Positions 1 through 64,000 of a DNA stretch of 64,000 nucleotides are shown piece by piece. The stretch is from Longimicrobiales bacterium (GTDB lineage Bacteria; Gemmatimonadota; Gemmatimonadetes; Longimicrobiales; Gaopeijiaceae): assembly GCA_029245345.1 (NCBI GenBank), contig JAQWPM010000021.1:558001-622000 (forward strand), written 5' to 3'. A program made the position numbers and the translations under genes. Numbering within the stretch: the first letter of the stretch is position 1; each line of letters starts with the position of its first letter. The notes beneath the pieces are model-generated. The model saw nothing but the letters and a program-made list of their open reading frames with translations. It ran no database searches and was not told the DNA's origin.

Positions 1-1275
1 CCACTTCACGATGGGTGCGCACAACGCGTCGCCGAGCTCACGAGCGAGCGATTCGCAGTTGGCGTCCAGCACATAGTTGTGTTTTCCGGTCGTGAGCCAA
101 GGACCGTTCTCCTCGACTCCGCCGGTCGCGACGATCGCTGTCCGCTTCCCAGCCGCGAGGGCATCCCGCACGTCCATCCACGTCAGTTCTTCCAGCCATA
201 CGGACTGCGCTTCTGGGAGTGGGTTCGGCGTGTCCGAACAGTTGTACGTGTTCGCACGACAGTCGCCTCCGCCCATCGTACGAGGGTCAGGGGCTGGACG
301 CTCCCCACGGCCACCGCCACCACCGGTACGTGGCGGCTGAGGGGGCTCGGGTAACGTCCCACCGTTGCTGATGGCGGACTGGATCGCCTCCACGGCGTTC
401 GTCGCGCGGAACTCGACCACAGCCCTGCCCCATTCGAGGGTCTGCACGCGGTTGGAAAGGTCGACGCCGTCGATCGTGGCCAGTCCGGCATCGACTCGCT
501 CCTGCCATCGAATCGAAGATGGGTCATCCACGAACATGTTGACCGCGATATCCGGCTCGTCGTGCAAGCCATCCCGCTCACCCCATGGCATGAGGTTCTC
601 TTCGAAGAAGTTCCTCATAGCCGTGTTGTCGTAGTACTCACCAATGTGAGCCACGACCGGACTCCCGCCCCACGCAGCAGTCAGCCGCTCCGCGACAGCT
701 CGCTGGTGACCCTGATTCGATCCCGAGTCACCGATGAACAGGATGTTCTCGAAGCCGTGGGCTTTGTATGAAGTCGCGATATCGGTGAGAACCGCCTGGA
801 ACGTCTCACCACTCGCGCTGATCGTACCCGGACTCAGCATGTGACTCGACGGGGGATCAATGTTCCCCTCGGGCACGTAAGGCAGAACCGGGGCGCAAAG
901 GGCATTCCCCAGCTTTCGGGCAATCGCCTCACAGTTGGCGGTGAGCACATAGTTGTGCTTGCCCAAGACGAGCCAGGGACCGTTGGGCTCTATGCCACCG
1001 GTCGAGATGATGACCGTGGTCTTCCCTGCATCGAGGGCATCCCGAACGTCCATCCACGTCATCTCTTCTGTCCAGATGGACGTGTTGGGTGGAAGCGGGT
1101 TCGGGGTGTCTTTGCAGTTGTAGACGCTGCCCTCATTCTCAACCGGATTCAACGGATTCAAGGGTTGGGGGCCACACGAACGCCCCTGAGCGGCCGCCGG
1201 GGAAGCGGTCAGCGCGAGTCCGGCGAGCATACCGGCAAACACAACAGTCGAGGCATGGAGCTTCTTCAAGGTCAT
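1..1275 (-). CDS. Exported tandem creatininase-family protein (3' end beyond window)
   Basis: The frame is open from the ATG at 1275 to the left edge (425 codons, stop outside). GGAGAG lies just upstream of the ATG. The protein begins with a Sec-type signal peptide ending near residue 30 (SPAAAQ). It then carries two copies of one module, each introduced by a linker containing YNC.DTPNPLP and followed by W.EE.TWMDVRDAL. The first domain (about residues 67-280) has TGGIEPNGPW, SPGTIS and GDSGSN, which match the creatininase signatures G..E.HGPH, PGTIS and NGHGGN. The second domain starts near residue 350, after a Gly/Pro-rich linker, and repeats TGGVEENGPW. Creatininase-family enzymes hydrolyse cyclic or linear amides with two metals. 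Here the usual His after the Glu is Asn, and the NGH His is Asp in domain 1, so the metal site is altered. The substrate is unknown. Confidence 0.85.
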   Translation of the reverse strand, partial: MTLKKLHASTVVFAGMLAGLALTASPAAAQGRSCGPQPLNPLNPVENEGSVYNCKDTPNPLPPNTSIWTEEMTWMDVRDALDAGKTTVIISTGGIEPNGPWLVLGKHNYVLTANCEAIARKLGNALCAPVLPYVPEGNIDPPSSHMLSPGTISASGETFQAVLTDIATSYKAHGFENILFIGDSGSNQGHQRAVAERLTAAWGGSPVVAHIGEYYDNTAMRNFFEENLMPWGERDGLHDEPDIAVNMFVDDPSSIRWQERVDAGLATIDGVDLSNRVQTLEWGRAVVEFRATNAVEAIQSAISNGGTLPEPPQPPRTGGGGGRGERPAPDPRTMGGGDCRANTYNCSDTPNPLPEAQSVWLEELTWMDVRDALAAGKRTAIVATGGVEENGPWLTTGKHNYVLDANCESLARELGDALCAPIVKW

Positions 1276-1316
1276 CTCTCCAAAAGACAGTCGCGGGGCG
1301 CTTGGGTGACCCCGTA

Positions 1317-1762
1317 GGCTGCTGATTATTCAGCCATCTGACGAAACCGGCAACGGGTTCGGGCAATCGACTTGCTTTACCTCCAGTCAGCGTGGGAAGC
1401 CAAAGCACGTCGAACAGAGAAACACACGGGGCGAGGAGGTGACCGATGGGATGGCGCGCGGAGAGTGCAGTGATGGTGTTGGGAGCGATCCTCAGTGGAT
1501 GGCGGCTCGTGGAATGTGGCTCTCTCTACGAGGTGGGCGTAGACATGTCGGACCCGACGCGCTGGTCCAAATGGGGCACGCTACAGCTCGACCTACCTCA
1601 TGCGAAACACGCCGGCTTGGAGGGTCGCTGGTTTGTTATCGGACACGAATTGCGGGTCGCTTCGGGTTCGGACGATGAAGCCCACATCGCTTTCACATAC
1701 GCGCACGCGAATCCCTCGGTCGCGCAGTGGCTCATAGACACATTTCATGGCTGCTGATTATT
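1317..1762. repeat. 14-bp perfect direct repeat flanking an orphan ORF
   Basis: GGCTGCTGATTATT occurs at 1317-1330 and again at 1749-1762. The 418 bp between the copies hold little besides the ORF at 1446-1757, whose last codons and stop lie in the right copy. No transposase or inverted terminal repeats are visible. The pair could be a target-site or recombination scar, or chance. Confidence 0.5.
1446..1757 (+). CDS. Hypothetical 103-aa protein
   Basis: I do not recognise this protein. The ATG at 1446 is preceded by a full Shine-Dalgarno AGGAGGT at 1434-1440 with a 5-nt spacer. This is the main reason to believe it is translated, and it argues against an earlier GTG at 1439 that would overlap the ribosome site. 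The product has a short apolar N-terminal stretch (about residues 9-18) and a C-terminal half with a mixed, soluble-looking composition containing several Trp and His residues. It faces away from the creatininase-like gene and sits between 14-bp direct repeats. It may be a small acquired gene or a remnant of a longer one. Confidence 0.45.
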   Translation: MGWRAESAVMVLGAILSGWRLVECGSLYEVGVDMSDPTRWSKWGTLQLDLPHAKHAGLEGRWFVIGHELRVASGSDDEAHIAFTYAHANPSVAQWLIDTFHGC

Positions 1763-1808
1763 GGGGGGCCCACGTAGCCCTCGCGGTTCCATGCCCCAAA
1801 ACGCACGC

Positions 1809-1838
1809 GGGGCGGCCCGCCCGAAGACGAACCGCCCC
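1809..1838 (-). terminator. Possible terminator downstream of the symporter operon
   Basis: GGGGCGG (1809-1815) pairs with CCGCCCC (1832-1838) across a 16-nt loop, about 40 nt past the stop of the small symporter-associated gene. On the minus strand a TTTT run follows several bases later. The long loop makes this a weak call. Confidence 0.3.
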
Positions 1839-1877
1839 ACTTGTTCACACGAGCCCCAACGAGCTCAGCGTTCTACG

Positions 1878-1979
1878 CTACTTGTCGGGCCCAGTCAGGA
1901 TCTTGTAGTAGCACCATCCTGCGAGTCCCCACACAAAGCTCAGCGAGCCAACCAGTAGAATCCATCCGCCGATCGTCAT
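1878..1979 (-). CDS. 33-aa membrane protein, small partner of the NSS symporter (MetS-like)
   Basis: This short gene encodes 33 residues: an N-terminal hydrophobic helix (about residues 5-23, GGWILLVGSLSF then VWGLAGW) and a short polar tail ending TGPDK. Its ATG overlaps the symporter stop as ATGA (1976-1979), and GGAGGTG lies upstream of the start inside the symporter 3' end, so the two are probably translationally coupled. Tiny one-helix proteins of this shape commonly follow bacterial neurotransmitter:sodium symporter genes. In corynebacterial MetPS the small subunit is needed for methionine/alanine uptake. Position, length and hydropathy support that role; sequence similarity was not tested. 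Confidence 0.8.
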   Translation of the reverse strand: MTIGGWILLVGSLSFVWGLAGWCYYKILTGPDK

Positions 1980-3586
1980 GATGCACCTCCGCTGCTGACA
2001 TGTTCTTTACCGTCGAGGTCCATCCCCAGGTCACGCCACCGTTTCTCGCCGAGGCGAACGATCCACATCAGCACGAGCAGCACTGCCGCTAGCAGGCCAA
2101 GCGCCAATTGAGCCATCGGCTGCTGTCCAATCTGTGCGATCGACGCCGGTAGGTTCGTCCAGGCGAACGCGCCCAGAACGATCAACAGGTACCCCGGAGC
2201 CACCCACTTCATGATGAAGCGGAAGATGGTCGGGATCTTGATGTCAGATCCGTGGTGGATCTCCTTCCATCCGGTATCGATCCCGAAGATCCAGCTGAAG
2301 GCGATGATCTCGAGCATGGCCAGCACCAGAATCAAGAAGGTCCCGATCCAGAAGTCGATCGTGCTCCAGAAGACCGCACCCTCGGTGAAGTAGATCACCA
2401 TGAAGGAACCGACCAGGCAGATTGCGACCACAAACCATGTGCCGCGTATGCGGTCGACGCCTAGGGCTTCCTGCATGAACGCCACCGCTGGCTGGTACAT
2501 CGAGATCGAGCTCGTGACCGCAGCGAGGAAGAGCATGAAGAACCAAACCGCGCCGACTACGGGGCCGAACACGCCCATTTGAGCGAACACGACCGGCAGC
2601 GTCTGGAAGCCGAGACCGAACGTACCACCAGCTGCGGCGGCGATCGTGCCGCTCAGGCCCAGGAAGACGAACGATGCGGTCAGCGTAATCAGCCCACCGA
2701 AGCCGACTTCGAAGACCTCGTTCGTTGCCGCGGCCGTGAGACCCGACAGCGCTACGTCATCATCCTGCTTCACGTAGGAAGCGTAGTTCAAGATGATGCC
2801 GAAGCCGACCGAGATACTGAAGAAGATCTGCCCAGCCGCGGCGAGCCACGTCTGTGGGTTCCTCAGTGCCGAGTAGTCGGGGTTCCACATGTACGCCAGG
2901 CCACCCATCACGTTCTGATCGGGCAGCGATGGATCCGGCGTTCCCAGCGTCAGCACGCGGATCAGCACGATGAGCGCACAGACAGCCATGAGGGGCATGG
3001 CAAAGGAAACGAACTTCTCGATGCCTTTCGAGATCCCGCGCATGATCAGGAAGATGTTCATCCCGAACGCGATCGCCCAAAACGCGATGGTCGGTATTCC
3101 CAGCCCGCCGAAGAAAATCCCGTTTCCAGCGGTTCCGGTGAAGTCGTTGTAGAACGAAGTCGACGCGGCCGTCTGGGTCGCAATCGCGGTCGACGGATCG
3201 ATCGTCATGCCGCCGGTCAAGTAGGCGTAGAAGTAACCCAAGCACCACGACGCGATAAACGTGTAGTAGAAGGAGACCGCGAGTGGGATCAGGACGCCAA
3301 TCACACCCGAATACCGCCAAAAGGACCCCTTCCCGATCACGCCCATGATGGCTGGCGCGGAGTGGAAACCTTTCCGGCCACCGTAGCGTCCCATGGCCCA
3401 CTCGGCCCAACAAATGGGAATCCCAAGCAGAACCAGCGCGATGAAGTAAGGGATCAGGAACGCGCCGCCGCCGTTCGCGGCCGCTTGGCCGGGAAAGCGA
3501 AGGAAGTTCCCGAGTCCTACGGCAGATCCGGAGACCGCCAGGATAACTCCTAGCCTTGATCCCCATTGCTCCTTCTGTCCGGACAT
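1976..3586 (-). CDS. Neurotransmitter:sodium symporter (NSS/SNF) family transporter
   Basis: This 536-residue polytopic membrane protein belongs to the LeuT/SNF fold. Such transporters use a Na+ gradient to import amino acids or related amines across the inner membrane. The first helix carries the family signature SGSAVGLGNFLRFP (residues about 19-32), which contributes the unwound substrate and sodium site. It is followed by NGGGAFLIPYF in helix 2 and roughly ten more hydrophobic segments, a normal length and topology. The chosen ATG gives MSGQKEQWGSRLG, a usual N-terminus for the family. The gene overlaps by 4 nt the 33-codon gene that follows, which suggests a MetPS-like two-component transporter. 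Its substrate cannot be read from the sequence, but the many secreted peptidases around it make amino acids likely. Confidence 0.93.
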   Translation of the reverse strand: MSGQKEQWGSRLGVILAVSGSAVGLGNFLRFPGQAAANGGGAFLIPYFIALVLLGIPICWAEWAMGRYGGRKGFHSAPAIMGVIGKGSFWRYSGVIGVLIPLAVSFYYTFIASWCLGYFYAYLTGGMTIDPSTAIATQTAASTSFYNDFTGTAGNGIFFGGLGIPTIAFWAIAFGMNIFLIMRGISKGIEKFVSFAMPLMAVCALIVLIRVLTLGTPDPSLPDQNVMGGLAYMWNPDYSALRNPQTWLAAAGQIFFSISVGFGIILNYASYVKQDDDVALSGLTAAATNEVFEVGFGGLITLTASFVFLGLSGTIAAAAGGTFGLGFQTLPVVFAQMGVFGPVVGAVWFFMLFLAAVTSSISMYQPAVAFMQEALGVDRIRGTWFVVAICLVGSFMVIYFTEGAVFWSTIDFWIGTFLILVLAMLEIIAFSWIFGIDTGWKEIHHGSDIKIPTIFRFIMKWVAPGYLLIVLGAFAWTNLPASIAQIGQQPMAQLALGLLAAVLLVLMWIVRLGEKRWRDLGMDLDGKEHVSSGGAS

Positions 3587-3788
3587 TCAGTGCTCCAGTC
3601 GTGGGCAGTAAATTCGGTCGTTCTGTCAGTGGGACGATTGAGGGCGCCATTGTATCACGTAGACGGCTTCGAGGCATCTACCGGAGGACGACAGCTACGC
3701 CTCGCCGTCTCCCGCCCTTCGATGTACGATCGTGCCGAGCCGGCACTTGCACGGCCGACATCGTTCCGATCAACCCAGACAGCAACTC

Positions 3789-6050
3789 ATGTCACGACTC
3801 ATTACCCGATTCAGGTTCTCCGCTGCATGCGTCGTCTTGGCGATCTTATTCGTCCCGGCGTCGACACACGCGCAGCTCCTCGGCTTCTCGGACGAGAGCA
3901 GCGCGATGCAGCGCGACCTCGAGGCCGACTACGACAGTCAGCTCAACGCGGACAACCTGGACGAATGGCTGCAGTACCTCACGCGGCACCCAACTCACGT
4001 CGGCTCTCCCGGCGGTAAGGCCAACGCCGAGTGGATCGCAGACAAATTCCGCTCTTGGGGTTTTGAAACCCGCATCGACACCTACCACGTGATGTTCCCG
4101 ACCCCACGTGAGCGCATGGTCGAGCTCGTCTCGCCCAATCGGTACGTGCTGAAGCTGGAGGAGCCCGAGGTCGAGGGAGATCGGACGTCAGGCATCACCC
4201 AGGATCTGCTCCCGACGTACAACGCGTACTCGGCGGACGGCGACGTAGAAGGTGAGGTCGTCTATGTGAACTACGGCATCCCGGCGGACTACGACGAACT
4301 GGCACGGCACGGGATCAGCGTCGAGGGCAAGATCGCACTGGCTCGGTACGGCGGTTCCTGGCGCGGCATCAAGCCGAAAGTCGCGGCCCAGCACGGCGCG
4401 ATCGCCACACTGATCTACTCGGATCCGCGAGACGACGGCTACTTCCAGGGTGATGTGTACCCGGACGGTCCGTATCGCATGGCCCAGGGCGCCCAACGCG
4501 GCTCCGTGGAAGACATGCCGCAGTACCCCGGCGATCCGCTCACTCCAGGCGTCGGCGCCACGCTCGACGCGGAGCGCTACACCGTCGAGGAATCGCCGAC
4601 GATCATGAAGATCCCGGTGCTTCCCATCTCCTACGAAGACGCTCAGCCGATCCTAGCGGCGATGGGCGGCCCAGTCGCACCGGCCGCATGGCGTGGAGCG
4701 CTCCCACTCACGTACCACCTCGGACCGGGACCCGCCCGCGTGCACATGAAACTCGAGTTCAACTGGGACCTGACGCCGGCCTATGACGTGATCGCGATGC
4801 TGCCTGGTTCTGAATTCCCGGACGAATGGGTCGTTCGTGGCAACCACATGGACGGGTGGGCGTTCGGTGCAGGAGATCCTTTGAGCGGGATGGTCGCGCT
4901 CATGGAAGAAGCTCGTGCTGTTGGCGAGATGGTGAAGAACGGATGGCGGCCAAAGCGCACGATCGTTTATGCCGGATGGGATGCTGAGGAGCCCGGCCTG
5001 CTCGGCTCCACGGAATGGGCCGAGGATCACGCTGCGGAGCTGCAAGACAAGGCCGTGGTTTACATCAACTCGGACGGGAACGGTCGTGGCTTTGTTGGTG
5101 TGGGCGGCTCGCATACGCTGGAGCGTCTCGCCAACGAACTGGGGGACGAAGTCATCGATCCCCAGACGGGCATCTCGGTAAATGACCGCCTGAAGCACGC
5201 CCGCGCCGTCGATGGAGCAGCCGATGTGTACACGAGGCGCGACCGCCGTATCGGCCCGCTCGGGTCGGGGTCGGACTACACGCCCTTCTTGCAGCACCTC
5301 GGCATCGCCTCTCTGAACATCGGGTTCGGCGGTGAGAACGGAGGCGGATCGTACCACTCCATCTTCGATTCGTACGACCACTACTCCCGCTTTGGCGACC
5401 CGGGCTTCGCATACGGAATTACGCTCGCCAAGACAGCGGGGCGGGCGACGCTACGCATGGCGAACGCTGACGTGCTTCCGTTCCGCTTCGGCAACTTCGC
5501 GGACAACGTCCAGATGTACTTGGGCGAGGTGAAACAGCTCGCGGCGTCCATGCGAACGGAGACGGAGCTACACAACCGACTCGTCGAAAACGACTCCTAC
5601 GAGATCGCCTCGGACCCGACGAAGACGTACGTACCGCCGGAGGCCAAGGAGCCGGTGCCGCACATCAACTTCGCTCCCGTCGAGAACGCGGTGGCGCGGC
5701 TCGAAGCCGCAGCGGCCCGGTATGACGAACTCATGGCCTCGGCTGTGTCGCAGGGTCTTCTAGGCGGCGGCACAGGCGAAAGACTGAACAACCTGCTGCA
5801 GGGCATGGAGCAGCGGATGACGCGCGAAGAGGGTCTACCTCGCCGCCCTTGGTTCCGGCACATGATCTACGCGCCGGGCTTCTGGACCGGGTACGGCGTG
5901 AAGACGCTCCCGGGTATTCGGGAAGGCCTAGAGGAACGGGCCTGGGACGAGGTGGACATGTTCGTCGACGAAGTCGCGGCGGCGCTCAACCGTGTGAGTG
6001 ACGGATTGGACCAAGCGGCCGCACTGCTTTCAGCCGCTGAGCCGGGCTAA
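3789..6050 (+). CDS. Exported M28 peptidase, glutamate carboxypeptidase II-like
   Basis: This 753-residue protein has a Sec signal peptide (residues 1-28, ending PASTHA). ATG 3789 was chosen because earlier in-frame codons only add Arg-rich sequence before it. A protease-associated domain (about 150-330) is followed by the M28 catalytic domain and a C-terminal helical dimerisation-like domain ending with a WFRHMIYAPG segment. All expected di-zinc ligands are present: His in NHMDGW (about 355), Asp in GDPLSG (about 365), the Glu pair in DAEEPG (about 399-400), Asp in NSDG (about 429) and His in YHSIFD (about 522). It should be a periplasmic or secreted metallopeptidase removing C-terminal residues from peptides. 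It converges on the DUF885/propeller operon across a strong terminator. A paralogue at 53650-55818 also neighbours a large propeller gene. Confidence 0.93.
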   Translation: MSRLITRFRFSAACVVLAILFVPASTHAQLLGFSDESSAMQRDLEADYDSQLNADNLDEWLQYLTRHPTHVGSPGGKANAEWIADKFRSWGFETRIDTYHVMFPTPRERMVELVSPNRYVLKLEEPEVEGDRTSGITQDLLPTYNAYSADGDVEGEVVYVNYGIPADYDELARHGISVEGKIALARYGGSWRGIKPKVAAQHGAIATLIYSDPRDDGYFQGDVYPDGPYRMAQGAQRGSVEDMPQYPGDPLTPGVGATLDAERYTVEESPTIMKIPVLPISYEDAQPILAAMGGPVAPAAWRGALPLTYHLGPGPARVHMKLEFNWDLTPAYDVIAMLPGSEFPDEWVVRGNHMDGWAFGAGDPLSGMVALMEEARAVGEMVKNGWRPKRTIVYAGWDAEEPGLLGSTEWAEDHAAELQDKAVVYINSDGNGRGFVGVGGSHTLERLANELGDEVIDPQTGISVNDRLKHARAVDGAADVYTRRDRRIGPLGSGSDYTPFLQHLGIASLNIGFGGENGGGSYHSIFDSYDHYSRFGDPGFAYGITLAKTAGRATLRMANADVLPFRFGNFADNVQMYLGEVKQLAASMRTETELHNRLVENDSYEIASDPTKTYVPPEAKEPVPHINFAPVENAVARLEAAAARYDELMASAVSQGLLGGGTGERLNNLLQGMEQRMTREEGLPRRPWFRHMIYAPGFWTGYGVKTLPGIREGLEERAWDEVDMFVDEVAAALNRVSDGLDQAAALLSAAEPG

Positions 6051-6077
6051 CGAGCCTTGGCATTTGGAGCAACCAAG

Positions 6078-6117
6078 ACACAAAAGGCCCGGGCAGCACC
6101 GCCCGGGCCTTTTGTGT
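6078..6117. terminator. Bidirectional intrinsic terminator
   Basis: A perfect 17-bp stem (6078-6094 with 6101-6117) with a 6-nt loop is flanked by AAAA on the left arm and TTTT on the right, so it reads as GC stem plus U-run on both strands. It lies between the convergent stops at 6050 (+) and 6141 (-) and should end both transcripts. Confidence 0.92.
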
Positions 6118-6140
6118 GTCCTGATTCAGCCAGCAGCGTC

Positions 6141-7781
6141 TTAGCGTCTCCCCAGATCCAGGATCGGGTCCTTTTCACCTGTCATCGCCCAGCGAGCGAG
6201 GACCGTCGGGATCACACCTTCGGCATAATACGCGTCGAAGAACCGCTTCACCGTGAAGCCGTCGCCCTCGGCCATGGCGTACTCCGCCAGCAGCTCCTCG
6301 ATCTGGACCTTTCCGCTCACATAGCTCGTTCCGTACCCCGGCTGTCGTAGGTACAGATGCTGCTCGAAGCGGACCAGCTCACCTTCTGTGAGCCACCCGC
6401 GCGGCGTCCACTTCATCGCGTTCGCCACCGCATCCTCCATATCGTACACACCGCCGTGAAGCCTCAAGCCGCTCAGCGCCCGAGCTGACCGCTGAGCGAG
6501 CATGACCCAGGTCAGCTCACGCGCCCGCGGTTGGCCTTCTAGAAGGCCAAGGTGCATGAACATCTCTTCTACGCCGGTCGCGAGTCCCTCTGAGCGGGCG
6601 TCGAAGATGTTGTAGAGCAGAGGGGTCGCACGGATCGGGCTCGAGTGCGGATCCTCACGCATACGAGCCAGCTCGATCCAGTGGTGCATATGCGGACGGA
6701 ATGCATCGGGGCTGCGGTAGATCACCTCGAGGAAGAAATTGCGCACCTCGCCCGGCTCCGCAGCGGAGAAGGAACCGTTCACGGCTCGAAGCGCTGCGTC
6801 CATCCACGGCTCAAGCGTCTCAACCTCTTCGTCACGCAGAAATTTCATATACCGCGTCACGGACATGTTGAGCAGGTCGTCGTAGTCCTTCGCGTTGTCG
6901 ATACGTGGGAGCTCCGGAAGATGCCGATTCCGATTCTCTTCGAGTCGCATGGACGAATGTGAGCGCGCCAACTCCCTGCGCATGATCATGACCTGGTCCG
7001 ACCACGTGTAGGGGACGAGATGGACGTTCTGCATGTACCAGGTGTAGTTCTCCTCTCCTACTCCGGATGGCCCGGTCTTTGACGGAGCTTCTGCCTCCAG
7101 CCACGTCCTGAACGATTCAGACGCGTCCGCGGCGGCCGAGATCGAGGCATCCAACTCGCGGCTCGTTCCGGCGACCTGCCGACCGTACGCCTCGAGGTCG
7201 CGTGCCTGCCCGCCGAACGAACGATCACCCGCGAGCCACAGGTCGCGAGCGTTGGAGTCATCCAGGTTGCCCCTGGCCTGCTCGAGCAACCCAGGAATCG
7301 CACCGATCTTCTCGGTGATTTCTGCCGCGTCTGCAGCCGACAACGGATAGTCGTACTTCCAGGTGTCGACGAATCCGTGCACGGACATTCCCTCATGCGC
7401 CGGCACGTCGCTTTCGGCCATGAACACCGTCGCGTAGAACGCCGGATCTCTGGCCCAGGGTCGCCTTACACGATGATCGAAGTCCAGTCCGTTCATCTCG
7501 GCACGAATCAGGTGCCAATCGATCTGCTGCGCGATGGGCCAGCCGTCCACATTCATGGCGTACAGCCGGTCCATCCAGTCCTCGAGCTCGGCGTGCTGCC
7601 GATCCATGGCGCGTTGCGTGTAGTCCGGCACGCCGCCTTCGAACGCCGGCATCTCGAACGCGCGCCACGCGTCGTAGAAGTCGACGAGCTCTGCGTGGGT
7701 CGTCTGGGCCGCGGAATCCGCGCCGGTGGTCGCTAGGGCTACCGCAACGGCGGCGAGGGCCCGTCTCAGCTGCACGATCAC
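6141..7781 (-). CDS. Exported DUF885-like protein
   Basis: The favoured start is the GTG at 7781. It overlaps the stop of the upstream propeller gene as GTGA, has GGGGGAAGG upstream, and gives a clean signal peptide (MIVQLRRALAAVAVALA to DSAAQ). An ATG at 7814 is the alternative. The 546-residue product is mostly helical. Near the C-terminus it has EGLATGVEEM, QRSARALSGLRLHGG and LRQPGYGTSYVSGKVQIEEL, matching the conserved second half of DUF885 proteins, often annotated as putative carboxypeptidases. The HExxPGHH zinc motif normally present in DUF885 was not found, so catalysis is doubtful or different. It is co-transcribed with the VPS10-type propeller. Confidence 0.72.
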   Translation of the reverse strand: MIVQLRRALAAVAVALATTGADSAAQTTHAELVDFYDAWRAFEMPAFEGGVPDYTQRAMDRQHAELEDWMDRLYAMNVDGWPIAQQIDWHLIRAEMNGLDFDHRVRRPWARDPAFYATVFMAESDVPAHEGMSVHGFVDTWKYDYPLSAADAAEITEKIGAIPGLLEQARGNLDDSNARDLWLAGDRSFGGQARDLEAYGRQVAGTSRELDASISAAADASESFRTWLEAEAPSKTGPSGVGEENYTWYMQNVHLVPYTWSDQVMIMRRELARSHSSMRLEENRNRHLPELPRIDNAKDYDDLLNMSVTRYMKFLRDEEVETLEPWMDAALRAVNGSFSAAEPGEVRNFFLEVIYRSPDAFRPHMHHWIELARMREDPHSSPIRATPLLYNIFDARSEGLATGVEEMFMHLGLLEGQPRARELTWVMLAQRSARALSGLRLHGGVYDMEDAVANAMKWTPRGWLTEGELVRFEQHLYLRQPGYGTSYVSGKVQIEELLAEYAMAEGDGFTVKRFFDAYYAEGVIPTVLARWAMTGEKDPILDLGRR

Positions 7782-10700
7782 GGCCTTCCCCCAATCCGTC
7801 TTCCGGGCGTCCACGGGGCACCCGCGGCCGCGAGCGCCTCTTCCAGCTGCATCAACCGCCCACCGATCAATCCAGCCAGATCAGCCTCCACAGCACCCAG
7901 ACCCTGCTGCGCGATCTCGATGTTACGCCTCTGCGTCCCCGTCGGATTCTGACGCGTGGACCAGTGTCCGCCCACCACGTTGCCAACCCGGCTCGAAATA
8001 GCCGGTGACGTCGACTCGTTTAGCGAGCCACGCACGCGGTCTCCCTGAAGCCGGACCGAGATCTCGTTGAAGGCCCGCTCAACCGCGTCCATCTCGTTGA
8101 AGAGCGCTGGATCCGCCCGTGGGGTCCGTAGAAGCGCGGCACGCATGAAGGGGAGCCGGTCGCGCTGCCTGCCCATCTCGGCCCCGGCGACGCCAACGCG
8201 CCGCTGGAGTTCACTCACGTCGTACTGAAACTCGGCGACCGCGATGAAATCGACGCCCGGTGCACTCGCGACCGGCTTCACCTCGAAGCTCTGCGCCTGT
8301 CCAATCTCCTCGGCGCCGGCCGAGCTCACGACCACCAACTGAGCCGAATACTCTCCTGGAGGTGCGAGCGGACCCTGTGGGTCACTCACCCACGGCGGCC
8401 GGAACCCCGGGGTGGAGAGATTCATGGGGTTCGGTGCCGCACGACGCAGATCCCACGCCACACGGTGAAGACCAGCCCGGGGGGATCCTTCAATCCAGCG
8501 GATCGGGGTCCCTGACACGTCGTCGATCCGGATGAGCGCCTGAGGGCCGCTCTCGGTCAACTCATCGAAGAGAGCTTCGTACCCGGGGAACTGCGCGTCT
8601 CCACCCTGCTCTCTGACCTCGGCCTCGCGGCCTTCTCGCGCGTCCTGGGCGGTCTCCGGCATCTCCGGAACCAGGTACGTGAGCAACGCCCCGAAGTCCG
8701 GGTTCGGCGCGGCGTAAGCACTGCTGCCCAACGTCGGCCGGCCGACGGCCTGGTTCGTCGGATGCGGCACATACCACCATGCGTCACGCACCGGAGCTAC
8801 TCCACCCAGGCCATCGAGTGCGCCCGAAGCGATCTCACGGAGCGGCGAGTAGTCGTCTAGGATGTAGAAGCCACGCCCGAACGTCGCACCAATGATGTCG
8901 TTGTCGCGGCGGTGCAGTTTCACGTCGCGGAACGCGATCGTCGGGGAGCCAGCCAGCTTGTGCCAGTTGGTCCCACCGTTCGGGCTGAAGTAGATGCCCC
9001 ACTCCGCTGCGATCACGAGCAGATTCGGATCTACGTGATCCTGCTGCACGGCCCACACGATCGTCTCATCCGGCAGGTCGCCCGTGATGTTCGTCCAGTT
9101 CTGCCCGTTGTCGTCCGAGCGAAAGAGGTACGGCGTGTAGTTGCCGATCTTATGCGCGTCGGCCGCAGCGAAGACGGTGTTCGCGTCGTGCTGGCTCGCC
9201 TCGACGTCGTTGATAAACGCCCGCTCGGGCACACCTGGGAACACCCCGGCGCGCGTCCATGTTTGTCCCGCATCGGAGGTGAAATGGATGAGGCCATCAT
9301 CCGACCCTGTGTAGAGCAGGTCTTCCTGGACCGAGCTCTCGGTGATCGATGTCACCGTCGAATACTTGGACATGGCTCCGTTGTCGTGCAGCGCATCGAG
9401 CTCCCACACGCGGCCCATATAGGGAAGTTCGTATCGATTGGTGTTGGTGGTCAGATCCTCACTGATGGCGTTCCAGTTGTCGCCACGATCTTCACTGCGC
9501 CACAAGCGCTGCGATGCGAAGTAGAGGCGATCCGAGTCGTGCGGGCTGATCAGAATCGGCGAGTCCCAGTTCCATCGTTCAGGCGCATCGCCTGGCGCCG
9601 GCTGCGGCTGGATCTGCAGCGACTCCCATGACTTGGCATCGGTCCGGAACAGATTCCCCTGCTGCGTCATGAGGTACATGATGTCCGGATCGCTCGGATC
9701 GATCTGAACGCCGTATCCGTCTGCGCCCATGGGGATGAGCCAATCGGAGTTCCGGACGCCTTCCGTGTTCAGGGTACGGGCCGGGCCCCACAACGTACCG
9801 AGGTCCTGCGCCCCTCCCAGGATGTCGTAGAAGGGCTCTCGGTTCGACACGGCGACCTTATAAAACTGCGAAATGGGCATGTTCGGGAAATGCCGCCACG
9901 TCGTGCCGCGATCGAACGTTTCGTACAGCCCCGCGTCCGTGCCCGAGAGCATGTGGAGCGTGTTGTCTGGATCGATCCACAATGCATGGTTGTCCGAGTG
10001 CTTCTCACGACCCGTGCCCAGGTTGTCAAACGACGCACCGCCGTCCGTCGTGATCTGATAGAAGACGTCCATCTGGATCACGATGTCTTCTTCGGTCGGT
10101 GACGCTTCGATCTCCTGGTAGTAGTGCGGGCCGGTTCCGCCGGAGATGTATCCGTTGCGGCGCTCCCAGCTCTCACCTTTGTCGGTCGATCGATAGAAGC
10201 CCTGCTGACCATCCGCGGCTTCGATCGTCGCATAGACGAGCTCAGCGTTCGCAGGGGTTACGGCAATACCGATCTTGCCGATGTCACCCGACGGCAGGCC
10301 GGTCGTGATTTCACGCCAAGAATCGCCACCATCCGTAGACTTGTAGATGCCGGAGCCTGAGCCGCCGCCCATGTAGCCCCACACGTGCCGGCGACGCTGG
10401 AAGGCCGCGGCGTAAAGCGTCTTCGGATCGCTTGGATCGATTTCGACGTCGGTCACACCCGTGTGTTCATCGATCTCGAGGATCTGCTCCCAGGTGTCGC
10501 CGCCGTCGCTCGTGCGGAAGAGGCCGCGCTGCCCACCCGCGGACCAAAGCGGCCCTTCGGCTGCCACGATCAGAGAGCCCGGGTAGTCCCTGTGCATGAG
10601 GATCTTCCCGATGTGCTCGGAGCGCTCGAGTCCTTTGTGTTCCCACGTCTTCCCGGCGTCGCGGCTCACATAGATGCCTGAGCCCCAGCCAACGTGCCTG

Positions 10701-11047
10701 CCGCTGACGTTTTCACCCGTGCCGACCCAGACCACGTCCGGGTTGCTTGGGTCGAGAGCCACGGTCCCAATGGAGAACGACTTCTGCTCGTCGAAAACCG
10801 GTGCCCACGTGGTACCGGCGTTCGTCGTCTTCCACAGCCCACCAGAACCGACCGCGACGTACCAGGTCGACTTGTCGAGCGGGTTGACCGCGATGTCCGC
10901 GATACGGCCGCCGACCGCGGCTGGGCCGACTTCACGGAGCGGAATGGCCGAAAGGGCTTGAGAGACGGACTGAGCAGCCGCCGGGGCTGACGCGGAGAAC
11001 GAGACAAGCGCGACGAGCGCCAGAAGACCTCTCGAGACGAAACGCAT
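7778..11047 (-). CDS. Exported VPS10/sortilin-type beta-propeller protein
   Basis: This 1089-residue protein starts at ATG 11047 (AGGTG upstream; signal peptide MRFVSRGLLALVAL to APAAAQ). The much longer upstream frame is Arg-rich and unlikely to be coding. The first 800 or so residues are repeated propeller blades carrying Asp-box-like motifs (S.DGG..W, S.DAGKTWE, STDKGESWE, TSDAGQTWT), as in BNR and VPS10/sortilin propellers. The C-terminal 250 residues look like an Ig-like domain plus a helical region. Such proteins are often annotated as glycosyl hydrolase, but no catalytic site is evident. Ligand binding on the cell surface is an alternative. The stop overlaps the DUF885 gene start, so the two form an operon. 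A paralogue of nearly equal size lies at 56000-59218. Confidence 0.85.
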   Translation of the reverse strand: MRFVSRGLLALVALVSFSASAPAAAQSVSQALSAIPLREVGPAAVGGRIADIAVNPLDKSTWYVAVGSGGLWKTTNAGTTWAPVFDEQKSFSIGTVALDPSNPDVVWVGTGENVSGRHVGWGSGIYVSRDAGKTWEHKGLERSEHIGKILMHRDYPGSLIVAAEGPLWSAGGQRGLFRTSDGGDTWEQILEIDEHTGVTDVEIDPSDPKTLYAAAFQRRRHVWGYMGGGSGSGIYKSTDGGDSWREITTGLPSGDIGKIGIAVTPANAELVYATIEAADGQQGFYRSTDKGESWERRNGYISGGTGPHYYQEIEASPTEEDIVIQMDVFYQITTDGGASFDNLGTGREKHSDNHALWIDPDNTLHMLSGTDAGLYETFDRGTTWRHFPNMPISQFYKVAVSNREPFYDILGGAQDLGTLWGPARTLNTEGVRNSDWLIPMGADGYGVQIDPSDPDIMYLMTQQGNLFRTDAKSWESLQIQPQPAPGDAPERWNWDSPILISPHDSDRLYFASQRLWRSEDRGDNWNAISEDLTTNTNRYELPYMGRVWELDALHDNGAMSKYSTVTSITESSVQEDLLYTGSDDGLIHFTSDAGQTWTRAGVFPGVPERAFINDVEASQHDANTVFAAADAHKIGNYTPYLFRSDDNGQNWTNITGDLPDETIVWAVQQDHVDPNLLVIAAEWGIYFSPNGGTNWHKLAGSPTIAFRDVKLHRRDNDIIGATFGRGFYILDDYSPLREIASGALDGLGGVAPVRDAWWYVPHPTNQAVGRPTLGSSAYAAPNPDFGALLTYLVPEMPETAQDAREGREAEVREQGGDAQFPGYEALFDELTESGPQALIRIDDVSGTPIRWIEGSPRAGLHRVAWDLRRAAPNPMNLSTPGFRPPWVSDPQGPLAPPGEYSAQLVVVSSAGAEEIGQAQSFEVKPVASAPGVDFIAVAEFQYDVSELQRRVGVAGAEMGRQRDRLPFMRAALLRTPRADPALFNEMDAVERAFNEISVRLQGDRVRGSLNESTSPAISSRVGNVVGGHWSTRQNPTGTQRRNIEIAQQGLGAVEADLAGLIGGRLMQLEEALAAAGAPWTPGRRIGGRP

Positions 11048-11333
11048 GGGACACCTGTGGCATGAGCGATGAAAAGCTCGCTCAGGATGCCGCCCAGGCT
11101 TCGCGGCTGCAAGGGAAGTCCGCAGCCAGAATAGGGACCGGGAGCTGCTTCTCTCGATCCAAGAGATCGCGTAGGGACTCCCCCTCCACACATGGTTGTG
11201 CTCTTCCACCGCGTCGCCACCCGGCCCGACACCACGCCAACACACAGAGGCGTCCGGTTGTCGATATCTTGTTGGATCTCGGCCTCGGCCTTCCCCGAGG
11301 CGCCCATTGGACTCGTTACCTATCCCGAGGCTC

Positions 11334-13598
11334 ATGCGCCCTCGTTCGACGTTTCTTACAGCATTCGCGTTCGCCCTGCCTGTCGCCATCGCGGCACAGC
11401 AGGTTCCCACCACCACCGCCGCTCAGATCTCGTCAGCTCCCGTCATCGACGGTCGCCTCGACGACGCAACATGGCGTGGCCTTATCGCGCTCACAGGGTT
11501 CGTGCAGAGCGAGCCGAGTGAAGGGCAGCCCGTCTCCCAGCGCACCGAAGTCCGCATGGCCCAAGACGGCGAAGCCATCTACATCGCCGCGTGGCTCTAT
11601 GACACGGAGGCTTCGGGCATCGTATTTGGGCAGACTCTACGCGATGCATCGCTGAACGAGTCGGACGCCTTCGTGGTGGTATTCGACACATACCTGGATC
11701 GGCAGAATGGCTTCGTGTTCGGTACGAGCCCCGCGGGCATCGAGTACGACGGTCAGGTCGCGGGTGAAGGTCAGGCAGGTGGCCCCGGCGGCGGCCGCCA
11801 GCAGCGCGGATCGACCGGTGGCTTCAATCTGAATTGGGACGGAAGCTGGGAAGTCGCGACGTCCACCGACGGCGAGGGATGGTATGCCGAGATGCGCATC
11901 CCCTTCTCCACCCTCCGGTACGGATCGAACGGGACGCAGGACTGGGGTGTGAACTTCGAACGGAAGATCCGCCGGAACAGTGAGGAGGCCATGTGGGCCC
12001 CCATCCCGCGGCAATACGATCTCTACCGGATTTCGATGGCGGGCACGGTCTCCGTCGATGCACCCGCGCGCCGCACGTTCACGGTCAGCCCGTATGTTCT
12101 AGCTGACGGATTCAAGGACTACCAGGTCGGCAGTCCCCAGGTCGACTACGGTCGGCAGGTCGGCGGTGACGCCAAGATCGGGCTGAACCAGAGCATGACC
12201 CTAGACCTCACGGTCAACACGGACTTCGCTCAGGTCGAAGTCGATGACCAGCAGGTGAATCTGACACGTTTCAGCCTGTTCTTCCCGGAGAAGCGTGCCT
12301 TCTTCCTAGAGAACGCCGGCACTTTTGCGGTCGGGACCAGCCAGAATGCTGAACTGTTCTTCAGTCGACGCATCGGGCTCTCCGGCGGACAGGAGGTACC
12401 GATCCAGGCCGGTGCCCGTCTTTCCGGAAAGGTCGGCGATTTCCAAATCGGGCTGCTCAACATCCAGACGGGTGACGTCTTCGAAGTAGACGAAGACACA
12501 GGGCTCGAGGAACAATTGGCGCCGTCGAACAACTTCGGCGTGGTGCGGGCCTACAAAGAGATGGGCAACCGCACACAGCTCGGGGCCATCCTGGTGTCGA
12601 GGCTCAACACCAGCGATACCGACGACTACAACATGACTTATGGCGTCGATGGCCGACTCGGCATTGGCGAGGCACTCACCCTGGATGGCTGGGCCGGGCT
12701 CACGACCACCCCGCTGGAGGCTGGCGAGGCCGATACGCGCGCCGGCTTCAACAACGGCGAATATGGCTTCGAGGGTACCGGGACGTACATCACCCGCGAC
12801 TGGCAGATCACGACGGGTTACCGCCAGATCGGCGAGGACTTCAACCCTGAGGTCGGGTTCGTGAACCGGCGCGGGTATCGGCAAGTGACCGCTCGCGTCA
12901 TGCGTCACATCCGTACCGAAGGCACACCTTGGTTCCGCGAGTTCAGGCCGCACATCTCGTACAACCAATTCTTCACGCTGGGCGGGTTCAGCGAGAACTA
13001 CCTCGTTCACTTCGACTCGCACTTCGCGTTCGAGAACGGGGCGTTCTTCCAGTTTCCAGGATTCAATCTCACGGGTGAAGGTCTCGAAGAGCCCTTTGAG
13101 ATCCGAGACGGAATCGTCATCCCCGCCGGGTCGTACAACAACGCCGAGTGGTCCTTCCGCTACAACACGAACCGCGGAGCACCGTTGTCGATCTCCGGTG
13201 GTTGGACCGTGGGTAGTTTCTACACCGGGACTCGGTTCACACCAAACGCGAACATCGCGTACCGATACGGGGACAAGATCGCCGCCACGCTGCGGCTCAA
13301 CTACTTCGACGTGCGTCTGGATGAAGGCAGCTTCAAGACCGCCGTCGTGGGCATGAACGCTTCCTACTCGTTTACTCCGCGCATCTACCTGCAGGCCAAC
13401 GTCCAGTACAACGACGACACGGAAGACGTGGGTACAAACATCCGCTTGGGTTGGCTGGATACAGCGGGCACCGGGCTCTTCATCGTGTGGAACGACACGA
13501 ACCACCACGGAATGTTCGAGCGTACCGGGATTCTGGCGGGACCCAAGCAGCGGCAGCTCGTGATCAAGTACAGCCGACTGTTCAACATGGGGCGGTAG
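11334..13598 (+). CDS. DUF5916 outer-membrane-type protein with CBM9-like N-domain
   Basis: ATG 11334 begins a 754-residue protein with signal peptide MRPRSTFLTAFAFALPVAIAAQ. Residues about 35-220 resemble a family 9 carbohydrate-binding-like domain (PVIDGRLDDATWRG and MRIPFSTLRY are typical). The remainder fits the DUF5916 region, with NTDFAQVEVDDQQVNLTRF and FFPEKRAFFLEN followed by many alternating amphipathic strands that suggest an outer-membrane beta-barrel. The function of the family is unknown; roles in glycan or organic-polymer binding or export are guesses. It is divergent from the propeller gene across about 285 bp that probably hold both promoters. Two paralogues lie at 14033-16408 and 48723-50972. 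Confidence 0.88.
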   Translation: MRPRSTFLTAFAFALPVAIAAQQVPTTTAAQISSAPVIDGRLDDATWRGLIALTGFVQSEPSEGQPVSQRTEVRMAQDGEAIYIAAWLYDTEASGIVFGQTLRDASLNESDAFVVVFDTYLDRQNGFVFGTSPAGIEYDGQVAGEGQAGGPGGGRQQRGSTGGFNLNWDGSWEVATSTDGEGWYAEMRIPFSTLRYGSNGTQDWGVNFERKIRRNSEEAMWAPIPRQYDLYRISMAGTVSVDAPARRTFTVSPYVLADGFKDYQVGSPQVDYGRQVGGDAKIGLNQSMTLDLTVNTDFAQVEVDDQQVNLTRFSLFFPEKRAFFLENAGTFAVGTSQNAELFFSRRIGLSGGQEVPIQAGARLSGKVGDFQIGLLNIQTGDVFEVDEDTGLEEQLAPSNNFGVVRAYKEMGNRTQLGAILVSRLNTSDTDDYNMTYGVDGRLGIGEALTLDGWAGLTTTPLEAGEADTRAGFNNGEYGFEGTGTYITRDWQITTGYRQIGEDFNPEVGFVNRRGYRQVTARVMRHIRTEGTPWFREFRPHISYNQFFTLGGFSENYLVHFDSHFAFENGAFFQFPGFNLTGEGLEEPFEIRDGIVIPAGSYNNAEWSFRYNTNRGAPLSISGGWTVGSFYTGTRFTPNANIAYRYGDKIAATLRLNYFDVRLDEGSFKTAVVGMNASYSFTPRIYLQANVQYNDDTEDVGTNIRLGWLDTAGTGLFIVWNDTNHHGMFERTGILAGPKQRQLVIKYSRLFNMGR

Positions 13599-13616
13599 GC
13601 GCGCACAGCCGACCGA

Positions 13617-13826
13617 TCAGGCGACTCGCGTCTCCGCGTCCGCTAGCGCGACGTACGCGGCATCGTAGGGCGAGACATTGTGGCGCAACTCGAAGATGCG
13701 GCCCAGCAGCGGAAGGAAGAGGAGGCGATTCCTGTCGTCGAAGATCGAGTCCAGCCCGGTCCGCGCCTGGGCAGACTGCAGGTACCCTACGACCGCCGAC
13801 GCATCCACGACTACGGCGCTACTCAT
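13617..13826 (-). pseudogene. VapC-like PIN toxin, internally deleted
   Basis: The ATG at 13826 overlaps the antitoxin end (GATGAGTAG). The 69-residue reading frame begins with VVVDASAVVGYL, the first PIN-domain aspartate strand. It then jumps to FELRHNVSPYDAAYVALADAE, which in intact VapC lies near the C-terminus. About 50 residues that should carry the central acidic residue are missing, and the protein stops early at ETRVA. It cannot form a normal PIN active site, so it is called a dead toxin. Confidence 0.8.
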
Positions 13827-14028
13827 CTCCTGGCAGCGGCCCTCTGTCCATCCGGAGCAACTCGGCACCGACACGCCGCAACACCTCCTCTCGGGACGTT
13901 CGGGCCACGTTACGTTCGAGTACAGACTGGATGTAGGCGGTCAGCGTCAAGCCGCGCGCCTCAGCACGGCGGACCAACTCCCGATGGAGCGCCTCGGGGA
14001 CATTTCGGATTTAAACCATGACTGACAT
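13819..14028 (-). pseudogene. FitA/VapB-like antitoxin with in-frame stop
   Basis: Read on the minus strand from ATG 14028, the frame gives MSVMV, then TAA at 14013-14011, then continues open as IRNVPEALHRELVRRAEARG and onward to DRGPLPGDE (stop at 13819). IRNVPE.LHR is the N-terminal DNA-binding strand of FitA-type ribbon-helix-helix antitoxins, where the residue before IRNVP is normally Gln. A CAA or CAG to TAA change explains the stop. No alternative ATG, GTG or TTG lies at the right place. The remnant overlaps the toxin remnant as in live operons. Confidence 0.8.
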
Positions 14029-14032
14029 GTGC

Positions 14033-16408
14033 CTACATCCGGAAGCGGTAACTCAGCTTCACGAAGACCCCATCGGCCTCCGTGCGCGCGTCCTCGAAGC
14101 GGAAGCCCGACGTGTCTGCCCACTGCCGCGTGTATCCCAGGAAGAACACCGTCCCGGGAGACGGCTCGTAGGCCAGCAGCGTCTCCACGCGGAAATCGTG
14201 CGAGTCCGAACCCTGCCGGAGCGAACACGAATCCGCGGAGGAACATCGGTACACCGGAGCGCCTGTCACTGGGTCGAGCACGTCGCCGCGCTCCTGGCTC
14301 GAGTACTCACCAATGCCGCGAATGAACATCGATCGCGTCATCTGATACCTAAGCTGGAGCCGCGGGATGGTCGCCGAGGAGTACTCGGAGCCGTCACGCT
14401 GACGGAAGATCTTCACATGTCGCATGCCGAGCACGGCCTGCATGGAGCCGTTCGGAGCGAGTGTCAGCGACGCGTCACCACTCCAACTCGTACCGAGGCC
14501 CACCGGGACCCCGCTCGAGAAGATCGGTGTCTCCCCCCACGAACCGCCGAAGGAGGGACGCACCCGCTCCCACGTGCTGACCCAGGAGCGCACGCTGAAG
14601 GACTGAAGGCCCGAGTAACGCGACTGGTCTGAGGAGACCGGTACGAGGGCTGACTCGGAAGGGCCGCTGAAGAATCCATCGTAGTACGACGGCGCGAAGT
14701 CGAAGTTGGTGCGCCGATAATTCAGGAAGCCACCGATGTTACCGCGGAGCGACCCACTCAAGGTGGCCGTCATCTGATTCTCTTGAGTGGCACGACCCGC
14801 CCAGAAGTCCTCACGGTCCCAGTAGCCCTGTAATTCCACCGAGGAGCTCAGGCTCTCGACGAACGCGCCGCGCTTACCACGATACGTGTATCCCGTGCGC
14901 GCCTGGAGCTGCGTGATGCCTGTGCGGCGAATGAACCCACTGCCGGCTCGGAAGTCTTTGTCGACATCCTCGAACGATGCGCTCATGGAGACTTTGCGAC
15001 TCGCACGGCTCACACTCGCGGTGACCATCGAGCCCCAATCTGTAGCGGCCCCACTCGCTCCGTCCGCGCTACCCGCAGCCAGAAGATTGACCGTGTAGCG
15101 GCCACCGAGGACGAGCCGTGCATCCGCTCCGAACACGCGGTTGAAGTCGATGCCCCTCTCGGTCCGGTCCGTATAGACCGCGCCGATGGTCGAGCTCTGT
15201 CCCATGTCCCGTTTGACCCGCAGCAGGTTCACCATGGGGTTCGACGTCCCGGCGTTCACCTCATCGACTGCGCCGAGGTAGGCCACGTTGAACGCCCCGA
15301 CCTTGCCCGAGACTTTCACTGCGCCCACTGGATTTACAATCGAACGCGTGTAGACCAACTGCTTCGGCATCGAGAAGATATCCGCACCTTCCAGAAAGAA
15401 GGGGCGCTGCTCTCGCAGGAAGAGCGCGAAGCGCTCATTCACCACGATCTGCCCTGCATCCGCTTCGATCTGACTGAAGTCGGGATTGATCGTGCCATCC
15501 AGTGTCAGGTTCGACGTAAGCCCATAGGCGAGGTTCAGCCCGAACTCGCTGTTGGAGGAGCCACGTTGGAACTGACCGAGGTTGGTGTCGAAGCGGCCCG
15601 AGCTCGAACCGACCATCGTCGGGTTGATCTCCAAGAACATCCCTGGGTCGATGCCTTCGAGCGCGAGAATCGACCCCGACTGGGCGAGCCCGTTGGCCTG
15701 GTTGCCGGTTATCGGCGCCCACGACTGCTCGTACCCTGTACGGCGAATGGCACGCTGCACTTGGAGCCCCCAGTCCTGCACCTCGGACTCGGGGAAGCGC
15801 ATCGACTTGAAGGGGACTCGGATCTCCGCGGAGTAGCCGTTGTCGTCCATCTGGCCCGCGGACTCCCACAGGAAGTCGGGGCTCCAGTCGATGGGTCCCC
15901 CGCGGCCACCGCGACCCTCGATCCAGAGTCCGTCAGCCTGAACACCGTAGGGATTCACCATGAACACATAGGCGCGACGGTCGTCGTTGAATGTGTCCAG
16001 GATGAAACGCACGTAGTCGTCCGAGCGGCCGTAGTCGTCGCGCGCGGTCAGCGTGGCGCGAACGCCGCCCTCGGAGTCATCCGCTCGAACCGAGAAGTAG
16101 ACAGCGTCCTTTGAGACGATCACGCGAACCACCGTGTTCTCGGAAGCCGGGGCACCCTCGATCGGGTCGAACTGCGTGAAACCGGTAAGCACTGCGGCCT
16201 CCGCCCAAGCCAAGTCATCCAGCCGGCCATCGATTTGGATGTCAGGATCCATCACGCGCGGCGCGGGGATGTCTAACTGGCTCGCTGAGCCGTCGAAGGT
16301 AGCGGCCACTACGGGCGTCGACGCGGATGCCCCAGCTACCGACGGCGAACTGTCCGGGGCCGCCTGCAACTGGACAGCTATAGCGAGAATGAGCGCAGAC
16401 TTGATCAT
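14033..16408 (-). CDS. DUF5916 outer-membrane-type protein
   Basis: This 791-residue protein begins MIKSALILAIAVQLQAAP, a short signal peptide. Residues about 50-250 form the CBM9-like domain (IQIDGRLDDLAWAEA, RVPFKSMRFP). The DUF5916 region follows (NPDFSQIEADAGQIVVNERF, LREQRPFFLEGADIF) with a long strand-rich C-terminal part ending YRFRM, whose penultimate aromatic pattern is typical of outer-membrane barrels. It is homologous to 11334-13598 and 48723-50972 but clearly diverged from both. Its start lies in an AT-rich divergent region opposite the beta-galactosidase gene. Five bases after its stop lies the dead antitoxin, so the toxin-antitoxin remnant sits between two DUF5916 3' ends. Confidence 0.87.
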   Translation of the reverse strand: MIKSALILAIAVQLQAAPDSSPSVAGASASTPVVAATFDGSASQLDIPAPRVMDPDIQIDGRLDDLAWAEAAVLTGFTQFDPIEGAPASENTVVRVIVSKDAVYFSVRADDSEGGVRATLTARDDYGRSDDYVRFILDTFNDDRRAYVFMVNPYGVQADGLWIEGRGGRGGPIDWSPDFLWESAGQMDDNGYSAEIRVPFKSMRFPESEVQDWGLQVQRAIRRTGYEQSWAPITGNQANGLAQSGSILALEGIDPGMFLEINPTMVGSSSGRFDTNLGQFQRGSSNSEFGLNLAYGLTSNLTLDGTINPDFSQIEADAGQIVVNERFALFLREQRPFFLEGADIFSMPKQLVYTRSIVNPVGAVKVSGKVGAFNVAYLGAVDEVNAGTSNPMVNLLRVKRDMGQSSTIGAVYTDRTERGIDFNRVFGADARLVLGGRYTVNLLAAGSADGASGAATDWGSMVTASVSRASRKVSMSASFEDVDKDFRAGSGFIRRTGITQLQARTGYTYRGKRGAFVESLSSSVELQGYWDREDFWAGRATQENQMTATLSGSLRGNIGGFLNYRRTNFDFAPSYYDGFFSGPSESALVPVSSDQSRYSGLQSFSVRSWVSTWERVRPSFGGSWGETPIFSSGVPVGLGTSWSGDASLTLAPNGSMQAVLGMRHVKIFRQRDGSEYSSATIPRLQLRYQMTRSMFIRGIGEYSSQERGDVLDPVTGAPVYRCSSADSCSLRQGSDSHDFRVETLLAYEPSPGTVFFLGYTRQWADTSGFRFEDARTEADGVFVKLSYRFRM

Positions 16409-19838
<3,430 letters not shown>

Positions 19839-19867
19839 CCCCATCTAGCACACTCGGTGCCCACGCA

Positions 19868-22054
19868 TCAGCCCAACGCGATCGGAAGCGTCCTCACGCG
19901 CTGGCCTGTCAGCGCGAACAGCGCATTCGTCACCGCAGGAGCAATCGGCGGCACACCAGGCTCGCCCACGCCACCCGGACCATCCCCACTCGGCGCGAGC
20001 ACAACGTGCATCTCGGGCGCCTCACTCATGCGTACCATCTCGTAGTCGTGGAAGTTGCTCTGCACCGCTCGACCATCCTCTATCGTGATCTTGCCGTAGA
20101 GCGCCGCCGTCAGACCGAAGATGATCCCGCTCTCCATCTGCGCCCGGACGATCGCCGGGTTCACAACCACACCGCAGTCGACCGCGCACCAGACTTTGTG
20201 CACCCGTGGGCGTCCGTCCTCCCCAAGAGAGACTTCGGCGACCTCGGCAACGTAAGAGCCGAACGACTCGGCCACGGCGATGCCGCGGGCCCGACCCTGC
20301 GGAACCTCACTTCCCCAATCGGCTGCTTCGGCGACCGTGTTGAGAACCGCGAGATGCCGCGGGTGTTCGGCCAACAAGTCTCGGCGGTACTCATAGGGGT
20401 CCTGGCCCGCCGCGTGGGCCAGCTCATCAATGAACGACTCCACTACGAACGCAGAGTGAGTGTGCCCAACGGAGCGCCAGAATCCCACCGGCACGGGGAG
20501 CTCCACCGTGGCCGCGGTCATGCGGAAGTTCGGCACACGATAGGGCTGATTGGAGGCGCCTTCGGCCGACGTGGGATCCACGCCGTTCTTCATGACCGTC
20601 CGGTTGCGCACGAAGCCCGGCATCCACTCAGGCAAGAGGCGATTGAGAATCGACTGGGAGGCCATGTCGTGGCGCCACACCGCCGGGTTACCCGCATCGT
20701 CGAGGGTAGCAGAGAGTCGATGGAGCGATGCAGGCCGATAGAAGTCGTGCTGCATGTCGTCTTCCCTGGACCACATCACCCTGACGGCACCTTCCACGCG
20801 CCCGGCGATTTCCGCAGCCTCTTGTACAAAGTCTTTCTCAGCTCTTCGTCCGAAGCCGCCTCCCAGGAAGGTCGAATGAACGACGGTGTCGTCAGCGCTC
20901 ACACCCGCGGCCGCTGCCGCCACCTGCCTCGCCCCACCCCCACCCAGCATGGCCGGTCCGTTCTGGAACTGAGTCGCCGCCCATACGGTGCAGCGACCGT
21001 CCTCGACGAGCGCCGTACAATTCATGGGCTCCATGGTCGCGTGCGCGAGATACGGCAGTTCATACTCCGCCGTGATCGCCTCACCGCCCGTGGCAGCCTC
21101 CACGGCACCATGCTCGGCTGCGACACCTCCACCTTCATCGATCCCTGCCGCGAGCCGACGGCTGATCTCAGCGTCGTTCAGCCCCGCGGCCTCGCCCTCG
21201 TCCCATTCGACGACGAGCGCATCTCGACCCTTTAACGCGGGCCAATAGCCGTCGGCCAACACGGCGACGCCGCTGCTGATCTCAAGGACTTCTTGCACGC
21301 CCGGCATCGCCAGTGCAGCGGTCGCATCGAACGAACGAACAGCACCCCCGAACACCGGACAGCGAGCCACCATCGCGACCCGCGCGTCGGCCGGACCGGC
21401 GTCCACGCCGAAGATCGCCTGGCCGGTCGTCTTCTGAGGCACATCAAGACGCGGCTGTGGGAGGCCAATGATCCGAAACTCGGACGGGTCCTTGAGCGGC
21501 ACATTCGCCGGAACGGCAACTGAGGCGGCCGCGACCGCTAAGTCAGCGTAAGCGAGCGTAGAACCATCGGGGTGATGCGCCATCGCATCACGCATCACGA
21601 CGTCTGCTGCCGGGACGTCCCACTCCTGAGCCGCAGCTTCGCGCAGCATCTCGCGCGCGGTCGCTCCGGCCTCTCGCAGGACCTCCCACATCTCGACGAT
21701 GCTCGTGCTACCGCCCGTGACCTGCATGCCCAGCGCAGCACCGTATGCCGGGTGAGCAGGCGCAAAAGCGAACGCTACACGTTCGAATGGGACTTCGAGT
21801 TCTTCGGCGACCAGCATGGGAAGCGATGTGGCGACACCCTGCCCCATCTCCGCCTTGCCGACCATGACCGTGATCGACCCGTCTGTTTCGATCCTTAGGA
21901 ACGGATTGGGAGCGAACGCCGCGTCCGTATACGGAACGCCTGGGCCCGACATGACCTTGTAGCCAATCCCTAAAGCCAATCCCGTCCCAGCCAAACCCGC
22001 CACCTTCACGAAGGTCCGGCGCGTCATCATCGGCTTCTGTCCGTTCTCGCTCAT
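19868..22054 (-). CDS. Molybdopterin-binding subunit of an IorB-like aldehyde/N-heterocycle oxidoreductase
   Basis: This 728-residue protein belongs to the xanthine dehydrogenase superfamily, isoquinoline 1-oxidoreductase beta type. It starts with a Tat signal ([13 protein letters not shown], residues about 11-23), the usual way a folded cofactor-containing enzyme reaches the periplasm. Conserved stretches include [29 protein letters not shown] and the C-terminal [17 protein letters not shown], which lie around the molybdenum cytosine dinucleotide site. The ATG overlaps the stop of the iron-sulfur subunit gene (ATGA), so the subunits are co-translated. No FAD subunit is present, consistent with the two-subunit IorAB class that passes electrons to a cytochrome. 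The substrate (aldehyde or N-heterocycle) cannot be assigned. Confidence 0.9.
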
Positions 22055-22551
22055 CGGTCACCTCCGGACGCACCTGCACCATCCGTGGAGGTGATCCCTG
22101 CACGCATATCCGCGGCGCGATGAATCGCCCGCCGGATGGCATTGTAGGTCCCGCAGCGGCAGATGTTGTCGGACATCGCCACGTCGATGGCCTCGTCGGT
22201 TGGCTTCTCATCCGAATCGAGCAGCGCAGCCGCAGCCATGATTTGGCCAGACTGGCAGTATCCACACTGTGGGACCTGCTCCATCACCCAAGCCAACTGC
22301 ACCGGATCAGAGCCGTCGGGCGACAGGCCTTCGATGGTCTTGATCTCAGCCCCGGCCACGTCTCTCACCGGCAGCTGACACGTCTTCATGGCCTGCCCGT
22401 TCACGTGCACCGTGCACGCCCCGCACTGCCCGAGCCCGCATCCGAACTTGGTCCCGGTGAGGCGAAGCGTATCGCGCAGCACCCAGAGCAGCGGCATGTC
22501 ATCAGGGGCGTCGACTTCGACGACTCGGCCATTCAGTGTGAGCGTGACCAT
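22051..22551 (-). CDS. [2Fe-2S] subunit of the molybdenum hydroxylase (IorA-like)
   Basis: This 166-residue electron-transfer subunit has two [2Fe-2S] clusters. The N-terminal plant-ferredoxin-like domain has Cys38, Cys43, Cys46 and Cys58 ([11 protein letters not shown] and later TC). The helical second domain has CGYC and ICRCG. This is the normal size and order for IorA/CoxS small subunits. It has no signal peptide, so it probably rides out with the Tat-signalled partner encoded immediately after it, with a 4-nt overlap. The upstream sulfatase stop is 37 nt away, which leaves open whether the PhoD, sulfatase and oxidoreductase genes share a transcript. Confidence 0.93.
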
Positions 22552-22588
22552 TCACATCATCCGCTTTGAGGAGAACTCTGGACCAGAG

Positions 22589-25072
22589 TTACCGACTCCG
22601 AATCCGCTCGTCCAGTTCCGCCATCGTAAAGCGCACGCTCAGGATGTAGGGGTCCACAAAGTCGTCCCAGTGCCCGTATGTCGTCCCTACGAAGGTCCCG
22701 TCGGGCAGGACTTCAACCCCGGCATACGTGGAGTCCCAAGCGTTCTTGTTGTCTTTCACACGTACACGGTACTGCCCGGAGCCTCCAGTCTCGATAGCGT
22801 CCCAATCACCCACCCACATGACCCAATCACCCTTGCTCGGGCTGTCCGCAGCCATGTCGCGGAAGGTGACGACCAAGCGTCCGTCTGGGGCATAACGGGC
22901 TACGTGCCGGTCCCCCGTCAGCGTGAGAGGGAGCTCTCGCGGTTCGGTCCACGTCTCCCCGTCGTCGTCAGAGAAGACCACGAACGACTCGTGCTGCCGC
23001 GAGTTCTCACGAAGCAGGAGTGCGATCCGGCTTCCATCCGGTGATACGACCAAGCCAGGCTCGCACAAATCGGCATCGGGATGCTCGGCTACGACCCACG
23101 GCTCGGACCACGTCAGGCCCCCATCGGATGAACGCGAGGCAAACACATGGAAATCCGTGGCTGCACCTTCGTTCCGAAGGAAGCGTCCATCGTCGTGAAA
23201 GAACGCCAGCAGGTCACCATTCTTCTGCGTGTGCAGCGACGACATGGCGACGATTCCGCCGAAGTCTCCGATCGGTTCGAGCTCAGACCACGTTGCTCCT
23301 TCGTCTTCCGAGATCGCTCTTCGGATGGGATACAGTCCAGAGAACATCACCAAGCGATGTCCACCCTCCGGCTTGGCCACGCGGAACATGGTCGGCACTT
23401 CGAGCGACGTCGCCCAACTGCCGGGAACAGGCAGCCGGTCACTCCAGCTCTGTCCACCGTCCGGGCTCTTCTTATACACGATGGATCCCCGGCCATGTCC
23501 CTCGGGGTACACAGTGAGGATCGTCTGACCGTCTTCCATCAGCTGCGTCGTGGGGTGTCCCAAGTACTGCCCGGGCACACGGTCCACGACCACCTGGCGA
23601 TCCGTCTCGGCGTCGAGGTCGACGAGGGGAATCCCGAAGACACTGTCGGGCATCACCGGTGCCGGAATGAACGCGTCGGTCTCCGCCCACCACGCTTCGA
23701 GGGCTCCCCTTAGCTCCGCTGTCAGCTCAGGCATCTCCGCAGACAGGTCGTTGCTCTCGCTGACATCCGCCGCGAGGTCATACAACTCCCACACGTCGCC
23801 CTCAAAGAAGTGGATCAGCTTGTGGTCCCCTCGCCGGATGGCGCTCGCGGGCGTCGTCCGCCAGTGCCCCGCCATCCCCCTGTAGGCTTCTAGGTAGGCC
23901 GGAAAATGCCAGAACACGTCTCGGGCCTCCATGGCGTCCCCACGCAACACCGGGAGAAAACTCTGCCCGTCCATCACCTGGCCGGCAGGCAACTCGCCCC
24001 CGGCGACGCTTACCAGCGTCGGATAGAAGTCCGTCCCGATGACGGGGACGTCCTGAACCGAGCCGGCCTCGATCTGCCCGGGCCATCGCGCAATCAATGG
24101 CTCTCGGATGCCACCTTCGTACAACATGCCCTTTGATCCCCGAAGCGGCGCCATCGAAGTAACCGGGCCGTAGCCGCCGTTGTCAGCGTAGAAAATGACG
24201 AGCGTGTTCTCGGCCAAACCAAGTGAGTCGAGGGCTGCCATTACGAGGCCTAAGCTCTCGTCCATTGCGGTGACCATCGCACCGTACTCGGCGTTCCCCT
24301 GCCCGCCGGAAGCCGGCCTATCCGCATACTCAGCAACGAGATCGGGCCTGCCTTGAATGGGCGTATGCACCGCGTAGTGGGACAGATAAAGGAAGAACGT
24401 CTCTTCGCGGTTCTCCTCCATGAAGCCGATCACTTCATCGGTGAGCCGGTCCGTCAGGTACTCCCCTTCCTCCCCCTCTTCCAGCCCCGGAATTTGCCGT
24501 CCGTTACGCTCGTATGGGTAGAAGTATCCCGGCGGAGAGCCCGCAGCGTTCCCGGCCACACTCCAGTCAAAGCCATGATCCGTGGGGAGCGAACCGTCCC
24601 CACCCAGATGCCACTTCCCCGCATGACCCGTCGTATACCCAGCTTCCTGTAGGGACTCGGCGAGCGTCGCCACCCCGAGGTCGAGGTCCAGTCGATTTTG
24701 TACTGGAACAAGCCTCCGGTTGGCAGCGTCGCCACGGGCCGCGGACGCTACGGTGTAGACACCAGTCCTGGGCGCATATTGCCCGGACATCAGCGCAGCA
24801 CGACTCGGTGCGCAGTTCGGTGCATTCGCGTACGCGTTGGTGAAGCGCATGCCTTCGGCGGCCAATCGATCGACGTTGGGCGTTTCGTAATACGTGCTGC
24901 CCTGCACGCCTAAGTCGTTCCAGCCGAGATCGTCGATATAGATCAGGACAATGTTCGGTGGGGACTCCTCAGCGCTCCCAGGACCGGAACCATCCCCGCA
25001 CGCCGAGACGGCCAGAGCCATCAGCGCCGTGCGGACGACCAGCGTCAGCCTGATCGTGGGGACAAAGCTCAC
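22589..25072 (-). CDS. Lipoprotein sulfatase fused to a sialidase-like (BNR) domain
   Basis: The 827-residue product starts with a lipoprotein signal (lipobox VSAC, Cys25). It continues as a type I sulfatase: metal-binding DDL (Asp47-48), formylglycine motif Cys87 in CAPSRAALMSG, GKWHLGG and FFLYLSHYAVH. The sulfatase domain ends near residue 480. The remaining 350 residues are a second domain with Asp-box repeats (SPDGGQSWS, SEDEGATWS, SSDGGLTWS, SDDDGETWT), as in exo-sialidase/BNR propellers. The fusion suggests one surface-anchored protein that desulfates and binds or cleaves a glycan. No formylglycine-generating enzyme is in the window. Its start overlaps the PhoD-like gene stop by 4 nt. 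Confidence 0.9.
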   Translation of the reverse strand: MSFVPTIRLTLVVRTALMALAVSACGDGSGPGSAEESPPNIVLIYIDDLGWNDLGVQGSTYYETPNVDRLAAEGMRFTNAYANAPNCAPSRAALMSGQYAPRTGVYTVASAARGDAANRRLVPVQNRLDLDLGVATLAESLQEAGYTTGHAGKWHLGGDGSLPTDHGFDWSVAGNAAGSPPGYFYPYERNGRQIPGLEEGEEGEYLTDRLTDEVIGFMEENREETFFLYLSHYAVHTPIQGRPDLVAEYADRPASGGQGNAEYGAMVTAMDESLGLVMAALDSLGLAENTLVIFYADNGGYGPVTSMAPLRGSKGMLYEGGIREPLIARWPGQIEAGSVQDVPVIGTDFYPTLVSVAGGELPAGQVMDGQSFLPVLRGDAMEARDVFWHFPAYLEAYRGMAGHWRTTPASAIRRGDHKLIHFFEGDVWELYDLAADVSESNDLSAEMPELTAELRGALEAWWAETDAFIPAPVMPDSVFGIPLVDLDAETDRQVVVDRVPGQYLGHPTTQLMEDGQTILTVYPEGHGRGSIVYKKSPDGGQSWSDRLPVPGSWATSLEVPTMFRVAKPEGGHRLVMFSGLYPIRRAISEDEGATWSELEPIGDFGGIVAMSSLHTQKNGDLLAFFHDDGRFLRNEGAATDFHVFASRSSDGGLTWSEPWVVAEHPDADLCEPGLVVSPDGSRIALLLRENSRQHESFVVFSDDDGETWTEPRELPLTLTGDRHVARYAPDGRLVVTFRDMAADSPSKGDWVMWVGDWDAIETGGSGQYRVRVKDNKNAWDSTYAGVEVLPDGTFVGTTYGHWDDFVDPYILSVRFTMAELDERIRSR

Positions 25073-27840
25073 TCGAACACCACGTCGAGTACCGCGCTCT
25101 CATCAGCAGTCGGGCGGACGCCGGTCAACGTCTGAAGCCGGTCCGTACCCGGCTCACCGACAACAATCGTGTAGGCACCACCCGCCGTGAACACGCGCGG
25201 CCGATAACGGTCGCCCTGGATGCGCAGGGTATAAGCTACTTCGCCCGTGCGCTCCTCAACGACCTGCACCACCGGGTCCACCATTCCGGTCACCACCACC
25301 TCTGGCAGGTACGCGACAGCCTCACGGTCGTACTGCTCCGCCTGCGTTACAGTGACCGGCCAGCCGGGATACTGAGCAGCATCCGCAGCCGACGGGTCGA
25401 CCCAGCGCGGCCATGCCTCGACCTCGATCTCACGCGTGCTTCTGTCGAAGCGCATGATCCCGTACCCCGGCGCTCGCTGATACAACTCGTGGGGCTCGAA
25501 ATCAACCTGGGTTGGGTTCGCCACGGCCAGCACGGTCATGCGGTTTCCGAAGCCGTCGAGATACTCCCCGGTGTTGCGGGGAGACGAAGGCACGGGATTC
25601 CTGCCTGGTGTGGGCGGAAACCACCTCCGCGGCCAGAGATTGGCGATGGATGGGACGGTGAAGACATGTCCGGCATCGTTCCAGGCATCCACTCCATATC
25701 GAATGAAGTGCCCAAGATGTTGATCGCCTACTACATGAAACGCAAAGCCCTTCCGTAATGCACGGACTCCACGGTCCCGGCCCGACTTCGGCCAGCCGTT
25801 CGAGTCCATGTCTTCGGCAAGCTTTTCGCCTTCTAGGTATTCACCTGGCTCCACGATGTACGAGCCCGGCAACACCGCCCCACTGGTGGCGTCCTCAGGG
25901 ATTGTCGCAACGTCCGCGAAAGGCGTCTGAGACAAAACGACCTTCATCCAGGCGCCGTCAGTCCAGTCGTTCGCCCACTCCTCCAGGAACCGCTCCTGCC
26001 CTTCCCCGAGCAGCACCGCATCCGGTGAGTCGGATTGGGTCGCCGCGTTGAAGCCGGGCCGCCGCGGCCAGCCGTTCACGACGTCTCCTCCGCGAACGAC
26101 CACGGACGGAGGTGACTTCCACATCCGGTCTGCGAGCACCGCGAAGCTCATGCCGCCGTATTCAATGCGTGTGTGATACGTGGTGATGCCCAACGCCATC
26201 GGGTCTGCCGGCGCCGGATCCGGCAGGTGAGAGACCTGCGTCCGATGCATCGCGTTCACCCAATCGGGTGACATCCGATACCCGCCTGCGTCCTGAACCG
26301 TGTAGTCGCCCGGCTCCCTCACGCCCCCGTTGCCCCAAATGTTGCCGTGGTAGGCGTCATGGTCATCAGGGATCGTGACCGTGGGCCTGTCACGAGTCAG
26401 ATCACGGAACGACCACACGAAGCGGAACCAGTGCCCCAGGTAGTCCACGGAGGCGATGTCGGTCGTATCGCGGACGACACCTTCGAGCCCGCCCTCATAG
26501 ATCTGGTCGCCTGCGAAGAAGATCATATCCGGGTCATGGTGTGCCACGCCCGCTACGGTCTCGTTATTGGGATACCAGAAGTGGCTTCCATTCCACTGTC
26601 CGTCCGCGCCCGAGATGTGGTGGCAATTGAGGCCAGCCAGCACGAACTCTTCAGTGTCGTCCGGGATCTGGCGAATGGTGCCCTCGAAGTAGTGCGGCGT
26701 CGGCTCGCGAAGCCCGATCGGGAAACTGTAAGCCACTCGGTACGGGACATCCTCGGGAGCGTCCCAGCCCTCGAGGCGGAAATGCGCCGTAGCACTCAAA
26801 GGTTGGATCTCAGCGGATGCCACGCGCTGCCAGCCTCCGTCGCGCTGTAGCTCGAGATGAGCCTCCGGGGCGTCCGTCGGCCCGAGAGGTCCGAGCTGGG
26901 CGGTCATCTTCATGGTGCCACGCGACAACGTGTACATCGCGCCCATGACGGGGCCGAAAGCGCGGTCTTTGTGTCTGCGGACTTTCGCACCATCCAACGT
27001 CCATGATGCGAACCAGTAGCCCGGCGCGTCTTCCGCCGCGGCGCCGTCGGCAGCGGCGGGACTCCGGTGCGACACCAGCGCCACATTTCCGGTCATGTGC
27101 TCTGGGTCGATGCCGGAGTACCAAGCCCGAGCACGCTCATTGCCAGTGACGCCGTCCAACAGCGTCACGATCATCGAATACGTGTCACCGTCGGGCTCGG
27201 CCTGGACGGCCAGGAACATGTCGTTCCCCACTTCCCCGGAGACCTCGGTCTGATCCGCCTGGATCAGCGGCCAGTGCTCAAGCGGGATGTTCGGGTTGGG
27301 CCCCGTGTAGCCGTGATTCTCCGAGTTGTCACGCACGACGATCTGTCCCGTACCGTCCACGGCGACGATCAAGCCACCGTCTGTGGATGGCCAGTGGTGG
27401 CTCAGCGCGCTGATTCGGAAGTCCACATCACCGCCACCGACCCCGATCAGGAAGCCGGACCAGGTGTCCTCATGCCTCGCCCCTGGTTCGACCGCACCCA
27501 TACCCACACTCATTCGGAATGCGCCGTCGTCGTCGCTGAGCGCGTAAGTGAGCAAGTGCAGGGTCCGCATCGGCTTGGCACGGCTGCCTTCGATGCTCTC
27601 GATGCGTCCGTCGCGAGCACGCCAGTCCTGCAGCCGATTCGCGTAGTAGTCGGGTCCGACCCAGATGCGGTCGGCGTCCTCCGTCACGAGGCCGATGAAC
27701 TGCGGACCGGGTTCCACGCAGCCGCTGAGGGCGACGCTCGCGAGGACGAGGCCGAGGAGTAATCCATTGCCCTTCAGCGGGCCAACACGGGGCGGACGAC
27801 TGACGACAGGGTCCGACGATGCACTAGGCGATTGGGACAA
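25069..27840 (-). CDS. PhoD-like phosphatase lipoprotein
   Basis: The start is a TTG at 27840 with AAGGAGG 7 nt upstream. The protein (923 residues) has a lipoprotein signal with lipobox LSGC at Cys41. Residues about 45-320 form a concanavalin-like N-terminal domain. The second half matches PhoD/metallophosphoesterase proteins: GLNCHHISG, DMIFFAGDQIYE (about 478-489), TIPDDHDAYHGNIWG and HVVGDQHLGHFIRYG, which supply Asp and His metal ligands. Alkaline phosphatase D enzymes hydrolyse phosphomono- or diesters outside the cytoplasm. The length is well above plain PhoD because of the N-domain. The gene overlaps the sulfatase-sialidase gene, so phosphate and sulfate ester removal may be coupled. 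Confidence 0.85.
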   Translation of the reverse strand: MSQSPSASSDPVVSRPPRVGPLKGNGLLLGLVLASVALSGCVEPGPQFIGLVTEDADRIWVGPDYYANRLQDWRARDGRIESIEGSRAKPMRTLHLLTYALSDDDGAFRMSVGMGAVEPGARHEDTWSGFLIGVGGGDVDFRISALSHHWPSTDGGLIVAVDGTGQIVVRDNSENHGYTGPNPNIPLEHWPLIQADQTEVSGEVGNDMFLAVQAEPDGDTYSMIVTLLDGVTGNERARAWYSGIDPEHMTGNVALVSHRSPAAADGAAAEDAPGYWFASWTLDGAKVRRHKDRAFGPVMGAMYTLSRGTMKMTAQLGPLGPTDAPEAHLELQRDGGWQRVASAEIQPLSATAHFRLEGWDAPEDVPYRVAYSFPIGLREPTPHYFEGTIRQIPDDTEEFVLAGLNCHHISGADGQWNGSHFWYPNNETVAGVAHHDPDMIFFAGDQIYEGGLEGVVRDTTDIASVDYLGHWFRFVWSFRDLTRDRPTVTIPDDHDAYHGNIWGNGGVREPGDYTVQDAGGYRMSPDWVNAMHRTQVSHLPDPAPADPMALGITTYHTRIEYGGMSFAVLADRMWKSPPSVVVRGGDVVNGWPRRPGFNAATQSDSPDAVLLGEGQERFLEEWANDWTDGAWMKVVLSQTPFADVATIPEDATSGAVLPGSYIVEPGEYLEGEKLAEDMDSNGWPKSGRDRGVRALRKGFAFHVVGDQHLGHFIRYGVDAWNDAGHVFTVPSIANLWPRRWFPPTPGRNPVPSSPRNTGEYLDGFGNRMTVLAVANPTQVDFEPHELYQRAPGYGIMRFDRSTREIEVEAWPRWVDPSAADAAQYPGWPVTVTQAEQYDREAVAYLPEVVVTGMVDPVVQVVEERTGEVAYTLRIQGDRYRPRVFTAGGAYTIVVGEPGTDRLQTLTGVRPTADESAVLDVVFE

Positions 27841-28088
27841 GAACGAGCCTCCTTGGACTCACCGACTGGAACGGTTCTGGCTCTGCGAACCTCACCGGAC
27901 GAAACCTCGGCTTCCTAGGCCCATTCGCAAGGACATCGATATCGAGTTCCTTGGAGATTCGATCCGACAGCTGGCGTGCCTCGAAGACGTCCATGACACG
28001 CGCCTGAATATCCGAATGCTTGCGTGCGAAAGCCGGCACGGGTCAATCGCCGCAACGTTCACGGTCGTCGTTGCGCAGGTCAAAGGCG

Positions 28089-28118
28089 GCGCGGGCCGGT
28101 GAGGTTCCCGGCCCGCGC
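28089..28118 (-). terminator. Hairpin terminator after the amidohydrolase operon
   Basis: GCGCGGGCCGG (28089-28099) pairs perfectly with CCGGCCCGCGC (28108-28118) around an 8-nt loop, 14 nt past the stop at 28132. On the minus strand only a short T run follows. It separates the 28-33 kb operon from the PhoD gene. Confidence 0.65.
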
Positions 28119-28131
28119 GCCCTATCGAGCG

Positions 28132-29790
28132 TCAGCGTCCCCCTGATCCAATCGGCCGCCTGGCCGTCGGCCCCACGATGAACGGCTTGGTCACGATGTC
28201 CGGCCCGACTCCGCGCTTGGACTCCGCCACGATGCGCGCAACCTCTTCCATCAGCTTGTCGTTTTCGATCACCACACCGTCTTTGATCGTGTGGATGATG
28301 CCCTGCGTCCGGTACATCTCCCTGGCCTCGTTCATGTTGATCGCGCCGAACGGGTACAGGTAGCGGAAGTTCTCGGCCGGAGAACCATCGACTACGAGCA
28401 GGTCGGCGATGTAGCCCACCTGAACCATGCCCAGCTTGGGCTCCAGAATCGTCTGGGCCGAGTTGAACGTCGCGCTCTGAAGTACCTCGAGCGGATGCAT
28501 CCCAGATTCGAGCACGAGCTGGAGCTCTCGGATGTTGCCGAAGCCCCCCGTCGACCACTGGTAGTTGTCGTCTGTGCCGTACGCGACGCGCCCGCCACGC
28601 TTGTTGAACTCGTAGATCATGTCGCCCCACAGGTCGTACATGTAGTGCCAACGGTATTCGTCCATCGACGTCCAGTTGTACTGGAAGGACGCGTGGTTAT
28701 CCGCATTCGGTAGGTGCCAGTCCCACAGCGCCTGGTGCGTGTACTTCTCGTGCCACGGCAGGCTCTGGGCGCGAAGGATGTCGCGGTTGGCCTCGTAGGT
28801 AGCCCGGTTCGGCTGCATGGTCACGCCGTAGTACACCAGCGAATCCACCACCGTGTTCAACAGTCGATGCCGGGTCTCTTCGTTTTCACCCGCCTCGATC
28901 CAGACCTGGGCGGCCTCGCGGAATCGTTTGTTCTCGTCGAGGAAGTTGTAGTCCACTGGATAATTCTGGACGCCGCGGTTGAGCGCGGACTCAGCATACC
29001 CGTAGTGGTGCACGATCATGGTCACGCCGAGCCGGGCAGCATCCAGAGCGTTCACCTGCGATGTGCTGGACGGTTGGATGTGAACCGCGGTGATCCCACC
29101 CGCGGCCTCGATCGCCTGCGCGGCCGCCCCGAACATCGTGGGGTTCCAGGTGAGCTGGTTCAGGTACACCTGCCGCACGCCGGCCGCGATCATGTCGCGA
29201 GCGATCTGAGGTGCCATCTCGGGGTCGGCCAAGTCCTCAGCCGAGTAGTCCGTCTTACTGCCCCACCCGTAGATCGGAAACAGCCGGGGCGACAGGATCT
29301 CGTTGCCTCGCTCAGCCTGCAGTTGGTCTTGCACCCGGTCTTCTTCAGCCGGCCCGATGGAGGTCACGCCCGTCGCGAGCTGCATATAGTAGATGTAGTC
29401 GAGCGGTAGCTCCTCACCCCGCAGGTGCAGATGCAGGTTGAGCATACCCGGCATCACAAAGAGCCCGTCGCCTTCAATGATGCGGTCGCCCTGCATGCGC
29501 TCCGGGTTGTTGCGATCGTGCTGGGTCATCTCCGCGATCACGTTACCCGTGACGAGGATGTCGTACGGGCCGCTCGCGGGGCCGCCGTGCCCCGGGATCA
29601 CCATGACGTTGCGGAGGACCAGGCGTTCGTAGGGTCCCTCCGCTAGGTCGCCGAACATCTTGGTTTCAGTCGGGTTGGGGTTGGCTTGGACCTTTTCGAG
29701 CTGAGCGCTGGCGGGCGCCGCGAGCGCGAACGAAAGGCAAAGCGCAGAGAGGATGCCTGGTGGCATCCAGCGTGTACGGACCGTGATCAT
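28132..29790 (-). CDS. Exported amidohydrolase
   Basis: ATG 29790 with an upstream GGAGC gives 552 residues. The Sec signal ends at APASAQ (about residue 30). A urease-like beta domain leads into the metal-dependent hydrolase barrel. There are a His-x-His pair in LNLHLHLRGEE (about residues 119-123), later His residues in TAVHIQ and VHHYGY, and the catalytic Asp in AYGTDDNYQ. The C-terminal part returns to the beta domain (GYIADLLVVDGSPAEN). Members cleave amide or ester bonds in cyclic amides, dipeptides or amidated compounds; the substrate cannot be deduced here. It is the last gene of an operon with the Smr, M20-like and serine hydrolase genes, followed by a hairpin. Confidence 0.87.
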   Translation of the reverse strand: MITVRTRWMPPGILSALCLSFALAAPASAQLEKVQANPNPTETKMFGDLAEGPYERLVLRNVMVIPGHGGPASGPYDILVTGNVIAEMTQHDRNNPERMQGDRIIEGDGLFVMPGMLNLHLHLRGEELPLDYIYYMQLATGVTSIGPAEEDRVQDQLQAERGNEILSPRLFPIYGWGSKTDYSAEDLADPEMAPQIARDMIAAGVRQVYLNQLTWNPTMFGAAAQAIEAAGGITAVHIQPSSTSQVNALDAARLGVTMIVHHYGYAESALNRGVQNYPVDYNFLDENKRFREAAQVWIEAGENEETRHRLLNTVVDSLVYYGVTMQPNRATYEANRDILRAQSLPWHEKYTHQALWDWHLPNADNHASFQYNWTSMDEYRWHYMYDLWGDMIYEFNKRGGRVAYGTDDNYQWSTGGFGNIRELQLVLESGMHPLEVLQSATFNSAQTILEPKLGMVQVGYIADLLVVDGSPAENFRYLYPFGAINMNEAREMYRTQGIIHTIKDGVVIENDKLMEEVARIVAESKRGVGPDIVTKPFIVGPTARRPIGSGGR

Positions 29791-29869
29791 AGCTAAGCTC
29801 CTGCAGTCGTGTTCGGTAGAGATCCCACAAGCTACGAAGCGAGCAGAAGTGGCGCAGCCTAGCGACCCT

Positions 29870-30226
29870 TCAGCGCAGCCTCACGGCCACGCCACCACCC
29901 CCTGGCAGCCCCGCGACCTCACGAACAAGGCGGGTCAAGTCGTCATCCAGCAGGTCGCGGACCAAACCAGGCAGCACCGGAGCGCCCTCGGACCGGTTGC
30001 CCTTACCCGTGATGATGTGAACCACCCTGCCGCTCGCCGTATGGCTCTGTCGCTTCATGAACGCCATGACACGTGGCTCCGCCTGAGCCGCGGTCATTCC
30101 ATGGAGGTCGAGCTTGTCCGCGGGGTACTCGCTGAGCAATAACGCGATGCCCGTGAGCGCCGGCGGGTCTGAAGCTGCGGCGCCCGCTCGTCCTGGCCGC
30201 TGACTCTTCGGCTTACGCTTTGCCAT
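29870..30226 (-). CDS. Small Smr-domain protein
   Basis: This 118-residue protein has a basic N-terminus (MAKRKPKSQRPGR) and one Smr domain: LDLHGMTAAQAE (residues about 38-49), then IITGKGNRSE.GAPVL and PGGGGVAVRLR. Smr domains of this small MutS-related class bind or nick branched DNA or act as RNA endonucleases. The DLHG and TGKGN motifs are intact. It has no signal peptide, an exception among its neighbours. GGGGAGG precedes the ATG, and the M20-like gene stop is 16 nt upstream, so it probably shares a transcript with secreted enzymes without an obvious functional link. Confidence 0.9.
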   Translation of the reverse strand: MAKRKPKSQRPGRAGAAASDPPALTGIALLLSEYPADKLDLHGMTAAQAEPRVMAFMKRQSHTASGRVVHIITGKGNRSEGAPVLPGLVRDLLDDDLTRLVREVAGLPGGGGVAVRLR

Positions 30227-30242
30227 GGATGGCCTCCCCGTC

Positions 30243-31814
30243 CTACTGGGTAATCGGCCGCTGAGACGCCAAGGCGAACATCAGATCGACGTACGCGCGC
30301 TCGATCTCGCGAAGTCCAGCAATGGACGACCCCTCCGCCGGGGTCACGACCATGTACTCGTTCGGCGCATGAGCGCCGGAGCCATGACCGAACCCGGCAA
30401 ACACTAGGGGCAGACCCAGTCGCTCTGTGAACTGATAGAACGGTGCGCTCCCGGCCAGCCGCGGCGAGACCTGTGGCGTGTGGCTGTACTTGTTGAACAC
30501 TCCAATCGCGGCTTGAACGATGGGAGCCTCTACGCTGGTTTGAGCAGCCGGATACCCGGACAACTTTCGGACCACGATGTCTTCGAAGCCCTCCGCATCT
30601 AGGTGCCGGCGGATCCGTGCGAGCGCGGTGTCCGGGTCGAGTCCGTACGGCAGCCGTGAATCGACCTTCGCAGTGGCCATGTGCGGCAGAATGGTCTTCA
30701 CACCCTCCCCGGTGTATCCGCCCCAAATTCCATCGATGTTGAGTGTCGGGTGGTACAGATAACGCATGATCGCATCGCGGCCCGTGATGCCGTCGATCCA
30801 CTGCTCGACGCCTAATGCGTCCTGTTGAGCCTCGTCATTCCACGTGTCCGCCATCGCATTGATGAGGCGCTGCTCTTCGCCCGTGGGAGGGCGCACGTCG
30901 TCGTAGTAGCCGGGGACGAGAATCGTGTTGCCGTCTTCAGACACCAGGGACGAGAGCGCCTGAACAAGCCGCCAAGGCGGAGAGTCCACGATGGCTTTGT
31001 ACGACCCGTGGATCTCAGCCTGTATCGGACCGCCGCCTGCGTTGCCAACCGCTTCGATCTCTGTGTACAGGATCCCTTTCACGCCGAGGCTCATGCCGGC
31101 TCCGCCCGTGGGGCCCTGAGAGTTGAACGGGAAGAACGCACCGTCTGCCGTCTTGAGCCGATCCTCGAACTGATCCACCAGTTGGTAGTAGTGCGGAGAG
31201 CCGAGCTCTTCTTCACCTTCGGCGAGTACCATCAGGTTCACGGGAAGCGTGCCTTCTACCGCGATGATCGACTCGATGGCGTTGAGAAACGCCCGTTCCG
31301 GCCCTTTCTGATTCGTCGCACCTCGTGCCATGAGGATCTCGCCGAGGCCGGATTCGATGACCTCGGCATCGAATGGCGGCGACTCCCAGTCTTCTTCATT
31401 CACCGGCTGGACGTCATACATCAGGTAGACCATGAGCGTCCGCTCAGCGCCCGCGTCGTAGTAGCCCCACACGCCGGGATGACCATCCGTCGGGACCACC
31501 GCGGTCTCTGCGAAACCAAGCGCTTCGAGATCCGACCGGAGCATCTCGGCCATCTCCGTAATGCCATCGTTCTGCGCGCTTACGGAGCGCTGTCTCAGCC
31601 AGCGCTGGAGATTCGCCAGATGCGCCTCAAAGTTCTCATCGATATACGCATAAATGGCGTCGTGACTGCCTTCGTACGCGGGCGTCGCCGTGGCGTCGAG
31701 CTTCTCATCTGTGGAGAAGACAAAGCGTGCCGAATCGAGCTGTGCAGCGGCCGGTGAGGCGAGGATGCCGCATGCGAGCGCCGTAAGGACACTCCTGGCA
31801 AACAAGTGCTTCAT
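30243..31814 (-). CDS. Exported M20-family peptidase-like protein with altered metal site
   Basis: This 523-residue protein has a signal peptide (MKHLFARSVLTALACGILA to PAAAQ) and overall M20 dipeptidase architecture with an inserted lid/dimerisation domain. Several motifs are normal: AEGEEELGS (about residue 200, catalytic and zinc Glu), KVDSRLP and the late His in SGAHAPNEYM. Two core ligands differ. The canonical HYDVQP is MYDVQP (Met about 133), and the bridging Asp of GRG..DDKG is Asn in RGATNQKG (about 167). Nucleotides were checked at both sites. It may be an inactive homologue, a binding protein or a subfamily using other ligands. It starts 2 nt after the serine hydrolase stop. Confidence 0.85.
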   Translation of the reverse strand: MKHLFARSVLTALACGILASPAAAQLDSARFVFSTDEKLDATATPAYEGSHDAIYAYIDENFEAHLANLQRWLRQRSVSAQNDGITEMAEMLRSDLEALGFAETAVVPTDGHPGVWGYYDAGAERTLMVYLMYDVQPVNEEDWESPPFDAEVIESGLGEILMARGATNQKGPERAFLNAIESIIAVEGTLPVNLMVLAEGEEELGSPHYYQLVDQFEDRLKTADGAFFPFNSQGPTGGAGMSLGVKGILYTEIEAVGNAGGGPIQAEIHGSYKAIVDSPPWRLVQALSSLVSEDGNTILVPGYYDDVRPPTGEEQRLINAMADTWNDEAQQDALGVEQWIDGITGRDAIMRYLYHPTLNIDGIWGGYTGEGVKTILPHMATAKVDSRLPYGLDPDTALARIRRHLDAEGFEDIVVRKLSGYPAAQTSVEAPIVQAAIGVFNKYSHTPQVSPRLAGSAPFYQFTERLGLPLVFAGFGHGSGAHAPNEYMVVTPAEGSSIAGLREIERAYVDLMFALASQRPITQ

Positions 31815-31816
31815 CG

Positions 31817-33385
31817 TTATCTCGGAAGGCGCGAGGAACGAACGCGCGGGTTGTTGTGCACCCAGTAGGTCATGGCACCGTCGGGCCCCTCTTCGAAGAG
31901 GTACTCCTCACCGAGATCCCCATCGGAACGTACGCGTCGGAACGAGTTTCCTTCGATGTGCTTCAGTTTGGTCATCGCGTTGAGCGGATTGGTCGTCGGC
32001 AGGCCGATCACCACGAGCTGACCGTTCCAGGTCGTCACCATGCTCTCGGTGCCCAATGGGCGTGAGTATAGGCCGGTTAGGGTCTCGAGATCCGGGCCAT
32101 GCATCTGCAGATGATGTGCGCCCATTTCGTCCGCACTCATCGCGGCCATGCGCTGACTCATCTCATCCGTCATCTCATGGTCCTCTTCCGCGGCAGGGGC
32201 ACCTCCGTCCGCAACAGCGGCCAGAATCGCCGGCGCCATGATGTCGTACGCCATGCGTGAGAAGCTGCTCGCGCTCACCCGGCGACCATTCGTCATGAAC
32301 GTCGTCGCGATCTTGTCCTGGGGGCGGATGTTGAGGTTGCTCTCGTAGCCCGGGCACGAGCCGCCGTGGCCCACATAGGTCTTCCCGTCGCGCTTCGAGA
32401 CCGAGAAACCGAGCCCGTAGCTGCTGGTCCCATCCGGCTCGAGCCAATGAACACGTTGCATCTCGCGCAGCGTGTTCCTGTCCAAGACCTCCTCACTCGT
32501 GCCGTCGAGGACCCGGAACTGCCACATCGCGAACTTCGCGAGGTCCTCCACCGTGGAGAGCATCCCGGCGGCCGGCCCAATGCCCCGGACCTGATAGGGC
32601 GGCACCAAGCCTCGGGTCCCGTCGCGCTGAATGGGCGAATAGCCGGTCGCTAGCTGCTTCCCGCGGAGTTCGTCCAGATGCTCGGTGGTCGTATTCGTCA
32701 TACCGAGCGGCTCCAGGATGTGCCCCTTCACATAGTCGCCCCAAGACATGCCCGACTTCGCCATCACAATTTCCCCAGCGAGCGTCAGGCCAAGGTTGGA
32801 GTACTGGTAGTGGGTCCGAGCCGGGTAGAGCATCTCCTGGTTGGAGAGACCCTCCACGATTGCATCGTGCGTGGGGAACGGGAAGTCGGGCCCGCTCCAG
32901 TATGGGGCGTCCGCCTCGCGAGGCAGTCCGGACGAGTGCGTGAGCACCCCCTCGATCGTGACCGGTCCTAGCCCTGGGAATTGCTGCTCGAGATCGAACC
33001 ACTCGAGGTGGTCACCCACGTCGTCCCGGATGGTCAGTGCGCCTTCGTCGCGCAGCTGCATGATGCTCGTCGCGGTAAAGAGCTTCGAGATCGAGCAGAT
33101 CGAGTACATCGTGCTCGGGGTCGCTGGCTCCTCTGCTTCGACATGTGCGTACCCGAAGCCGCCGGCGTAAACGAGTTCTTGGTCGTGCACGACGGCCACG
33201 GAAGCCCCAGGAATTCGTTCGTAGTCCCGTTGCGCCTGAATCCACGTCTCGAGCAGGCGGGTGGCCTCTTGGACGCGTGGATGGTCGGCGACCGACTGCG
33301 CTGAGGCTGCCGACGGAAGGACGAAGGACGCCGCGGCAACTGCGGCAAATACGACGAAATGTCTCGGAGCGAAACGGCGGACCAT
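31817..33385 (-). CDS. Exported serine hydrolase of the class C beta-lactamase/PBP fold
   Basis: ATG 33385 was chosen over the GTG at 33427 because AGGAGG precedes it and the signal peptide is then compact (residues 1-30, PSAASAQ). The 522-residue product carries the three active-site motifs of the beta-lactamase/D-aminopeptidase fold: SISK (nucleophile Ser98, Lys101), YSN in HYQYSNLG (about residue 202) and HGG in VGHGGSCPG. A C-terminal domain of about 140 residues follows a Glu/Met-rich linker. Such enzymes act as esterases, D-peptidases or amidases; resistance to antibiotics should not be assumed. It leads the M20/Smr/amidohydrolase operon. Its ribosome site lies inside a hairpin. Confidence 0.9.
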   Translation of the reverse strand: MVRRFAPRHFVVFAAVAAASFVLPSAASAQSVADHPRVQEATRLLETWIQAQRDYERIPGASVAVVHDQELVYAGGFGYAHVEAEEPATPSTMYSICSISKLFTATSIMQLRDEGALTIRDDVGDHLEWFDLEQQFPGLGPVTIEGVLTHSSGLPREADAPYWSGPDFPFPTHDAIVEGLSNQEMLYPARTHYQYSNLGLTLAGEIVMAKSGMSWGDYVKGHILEPLGMTNTTTEHLDELRGKQLATGYSPIQRDGTRGLVPPYQVRGIGPAAGMLSTVEDLAKFAMWQFRVLDGTSEEVLDRNTLREMQRVHWLEPDGTSSYGLGFSVSKRDGKTYVGHGGSCPGYESNLNIRPQDKIATTFMTNGRRVSASSFSRMAYDIMAPAILAAVADGGAPAAEEDHEMTDEMSQRMAAMSADEMGAHHLQMHGPDLETLTGLYSRPLGTESMVTTWNGQLVVIGLPTTNPLNAMTKLKHIEGNSFRRVRSDGDLGEEYLFEEGPDGAMTYWVHNNPRVRSSRLPR

Positions 33386-33386
33386 G

Positions 33387-33417
33387 TTGGCCTCCTGTGC
33401 GGGATACAGGAGGCCAA
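33387..33417 (-). promoter_or_regulatory. Hairpin sequestering the ribosome binding site of the serine hydrolase gene
   Basis: On the minus strand TTGGCCTCCTGT (33417-33406) pairs perfectly over 12 bp with ACAGGAGGCCAA (33398-33387) around a 7-nt loop ATCCCGC. The complete AGGAGG is in the 3' arm, and the stem ends one base before ATG 33385. Folded RNA would hide the ribosome site. If translation began at GTG 33427 the hairpin would instead lie within the coding region. Confidence 0.6.
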
Positions 33418-33444
33418 TTTGGCGCACGTGGCCCTAGGTCGCCA

Positions 33445-33727
33445 TCACCGCTCGCCGTGCGCGGTTGTCACGAGCTCGAATACGCCTGTCTTTCGGCGTT
33501 CGTCCAAGATCCGCTCAACCTCACGGTGACCTTCCAGCAGATTCTCCATGTCACCCGCCAGCCCCTTGGCCGCCTTCAATTCCATCGTCAGGCTCTCCAC
33601 CGTTCCGGTGCCAGCCTGCATATAGAGGAGCCCCAACCGGATCGACTCGAGCGCCGCGACCGCGGCCTGCGAGCGCCTTTTGGAAGGCGAGCAGTTCGGG
33701 CGTCGGTGCGGTCGGCAGGTCGGTCAT
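33445..33727 (-). pseudogene. Small coiled-coil-like gene with a frameshift
   Basis: ATG 33727 (GGGAG upstream) opens MTDLPTAPTPELLAFQK. The natural continuation, RRSQAAVAALESIRLGLLYM and on to FELVTTAHGER, is in another frame. The switch falls at the AAAA run in CTTCCAAAAGG (about 33678-33681), and the total of 283 nt is one base more than a whole number of codons. The joined product, about 93 residues, would be helical and charged (MELKAAKGLAGDMENLLEGHREVERILDE). I do not recognise a family. It may be a real indel, a sequencing error in a homopolymer or, less likely, programmed slippage. It lies just upstream of the serine hydrolase gene. Confidence 0.55.
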
Positions 33728-33852
33728 CGTGCTCCCATGATCGGTCAGCATGTGGGCCTGAGGCAAGGACCATGTCCAGAGCCTTCCCTCATCCTCCTGC
33801 CCTCCCTTACTTTCCGGCCCGTCATCACACCAACACCAGCACGCAGACCCCC

Positions 33853-34218
33853 ATGGACCTCAAGATCAACGGCACCGTCACTCAGATCCTCGAAGAGGCA
33901 TCTGGCGAGGGAAAGAACGGCACCTGGCGCAAGCAGGAGTTCATTCTCGAGACGGACGGCAACTACCCCAAGCAGATCTGCATCGTCATGTGGGGTGACA
34001 ACATCGACAAGTTCGGCATCTCGGAGAACGAGAAGCTGACGGCGCACATCGACATCGCGAGCCGTGAGTACAACAGCCGTTGGTACACGGACATCAAGGC
34101 GTGGAAGGTCGAGCGTGAGTCTGGTGGTGGTGGGCAATCGGGACCGCCGGTGCAGTCGAATGAGCCGTTCCCGGAGCCCCCGGAAACGAATGACGACGAC
34201 GACGGGCTGCCGTTCTAG
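33853..34218 (+). CDS. DUF3127 OB-fold-like protein with SSB-type acidic tail
   Basis: This 121-residue protein matches DUF3127 along its first 90 residues: INGTVTQILEE, KNGTWRKQEFILET, IVMWGDNIDKF and SREYNSRWYTDIKAWKVE. The pattern suggests a small OB fold that may bind single-stranded nucleic acid, an inference from the family. After a Gly-rich and Pro-rich linker it ends in DDDDGLPF, very like the C-terminal tip by which SSB recruits repair and replication proteins. ATG 33853 follows a long leader without a strong ribosome site. It is divergent from the frameshifted gene and followed by a terminator-like hairpin. It is cytoplasmic, unlike most neighbours. Confidence 0.85.
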   Translation: MDLKINGTVTQILEEASGEGKNGTWRKQEFILETDGNYPKQICIVMWGDNIDKFGISENEKLTAHIDIASREYNSRWYTDIKAWKVERESGGGGQSGPPVQSNEPFPEPPETNDDDDGLPF

Positions 34219-34279
34219 GGAGTGATGTCCCCCGCGGGCCCGCATTGCCGGTTCGCAGCGAACGCCCCACCCTGACCTT

Positions 34280-34304
34280 AGTCGCCTCACCTGTTGAGGT
34301 GACT
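34280..34304 (+). terminator. Terminator-like hairpin after the DUF3127 gene
   Basis: AGTCGCCTCA (34280-34289) pairs with TGAGGTGACT (34295-34304), including one G-U pair, around a 5-nt loop. GCTTCTT follows. It lies between the DUF3127 stop and the S9 peptidase start. Confidence 0.5.
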
Positions 34305-34327
34305 GCTTCTTCAAGGTCGAGGTCGTT

Positions 34328-36496
34328 ATGCCGTTTGCCCTGGTCGGTCCCCGCGTCCGCTACTTGGTGAGCTCCTGCGTCGTCGGGCTCGTCATGCTGG
34401 CTATCCCGGCACCGACACACGCTCAGTCATATTCGATCGATGACATTCTGAGCCCTGGCTTCCCCTTGAGTTTGGTCTCAGCCAAGGCCGCAGACCGCAT
34501 CGCCTGGGTCGAGTTCGAGCGTGGTATGCGCAACCTGTACACGGCCGCGGCACCGGACTTCGCGCCTGTTCGCCTCACCAACTTCATGGACGACGACGGG
34601 CACGACATGGCCGAGGCGCAGATCTCGGACGACGGGTCCGTGATCGCGTTCATCCGCGGGCACACGCCGAACAGAGAAGGTTGGATCGCTAATGTGCTGA
34701 GCGACCCCCGTGGTACCGAGAGGGCCATCTGGGCGGCGAGCACGAAGGGCGGCGAGCCTTGGCGAGTCGTCGAAGCCTGGAACCTCGCGCTGTCCCCAGA
34801 CGGGAAGTGGGTGGCCTACGACAAGGACGGTGCAATCTACCGCGCCGCGGTGAATCCAGGCACGAACGACTCCGGGACCGTGGACGCCGCCCCGCCGCTC
34901 TTCAGCGTCTTCGGCGACAATCGGGATCCGGTGTGGTCACCAGACTCGAAGAAGCTCGCATTTGTCAGTGTTCGGGGAGACCACAGCTACATCGGCATCT
35001 ACGACACCGAAAACCCTGGTATCACCTATCTGGCGCCCGGGGTGGATCGGGACTCGAGCCCAACGTGGTCACCGGACGGTCAGCGCATCGCCTTCATACG
35101 CCGCCCGGGTCTCCCCTTCGGGAGCCACGCGGATCCGGGTGAAGCCACCGAAGCAGAACTCCCGGACGGACTCCTGACCGCACGCTTCGCCGGCGGATAC
35201 GACTGGTCTATCTGGGTCGCTTCAGGGGATGGCGGCCACGGCGGAGAAATCTGGCACAACGCCCCCGAAGACGAACTTCACGGTGAAGTGCGTGAGATCA
35301 TCTGGGCAGACGAGAGCATCCTCTTCCAGGCAGAACCCGACGGGTGGCGGCACTACTACTCGGTCTCTACCGAGCACCCTGACGAAGCGGTCCTTCTCAC
35401 TCCTGGCGACGGAATCGCGGAGCACATCTCGCTGTCCCCAGACGGCGCGACGCTCTACTACGCGACGAACGTCGACGACATCGATCGCAGACATTTGTGG
35501 AAGGTCAGCACGTCGGGAGGCCGCGCCACTCAGCTGAGCCGCGGAGCGACGATCGAGACGTATCCAGCGGTGCTCGCCTCTGAAAGCCACATCGCCACGC
35601 TCGCCGGAGATGGTGCACGGTCGTTGGGCGTTGCTCTCGTCCCCACGGATGGCGGGTCGCCAGAGTACATCACGAGCCTTCCGGACGAGTATCCGCTCGA
35701 GCAGCACATCGAGCCTGAGGCCGTCACGCTCACAGCAGAAGATGGTTTCGAGTTCTACAACCAGGTCTGGGTGCCAGAGGATCTGGAGCCAGGAGAGAAG
35801 CGACCTGCCCTGCTGTTCATTCACGGTGGGTCCCGTCGGCAGATGCTGCTCGGCTACCACTACATGCACTTCTACCACATGTCCTACGCGATGAATCAGT
35901 ACTTCGCGAACAAGGGCTACATCGTCATGTCGGTGAACTACCGGAGCGGGATCGGTTACGGTCGGGACTTCCGGAATGCACCCGGCCGTGGCGGCGAAGG
36001 CAACACGGAGTACCAGGACGTGCTCGCGGCCGGGCAGTATCTCCAGAGCCGTCCGGACGTCGACACCGACAAGCTCGGTGTGTGGGGCCTGTCGTACGGG
36101 GGCATCCTGACGGCCCAGGGGCTGGCGAGGAATTCTGACGTCTTCAAGGCGGGTGTCGATCTCGCCGGGGTGCATCTCAGGGGTGAATCGATCAGTCCGG
36201 AGTCGCTCACATACACTTCGTCAGCGATCTCTGCCGTGGAGACCTGGACGTCACCCGTACTGCTCATGCACGGAGACGACGACCGGAATGTGCCGTTCCA
36301 GCAGACTGTCGGGCTGGTACAAGCTCTTCGGGCCCAAGACGTGCCGTTCGAGTTGATCGTCTTTCCGGACGACGTGCACGACTCACTGGTGTACGATCGC
36401 TGGCTGCACGCGTTCGGTGCGACGGAGGAATTTTTCGATCGGGTGATGCTGCGTGGAGAGGCGATCGAGGGGGAGGTGAACCGGTTCCGGCGGTAG
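34328..36496 (+). CDS. Exported S9-family prolyl oligopeptidase-like peptidase
   Basis: This 722-residue protein has a signal peptide (to PAPTHAQ, about residue 33) and GAGGT before ATG 34328. Residues about 60-460 form a DPP4/TolB-like beta-propeller with SPDGKWVAY, SPDSKKLAF and SPDGQRIAF blades. The C-terminal alpha/beta-hydrolase domain holds the triad: Ser in WGLSYGG (about 591), Asp in HGDDDRNVPF (about 656) and His in PDDVHDS (about 688). S9 enzymes of this type release dipeptides or acyl-amino acids from peptides. Its 3' end, from [13 protein letters not shown] onward, is part of a 208-bp segment repeated at 45103-45310, where the stop has become GAG. Confidence 0.93.
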   Translation: MPFALVGPRVRYLVSSCVVGLVMLAIPAPTHAQSYSIDDILSPGFPLSLVSAKAADRIAWVEFERGMRNLYTAAAPDFAPVRLTNFMDDDGHDMAEAQISDDGSVIAFIRGHTPNREGWIANVLSDPRGTERAIWAASTKGGEPWRVVEAWNLALSPDGKWVAYDKDGAIYRAAVNPGTNDSGTVDAAPPLFSVFGDNRDPVWSPDSKKLAFVSVRGDHSYIGIYDTENPGITYLAPGVDRDSSPTWSPDGQRIAFIRRPGLPFGSHADPGEATEAELPDGLLTARFAGGYDWSIWVASGDGGHGGEIWHNAPEDELHGEVREIIWADESILFQAEPDGWRHYYSVSTEHPDEAVLLTPGDGIAEHISLSPDGATLYYATNVDDIDRRHLWKVSTSGGRATQLSRGATIETYPAVLASESHIATLAGDGARSLGVALVPTDGGSPEYITSLPDEYPLEQHIEPEAVTLTAEDGFEFYNQVWVPEDLEPGEKRPALLFIHGGSRRQMLLGYHYMHFYHMSYAMNQYFANKGYIVMSVNYRSGIGYGRDFRNAPGRGGEGNTEYQDVLAAGQYLQSRPDVDTDKLGVWGLSYGGILTAQGLARNSDVFKAGVDLAGVHLRGESISPESLTYTSSAISAVETWTSPVLLMHGDDDRNVPFQQTVGLVQALRAQDVPFELIVFPDDVHDSLVYDRWLHAFGATEEFFDRVMLRGEAIEGEVNRFRR

Positions 36497-36665
36497 TCAG
36501 CGCCGAGCCTCAGGCGCCCTCGACCACAATCTCGTCCACGAAGATCCAACCGGTATCGCCTGCACCGACATGCCAATCGGGCAGAATCGCCCGGTTGGCG
36601 GCCACCACACGTATGTAGCGCACGGATTCGCCGCCCACCTCGACCGAGAGGAGCCGCGCCTCCAC
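36458..36665. repeat. Left copy of a 208-bp direct repeat (S9 tail plus sulfatase 3' end)
   Basis: This segment aligns without gaps to 45103-45310; by hand count about 23 of 208 positions differ (near 89% identity). It covers the last codons of the S9 peptidase on the plus strand and the last 50 codons of a sulfatase on the minus strand. Most differences are silent in the sulfatase frame. The two copies flank the 8.3-kb block. Confidence 0.9.
36510..36665 (-). pseudogene. Sulfatase C-terminal remnant
   Basis: The minus frame reads [12 protein letters not shown], then [19 protein letters not shown] and [12 protein letters not shown] with a stop at 36510. It differs from the end of the intact sulfatase (45155-47116) at only three residues. 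Upstream of 36665 homology ends abruptly, so only the last part of the discoidin-like domain remains. It is a truncated duplicate and marks the left edge of the inserted block. Confidence 0.85.
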
Positions 36666-36779
36666 TCGCCCCTGTTCTACCCCGACGAACAGGCGCTTCC
36701 GGTCGGGATGCGTGCACTGGCGAACCTCGCTGGCGACTACCTCTTCGACCATGCGCGCGGGGTGAGCGACGCGCACTAG
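36660..36779 (+). pseudogene. Probable M20-type amidohydrolase C-terminal remnant
   Basis: On the plus strand the frame entering from the sulfatase remnant reads LHSPLFYPDEQALPVGMRA, then LANLAGDYL, and stops at 36779. The pattern resembles the last helix region of M20D amidohydrolases, where LHNP.FDFNDEALP.G is common; this is recognition by eye only. No upstream part of such a gene exists here, so the block seems to begin inside a gene. The next 125 bp to the gamma-glutamyltransferase start hold nothing I recognise. Confidence 0.45.
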
Positions 36780-36905
36780 AGTGATCTAGCGGGTCCCGAG
36801 TCAAAACAACGTGATCCCAAAACGCACGCTTTCCACCTGTCTGGCCCGAGCGCCCTTTCGGACGCTACAATCATCCGTCCTCACGCCTCAAGCCCCCGGG
36901 ATCTC

Positions 36906-38690
36906 ATGCGCTTCGTTCTCGCTCTTCTAACGATCGCGATTACATCATCTCCGGCAGCCGCACAGGCACCGGCTGACGCTCCGGTCTGGAGGCCGGTTGT
37001 AATGGGGACCTACGGAATGGTGGCGGCGGAGCACCCACTTGAGGTGATGGCCGGATGGGAGGTCCTGGAGGGCGGCGGGAACGCGTTCGACGCGGCCACG
37101 GCCGTCTTTTACATGACCACGGTTGTCGAACAGCACCAAGCCGGGATGGGTGGGGACGCGTTCATCGTCGCCTACGTGGCGGATCAGGACCGCGTGGTGT
37201 TCATCAACGGCACCGGGGGCGCACCGGCCCTTGCCACGTCTGAGTATTTTCGCGAGCTGGGTGGAATCCCTGACGCTGGACCGGACGCCACCGACGTACC
37301 GGGTGCCGTTGGAGGGTTCGACCTTGCACTGAAAACGTTCGGCACGCAGTCGTACGCCCGTGTTCTTGCACCGGCGATTCGTGCGGCTCGAGAAGGGCAC
37401 CCGCTCGACTTTTGGTCATCGACCTACCACCAAAACAACGTCGAGAAGACCGCGCCCTACCCGTCGTCGGTTGGCATTCTGATGCCGGAAGGCCGTGCCC
37501 TCGACCGAGGAGATGTGTTTGTGCAGGAGGACCTGGCGGCCTCCATGGAGCTGATCGCCGAGGGCGGCGCGGACGTCTTCTACCGAGGCGAGCTCGCGAA
37601 CGCATTCAGCGACTTCTACGAAGAGATGGGGGGACGGCTACGCTACGCGGATCTGGCTGCCTTCGAGCCGGAATTGAGCGATCCCATCATGACTGAATTC
37701 GAGGGTCTGGAAGTCTACCAGAGTGCCCCGAACTCCCAGGGCATCGTGATGCTGATGGCCCTGAACATCTTGGAAGGCTTCGACCTTCGCGGAATGGGGC
37801 ACAACTCGGCTGACTACATCCACGTTGTCACGGAGGCATTGAAGCTGGCTTTCGCGGACCGGAACCAGTGGGTCGCGGACCCCCGCTTCATAGATGTGCC
37901 AACGCAGGAACTGCTCTCCAAGGACTATGCTGCTGCCCGGCGCGCGTTGATCCGGATGGACCGAGCCATGGTCGCGCCTGCGCCCGGTGACCCCAGGGCA
38001 GGGATGGCGGTCCTGGCCGACAGGACGATTCAATACGAGTCCGGGACCTACCCCATCGAGCAGACCGAAAGCCTCCCCGAGTCAGGTGAGACCTCTTCCT
38101 TCTCGATTGCGGACCAATACGGCAACCTCGTCTCGGTGACCCACAGTGTGAACGGAAGTTTCGGTAGCGGGATGTACGTGCCGGGCACAGGGATCGTGCT
38201 AAACAACCGCATGCCCTACTACTCCACGGACGACAACGACCTCAACGTCTTGGCGCAGGGAAAACGCACGCGGCACACGATCAACCCGGCTCTGGCCATG
38301 AAAGACGGCAAGCCGTTCCTGGCCTGGAATACGCCGGGCGGCGACAACCAGCCGCAGGCAATGCTGCAGTCGTTTCTGGCCGTTGCCCTGTTCGACGCAA
38401 ACGTCCAGCAGGCGGTTGAGGCAGCGACCGTAACCAGTTCGGCCTTCGGTGCGTCGATGTATCCGAATCCTGTGCGCGGCATGTTGACGATGCCGGCCGT
38501 GCTGGGCGACGCAGTGAGTGACGAACTGGCTGCCCGGGGACACCGCGTTGAGGTTGTGCCACTGCAGCAGCCGTATCGGCAGGCCACGTCCGGAGCGGGC
38601 GCCGTGAAGATGGTGATGATCGATCCCGTGACCGGCGTGATGTACGGGGGCGTCAGTCCGGCGAAGAGCGACTACGTGCTCGGACGGTAG
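36906..38690 (+). CDS. ggt: Gamma-glutamyltransferase
   Basis: This 594-residue proenzyme has a signal peptide (MRFVLALLTIAITSSPAAAQ). GGT transfers or hydrolyses the gamma-glutamyl group of glutathione and related peptides in the periplasm after self-cleavage into two subunits. The cleavage and nucleophile Thr is T396 in GETSSFSIADQYGN, followed by SVTHSVNGSFGSG and a lid-region NNRMPYYS. The large subunit has GGNAFDAATA and QAGMGGDAF, both typical. Lengths of both parts are normal. It stands alone on the plus strand at the left of the 8.3-kb block, convergent with the sugar dehydrogenase operon. Confidence 0.93.
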   Translation: MRFVLALLTIAITSSPAAAQAPADAPVWRPVVMGTYGMVAAEHPLEVMAGWEVLEGGGNAFDAATAVFYMTTVVEQHQAGMGGDAFIVAYVADQDRVVFINGTGGAPALATSEYFRELGGIPDAGPDATDVPGAVGGFDLALKTFGTQSYARVLAPAIRAAREGHPLDFWSSTYHQNNVEKTAPYPSSVGILMPEGRALDRGDVFVQEDLAASMELIAEGGADVFYRGELANAFSDFYEEMGGRLRYADLAAFEPELSDPIMTEFEGLEVYQSAPNSQGIVMLMALNILEGFDLRGMGHNSADYIHVVTEALKLAFADRNQWVADPRFIDVPTQELLSKDYAAARRALIRMDRAMVAPAPGDPRAGMAVLADRTIQYESGTYPIEQTESLPESGETSSFSIADQYGNLVSVTHSVNGSFGSGMYVPGTGIVLNNRMPYYSTDDNDLNVLAQGKRTRHTINPALAMKDGKPFLAWNTPGGDNQPQAMLQSFLAVALFDANVQQAVEAATVTSSAFGASMYPNPVRGMLTMPAVLGDAVSDELAARGHRVEVVPLQQPYRQATSGAGAVKMVMIDPVTGVMYGGVSPAKSDYVLGR

Positions 38691-38711
38691 CGTCCGCGAA
38701 CGGGAGCCGTG

Positions 38712-39935
38712 TTAGCGTCCCGGTGGCTTTACTTCCCCGACGACGGGCTCCAGCCGAACGATGGACATGGGCTGGCTCTCTCGGTTCTCAAGAGCCAGGT
38801 AGATGAATCCGTCCGGTCCTTGGCGCACGTCGCGGACTCGGCCGAACTGTTGGTGAAGGAGCATTTCCTCACTCACAACGTCGTCGTCCGCGAATGTGAT
38901 CCGAACGAGGCGCTCCCCAATCATTCCCGCTAGAAACGCGTTTCCTTGCCACCATGGGAACGCGTCACCTGAGTAGATCATCAGGCCGGATACCCCTATC
39001 GACGGGGTCCACAGGTAAAGCGGGTCCTCCATCGAGTCGAGGTGAGTGTCGCGTGTGATGACCGTGCCATCGTAGTTGACCCCGTGCGTGACGACGGGCC
39101 AGCCGTAGTTCCGGCCAGGTAGGATTCGGTTGAGCTCGTCTCCGCCCCGGGGCCCATGCTCGTTCGACCAGATCGCGCCGGTGCGCGGATCGGTCGCGAG
39201 GCCCTGAATATTGCGGTGCCCGTAGCTCCAAACCTCGGGACGTGCGGAGGGGTGTCCTATGAACGGGTTGTCGTCAGGCACCCGGCCGTCGTCATGCAGG
39301 CGAACAAGGGTGCCACCGTGGTTCGAGGGATCCTGAGAGGGGTGACTCGTGAGCAAATTGGGGTCGGCCTGACGGTCTCCTACGGCAAGATACAGGTAGC
39401 CTTCCGTGTCGAACGTCAGTCGACCGGAGAAGTGGTTGTTGTTCCCATGCCAGGCGTCAGCGACGAAGATTTCCTGGACGTCAACGACGCGATTCCCGTC
39501 GAGCCGGCCCCGCACAATGGCGGTGGCACCTTCGGACCCATCGGCGTTCGGCTTGCCATAGCTCAGGTAAAGCAAGCGATTTTGGGCAAAGTCCGGGTGC
39601 GGGAGGATGTCCATGAACCCTCCTTGCCCTCGCGGCCGGTACACGGCTGGAAAGCCCTCGATTGGGTCCGGATCGAGCACACCATCACGAAGGATACGCA
39701 GTCGGCCCGGTCGCTCTACGACCAGCATTTCTCCTGTGGGCAGCCAGGCCATCGACCACGGGAACTCGAGATCCTCGGTCACAACAACAACCCGAAAATC
39801 GTGTCGCGCGGAGTGATACACATCCGTTGAATCGGGCGCCTGGCTGGGGATCTGTGCGACAGCAGGAGGCGCGGCAGCAACGGGCACAACGAGTGCGGCA
39901 AACGCAACGATCAGGGTACGGGCGTGCAGAATCAT
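38712..39935 (-). CDS. Exported PQQ-dependent aldose-type sugar dehydrogenase
   Basis: ATG 39935 overlaps the stop of the hydantoinase-like gene (ATGA) and gives a signal peptide (MILHARTLIVAFAALVVPVAAA to AVAQ). This is preferred over a longer Arg-rich extension. The 407-residue product is a six-bladed propeller of the soluble glucose dehydrogenase/YliI class. It has LEFPWSMAWLPTGEML, the catalytic-base His in NNNHFSGRL (about residue 146), YLYLAVGDRQ, NEHGPRGGDELN and GRNYGWP. These enzymes oxidise aldoses to lactones with PQQ and Ca2+. No PQQ synthesis gene is in the window, so the cofactor must come from elsewhere. A lipoprotein paralogue lies at 51058-52305. Confidence 0.92.
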   Translation of the reverse strand: MILHARTLIVAFAALVVPVAAAPPAVAQIPSQAPDSTDVYHSARHDFRVVVVTEDLEFPWSMAWLPTGEMLVVERPGRLRILRDGVLDPDPIEGFPAVYRPRGQGGFMDILPHPDFAQNRLLYLSYGKPNADGSEGATAIVRGRLDGNRVVDVQEIFVADAWHGNNNHFSGRLTFDTEGYLYLAVGDRQADPNLLTSHPSQDPSNHGGTLVRLHDDGRVPDDNPFIGHPSARPEVWSYGHRNIQGLATDPRTGAIWSNEHGPRGGDELNRILPGRNYGWPVVTHGVNYDGTVITRDTHLDSMEDPLYLWTPSIGVSGLMIYSGDAFPWWQGNAFLAGMIGERLVRITFADDDVVSEEMLLHQQFGRVRDVRQGPDGFIYLALENRESQPMSIVRLEPVVGEVKPPGR

Positions 39936-41428
39936 GGGGTACCCGTAGGTGCCGGGGAACGAAAGGCAGGTCGACCGCTGCCGGGTTGGGCGGTGACGCG
40001 GCCATCTTCGTAGACCACTTCGCCGCGACGGATTGTCATCACTGGCCACCCCGTTAGGGCCCAGCCCTGGAACGGCGTGTAGTCAGAGTTGGACGGATCG
40101 TCCCCAGCGTCCACCACGTGGGTAAGCTCGGGATCGAGGATCATGATGTCGCCGAAAGCCCCTTCGCGGATCACGCCGCGATCGGGGTACAGGCCGAACG
40201 CACGTGCGGCGGCGGTCGAAGTGACTTCGACATAGCGCTCTGCCGTCAGGCGCCCTTTGCCCACCCCCTCAGAGTAGAGGACCGGCCGTACGAAGCGCAG
40301 ATCGCTTACGCCGGGGCGCAGCCGCCCGACATTCAGCTCGGGATCCAGCTTCTGCTCACGCGTCCAGGGCGCGTGATCCGTGGCCACCATGTTGATGCGT
40401 CCGTCCCTGAGCCCCTGCCACATCGCCTCAACATCTACTGCAGACCGCAGCGGCGGCTGACCGATGAACAGAGGTCCGTCCGGCCCACGGAGCCACTCGT
40501 CTGTGAAATACAGGTAGAGAGGGCGCGTCTCGATGCTGATGGGCAGCGGGCCAAAGCCCGGGTTGCGTGCGGCGTCCAACGACCGAGCAGAGGAGAGGTG
40601 CACGAAGTGCATCGGCGCGCCCGTCAGCGCGCACAGGGCCACGGCGTCTTGGGTCGCGGCGATCTCGGCCAGTTCAGGCCGACTTTCCGCGTAGTAGTCG
40701 AGCGACGTGCGCCCCTCAGATCGCAAGCGGTCGAGGGTCGCGCTCAAGATTACGCCGTCCTCGCAATGCATGAGGGTCACCACGCCCGCGTCACGTGCGG
40801 CGTTGAGTACATCGATCACCGCGCGGCGCTGTTCTCCGAAGTCAACTCGCGTCAGGAAGATCTTGTGACTGGGCTGGCCTCGGGCAGCCAGTTCCGGCAT
40901 GAGCGCAGCAAATTCAGGCGTTGGGGGCCAACTCGCTGCGTGAAAAAAGACGTCGCCAACCGCAAGCTTCGGAACTTCGGCCAACCATCGGTCCATCGCT
41001 TGGACGACGTTCTCGCCGTCTTGGGCGTACGCAAATGTGCCGACGGTTGTGATCCCGCCCGCGAGGGCGGCCGACGTCCCGGTCGTGAGATCGTCGACAA
41101 AGCTGCCCTGCAGGTGCGCATGCGGGTCAATCCCGCCAGGCATCACGAGGTGGCCACGGGCTTCGACCACTCGCGCGTCAGGGCCCGCGGCTAGATCCAG
41201 CCCAATCTCGGTGATCCGCTCGCCGACAATGCGGACATCGGCGAACCGGCTGCCGTCGGCGTTGACGACCTTACCGCCCCGCACAAGCACTTCTGGCGCT
41301 TGTTGTCCAACCCGTCCGAGCGCGCCCGACAAAAGCGGACCCGGGGTCGCCGCTAGGATCGATGTCGCTCCGGTGCCCAAGCCCGCCGCGGCCGCCACCC
41401 CGGCACGGATCGCGTCACGGCGATTCAT
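39932..41428 (-). CDS. Exported dihydroorotase/hydantoinase-family amidohydrolase
   Basis: ATG 41428, with AGGA upstream, begins with a Tat-like signal (NRRDAIRAGVAAAAG). The 498-residue product keeps all expected cyclic amidohydrolase residues: His-x-His in IDPHAHLQG, a Lys in SHKIFLTR suited to carboxylation, His in LMHCEDG and VHLSSAR, and Asp in ATDHAPW. This combination fits hydantoinases, dihydropyrimidinases and dihydroorotase-like enzymes, which open cyclic ureides or imides. Tat export argues against pyrimidine biosynthesis. It overlaps the sorbosone dehydrogenase-like gene by 14 nt upstream and the PQQ dehydrogenase gene by 4 nt downstream, so the three form one operon. Confidence 0.88.
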   Translation of the reverse strand: MNRRDAIRAGVAAAAGLGTGATSILAATPGPLLSGALGRVGQQAPEVLVRGGKVVNADGSRFADVRIVGERITEIGLDLAAGPDARVVEARGHLVMPGGIDPHAHLQGSFVDDLTTGTSAALAGGITTVGTFAYAQDGENVVQAMDRWLAEVPKLAVGDVFFHAASWPPTPEFAALMPELAARGQPSHKIFLTRVDFGEQRRAVIDVLNAARDAGVVTLMHCEDGVILSATLDRLRSEGRTSLDYYAESRPELAEIAATQDAVALCALTGAPMHFVHLSSARSLDAARNPGFGPLPISIETRPLYLYFTDEWLRGPDGPLFIGQPPLRSAVDVEAMWQGLRDGRINMVATDHAPWTREQKLDPELNVGRLRPGVSDLRFVRPVLYSEGVGKGRLTAERYVEVTSTAAARAFGLYPDRGVIREGAFGDIMILDPELTHVVDAGDDPSNSDYTPFQGWALTGWPVMTIRRGEVVYEDGRVTAQPGSGRPAFRSPAPTGTP

Positions 41429-42656
41429 GAGTGTCCTGGCGTGTGCCGTTGAACGAGATGCGGAAGATGCGTTTGCCCGCGTCATCCGAGACGAGCAATG
41501 AGCCGTCTGTGGCCTGGAGCACGTCCACTGGACGACCCCATACCTCCTTCACATCGTCATCCCGTACGATGAATCCGGTCAGGAAGTCCCGCGGAGGCCC
41601 GGATGGCTTTCCGTCCACGAAGGGGATCTCAACGAGCGAATAGCCAACCAAGTCAAGGCGATTGATCGACCCGTGCAGCGCAACGAACGCGCTGTTTCGG
41701 TACGCCTCGGGAAACTGGTCCCCGGTGTAGAAAATCATCCCCATGGGGGCGGCGTGGGCGGCGAGGAGCACGTCGGGGGTGATGGTCTTCTCGACCAAAT
41801 CGGGGCGCGCTCCGTTCAGGATGGGCTCGGGGTTGGGACCGATGTAGGCGTACGGCCAGCCGTAGAACCCGCCGTCCACCACCGACGTCACGTAGTCCGG
41901 GGCGAGCTCGTCACCCAGGTGGTCGCGCTCATGGACCGCGGTCCACAGCGTGTGTGTTCCTGGGTAGAACACCAGGGGCACGGCGTTGCGGAGCCCTCCC
42001 GCAAAGACGCGGTGCCCTGACCCATCCGGCTCGTACTCGCTGATCGCGGCCCGACGAGGATCGTTCCCAGGCATGGCGTTCGTCGCAGAGCCAACGGAGA
42101 CGTACATCTTCTCGTCGTCCGGGCCGAATGTCAGGTTGCGGGTCCAATGGTTGAATCCGCGTGTGCGGCTGACGTCGATACCCAGCCGCTCGGCCGTGTC
42201 GACATCGAGCGCGTCGCTGCTGACGGGAAGGTCGACAATGTGTTCCGCAGCGCCACTCGCCTGAAGCTGTCCAGGCACGTATGCGAAACGCACCACAGCA
42301 TCGTTGTTTCCGACGTATAAGAACCCGCCACGGAATGCCAACCCAAACGGTCGCTCAAGACCGGTGGCAAAAGTCTCCCGCATTTCTGCCACGCCGTCGC
42401 CGTCAGCATCGCGAAGCAGCACAACCTCACCGGCGCGACTCTCGGCCACGAACACATCGCCGTTGGGAGCGAGCGCCATGTGCCGCGGATTGATCAGCCC
42501 GTCTGCGAACACGTTGACCGAAAATCCGGCGGGGACCGAAAGGCGGGCGTCCGCGGGCTGCTCCACGACTGTGGGTATGGCCCGGTTCCACGGAGTTTCG
42601 AAGGGTTCCGCGAGTTGCTGGACCGACAGGAGCAACATCATTGCGATGGCAGACAT
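41415..42656 (-). CDS. PQQ-dependent sugar dehydrogenase, L-sorbosone dehydrogenase-like
   Basis: ATG 42656 (GGAG upstream) gives 413 residues with a short hydrophobic leader (MSAIAMMLLLSVQQLA). The alternative start at 42692 adds 12 residues. The propeller has VPAGFSVNVFADGLINPRHMALAPNGDVFVAE-type first blades (seen as short matching stretches), the His in FNHWTRNLTF, SVGSATN and VDGGFYGWPYAYIG, typical of sorbosone or glucose dehydrogenase homologues using PQQ. It should oxidise a sugar or aldehyde in the periplasm. It is the first gene of the three-gene operon within the 8.3-kb block. It is more distant from the two aldose-type PQQ enzymes in the window than they are from each other. Confidence 0.86.
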   Translation of the reverse strand: MSAIAMMLLLSVQQLAEPFETPWNRAIPTVVEQPADARLSVPAGFSVNVFADGLINPRHMALAPNGDVFVAESRAGEVVLLRDADGDGVAEMRETFATGLERPFGLAFRGGFLYVGNNDAVVRFAYVPGQLQASGAAEHIVDLPVSSDALDVDTAERLGIDVSRTRGFNHWTRNLTFGPDDEKMYVSVGSATNAMPGNDPRRAAISEYEPDGSGHRVFAGGLRNAVPLVFYPGTHTLWTAVHERDHLGDELAPDYVTSVVDGGFYGWPYAYIGPNPEPILNGARPDLVEKTITPDVLLAAHAAPMGMIFYTGDQFPEAYRNSAFVALHGSINRLDLVGYSLVEIPFVDGKPSGPPRDFLTGFIVRDDDVKEVWGRPVDVLQATDGSLLVSDDAGKRIFRISFNGTRQDTHESP

Positions 42657-42971
42657 TAGCGATGACTCCGAGACAGCGCGGACTTTGTGCACAGGTACAA
42701 ATCGGGCAAAGGCGACCTGACCACGTGCGTCACCGAATGCTCTAAGGAAGAGCTACACTGCCCTGAGCCGGGCTCGCGCCGCAAGGGCAGCCACTCTCGA
42801 GCGGGTGGAGTGATTCCGCTTCTCCGCGCTCACCTTTAGCAGCCACCGTTCTGTCAAGCCAACTGAAGATGTCACGCGTGCCCTCGGGCTTGCTGGTCGC
42901 ACGTGTTGGCCTTCATCATTCTCTCCCCGACCGCCTCGGTCCGGGTCGTCATCGCTGTCTTGGAGCTATCT

Positions 42972-44678
42972 ATGACACGCATCGCCCATCTCGCCCTCAT
43001 GTGGGTTTCCCTGGGGTCCATCGCCGCGTGTGCGGTAGAGCCCGCGCCGCCGTCTGACTTCACGGTCACGGAATCCTCCATTCCGGAGCTTCAGGGATTG
43101 ATGGCGTCGGGAGCGTTGACCTCGCGTGAGTTGGTGGTGCACTACCTCACCCGGATCGCTGTGTACGAGGACAGGCTGAACGCTGCCGTGTTCGTGAACC
43201 CGAACGCAATCGCGGAGGCCGAGGCATTGGATGCCGAGCGGGCCGCGGGTAGGGTGCGGGGGCCACTCCACGGAATTCCCGTTGCCCTTAAGGACAACAT
43301 CCAGACTACCCACCTCCCCACAACAGGAGGTGCGCTGGCGTTTGCGGACTATGTGCCGCCCTTTGAAGCCACCGTCACCCGCAATTTGCGCGACGCCGGC
43401 GCCATCATCATCGCAAAGGCCGGCCTGACCGAATTCGCCAACTTCATGGCGGGTTCGCCCAACCAAATGCCCGGCAACTACAACGCACTCACAGGCTTCG
43501 GCTTCAACCCCTACGACCCAAGGCGGGATCCACGACCGGGTCGCTTCGACGGTCGTCCGGTGCTGAATACGGGCGGATCGAGTTCGGGAATCGGGACCGC
43601 AGCGAGTTTTTGGCAGGGCAACGTCGGCACGGACACTGGCGGATCAATCATCAGCCCCGCAAACGCCACCATGCTGGTTGGCATTCGGCCCACATTGGGT
43701 CGACTCAGCCGGTGGGGAATCGCGCCGGTTACGCTCGACCACGACATGGCGGGGCCCATGACGCGCTCCGTGGCCGATGCGGCCGTGATGCTGGGCGCAC
43801 TGGAGAGTGCTGAAGCAGATCCCAACGATCCGGCCACCGGTGTGTGCGCACCTCCGCCCGGTCGCGACTACACTCCGCACCTTGTTGCGGACGGACTGCT
43901 CGGCGCCCGCATCGGTGTTCCGCGCGCGTATTACTACGATGCGATCACTGTAGCCGGTCGGTCGATGGGCGGCCTGAATGCGGATGGCGCCGCACTCATG
44001 GCTCAGGCCATCGCTGCGTTGGAGGCTGCGGGTGCCGTCATTGTTGATCCCGCTGACGTGCCCAGCTTCGTCGATCCCGATCCTCAGAACAACTTTGCCG
44101 TCTGGGATATTTGCGTTGGAGGCGAGCAGGCCAAAGGGGCGGATCAGGAGTGTACCATCAACTTTAAGTACGGGATGAAGCGTGACTTCAACGACTGGCT
44201 GGAGGGCCTAGGGGATTCCGCGCCGGTGAAAACGCTCACGGAACTGCGCGAGTGGAATCTGGCCCACCGCGAGGCCGGCTCGATGAAGTACGAGCAGTCG
44301 CGCTTCGACATCTCGGACGAGATGGACCTAGAAGGTGATCGCGCCCGCAACGAGGTCGATATGGCCAAGGATGTGCTCCTCAGTCGCACCCGCGGAATCG
44401 ATGCCGTTCTTGAAGAGCACAACCTCGATGCGATCCTCACACCCTCCAGCATGGGCGCCGGACTCGCCGCTCGGGCCGGAACTCCGATCATTGTGGTGCC
44501 GTTCGGGTTTGTGTCGAGAGCGGGCGATTCGTCGTTTCCCGAAGGATTCGACCCTAACCCAGCACCCTTCGGCGTGGGCTTCAACGGCGCGGCTTGTAGC
44601 GAGCCCCGCCTGATCGAGCTCGCCTATGCGTTCGAACAAGCCACACGAGGGAGGGTGCCACCACCGTTGTTTCCGTGA
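42972..44678 (+). CDS. Lipoprotein amidase (amidase signature family)
   Basis: ATG 42972 follows TTGGAGC and gives a lipoprotein signal (lipobox IAAC, Cys20). The 568-residue enzyme has the amidase-signature catalytic triad: Lys in ALKDNIQTT (about residue 114), the first Ser in TGGSSSGIG (about 204) and the second Ser in TDTGGSIISP (about 229). These enzymes hydrolyse amides to acid and ammonia. The anchored form suggests action at the cell surface on exogenous amides. It closes the 8.3-kb block on the right and is followed only by gene fragments. A 38-codon frame at 44681-44797 after the stop was not accepted as a gene. Confidence 0.92.
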   Translation: MTRIAHLALMWVSLGSIAACAVEPAPPSDFTVTESSIPELQGLMASGALTSRELVVHYLTRIAVYEDRLNAAVFVNPNAIAEAEALDAERAAGRVRGPLHGIPVALKDNIQTTHLPTTGGALAFADYVPPFEATVTRNLRDAGAIIIAKAGLTEFANFMAGSPNQMPGNYNALTGFGFNPYDPRRDPRPGRFDGRPVLNTGGSSSGIGTAASFWQGNVGTDTGGSIISPANATMLVGIRPTLGRLSRWGIAPVTLDHDMAGPMTRSVADAAVMLGALESAEADPNDPATGVCAPPPGRDYTPHLVADGLLGARIGVPRAYYYDAITVAGRSMGGLNADGAALMAQAIAALEAAGAVIVDPADVPSFVDPDPQNNFAVWDICVGGEQAKGADQECTINFKYGMKRDFNDWLEGLGDSAPVKTLTELREWNLAHREAGSMKYEQSRFDISDEMDLEGDRARNEVDMAKDVLLSRTRGIDAVLEEHNLDAILTPSSMGAGLAARAGTPIIVVPFGFVSRAGDSSFPEGFDPNPAPFGVGFNGAACSEPRLIELAYAFEQATRGRVPPPLFP

Positions 44679-44820
44679 CTATGGCGAGTCAATCGGCCCA
44701 AGGGCACAGGTGGCGTTGGTACTGGGCCGTCTACGACATCATGGGGTCGTTTCTACCTAGGGATTCCAACGATATTCCGATGACTAGGATGCGATGAGCC
44801 CCCACCCCCAGGGACGATTC

Positions 44821-44967
44821 ATGCGACGATTGTCCGTTGTGATTGCCTGTTTTGCCTTCGCGCTTCCGCTTTCCTCGGCTCTGGAAGCACAGGACATGCC
44901 GCCCGCCTCGATCGAGATTCCGCCGCCAGGTGAGATCCAGGAGTTGGTTGTCCGTGACGGATCGCGG
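44821..44967 (+). pseudogene. 5' fragment of an exported protein gene
   Basis: ATG 44821 has AGGGA upstream and encodes a clear signal peptide ([24 protein letters not shown]) followed by about 25 residues ([21 protein letters not shown]). From 44968 the DNA is antisense M19 dipeptidase sequence and the frame ends at 45042. The gene is therefore cut at the right edge of the block. I cannot name the original protein. Confidence 0.65.
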
Positions 44968-45111
44968 TCGTCGGTGCCGGAATCGGCCCAGTCAGTGTTC
45001 GAGAAGTGGGTCAGTCCCATATACCGGACGCCGGCCCGGTAAAACGCGCGCAGAGCCCCAAGCGAGTTCTCAATCACATGCCCACCCTCGATCCCTAAAA
45101 GGGAGGCGATC
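44968..45111 (-). pseudogene. Internal fragment of an M19 dipeptidase gene
   Basis: This segment aligns without gaps to 47717-47860 inside the intact M19 gene; about 19 of 144 bases differ by hand count. The minus-strand frame reads [16 protein letters not shown] through [15 protein letters not shown] to SGTDD, almost identical in protein. Homology ends at both sides. The last 9 bases, GAGGCGATC, are shared with the start of the S9-tail repeat, marking a recombination junction. Confidence 0.85.
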
Positions 45112-45310
45112 AAGGGGGAGGTGAATCGATTCCGGCGGGAGTCAGCACGGAGCCTTAAGCCCCCTCCACCACGATCTCGTCCACGAAGATCCAACCGGTA
45201 TCGCCCGCACCGACATGCCAATCGGGCAGGATGGCCCGGTTGGCGGCCACCACCCGTATGTACCGCACGGGTCCGCCGCCGACGTCGACGGACAGAAGCC
45301 GCGCCTCCAC
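45103..45310. repeat. Right copy of the 208-bp direct repeat
   Basis: This copy holds the S9 peptidase tail (GEVNRFRR, with the stop codon changed from TAG to GAG) followed on the other strand by the 3' end of the intact sulfatase. It is joined on its left to the M19 fragment through the 9-bp overlap GAGGCGATC. Confidence 0.9.
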
Positions 45311-47116
45311 CGTCGTGTCCGGCTCCGGCGTCACGGTGAGCGTGGGGAGTGACCGCCAGTCTTCGCCGTCTGCCGAAACGCTCACGGAGAGGCTTCTGGG
45401 CAGCAGAATCCACGCGGACTGAACCTGCAGGCAGTCCACACCCACCCGCGAAACGGAGCGCGCTTCTCCCAGATCGAGCGCGACGGCGAGATCGACACCG
45501 TCGAAGGCGAGCCAGCGTCCGTCACGGAAGTCGCCGGAGCCTGCCCGGCCGTCCACCAAGGCCCCTGAGCCCGCGCCTGCATAGCGCGGGTCCGAGTCCG
45601 TCGCGCTCATCACCGTCGCCCCGACACCCAGATGCTCGATAGTGTCCGGCCTGCCGAGAGAGCGCCTGCCCGGGGGGCGAACCTCGGTCCCGGTTTGCTG
45701 CGTGAGCCGATCGCCCAAGGCCGCGCGGGCCCGCTCGCCCATCGCGTCGAGGCGAGCTACAACGTCCGGATGCTCACCCGAAACGTCGACCGACTCGCCG
45801 ATGTCGGCGTCGAGGTCGTAGAGCGCGGCCGGCACAGTCGGGAAGGCATACGGGCCGGGGTGTCCGTCCATCCCTGGCTCCACGCCCGAGTAGGATCGCG
45901 TCCGGTGTTCGAAGACACGCTTGAAGCGGCCTTCGCGTACAGCCCGGAGCTCGCCCGTATAGAAGAACCAGAACTCGGTGCGCGGGTGTGCCGACGGATC
46001 GCCCTTCAGTAGCGGTAGGATGTCCACGCCGTCGATCGGATGCTCGGGGAGCGCAGCGCCAGTGATGGCCGCCACCGTCGGCAGGACGTCGATTGTCGAG
46101 GCCATCTTCGTACAAACCGAGTCAGGCGCGATGTAGCCGGGCCAACGCATGATGGCCGGCACGCGCGGTCCGCCTTCTAACGCCGTGCCCTTGCCTTCCC
46201 GCAGCGGCCCCACGGATCCCGCGTGGTTCCCGTAGTTGAGCCACGGGCCATTGTCGCTCGTGTAGATCACGAGGGTATCCTCGGCGACGCCGTTCCGGTC
46301 GAGCGCCTCCAGCACCTGACCCACAGACCAGTCGATCTCCTGGATCACGTCCCCGTACATGCCCTGCTCACTCGTGCCTCGGAACTTGTCCGACACACCG
46401 AGCGGCACGTGGGGCATCGAATGGGCGAGGTAGAGGAAGAACGGGCCATCGGAAGCGCGGTCGATGAAGCTCACGGCACGTTCCGTGTAGCGCGTCGTCA
46501 GTTGGTCCTGGTCCGCGAGTTCGTCGATAGTCTCCACAACCTCGGATCCGTCGATGAGGGGCAGCGGTGGATACTGGCTCTTGTTGCCCTCCCCCACGGG
46601 CACACCGTCGTAGTCGACCGGCCACATGTCGTTTGAGTACGGAAGGCCGAGGTACTCGTCAAAGCCTTGGCGCAGCGGCAGAAACTCGGGTCCGTGCCCT
46701 AAGTGCCACTTCCCGACCGCCGCGGTGGCGTAGCCAAGCGGCTTGAGGAGCTCCGCAAGGGTCACCTCGTCTTCGTGCAGCCCCACTTGGGACCCTGGGC
46801 TCAACGCCCCAAAAATCGACACCCGCGGCGCGTAGCATCCGGTCAGGAGCGACGCCCGCGACGCCGAACACACACCCTCCGACGCGTAGAAGTCCGTGAA
46901 GCGCATGCCTTCGGAGGCTAGGCGGTCCACATGCGGCGTTTGGAAGCCTTCAGCGCCGTACACCCCGAGGTCCGCGTAGCCCTGATCGTCTGTGAAGATC
47001 AGCACGATGTTCGTCGGACGCCTGCCGGGGGCGCACGCGGTGATCCAGCCGGGTACGGTCAGCGCGAGGCCGGCGGCTCCGGTGTTTCTCAGGAACTCTC
47101 TGCGGGTGGGTGTCAC
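45155..47116 (-). CDS. Tat-exported sulfatase with discoidin-like C-terminal domain
   Basis: This 653-residue type I sulfatase starts with a Tat motif ([10 protein letters not shown]) and a lipobox-like ITAC (Cys28), so it may be a Tat-exported lipoprotein. Catalytic features are DDQG (Asp43-44), the formylglycine site Cys83 in [11 protein letters not shown] (a C-x-A-S-R variant of the usual C-x-P-S-R), GKWHLGHG and [13 protein letters not shown]. From about residue 510 a discoidin/F5-8-type domain follows ([34 protein letters not shown]), probably binding the glycan substrate. It starts 17 nt after the M19 dipeptidase stop, so the two are likely co-transcribed. Its last 50 codons are duplicated at 36510-36665. 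Confidence 0.92.
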
Positions 47117-47133
47117 GGCGGGCTCCGGAGGGG

Positions 47134-48285
47134 CTACCGCCCCCGATCCATCTCCTCGATCGTCCTCGTAGACGGCGAGCGCTCCCGGCGGAGCCGCATT
47201 GCCGTCGCTTCACTCTGCCGTAGCACACGGAGCAGGTTCTCCCCCGCGAGTTTCCCGAGGTCCTCGTCGGACCATCCGCGGCGCGCCAATTCCATGAAGA
47301 GCGCCGGGAAGGTGGAGACGTCTTCGAGGCCGTCGACGTAGGACGGAATCCCGTCGAAGTCGGAGCCTAGGCCGACGTGGTTGATCCCCGCGACGTCCCT
47401 GATGTGCTCGATGTGGTCAGCCACATCCGAGATGGAAGCAATGGAGTCCTGGACGTCGAGGTACGGCGGGAAGAAGACCTGCATCACGACGCCGCCGTTG
47501 CCCGGCATCCGTTCCAGGATCGAGTCCGGGACATTGCGGGGGTGATCGGCGAGCGCCATCGCACCTGCGTGCGAGAAGATGACGGGCGCTTCGGCGACGT
47601 TGAGCGCGTCGCTCATTGTCGCGGCCGACGTATGCGCCAGATCCACGAGCATACCCAGTCGGTTCATCTCTCGAACCACCTCCTCGCCGAACGGGGAGAG
47701 CCCGTTCTGCACGACATCGTCGGTGCCAGAATCCGCCCAGTCGGTGTTCGAGAAGTGGGTCAGTCCCATATAACGGACGCCGGCTCGGTAGAACGCACGC
47801 AGAGCACCGAGAGAGTTCTCAATGACATGCCCGCCTTCGATCCCGAGCATCGACGCGATCTTTCCCTCCCCGAAAACGCGCCGGATGTCCGACGCGCTGC
47901 CCGCGAACTCGAGCTCGTCCGGATACGCCTCGATAATCCGATGCGCGATATCGATCTGCTCGAGCTGCTGTTTTGCTGGTGCCGGGTCTGCGACGTCGAC
48001 GTGCACGGACCAAAACTGCGCGCCGACCATCCCCGTCCGTAACCGCGGGAGGTCGGTATCCCCCTCGGTCCTCTGCCTCAGATCATAAAGACCGACATCC
48101 CCATCTGCGGTCTTGATGTCCCGAATCTTGCCGGGGAGGTCGTTATGCCCGTCGATAAGCGGGACACGAGACAGGATGCGCTCGACTCGCTGTTCGAGGC
48201 TCTCCTGTGCGTAGACGGGTGCGGCCAGCGCGGCAAGCGCCGTAACCGTGAGCGCGATTGCAGTCGCTCTTCGTGATCGCTTCAA
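47134..48285 (-). CDS. Exported membrane dipeptidase (M19 family)
   Basis: The favoured start is a TTG at 48285 with AGGAGG four bases upstream, giving a compact signal peptide (MKRSRRATAIALTVTALAALAAPVYAQ). A TTG at 48309 is the alternative. The 383-residue enzyme is a renal-dipeptidase homologue with all metal-site residues: His-x-Asp in IDGHNDLP, Glu in LGIEGGH (about residue 154), His in LAHTSA and FSHAGA, and Asp in GSDFDG. M19 enzymes hydrolyse dipeptides, including some with D-residues. It precedes the sulfatase in an operon. An internal 144-bp stretch is duplicated at 44968-45111. Confidence 0.92.
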   Translation of the reverse strand: MKRSRRATAIALTVTALAALAAPVYAQESLEQRVERILSRVPLIDGHNDLPGKIRDIKTADGDVGLYDLRQRTEGDTDLPRLRTGMVGAQFWSVHVDVADPAPAKQQLEQIDIAHRIIEAYPDELEFAGSASDIRRVFGEGKIASMLGIEGGHVIENSLGALRAFYRAGVRYMGLTHFSNTDWADSGTDDVVQNGLSPFGEEVVREMNRLGMLVDLAHTSAATMSDALNVAEAPVIFSHAGAMALADHPRNVPDSILERMPGNGGVVMQVFFPPYLDVQDSIASISDVADHIEHIRDVAGINHVGLGSDFDGIPSYVDGLEDVSTFPALFMELARRGWSDEDLGKLAGENLLRVLRQSEATAMRLRRERSPSTRTIEEMDRGR

Positions 48286-48369
48286 AGGGCCTCCTAGTCG
48301 GGGGCGCAAGAATGATTCTCCTCGAACCGCGGTGCAAGCGGAGTGCGCTCGAGCCGGAGGGGCTGCTAC

Positions 48370-48723
48370 CTAGGCGAGCGGTACCGCGACCCCGGGGGCG
48401 GCTTCCAATATCTGGTGGTCCTCGGTGACCAGCGGCGTACCGAGGGCCCGCGCCAGCACCACGAACTCTGCATCGTAGGCGCTGAGCCCCAGGTCGAGCG
48501 CGGACCGAAAGACCGCAGCTCCGTCCACAGCCGCCACCCGGTCCGCCAGAATCCGTCCGGCATCATCCAGCATACCGAGCGCATCATCCGCGTCGAGCAA
48601 GCCTCCCCGCACGGACCCCACGAGAACGTTCCGTAGCTCACTGAGGAGAATCGCCGGAGCAGGCGCCTCGCAGCGACGAACACGAAGGCCCCGAGCGGAG
48701 GACCGCTCGGAGCCTTCGCGCAT
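48370..48723 (-). pseudogene. PIN-domain toxin fragment, N-terminus lost
   Basis: The frame ends with a recognisable C-terminal two-thirds of a VapC-like PIN domain: LLSELRNVLVGSVRGG, SAYDAEFVVLARALGTPLVTED and ILEAAPGV. The first strand with its essential Asp (DTNVL or DASA) is absent. Instead the frame runs back through a hairpin to the stop of the DUF5916 gene, and the apparent ATG at 48723 overlaps that stop. No antitoxin gene is next to it. It is the second toxin relic lying against a DUF5916 3' end in this window. Confidence 0.75.
48684..48717 (-). terminator. Hairpin after the DUF5916 gene
   Basis: GAAGGC (48684-48689) pairs with GCCTTC (48712-48717) and CCGAGCGG (48691-48698) with CCGCTCGG (48703-48710), with one mismatch and an AGGA loop. 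It begins 6 nt after the DUF5916 stop on the minus strand. No long T-run follows. Confidence 0.6.
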
Positions 48724-50972
48724 CAAAAGATCAGCAGGCGCGTCACTTTTAGTGTCACGAAGCGCTCGAGCACCCCACCTCCGTTCATGCCCCGCCGCTC
48801 CGTGTAGAGCAGAAACAGATCGCTGAGCGGAGCATGGATCAGATTCGCGCGCAGGTTGGTGACCATCTCGTCCGTCTCTGCGTTGAGCTGGACGAACGCA
48901 GCGAAGCTCAGCGTGGTCGAGACCGCGTATTTCAATCGACCTGCGTAGACATCAACCGAGAATTCGTTGCCACCCAGCGTCAGGTTGTTGCGAGCTACTA
49001 CCACTTCCGCGGTCACACCTGGCCCCGGCTGCCAGCGTGCGGACCCACTGAAGCTGACTCGGTCTCCGCCAAAGTATCCGCCACCCGACACGGACAGAGA
49101 TCCGGACAACTCCTTTCCGCGGCTCGACGAGTAACGCACAGAGCCCTCTGTGAAGTCGTAGTCGCCTACCGGCACGGCCGTGCCGGAGATCGTGAACGGC
49201 GTCGTGATGCGCTCGAATCGATCCGTATAAGTGAAGTTGACCGACGAGCGATCGTCAAAACTGAGGCCGAGCCCCGCCCGTTGCTCCCGCGACTCGAGCT
49301 CGGCGAACAGGTTGGTCGTGAAGGTGGTTTGGACGTAGGGATTGAACTCCAAGAGACGTGAATCCGCGAGGCGCTTGTGGACGCCTACGGTCGCGTATCC
49401 TTCACGGATCCCCTTTCGACGCACGAATCCCATGCCGGGCGCGAAGTCGTCCCCGATGCGTCGAACGGACGCGGCCACGTTCCAGAACCGGTCCCGCCAG
49501 CCGACTGCCAGGCGGGCCGCCTCATCGTCCACCGAGCCATCCCGAGACGCCGCCCCATACGCGTTCACGAACAAGTTGCCCAGGAGACGCAGGTTCGTAT
49601 CGAACCCGACCGTCCGATTGGAGCCACCCGCCCCACCGACGCCCGTGTCCTGCCGGTTCGTGAAAATCACACCGACGTCTGAACGACCGAAGACACTCCG
49701 TCGGAGCCTTACGACGCTGAAGTTCTCAGCCGCTTCGCCATCGAACATCTCACTCTGGATGTTGAGAAGACCGACCTCCATCTCGCCGATTCTCCCCGTG
49801 AGACGTGCACCGCCCGTGAGCGGCACCGGTGTGCCTCCACGAAGTCCGATCTGGCGAGAATGGAAGAGCGTAAAGTCCCGAAACGACGTATTGGAACGCG
49901 GCACACCAGGCACTCGGCTCACGTCGCCGAAGGAGAACGTTCCAGAATTCTCCAAGAAGAACTCTCGCTGCTCCGGGAAGAAGAGCGGGAAGCGCGTCAG
50001 GTTCACCTGCTCCGCGTCGGCTTCGACCTGTGAGAAGTCGGTCCGGTACGTGAGGTCGAGCGTGAGGTTCGGCGTAATGCCGTACTTCAGGTCGAGCCCG
50101 GCATCGGCTTCTGCACCGCGCAGGTCCTCCGCGAGCGTGGCGCCACTCCCACTCGCAGTCAGCGCGAACGGCTTTACGGTCAGGTTGTTGCCCGCAGGCA
50201 GACGTCCCAATCCCTTCAGGGTCCCAGCACTCGACATCAGGAAGATCCGATTTCGGCGGTCCAGCGGCGCCCAGTACGTCACCTCGTTCTTGCGACGCAC
50301 CCGCCTCAAGATGTTCAGCCCCCACGACTGATTCTCGATGCTCGGATCGAAGCGCAGCGAACGCCACGTAATGGACATCTCCATCGTCCAGCCGCGCTCG
50401 TGCTGCGTGGTTCGCACATCGACGACACCGTTCCACCCGTAGTCGCGCGATCGTCCGTCGTCGAAGCCCTGCCCGTCCTTCAGGCCGCCCATCGGGTTCA
50501 CGAAGAACAGGAACGAGTTCCGTCGATCCAGGAACGTGTCGAAGGCGAGGCCGAGCGCGTCCATCTCTTCAAAGAGGATGCCCGGGGCGTCTCGCTCCAG
50601 GCTCTTCGTGATCATCGCGGACGGGTCCGAGTCGTACATGTTCGCCCCGATGTACAACTTTTCGTCATCGTATCCGAAGAAGACCTCGGTGTTCTCCGTG
50701 CCCGGGGCGCCGTCGTTCGGCTGCGCTTGTACGAAGTCCGTGATCGGAGTGAGTGTGGCCCAGTCCGCTTCATCGAGGCGGCCGTCAATCTGGATCCCGG
50801 AGATGCGCTTCGCGGTGATTTCAGGACGAGGAAGGGACTCGAGCTCGGACGGGATTGATTGAGCTGAAACGGGAGATGCACACAGACCCGCAGCTAACAG
50901 GGTGGGCAGCGCGGCACTCGCGAGGCGCGAACACTGGAGACGAAAAAAGCACAGACGAATCAGGATATCCAC
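48723..50972 (-). CDS. DUF5916 outer-membrane-type protein with CBM9-like N-domain
   Basis: This is the third DUF5916 protein in the window (749 residues from a GTG at 50972; an upstream start at 51020 adds 16 residues before the signal peptide). The leader is LASAALPTLLAAGLCASPVSAQ. The CBM9-like domain has GIQIDGRLDEADWATL and MSITWRSLRF. The DUF5916 part has RTDFSQVEADAEQVNLTRF and FFPEQREFFLENSGTF, closer in wording to 11334-13598 than to 14033-16408. The strand-rich C-terminus ends in LLIF, with a terminal Phe as in many outer-membrane barrels. A hairpin and a PIN-toxin relic follow the stop. Function unknown. Confidence 0.87.
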   Translation of the reverse strand: MDILIRLCFFRLQCSRLASAALPTLLAAGLCASPVSAQSIPSELESLPRPEITAKRISGIQIDGRLDEADWATLTPITDFVQAQPNDGAPGTENTEVFFGYDDEKLYIGANMYDSDPSAMITKSLERDAPGILFEEMDALGLAFDTFLDRRNSFLFFVNPMGGLKDGQGFDDGRSRDYGWNGVVDVRTTQHERGWTMEMSITWRSLRFDPSIENQSWGLNILRRVRRKNEVTYWAPLDRRNRIFLMSSAGTLKGLGRLPAGNNLTVKPFALTASGSGATLAEDLRGAEADAGLDLKYGITPNLTLDLTYRTDFSQVEADAEQVNLTRFPLFFPEQREFFLENSGTFSFGDVSRVPGVPRSNTSFRDFTLFHSRQIGLRGGTPVPLTGGARLTGRIGEMEVGLLNIQSEMFDGEAAENFSVVRLRRSVFGRSDVGVIFTNRQDTGVGGAGGSNRTVGFDTNLRLLGNLFVNAYGAASRDGSVDDEAARLAVGWRDRFWNVAASVRRIGDDFAPGMGFVRRKGIREGYATVGVHKRLADSRLLEFNPYVQTTFTTNLFAELESREQRAGLGLSFDDRSSVNFTYTDRFERITTPFTISGTAVPVGDYDFTEGSVRYSSSRGKELSGSLSVSGGGYFGGDRVSFSGSARWQPGPGVTAEVVVARNNLTLGGNEFSVDVYAGRLKYAVSTTLSFAAFVQLNAETDEMVTNLRANLIHAPLSDLFLLYTERRGMNGGGVLERFVTLKVTRLLIF

Positions 50973-51057
50973 CCTGGCTATGTAGTCGGGACACAAAAAC
51001 GGCCGGCGCGCTAAAATCACACGTCGGCCGCGATTGGTCGATAGGCTGCCGGCAGCG

Positions 51058-52305
51058 CTACCGTCGCCCAGCCGGCTCCATCCGGAGAATCGCTGTGGGC
51101 GGACCGTCTACCCAACGCTCGCCGCCGTCCAGTGCGAGATAAATGGCGCCGTCCGGGCCCTGAGCCACATCTCGAATCCTACCGATGTCCTGAAGCAGGA
51201 CCTCTTCGCGCGAGACCTCTTGCCCGTCGAGGCGCATCCTGACCAGCCGCTGGCCACTTAATCCCCCCGCGAGCATGTCCCCTTTCCACTGCGGAAACAT
51301 CTCACCGGTGTAGACGAGCATACCGCTGACCCCGATGGATGGGACCCACACGTGCGTGGGTGGCTCCATCCCCTTCATGAGCGTGCCCTGGTGAATGGCG
51401 GCGCCCGAGGTGTAGTTGACCCCGTAACCCACTACGGGCCAACCGTAGTTCAGCCCGGGCCGAATGAGGTTCAGCTCGTCTCCGCCCTGGGGGCCGTGTT
51501 CGTTCAGCCAGACATCGCCCGTCTCAGGATGAACAACTAAGCCCTGTGCGTTCCGATGGCCGATCGTCCAAATCTCCGGAAGTGCTCCGGGGCGGTCTAC
51601 GAAGGGATTGTCTGCCGGGACTCGCCCGTCGTCGTGCACCCGTACGGTCGAGCCGTTGTGGTTCGACAAATTCTGCGCCGGATGAGCGCTGAGGTCCCCA
51701 TAGGAAGGCCACTGCCGATCGCCCAACGTGATGAAGAGGTAGCCGTTACCGTCGAAGGCGAGTCGTCCGCCCCACATAGAACTGCGCTCACTCCCGTTTC
51801 CGTCCGCGGAAGCGTGAAAGACCTCTTCGACCTCAGAGAGGCGATCGTTCTCGAAGCGTCCGCGCACGACGGCGAGGCTTCCCAGAGAATCCGCGCCCGG
51901 CTTCGTGTAGCTGAGGTAGAGGAGCCGATTCGACGCAAAGTCGGGGTGAAGCACGACATCCCGCATGCCTGCTTGTTCGAGCCCATTCATCGACATCGCA
52001 CCCTGCCCCAGCGCTAGGATGTCGGGTAGGCCCTGGACCGGCTCCGGCAACAGCACTCCGTCCCGTACAATCCTGAGGCGTCCGGGCCGCTCGGTGACGA
52101 GCAGGTCGCCCTCCGGGGTGAAGGTGATCTTGAACGGGTTCACGAGCCCGTTCACGACCTCGACCAGGCGGAAGTCATGGTACGCCGTCTGGACGACTTC
52201 GTCGTCGACCGATGCCTCGCCGGCGCTCTGCGATTCCGGTGGCGCACTACACGCGGCTAGAACCACGGCCACGACGGCTCCCAATTCGATGGATCGCCTC
52301 ATCAT
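51058..52305 (-). CDS. PQQ-dependent sugar dehydrogenase-like lipoprotein lacking the catalytic His
   Basis: This 415-residue lipoprotein (lipobox LAAC, Cys19) is a paralogue of the aldose-type dehydrogenase at 38712-39935, sharing LLVTERPGRLRIVRDGVL, DDGRVPADNPF, NEHGPQGGDELN and LNYGWPVV. Where that protein and soluble glucose dehydrogenase have NHxSGRL with the general-base His, this one reads SMWGGRL. The codon ATG at the His position was checked in the sequence. It may therefore bind sugar or PQQ without normal oxidation, or use another base. It starts 37 nt after the amidohydrolase stop and is probably the last gene of the M28/amidohydrolase operon. Confidence 0.87.
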   Translation of the reverse strand: MMRRSIELGAVVAVVLAACSAPPESQSAGEASVDDEVVQTAYHDFRLVEVVNGLVNPFKITFTPEGDLLVTERPGRLRIVRDGVLLPEPVQGLPDILALGQGAMSMNGLEQAGMRDVVLHPDFASNRLLYLSYTKPGADSLGSLAVVRGRFENDRLSEVEEVFHASADGNGSERSSMWGGRLAFDGNGYLFITLGDRQWPSYGDLSAHPAQNLSNHNGSTVRVHDDGRVPADNPFVDRPGALPEIWTIGHRNAQGLVVHPETGDVWLNEHGPQGGDELNLIRPGLNYGWPVVGYGVNYTSGAAIHQGTLMKGMEPPTHVWVPSIGVSGMLVYTGEMFPQWKGDMLAGGLSGQRLVRMRLDGQEVSREEVLLQDIGRIRDVAQGPDGAIYLALDGGERWVDGPPTAILRMEPAGRR

Positions 52306-52342
52306 TCTCCTCCGGGTGATGTCATTCTCACACGAGCCAGCA

Positions 52343-53653
52343 CTACCGATACACCGTTCCGCCCTTCACTACGTGCTCCACATACCCGAGCACGTTGATG
52401 TCGAAGAGCGGATTCCCCCTCACGACGAGGATGTCCGCAAGCTTTCCAGGTTCGATCGTGCCCAAGTCGTTGCCGCGGCGGATGATCTCAGCACCGGTCT
52501 TGGTCGCCACCGAAATGGCCTGCAGCGGAGTCATGCCACTGTCGACGAGCGCCGAGATTTCCCGCCAGGCAGATTCGGTATGGAAGTTGAGCGGACTTCC
52601 GGAGTCCGTGCCCATCCCCATGACGGCGTTCGCGTCGATGAATTGGCGGGCCGCCACTTCGCTCTTTCGAGTTTGCTGGGCCGTCGTGCGGAAATAGGAC
52701 AGCCGGTGGAAATCCTCGAAGGACCGCTGAAACTCCTCGTACAACGAGGGCGGTAGCGTCTCCCGCAGCCGGATGTCCTGCAGTCGCTCGGGGAAATCGA
52801 TGGTCGCCTGAAAGACCCAGGGCCGGTGTGCGATGGTCTGCACGACGGGGGTGCCGCTATGGGCGATCTCCATTACTAGATCTTCCGGGTAAGGCGCATT
52901 CCCCGCGGAGCCCGCGTGTTGGATGACGTCGACACCAGCGCGCAGTGCCGCCCGGATAGCCTCAGGCGCATAGAGGTGACTATGCACCTGAAGCCCTCTC
53001 GAGTGAGCGGCCTCCACGACAGCGCGCATCGATTCTTCGGACATCGCAGCCCACGTCTTGATGACATCGACACCGGCGTCCGCCAACTCGTGTGTGACTC
53101 GGGCCGCATCTTCCGGATTCGTCACGACGTGTTGGAAGTAACCCGGGAAGCCGCCCCACGCGCGACCGGCAATCCAAGGGCCGCTCACGAGCAGTCGAGG
53201 GCCTGGGAGTTCTCCTTCATTTATTCGATCCCGCACGCCGACGATCTCCAGTGGCGCACCGAGGTCTACCGCAGTGGTAACTCCAGCCATGAGAAGCTGC
53301 TCAGCCGCGATCGCGAGCATCTTCTCCTTCTCCGGCGTGAAGAACGGGAAGTAGTCCGAGTACTCCCCGTGGCCGAGAAACATCGTGTGGACATGAAGGT
53401 CGATCAGTCCGGGCATCATCGTCATGCCGCGCGTGTCGATCACGCGTGTGCCAGCCGGAATCTCCACCTGGTCCGACCGACCTACCGCGACGATGCGATC
53501 GCCCTCGATGAGCACAGTGGCGTTGTGGATGGCCGGCGCCTCGTAGCCGTCGAGCAGCATGCCGCCAACCAAGGCGAGCTGCTGGGCGCCCGCAGGCCGC
53601 ACGGCCGAGAAGAGCAGAATGGCGACCCCAAGGGCGCCGCGCAGGGACCTCAA
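52343..53653 (-). CDS. Exported imidazolonepropionase-like amidohydrolase
   Basis: This 436-residue protein begins with a signal peptide (MRSLRGALGVAILLFSAVRPAGAQ). It has the complete subtype I amidohydrolase metal set: His-x-His in LIDLHVHTMF (residues about 86-88), Lys in VDVIKTWAAM, His in LQVHSHLYA and VIQHAGS, and Asp in MGTDSGSPLN. It ends with the small beta domain (GKLADILVVRGNPLF). Relatives cleave imides, Xaa-Pro or Xaa-Lys/Arg dipeptides and N-acyl compounds, so prolidase-like activity is plausible next to a peptidase. Its ATG overlaps the M28 gene stop (ATGA), giving tight coupling. Confidence 0.9.
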   Translation of the reverse strand: MRSLRGALGVAILLFSAVRPAGAQQLALVGGMLLDGYEAPAIHNATVLIEGDRIVAVGRSDQVEIPAGTRVIDTRGMTMMPGLIDLHVHTMFLGHGEYSDYFPFFTPEKEKMLAIAAEQLLMAGVTTAVDLGAPLEIVGVRDRINEGELPGPRLLVSGPWIAGRAWGGFPGYFQHVVTNPEDAARVTHELADAGVDVIKTWAAMSEESMRAVVEAAHSRGLQVHSHLYAPEAIRAALRAGVDVIQHAGSAGNAPYPEDLVMEIAHSGTPVVQTIAHRPWVFQATIDFPERLQDIRLRETLPPSLYEEFQRSFEDFHRLSYFRTTAQQTRKSEVAARQFIDANAVMGMGTDSGSPLNFHTESAWREISALVDSGMTPLQAISVATKTGAEIIRRGNDLGTIEPGKLADILVVRGNPLFDINVLGYVEHVVKGGTVYR

Positions 53654-55818
53654 CTAATCACCCTCGTCGTCGCAGCGCGGGCGACCGTTCCAGCCTCTGT
53701 CAGCGCCAACGTGACTCGCTCGAGCGCCTCGACCAGCATGCCGGCCTGGGTCCGCGCAACCTCCCACGCCCCGTCTTCCATCGGCTCGCGCACGCCGGGA
53801 AGGGTCTTGGCTGCATACCCTTCATAGTAGCCCGGGGCATAGATCAAGTTGCGATACCAGGGTCGGCGCCAAAGACCGCGTTCGTCGATCATGTCGCGCT
53901 CGGCGCGCATGATGAGTGCATTGACCTGGTCCACCGCACTCCGGTTCTGCTCGGCAGACGCGGCGGCGCCGCCTAGCAAGCGGGCCAGGACACCGTTCGT
54001 CTCGGTGGCGGCCACACGCATCGCCGCATTGGCCGCACCGATCTCTCTGAGCTCGTCGCGGAGGAGCCCGCCCTCATCCATCGCCACGAGCTCGTCCACA
54101 TATCCGGCGATTACACCCGACGCACTGGTGAAATCGAAGGGTAGTATGTCCGCGTTCGCCAGTCGCATAACCATTCGGCCCACCATATCCGCCTGAGCCA
54201 CTCCGTACTTGTATCCGGGGTCACCGAAGCGCTGGTAGTAGTAGTACGTGTCGTAAAGCGAGTGGTAGATGCCGTTGGCGCTTCCGTATCCAACGTTGAG
54301 CGACGGCACACCAAGATGGTCAAGGAAGACCGTATAGTCCGACCCGGACCCCAACGCACCGAGCCGCAAGGCTTCACCCGGTTGCTGACCCTGCCAGGCA
54401 TCAAAGAGCGTCGCTGCCTCTGGGTGGGGCGCGTCCTTCGACGTCTCGATCATGAAGCGCTCGAGGGAATGGTTCCCGGCAGCACTCCAATTCCCGGAGG
54501 TGTAAGACTCCCGGTTGATGTAGACGACCATGTTCTCCTTCAACTCGTCGGCGAACTGCTCCCCCCACTCCGTGGATCCGAGTAGGAAGAAGTCCTCACC
54601 GCCCCAACTTCCGAACACGATGCTTCGGCGTGGCTGGAAGCCCTCCGCCACGGCTGCGGCCACACCGCGCGCCGTCTCCAACAGCGACACCGCACCGCTC
54701 GTCGGGTCGCGCGCACCCAAGACCCAAGAGTCCCGATGCCCACCCGCAAGCACGAACTTCTCGGGCTCAACGGAGCCGACCACCTTCCCAAAGACGTTCC
54801 ACACCGGCCGTTCCTGATAGTCGTATTCGACATCGATCTCGATGCGCGCCGGCCCGGGTCCCATGTGGTACGCTAGGGGCAAACCGCCCTGCCACTCCGC
54901 GGGCACGAGGTCGCCGCCGACGTGTTCGAGGATCTTGAGGGCTTCCCCATACGAGATCGGCTGGACCGGGATCTTCTGAACGTTCTCCGCATCTTCAAAC
55001 GCGATGCGCTCGACGCCTGGGATCGAAGGCTCGAAGGGTGTCAGTGGGTCCCCCGGGTAGATCGGCACGTCGAGGAAGCTCCCTCGTTGAATGCCCTCCC
55101 AGGGACGCCAACGGCCTTCCGGGTAGATGTCGCCCCGCACGTAGCCGTCGTCTTCCGGGTCGGAGTAGATCACAACCCCCACCGCCCCTCGCTTCGCCGC
55201 CTCGCGCACCTTCATGCCGCGCATCTGGCCCGGAGTGCCTCCGTAGCGCACGAGCACGATCTTGCCTTCGAGTGAGACCCCCAAGTCGTCCAGGTGCCGA
55301 TAGTCCCCGATCCGGCCGTAGTTGGCGTAGATCACATCGCCTTCCGCCCGCCCTGACGCGACGTACGCCGCCATTCCCGGGAGCCCACCTTCCACGTACG
55401 AATCGGGGTCCTCCGGAATCGGCGGCTCCGTCACGGCCAGCTCGATCGTCTCTGGGTAGACGAGTCGCAAACTCAGATCGACCGGCCACGGCACGAGAAT
55501 GTCGTAACGGACCATCTCGGTCTCGAAGCCGAAGCCATCCCAGATGTCCCGCAGATACGTCGCGAGACGGTAGTTCTCCTCGGTGCCTGCGTGATGAGGC
55601 GCCCGCGTCATCGCGAAGTGGTATTCGCGCATCGTCGCGGTGTCGGGCACGGCGGCCATAACACGCTCCCAGCGGAGCTGCTCGGCGGCGCGCTCAGATG
55701 TGAAGCCCATGAGGCGCTGCGGCTCCTGACCGGCCAAGCCACATGGGAACGCGACGAGCGTTGCAACAGTGGCCATGAGCACGTGCCTACTGCCCATGCT
55801 CTCAAATCCTCGTGGCAT
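53650..55818 (-). CDS. Exported M28 GCPII-like peptidase with swapped metal ligands
   Basis: ATG 55818 has GAGGAAG upstream and gives 722 residues with a signal peptide (to PCGLAGQ). The order is protease-associated domain, M28 domain and dimerisation-like helical domain, as in 3789-6050, and motifs such as GGHRDSW (about residue 360), ARDPTSG, LGSGSDYT and YHSLYD (about 517) align. Two ligand positions differ. The usual DAEE is GGED (the metal Glu is Asp, about 407), and the usual N-x-D is NRES (the metal Asp is Glu, about 437). Both keep a carboxylate, so activity may persist with changed geometry. It leads the operon with the amidohydrolase and PQQ-like genes and diverges from the second giant propeller. 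Confidence 0.9.
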   Translation of the reverse strand: MPRGFESMGSRHVLMATVATLVAFPCGLAGQEPQRLMGFTSERAAEQLRWERVMAAVPDTATMREYHFAMTRAPHHAGTEENYRLATYLRDIWDGFGFETEMVRYDILVPWPVDLSLRLVYPETIELAVTEPPIPEDPDSYVEGGLPGMAAYVASGRAEGDVIYANYGRIGDYRHLDDLGVSLEGKIVLVRYGGTPGQMRGMKVREAAKRGAVGVVIYSDPEDDGYVRGDIYPEGRWRPWEGIQRGSFLDVPIYPGDPLTPFEPSIPGVERIAFEDAENVQKIPVQPISYGEALKILEHVGGDLVPAEWQGGLPLAYHMGPGPARIEIDVEYDYQERPVWNVFGKVVGSVEPEKFVLAGGHRDSWVLGARDPTSGAVSLLETARGVAAAVAEGFQPRRSIVFGSWGGEDFFLLGSTEWGEQFADELKENMVVYINRESYTSGNWSAAGNHSLERFMIETSKDAPHPEAATLFDAWQGQQPGEALRLGALGSGSDYTVFLDHLGVPSLNVGYGSANGIYHSLYDTYYYYQRFGDPGYKYGVAQADMVGRMVMRLANADILPFDFTSASGVIAGYVDELVAMDEGGLLRDELREIGAANAAMRVAATETNGVLARLLGGAAASAEQNRSAVDQVNALIMRAERDMIDERGLWRRPWYRNLIYAPGYYEGYAAKTLPGVREPMEDGAWEVARTQAGMLVEALERVTLALTEAGTVARAATTRVIS

Positions 55819-55999
55819 ACGGACTTCCTCGGTGCGGGCGAACTGCAAGGACCGATGGTGGGGTGAGCGCCGGTACCGCCGCAAGAGCGACTCAGTTCAG
55901 GCCCTAACCACACTTTACTAAGCATTGCCCGAAGTCTCGCTGCTCTGCCCATTGAAGGAGAGTTCGTGTAGGCCCACCACTGTACGCAGGAAAATTGCC

Positions 56000-58900
56000 A
56001 TGCGCCCGACGCTCCGCGCTCTGTCGTCTTTGCCGCTGATCCTGACACTCGCCGTCCCTGCAGCCGCACAGCAGATCCCCACCGACGCGCTCAGCCAGTT
56101 GTCGTTCCGGCATATTGGGCCGGTCGGTAACCGGACCACCTCAATTGCGGGTGTGGAAGGCGATCGCTTCACCTACTACGCAGGCGCGGCAACAGGCGGA
56201 GTTTGGAAAACCGAGGACGCGGGCATCCACTGGAAACCGGTCTTCGACGACCAGCCGGTACACGCGATCGGGGCCCTCGCGGTCTCGTCATCCGACCCGG
56301 CCATCGTGTGGGTCGGCACGGGTGAGACGTCGATTCGGTCCAACGTCTCTCTCGGGAATGGTGTCTGGAAGTCCACTGATGCAGGAGAGACCTGGGCGCA
56401 TATGGGACTGGAGGGCACAGGTCGCATCGGAAAGGTCCTCATCCATCCGTCGGACCCGGACATCGTGTACGTCGCGTCCCTCGGCCACTCGCACGGGCCC
56501 AGCGCAGAGCGAGGCTTATACCGCACCATGGACGGCGGCGCGACGTGGGAGCTCGTGCTCCACGTGGATGAGAACACGGGTGCATACGAGATGCTCTTCG
56601 ATCCGACGAACCCTCGGAAGATCCTGGCCACCATGTGGCAGATCGAAATCAACCAGTGGGGTCGAGAAAGCGGCGGTCCTGGCAGCGGCATGTTCATGAC
56701 CCGGGACGGCGGTGACAACTGGACACGCCTGGAAGGGAGCGAGCTCCCGACAAAACCGGTGGGCAAGATCGGCGTCTGTACTTCACCCGATGACCCTCGG
56801 CGCATCTACGCGCTGATCGAGACGGGCGACGGCGTGCCGATCCACGGCGAAGAGACGGACTCCGGTGAGCTGTGGCGGACCGATGATGGCGGCACGACGT
56901 GGAGCCTGGTCTCGTACCACCATGACCTGGCCACCCGGCAGGCGTACTACACCCGCTGCGGCGTCGCATCTGACGACAAAGACGAGGTCTACTTTCTGTC
57001 GTCCAGCTTCAGCAAGACCCTGGACGGCGGCACGACGCACACGACCACCAACTTCCTCCGTGACAAGTCATCCCCCGGCTGGGACTTCCACGACATATGG
57101 ATCGATCCCGGCAACGCAGAACGTTTTGCTCTGGCATTCGACGGCGGCGTGGTCATCACGGAAAACCGCGGCGCCTCCTGGTATAGGATCCAACTCCCGA
57201 TCGCACAGATGTACCACGTCACGGCCGACAATGCGGTGCCGTACAACGTGCTCGGCAACCGGCAGGACGGCCCCTCGTTCCGCGGGCCGTCGAACACCCG
57301 TACAGGTGGACTCTGGGCGAACGGCATCATTCCGCGAGGAGACTGGCGTGCCGTGGGCGGTGGTGAGAGCGGCTTCGCAACGCCTGATCCCACAGACCCG
57401 AACATCGTCTGGTCGAGCGCTTCAGGCTCCGGCGCACGCGGCGGCATCGTCGTGCGACACAACGTAGAGACGGGTCAGTTCCGCAACGTAGAAGTGTGGC
57501 CCATGTCCACCGGCGGATGGCCCGCAGACGGACTTCGATACCGCTTCCAGTGGACCTTCCCTCTGCTCATCTCGCCACATGACAACAACACCATTTACGT
57601 GACGAGTCAGGTTGTGCACCGGACCCGCAACGGCGGGCAGAGCTGGGACGTGATCAGCCCTGACCTCACCACGAACGACCTGTCCAAACAAGGCATCAGC
57701 GGCGGACTCACGCCGGACAACATCGGCGTCGAGTACTGCTGCGTGATCTATGCCTTCGACGAGTCCCCGGTGCAGGAAGGTGTGCTGTGGACCGGCTCGA
57801 ACGACGGGATCGTGCAGGTCACCCGCGACGACGGAGCCACCTGGACCAACGTCACGGACAACATCCCGAACCTGCCGGCAGACGGCGTCGTACGCTCCAT
57901 CGATGCCTCACGTTGGGACGCTGCCAAAGCGTACATCACCATCGAGCATCATCAGGTGGGTGACTTCGCTGCCCGCGCCTACAAGACGGACGACTACGGT
58001 GAGAGTTGGACGCAGATCACATCAGGCATCTCGAACATGCCTGTCGACTACACGCGGTACCTGCTCGAAGACCCGGTCAGGCCCGGCCTGCTTTACTTGG
58101 GCACTGAGACCACGCTCTACCTGAGCTACGACGACGGAGCGAGCTGGCGCACGTTTATGAACAACATGCCCCCTGCCCCGTTCTACGGGATCTTCGTCCA
58201 GGAGCACTTCAACGATTTGGTGCTCGGGACGTACGGCCGGGGCTACTGGATCCTGGACGACCTCGGGCCGGTTCAGCAGCTCGACGCGGAGGTCGCTGCG
58301 TCGGGCGCTCATCTGTTCGAAACAAGAGACGCATATCGGTTTCGGCCCGTTACCGAACCCATGATCACGCTTGAAGACTGGGCGAACGGCGAAAACCCAC
58401 CGAACGCAGCGTCATTGAACTACTGGATTGGTGACGATGCCACGGAGTCGGTGAAGCTGAGGATCGAGGATGCAGCAGGTGACGTCGTCAGGACCCTTGA
58501 TGGCGGGACAGAACCCGGTGTGAACCGCGCCTGGTGGGACTTCCAGGACGAGCCGGGCACGCAGGTGAAGCTCTGGACCAAGCCACTGTTCGCGAACTGG
58601 TTCAGCATGCCCGACGAGGGCTTCAGGTCCGGCGGGCGAGTAGGCGGCATGCTCCAACCACCGGGCACGTACACCGTGACACTCGTGATAGATGGAGAGG
58701 ATGCGGCCAGTCAGCCCCTCACCGTCTTGAAAGACCCCACATCCGAAGGGTCACTCTCGGACATCCGGACGCAGTACACGCTCATGGACGAGATCAGGGC
58801 GGACCAGGAGGGAGCGGCTGCAGCGGTGAATCGCATCGAGTTGATCCGCAAACAGATCGCGGACATCCGGACCGTTGTGGATGAGACCAGCGACGACACC

Positions 58901-59218
58901 GACGAAGAGTTCGACGCGGCCTCGAGCACGCTTGAGGAGCAGCTGATCGAAGTGGAGTCGTCACTGGTGCAGCTCAAAACCACGGGCGGCGGTGACGGCG
59001 TGCGCTGGCCTGCAATGCTGTGGGGACAGCTCAACTACCTGAGGGGAGCCGTCGGTTCAGCGGACTTCCGCCCCACCGACCAGCACGGTGAAGTGCAGGT
59101 GATCCTGCGTCAGCAGCTCCGTGACGCGGAGGAGGCGCTGGAAGCATTGCTGGAAACCGCCGTACAAGAGTACAACCGTCTCGTGCTCGCGCGCGGGCTG
59201 CCCCCGATTATCACGTGA
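56000..59218 (+). CDS. Exported VPS10/sortilin-type beta-propeller protein
   Basis: ATG 56000 gives a signal peptide (MRPTLRALSSLPLILTLAVPAAAQ) and 1072 residues. It is a paralogue of 7778-11047, sharing RHIGPVGNRTTSIAG-like opening blades, VWVGTGE, many Asp-box motifs (STDAGETWA, RTDDGGTTW, RDDGATWTN) and VLGTYGRGYWILDDL. An Ig-like segment (PPGTYTVTLVIDG) precedes a C-terminal helical, coiled-coil-like region (about 935-1050, Glu/Gln-rich with IRKQIADIRTVVDE). No obvious glycosidase active site was seen; binding or scaffolding on the cell surface is possible. It diverges from the M28 gene with about 180 bp between starts. Confidence 0.85.
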   Translation: MRPTLRALSSLPLILTLAVPAAAQQIPTDALSQLSFRHIGPVGNRTTSIAGVEGDRFTYYAGAATGGVWKTEDAGIHWKPVFDDQPVHAIGALAVSSSDPAIVWVGTGETSIRSNVSLGNGVWKSTDAGETWAHMGLEGTGRIGKVLIHPSDPDIVYVASLGHSHGPSAERGLYRTMDGGATWELVLHVDENTGAYEMLFDPTNPRKILATMWQIEINQWGRESGGPGSGMFMTRDGGDNWTRLEGSELPTKPVGKIGVCTSPDDPRRIYALIETGDGVPIHGEETDSGELWRTDDGGTTWSLVSYHHDLATRQAYYTRCGVASDDKDEVYFLSSSFSKTLDGGTTHTTTNFLRDKSSPGWDFHDIWIDPGNAERFALAFDGGVVITENRGASWYRIQLPIAQMYHVTADNAVPYNVLGNRQDGPSFRGPSNTRTGGLWANGIIPRGDWRAVGGGESGFATPDPTDPNIVWSSASGSGARGGIVVRHNVETGQFRNVEVWPMSTGGWPADGLRYRFQWTFPLLISPHDNNTIYVTSQVVHRTRNGGQSWDVISPDLTTNDLSKQGISGGLTPDNIGVEYCCVIYAFDESPVQEGVLWTGSNDGIVQVTRDDGATWTNVTDNIPNLPADGVVRSIDASRWDAAKAYITIEHHQVGDFAARAYKTDDYGESWTQITSGISNMPVDYTRYLLEDPVRPGLLYLGTETTLYLSYDDGASWRTFMNNMPPAPFYGIFVQEHFNDLVLGTYGRGYWILDDLGPVQQLDAEVAASGAHLFETRDAYRFRPVTEPMITLEDWANGENPPNAASLNYWIGDDATESVKLRIEDAAGDVVRTLDGGTEPGVNRAWWDFQDEPGTQVKLWTKPLFANWFSMPDEGFRSGGRVGGMLQPPGTYTVTLVIDGEDAASQPLTVLKDPTSEGSLSDIRTQYTLMDEIRADQEGAAAAVNRIELIRKQIADIRTVVDETSDDTDEEFDAASSTLEEQLIEVESSLVQLKTTGGGDGVRWPAMLWGQLNYLRGAVGSADFRPTDQHGEVQVILRQQLRDAEEALEALLETAVQEYNRLVLARGLPPIIT

Positions 59219-59291
59219 CGTTGTACCACAGTCGCATCGTCCGCATTTTTCAGCATAGACATGTAAACGATTTCGGATCAACGGAGCACGT

Positions 59292-59714
59292 ATGAAGTTC
59301 GCCACGAGGCTACTCGCCCGACGCATCGGCACGATATCCGCCCTGCTCATCGCGTTCACGCTTTCTGCAGCCCAGCACGCATCGGCTCAGCCGGCTCCGG
59401 AATTCGACCTCACCGGTGAGTGGGTCTTCAACGTCGAGTCTCCGAACGGCCTCGGTGAGCGACAGGTGACCTTCGTTCAAGAAGGCAACAAGCTCACGGG
59501 CGAGATCTCGAGCTCCATGGCGAGCGGCGACCTCGAGGGCACGATCGAAGGAGACCAGGTCTTCTTCGTCGCATCCATCTTCATGGATGCCGGCGCGTTC
59601 GCGGTCACGTACAAGGCCACCTATCTCGATGGCCAGCTTCGTAACGGCACCATCGACTTCGGCGACTACGGTGGGGGGAGCTTCATGGGGTATAGGAAAG
59701 AAGAGGGCGGCTGA
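59292..59714 (+). CDS. Small exported beta-rich protein of unknown function
   Basis: ATG 59292 follows GGAG with suitable spacing. The 140-residue product has a signal peptide (to ASAQ, about residue 33). Its mature part looks like a small antiparallel barrel: LTGEWVFNVESP, RQVTFVQEGNKLTGEIS, LEGTIEGDQVFFVAS and LRNGTIDFG. The first Trp-containing strand and alternating pattern resemble lipocalin-like or similar small-molecule-binding barrels, an inference from pattern only. It lies 73 nt after the propeller gene and 3 nt before the hydrolase gene, so it probably shares their transcript. I cannot assign a family name. Confidence 0.75.
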   Translation: MKFATRLLARRIGTISALLIAFTLSAAQHASAQPAPEFDLTGEWVFNVESPNGLGERQVTFVQEGNKLTGEISSSMASGDLEGTIEGDQVFFVASIFMDAGAFAVTYKATYLDGQLRNGTIDFGDYGGGSFMGYRKEEGG

Positions 59715-59717
59715 CCC

Positions 59718-61190
59718 TTGGTGAGAGGCCATCGTTTCGGGGTATACGCCGTCGCCCTGCTCGGAGTCCTGGCCGTATCACCCATAGCCGCCCAACTGGC
59801 TCCAGAATTCCCAACGCTGGCCACCGATCACGCCATTGGCGAGGGCATAACCCAGCCGTGCCTGGACACCGTTGAAGGCGAGGCCGTGTGCGGACGCTTC
59901 CGCGTATTGGAAAACCGGGCCGCCCCAGCTGGCCGCACGATCGACGTGGCATTTGTCGTCCTTAAGGCATTAGACGGCGGCGGACGCGCCGACGCCTACA
60001 CCCAGTTCAATGGCGGTCCGGGGTCTCCCATGACGCCGGCATCCAGCTCTATGGCTCGCCGTCGGGCCGACATCCGAGCGGACCGTGACGTCCTTCTCGT
60101 GGATCACCGCGGAACCGGCAACTCGACTCCGCTGGGGTGCAACAACGCCTACCCTACCGGGATGCGGTCGAGGTTCGAGACGGTCATGCCGCTGGACCAT
60201 GTGGACGGGTGCCGCGACATGTTGTCCCGGCGTCACGACCTCTCGCAGTACACGACGCCGAACGCGATGGACGACTTGGCGGAGCTGTCCGAATGGCTCG
60301 GCTACGCACAGCTGAACATCAACGGTGGATCATACGGCACGGTGGAGGCACAAGTCTTCACCCGGCGGCACCCGGACATGGTGCGCACGGTGATTATGAA
60401 CGGAGTGGCACCACTCCAAGACCGCGTTTATGTCCATCACGCGCGTTACCTGCAGGAGTCCCTCGAGAACATGTACGCGGAATGCGCGGAACAGCCCGAG
60501 TGCTCCGAGGCATACCCCGACCTACAAGCGGTCACAGAAGAGGTCCTCCAGACTGCGTCCACCCGGCCCCGCTTGGTTCGTGCTGGAAGCACGAGAGCCC
60601 CGTTCCGCATCGGACCCCTGTCGTATGCTCTCCGCGGACTGTTGTACGGCCAGTCGGAGACCGTGCCTGCCCGGATCTACGAAGCGAAAGACGGCAATTG
60701 GCAGGCGCTGGCGGACTACTATGTACAGCGGCAGTCATGGGTGGGCACTACCGCCGGTGTGCCCGCGGGATACCACTTCTCAGTCCTGTGCGCGGAAGAT
60801 ATCGACCCGCTTTCGTGGCCCGAGATTGAGGAGGCGTCAGCCGGCACGTTCATGGGTGACTACCTCATCGCCGGCTACAAACGTGCGTGTGAGCGTTGGC
60901 CCTCTGCAAAGATGCCGGCGTCCTTCTTCGAACCGGTGACATCAAACAAACCAGTGTTAATCCTGTCCGGCGGCCGTGACCCGGTGACGCCTGTCGGCGG
61001 CGGAAACAGGATGGCAGAGCAGTGGCCGAACAACGTCCATGTGGTCGTTCCTAACGGAGGCCACGGTCAAGGCGGTCCATGCATCACGGCGATGCTGGTA
61101 CACCTCGTTCGCACCGGTTCAGTCAGCGGCATCGATACAAGCTGCGTCCAGAGCCGACCACCCACAGCCTTCGAAATCTCCGTCAGATAA
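59718..61190 (+). CDS. Exported alpha/beta-hydrolase with TAP-like C-terminus (S33 type)
   Basis: The start is a TTG at 59718 or the adjacent GTG at 59721, 3 to 6 nt after the previous stop. A signal peptide (VYAVALLGVLAVSPIAAQ) leads 490 residues with the alpha/beta-hydrolase order: oxyanion-hole NGGPGSP, DHRGTGNS, nucleophile Ser in NGGSYGTVEA (about residue 211), Asp in GGRDPVTP and His in NGGHGQGGPC. The cap region and C-terminal SGGRDPVTP block match the tripeptidyl aminopeptidase-like class, so proline iminopeptidase or tripeptidyl peptidase activity is plausible. Secretion fits peptide scavenging with the neighbouring M28 enzyme. Confidence 0.9.
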   Translation: MVRGHRFGVYAVALLGVLAVSPIAAQLAPEFPTLATDHAIGEGITQPCLDTVEGEAVCGRFRVLENRAAPAGRTIDVAFVVLKALDGGGRADAYTQFNGGPGSPMTPASSSMARRRADIRADRDVLLVDHRGTGNSTPLGCNNAYPTGMRSRFETVMPLDHVDGCRDMLSRRHDLSQYTTPNAMDDLAELSEWLGYAQLNINGGSYGTVEAQVFTRRHPDMVRTVIMNGVAPLQDRVYVHHARYLQESLENMYAECAEQPECSEAYPDLQAVTEEVLQTASTRPRLVRAGSTRAPFRIGPLSYALRGLLYGQSETVPARIYEAKDGNWQALADYYVQRQSWVGTTAGVPAGYHFSVLCAEDIDPLSWPEIEEASAGTFMGDYLIAGYKRACERWPSAKMPASFFEPVTSNKPVLILSGGRDPVTPVGGGNRMAEQWPNNVHVVVPNGGHGQGGPCITAMLVHLVRTGSVSGIDTSCVQSRPPTAFEISVR

Positions 61191-61303
61191 AACCTTGGCG
61201 TGACGCCCCTGTCCGGGCGCCCCAAGCTCACCGTACAGCGCTCCCTCCTCGGCCGCGCGGGTCTCCCCGGGGCCACAGGGGCGAGGCCCGGGAAGCGCTG
61301 CGA

Positions 61304-61655
61304 TTACGACCCGATCATGACCAACTCGTCCGGGTTGTTGTACGGGAGAGGCCGAAGCACGACCGCGTCCCGCACACTGAACATGGTCGTCGTGGCGCCG
61401 ATTCCCAGTGCCAGCGTCAGCACAGCAACAAAGGTGAAGCCCGGCGCCCGCTTGAACGACCGCAGCGCAAATCTCAAATCCCGTCCCATCATCGTCACCG
61501 TCATCGTCCCTGTGTTGTCCTTCTCATGTATGCGTGCCAGCTCTGCGGCATGTGAACGAGCGCCCCACAAGCTCCGCCTCCCACTCCTGCACACACCGGC
61601 CCCGGTAGATCAGTGGCACCGTGCGCGCCCACAGGCGCAGCAGAAGCCGAGGCAT
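61304..61655 (-). pseudogene. ADOP-type ABC transporter permease, frameshifted N-terminal fragment
   Basis: From ATG 61655 the frame reads MPRLLLRLWARTV, then [15 protein letters not shown], before going out of frame. The downstream frame reads [13 protein letters not shown], then [38 protein letters not shown] and [15 protein letters not shown], and stops at 61304. This is the beginning of a MacB/FtsX-like permease of the acidobacterial duplicated-orphaned-permease type, usually about 800 residues long. Roughly 700 residues are missing. It overlaps the padR remnant stop as TGATG, the arrangement such genes normally have. Confidence 0.75.
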
Positions 61656-61921
61656 CAGCCCTGTGCAGCCGTTCGCGGCGCCGCGCCGGACAAGACCGCG
61701 AGACGATCGAGCGCTTCACTCAGAGCCAGAGCACCCACCGCCGTGACGCGGCAGTAGCGCCGGCGCGGCCTGTCTGCAGCCTTCGCGTCTCCGGCCTCCC
61801 CCCATTCAGACACCACATAGTCACGCGCCTCCATGCGAGCGAGCGTCGGATCACCCACACTGCCGACCGCTGCATGCGCGTCACAGCCCCAGGCTATGTA
61901 GCGTACGTACCAATCGTGCAA
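61655..61921 (-). pseudogene. PadR-family regulator remnant
   Basis: The C-terminal half of a PadR winged-helix domain is clear: PTLARMEARDYVVSEWGEAG, then RPRRRYCRVTAVGALALSEAL. The N-terminal helices before PTLARME are not recognisable in any frame upstream, so the gene is truncated or scrambled near 61870. PadR regulators typically sit directly upstream of ADOP permease genes, as here. Both are decayed together. Confidence 0.7.
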
Positions 61922-61962
61922 AGGGGTGCCCGGTCCTACAAGCGCTTGGGAATCACCCCTTT
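61920..61962. repeat. Inverted repeat upstream of the PAP2 gene
   Basis: AAAGGGGTG (61920-61928) and CACCCCTTT (61954-61962) are perfect inverted repeats separated by 25 nt, about 70 nt upstream of the PAP2 gene. Their role is unknown; they could form a weak hairpin or bind a dimeric regulator. Confidence 0.4.
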
Positions 61963-62030
61963 CTTAGCACGCCCCCTCGTCTTCAATTCGGCGTCACCAT
62001 CACCATCTGCCGAGATCGGGGTTCGCCAAC

Positions 62031-62615
62031 GTGCTTTTCGGGAAACCACGCTTCCAGTTCGCATCAGCTTGCCTCATCGCCGCGACGGCTCTGTTCGTCT
62101 CGCCGCAGCCAGGAGTTGCTCAGCACAATCGGACTGAGGACGTCGGGGACGTGCTCATGGTCGCGGCGCCCGTGGTGGCGCTGGCCAGCACCCTGGTGCT
62201 CAAAGAGCACGACGGCGCGCAACAGTTCGTCTTGGGCTTCGTCGCGAATGCGGGCGTCACGAAGGGCCTCAAGTATCTGGTCGATAAGGACCGCCCCGAC
62301 GGATCAGACCAAAACTCACTGCCCTCCGGCCACACCTCCATCGCGTTCCAGAGCGCGACGTTCTTCCACTTCCGGTATGGACTTCGCTACGCCGTGCCCG
62401 CCTACGCGGCGGCGGCGTTCGTCGGGTACAGTCGGATGCACGCGGACAAACACTTCTTCGAAGACGTTCTATTGGGTGCGGCCATCGGTGCGCTCAGCGC
62501 GCGGCTCTTCACTGGCTCTCGAGCCGGAGACGGCTCATCAGGGGGTGCCGTGCCCAACTTCGCCGCGACGGTGAACGCTGCGGGCAGGGTCACGGTGGGG
62601 TATTCGAGCAGGTAG
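62031..62615 (+). CDS. Exported PAP2-family phosphatase
   Basis: The GTG at 62031 starts a 194-residue protein with a signal peptide (residues 1-30, QPGVAQ). It holds the three PAP2 signature blocks: KYLVDKDRP (about residues 83-91), LPSGHTS with the catalytic-site His (about 100-106) and YSRMHADKHFFED with the nucleophile His (about 132-144). PAP2 enzymes remove phosphate from lipid or other phosphoesters at the periplasmic face. It is shorter than integral PAP2 proteins, with few long hydrophobic helices, and may be soluble or peripheral. It is not obviously in an operon: decayed genes lie upstream and a convergent gene downstream. Confidence 0.88.
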   Translation: MLFGKPRFQFASACLIAATALFVSPQPGVAQHNRTEDVGDVLMVAAPVVALASTLVLKEHDGAQQFVLGFVANAGVTKGLKYLVDKDRPDGSDQNSLPSGHTSIAFQSATFFHFRYGLRYAVPAYAAAAFVGYSRMHADKHFFEDVLLGAAIGALSARLFTGSRAGDGSSGGAVPNFAATVNAAGRVTVGYSSR

Positions 62616-62668
62616 GGGACCTACGATCGGGCCGACGCCGTACCCGGGCTGCGCTGACCGGCGGGGCG

Positions 62669-64000
62669 CTATCGCTCCCAGACGACGCGGCCACCCACAA
62701 CCGTGAGGTCTACGAGCATCGTTTCCAAACACGGGTCGGGGCAGGTCAGGTAGTTCTCGGCGGTCACGACGACGTCCGCGAATTTGCCCACCTCCAAGGT
62801 TCCAAGCTCGTCCTCGCTGAAGGTTAGATAGGCGTACGCGGCTGTAGCCGCCCGGAGGGCTTCGAGGCGAGTCACCTTCTGGTCCGCTCCCACGACCCCC
62901 GCGCTGATGGTGCCTCGGGTGGTGAAGTGATGGAGGACCCACCAGGGGTCGTAAGGGACAACTGGAGAATCCGTCCCGAGAGAGACGGGCACTTCAGCAT
63001 CGAGAAACGCCCTCAGTGGCGTGGTCAGGCCAGCCCGGTCCCGGCCCCAATACTCGACCAAACTCGGAGCGGCCAGATAGAGATGGTCCTGGGCCGACAC
63101 CACGAGTTGGAGTTCCCTCATTCTGGGGAAGTGATCATCCCTTGGAATGAACGCGTGCTCAACGACCCATCGCTCCCCGGTAATTGGGGCGTCGCGGTTA
63201 GCTGACTCGTACGCGTCCAGCACCAGGTCGATTGCGGCATCACCCACCGCGTGCGTAGCGACCCGCCATCCGGCGGCGTGAAGTGCACGCACAGATTCGA
63301 CGAAAGGCTCTCGCGGGACGGTCTGCAGGCCATAGAACGTCCCACCCTCACCCCACGGTTCTTCGTAGGGATCCCTCATCAGCCCCCCTTCGAAGCCACC
63401 GTCTACACCGAGTTTGACGCCACCCATCTTCAGCCATGCGTCTCCCTCATCGGGATCTGGCCAGTCCTCCATGGCCTCCGCCAGTTGCTCGGGTAACCCC
63501 GACCGAGGTGCGCGCATGAGCACTTCGACTCGGAGATTGAGCCGACCTTCATCGCGTAGGCGTTGCAGTGACGCGTATTGGGCAGGCGACGTCCCCGGAT
63601 GGCGGATGCTCGTGAGACCGCGGCTGTTCAAGATGCGATGAGCCGCTTCTTGTTCGTCGAGGACCGCATCCGGACCGGCTGGAGAGGGCGACGGCAAGGA
63701 AACGAAGTCCTTCGCTCGGTCCACCAGTTCGCCATTGAGCCGCCCATCGTCATATCGCCCGATGCGGCCGCCAGCCACGTCATCGGTCGACTCGTCGATC
63801 CCCCATCGATCCAGAGCAGCGCTGTTCAGAATGAACTCGTGACCTCCGCGGACGACCACGACGGCCTTGTTGGGCGCGGCTCGATCAAGGTCGTCCCTGT
63901 AGGGTAGCCGCTGCTCGGCCAGCTGCCCCTCGTGCCAGTCACTGTTGGTGACGACAACTCCGCCTGGGTCGGTTCCCTCAGCCCGCTCACGAATCGCGTC
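62669..64000 (-). CDS. YtcJ-like amidohydrolase (5' end beyond window)
   Basis: The frame is open from the right edge (444 codons present, start outside). It matches the YtcJ/amidohydrolase 3 class. Near the visible N-terminal side is VVVRGGHEFILNSAAL, followed by VKLGVDGGFEGG, His residues in VATHAVGDAA and VVEHAFIP, and the catalytic Asp in LGTDSPVVPYDP. The protein ends in the small beta domain (VGKFADVVVTAENYL). The first His-x-His pair must lie beyond the window. Such enzymes are metal-dependent N-acyl or amide hydrolases of mostly unknown substrate; whether it is exported cannot be seen. It converges on the PAP2 gene. Confidence 0.88.
   Translation of the reverse strand, partial: DAIRERAEGTDPGGVVVTNSDWHEGQLAEQRLPYRDDLDRAAPNKAVVVVRGGHEFILNSAALDRWGIDESTDDVAGGRIGRYDDGRLNGELVDRAKDFVSLPSPSPAGPDAVLDEQEAAHRILNSRGLTSIRHPGTSPAQYASLQRLRDEGRLNLRVEVLMRAPRSGLPEQLAEAMEDWPDPDEGDAWLKMGGVKLGVDGGFEGGLMRDPYEEPWGEGGTFYGLQTVPREPFVESVRALHAAGWRVATHAVGDAAIDLVLDAYESANRDAPITGERWVVEHAFIPRDDHFPRMRELQLVVSAQDHLYLAAPSLVEYWGRDRAGLTTPLRAFLDAEVPVSLGTDSPVVPYDPWWVLHHFTTRGTISAGVVGADQKVTRLEALRAATAAYAYLTFSEDELGTLEVGKFADVVVTAENYLTCPDPCLETMLVDLTVVGGRVVWER

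Follow-up and report, generated by a model that had tools for sequence, protein, structure and literature searches.

How is an intact gene to be translated when its ribosome binding site lies within a perfectly paired RNA stem that ends a single base before the start codon, and is such a stem a regulatory element or an accident of its surroundings? The question is raised by a gene on the minus strand of the window, by which we mean the whole stretch of 64,000 nucleotides from a Longimicrobiales bacterium that was analysed. The gene (31817..33385, ATG start) encodes a 522-aa serine hydrolase of the beta-lactamase class (Pfam PF00144, E 2.5e-66, 224.5 bits). A preliminary description of this DNA, made from its letters, had placed a 12-bp stem without mismatches, closed by a 7-nt loop, one base ahead of the ATG and the full AGGAGG within the 3′ arm of that stem, and both statements are borne out in the minus-strand sequence. 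The hairpin, recovered alike by sequence, folding and repeat search, occupies 33387..33417 on the minus strand; the Shine-Dalgarno (SD) sequence AGGAGG lies at 33396-33391, 5 nt before the ATG (33385-33383), and the one base between stem and ATG is 33386. Read on the plus strand, the arms are TTGGCCTCCTGT (33387-33398) and ACAGGAGGCCAA (33406-33417), which form Watson-Crick pairs at 12 of 12 positions around the loop GCGGGAT (33399-33405). An inverted-repeat search returned the hairpin as a 17-nt arm pair at 88%, and, as read from the arms, three extra pairs past two mismatches extend it into the AUG.

The stem alone has a predicted energy of -21.1 kcal/mol at 37 °C. Folded as the minus strand, the 65-nt stretch between the upstream stop and the start has a z of -2.98, with 2 of 200 shuffles folding equally well, and the 121-nt region around the hairpin, folded as the plus strand, has a z of -3.15. 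By sequence and predicted folding, then, the Shine-Dalgarno sequence, together with the start codon, is paired in a stable local stem, as in elements that occlude a ribosome binding site. By the physics of such folding, a start at ATG 33385 should be strongly impeded.

How unusual is such a start within its own genome? Among 473 start regions on 622 kb of contig C21, taken from an ORF-based script prediction that picked starts by SD and ATG, the one with the hairpin is the most stable: from -40 to +8 it folds with -27.4 kcal/mol, against a mean of -11.1 and a standard deviation of 4.3, and its perfect stem of 12 bp compares with longest stems of 3-8 bp at the other 472 genes. Within the part of the genome sampled, the hairpin is an outlier among start regions. 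Perfect stems of at least 12 bp turned up once in 3 x 400 kb of first-order Markov sequence, against twice in 400 kb of the real contig, and the window holds two; a shuffle control with 0 matches says little, as it covers the exact hairpin sequence only. A looser pattern, GCCTCCT, a gap, AGGAGGC, a short gap and ATG, occurs 31 times in 121 family genomes taken together, versus 28 for the reversed control, and 2 versus 2 times in the genome itself, so we reject a family-wide habit of hiding the SD. Short SD-hiding repeats before an ATG are at background level, and it is length that distinguishes this hairpin.

Some sites of similar build were seen along the way. The sole other match in the same genome to CCTCCT, gap, AGGAGG, short gap and ATG is L021 (G000:C21:93784-93812), and in another genus L103 (G102:C2:4971-5017) has a GCCTCCT...AGGAGGC repeat with an ATG behind it on each strand, alike in its SD-hiding layout. 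Within the window, a perfect 17-bp inverted repeat with a 6-nt loop (6078-6117) stands between convergent genes and looks like a bidirectional terminator, and a perfect 11-bp stem (28089-28118) begins 13 nt past the stop of an amidohydrolase gene, in a stretch with a z of -4.21 and with a weak T tail. As for copies of the hairpin itself, a search of its own genome that allowed up to 3 mismatches found the repeat once only, 33 other genomes searched with exact arms and a loop of 3-12 nt yielded none, and four relatives gave no match to the 121-nt region; a repeat family is rejected on these counts.

The relatives of the hydrolase allow a test of conservation. Matches at E <= 1e-90 are present in 48 of 121 family genomes, its own included; GTDB genomes contribute 18 loci, some of them in MAGs that bear the name Gemmatimonadales. 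We examined 45 of the 47 other family genomes (31 loci and 14 added later), leaving out G091 and G104, where the match begins only at residue 87 and 134, and used 10 of the 18 GTDB loci, leaving out L033 (no N-terminus) and L035-L041 (identity <=34%); L011-L020 were also excluded (<=41% identity or a fragment). This gave 55 relatives, 50 of them testable, with an SD of 4 nt or more; the other five are L002, whose start could not be assigned, L027, L029 and L051, without an SD, and L137, with an SD of 3 nt. Some redundancy remains in this count, as 6 of the 37 testable members of the first batch repeat the start region of another row (the 14 later loci are mutually distinct and were not compared across batches). 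The start region of L025, of UBA1142, is identical to that of L006 from the window's own family, which would place the window in the Gemmatimonadota.

Stems were sought with loops of 3-12 nt, within -45 to +12 of the start, covering at least 4 SD bases. In none of the 50 testable relatives does the SD lie in a perfect stem of more than 4 bp, the longest being 4 bp; when G-U pairs and one mismatch are allowed, up to 9 pairs cover the SD, and in the register of the window's own stem the relatives could form only 0 to 6 of its 12 pairs. Many relatives have AGGAGG, GGAGG or AGGAG before the start. The upstream stretch of the nearest relative, L002 (62%), contains no perfect stem of more than 5 bp. 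At L112 (G014:C5:170001-190000), the closest hydrolase relative, the 5′ end of the gene is interrupted and the start cannot be assigned. The preliminary description had proposed covariation in orthologues as a check, and there is nothing to covary; a conserved control is not supported, the hairpin being absent from all 50 testable relatives. It had also named, as one finding that would speak against it, a lack of pairing under the same gene order: the lack of pairing is there, and the relatives were not found to share the gene order. On the comparative evidence, the hairpin is a solitary local oddity with no regulatory family.

The gene order deserves a closer look. An M20 peptidase gene (30243..31814, minus strand, Pfam PF01546) begins 2 nt past the hydrolase stop. 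Its product has counterparts of 83-84% identity in two genomes from a different genus (L124, L125), neither of which has a hydrolase match at E <= 1e-90. When the window's neighbours were compared by tblastn with 45 hydrolase loci, no M20 gene was found downstream of the hydrolase, many of these loci extending only 1.5 kb past the match, so that a distant M20 would be missed. An M20 of 31-32% identity lies upstream of the hydrolase at 4 of the 45 loci (L024, L032, L054, L055), which, judged by identical start regions, are two genomes, each present in two collections. A conserved hydrolase-M20 operon was accordingly not found in the loci of the relatives, and the pair looks like a patchwork, or like the outcome of a recent transfer.

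On its other side the hairpin adjoins what had been described as a small upstream gene. By comparison with the frames of relatives and with Pkinase PF00069, this is a C-terminal fragment of a Ser/Thr protein kinase, spread over two frames (33445..33727, minus strand), with a PELLAFQ stretch in one and the kinase-like end in the other. The 63-residue upstream frame has matches in nine other family genomes, mostly at the end of a long frame, and both of the two long-frame relatives that were scanned carry Pkinase PF00069. The stop of the fragment is at 33447-33445, and the stem begins 27 nt later. Divergent from the fragment is a DUF3127 gene (33853..34218, plus strand), which is also its neighbour in the congener G001 (L111). 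There, a shorter kinase fragment, with PELLAFQ and the kinase-like end in a single frame, again adjoins the divergent DUF3127 gene, with the Smr gene, also shared, further along; the DNA between fragment and Smr gene differs, and neither the hydrolase nor the M20 of the window has a match in it. Since the fragment in G001 borders other genes, the hairpin sits at a rearrangement junction: judged from this alignment of gene orders, it is at the meeting of genus-conserved and differing DNA, and the synteny break is within the spacer of about 60 nt. We did not count the hairpin found at the same place in G001, the 8-bp outer stem of its spacer, which at a z of -0.10 is no better than shuffles. The split of the kinase fragment would reflect decay of the gene in the genus, or partly a base error of the assembly.

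What, then, might the hairpin do? The reading we favour, though tentatively and at somewhat under an even chance, is that it acts as a lineage-specific constitutive brake on translation from read-through RNA rather than as a switch that senses anything. The hairpin would have arisen in this lineage where the hydrolase-M20 pair meets the eroded kinase gene. On any transcript with both arms, whose start would lie in the kinase fragment or ahead of it, the stem would form once the 3′ arm leaves the polymerase, and the formed stem would lock the Shine-Dalgarno, leaving almost no time for a 30S subunit to bind. From such read-through RNA the hydrolase would go nearly or wholly untranslated. It would then be made weakly, or from short transcripts that begin within the 5′ arm or the loop and are therefore stem-free. 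Because the hydrolase frame is open over all 522 aa and scores so highly against PF00144, some expression is likely. No promoter was predicted in 33000-34400 with an E. coli-type, sigma-70-like consensus, which leaves the short stem-free transcript unsupported. A stronger form of the same idea, by analogy with T4 gene e, would make of the hairpin a newly arisen guard against read-through, a 12-bp stem placed over an inherited Shine-Dalgarno at the junction, such that transcripts from the kinase side are silent and those started within the repeat are translated; we think this unlikely. If the block is real, the locus would offer a clean example from nature of an intact gene whose perfect Shine-Dalgarno lies under a very stable hairpin, and would show how gene junctions can create initiation blocks.

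The alternative that survives best is that the hairpin is a neutral scar, its 5′ arm being an inverted copy of the ribosome binding site left at the junction by an error of fold-back or template switching and having no selected role. Only the 3′ arm resembles the start regions of relatives, for example AAGGAGGCCCC ATG in L063, and no counterpart of the 5′ arm was seen; the synteny break with G001 in the short spacer and the lack of further copies, at home or in the 33 other genomes, suit such an origin as well. Against it, so strong a block should carry a cost where the intact gene behind it is in use, and no close strain with the pre-event sequence was found. We regard the scar as a possible explanation, on the unlikely side. 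As the stem occurs in one genome only, adaptive use and scar cannot be told apart by its distribution, and its absence in relatives argues equally against a selected function and for a new one.

It is rather improbable that the stem is instead a terminator or 3′-end hairpin of the upstream kinase (fragment) transcript, which overlaps the next ribosome binding site by chance. Perfect stems of 11-17 bp do start 0-32 nt past the stop at 10 of the 473 gene ends (8 distinct hairpins), and our hairpin, starting 27 nt after the fragment stop, has the same build as those post-stop stems. Its tail, CATGGTCC, has 2 T in 8, however, where 9 of those 10 stems have at least 3 T, and the minus-strand tail CATGGTCCGC lacks the U tract that, behind a GC-rich stem, makes an intrinsic terminator; a terminator scan called none at the hairpin. 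Nor do the relatives point that way, since a perfect stem of at least 5 bp occurs in the 80 nt past the stop at only 3 of 8 kinase-related loci (6, 5 and 5 bp), and the congener's spacer, as noted above, folds no better than chance.

In a true regulatory switch the stem would be opened by translational coupling, heat, or a protein or small RNA. The preliminary description had proposed control of this kind, through coupling, a protein or a thermosensor, and of that proposal one part stands: the hairpin is real and, among the starts sampled, extreme, and hindrance of translation at the hydrolase start is expected, while coupling, a thermosensor and conservation are unsupported. The perfect pairing and its placement over SD and AUG are what one would look for in a switch, and yet it is shared by none of the 50 testable relatives. 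Coupling to the upstream small gene was put forward, and that frame is the kinase fragment, which stops 27 nt short of the stem. As the footprint of a terminating ribosome reaches only some 15 nt past the stop, a ribosome ending there would hardly open the stem. A thermosensor fares no better: the stem is perfect, and its predicted energy goes from -24.99 kcal/mol at 25 °C to -18.6 at 45 °C and is still -12.5 at 65 °C, such that it should stay closed across the normal temperature range. Nor does the hairpin belong to a known RNA family, a reading we reject, as Rfam gave no match above gathering score in 33000-34400 and its two sub-threshold matches both lie away from the hairpin; its own genome, too, holds no second copy. 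A switch is therefore very unlikely, though an element controlled by a protein or small RNA keeps a small chance.

We give hardly any credence to a start at GTG 33427, with the stem inside the coding sequence and opened by elongating ribosomes. This GTG (33425..33427, minus strand) is the only other upstream start in the hydrolase frame, 14 codons upstream of the ATG; the frame is open from 33433, and a weak SD-like AGGG lies 4 nt ahead of it. Against it stands the position of the chosen start in relatives, which in 47 of 53 (L062 left out, and with a start-choice rule that itself favours nearness) is within 10 residues of that expected for ATG 33385; most of them, judged by eye, have a short charged end and then a signal-like stretch at the N-terminus. 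A 30S subunit at the GTG would, moreover, probably still overlap the first stem pairs. From the N-termini of the relatives, ATG 33385 is the preferred start of the hydrolase, with GTG 33427 a minor rival. Just as remote is a DNA operator of two 12-bp half-sites for a dimeric repressor or activator, for although the dyad at the gene start is perfect, with half-site centres 19 bp apart, the genome has no second site at up to 3 mismatches and no regulator is among the 8 neighbouring proteins scanned.

In the literature on Shine-Dalgarno hairpins of gemmatimonads, judging by titles, no such element was found, and the closest parallels to the hairpin come from other systems. According to excerpts of a review (PMC12548453), unfolding-type translational coupling likewise has an upstream reading frame followed by a ribosome binding site held in a stem, works best at short intergenic distance, and in f1 VII/IX disappears when the upstream frame ends well ahead of the hairpin; unlike in those cases, the upstream frame here is a gene fragment that ends 27 nt before the stem. 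The RNA thermometer psaA of Chlamydomonas, as presented in excerpts of PMC10639063, is also a hairpin over the Shine-Dalgarno, but there the SD is masked at 25 °C and melted at 40 °C, whereas the stem here is predicted to be intact at 65 °C. The same geometry is known from phage T4 gene e (together with soc, 49 and I-TevI), where long transcripts lock the SD and/or AUG in an RNA helix; PMC3014915 describes for gene e a ribosome binding site hidden on long transcripts, short transcripts from which the 5′ portion of the structure is missing, and a 100-fold difference. These short transcripts come from late promoters of gene e, whereas no promoter was seen at our locus with an E. coli-type consensus, and the likely gene e stem has been drawn for related phages (PMC3014915), whereas the hairpin here has no counterpart in the relatives examined. 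In the MS2 coat initiation hairpin, too, initiation depends on the stability of a local stem that covers SD and start codon: data of van Duin and de Smit, as fitted by a model in the excerpts of PMC9894550, give a rate of 21.7 per min at -7.9 kcal/mol and of 5.9 at -9.5, a drop of about fourfold in a range that the stem here far exceeds. The wild-type coat hairpin, at -7.9 kcal/mol (42 °C), is open enough for high expression, whereas the hairpin before the hydrolase is predicted at -21 (37 °C).
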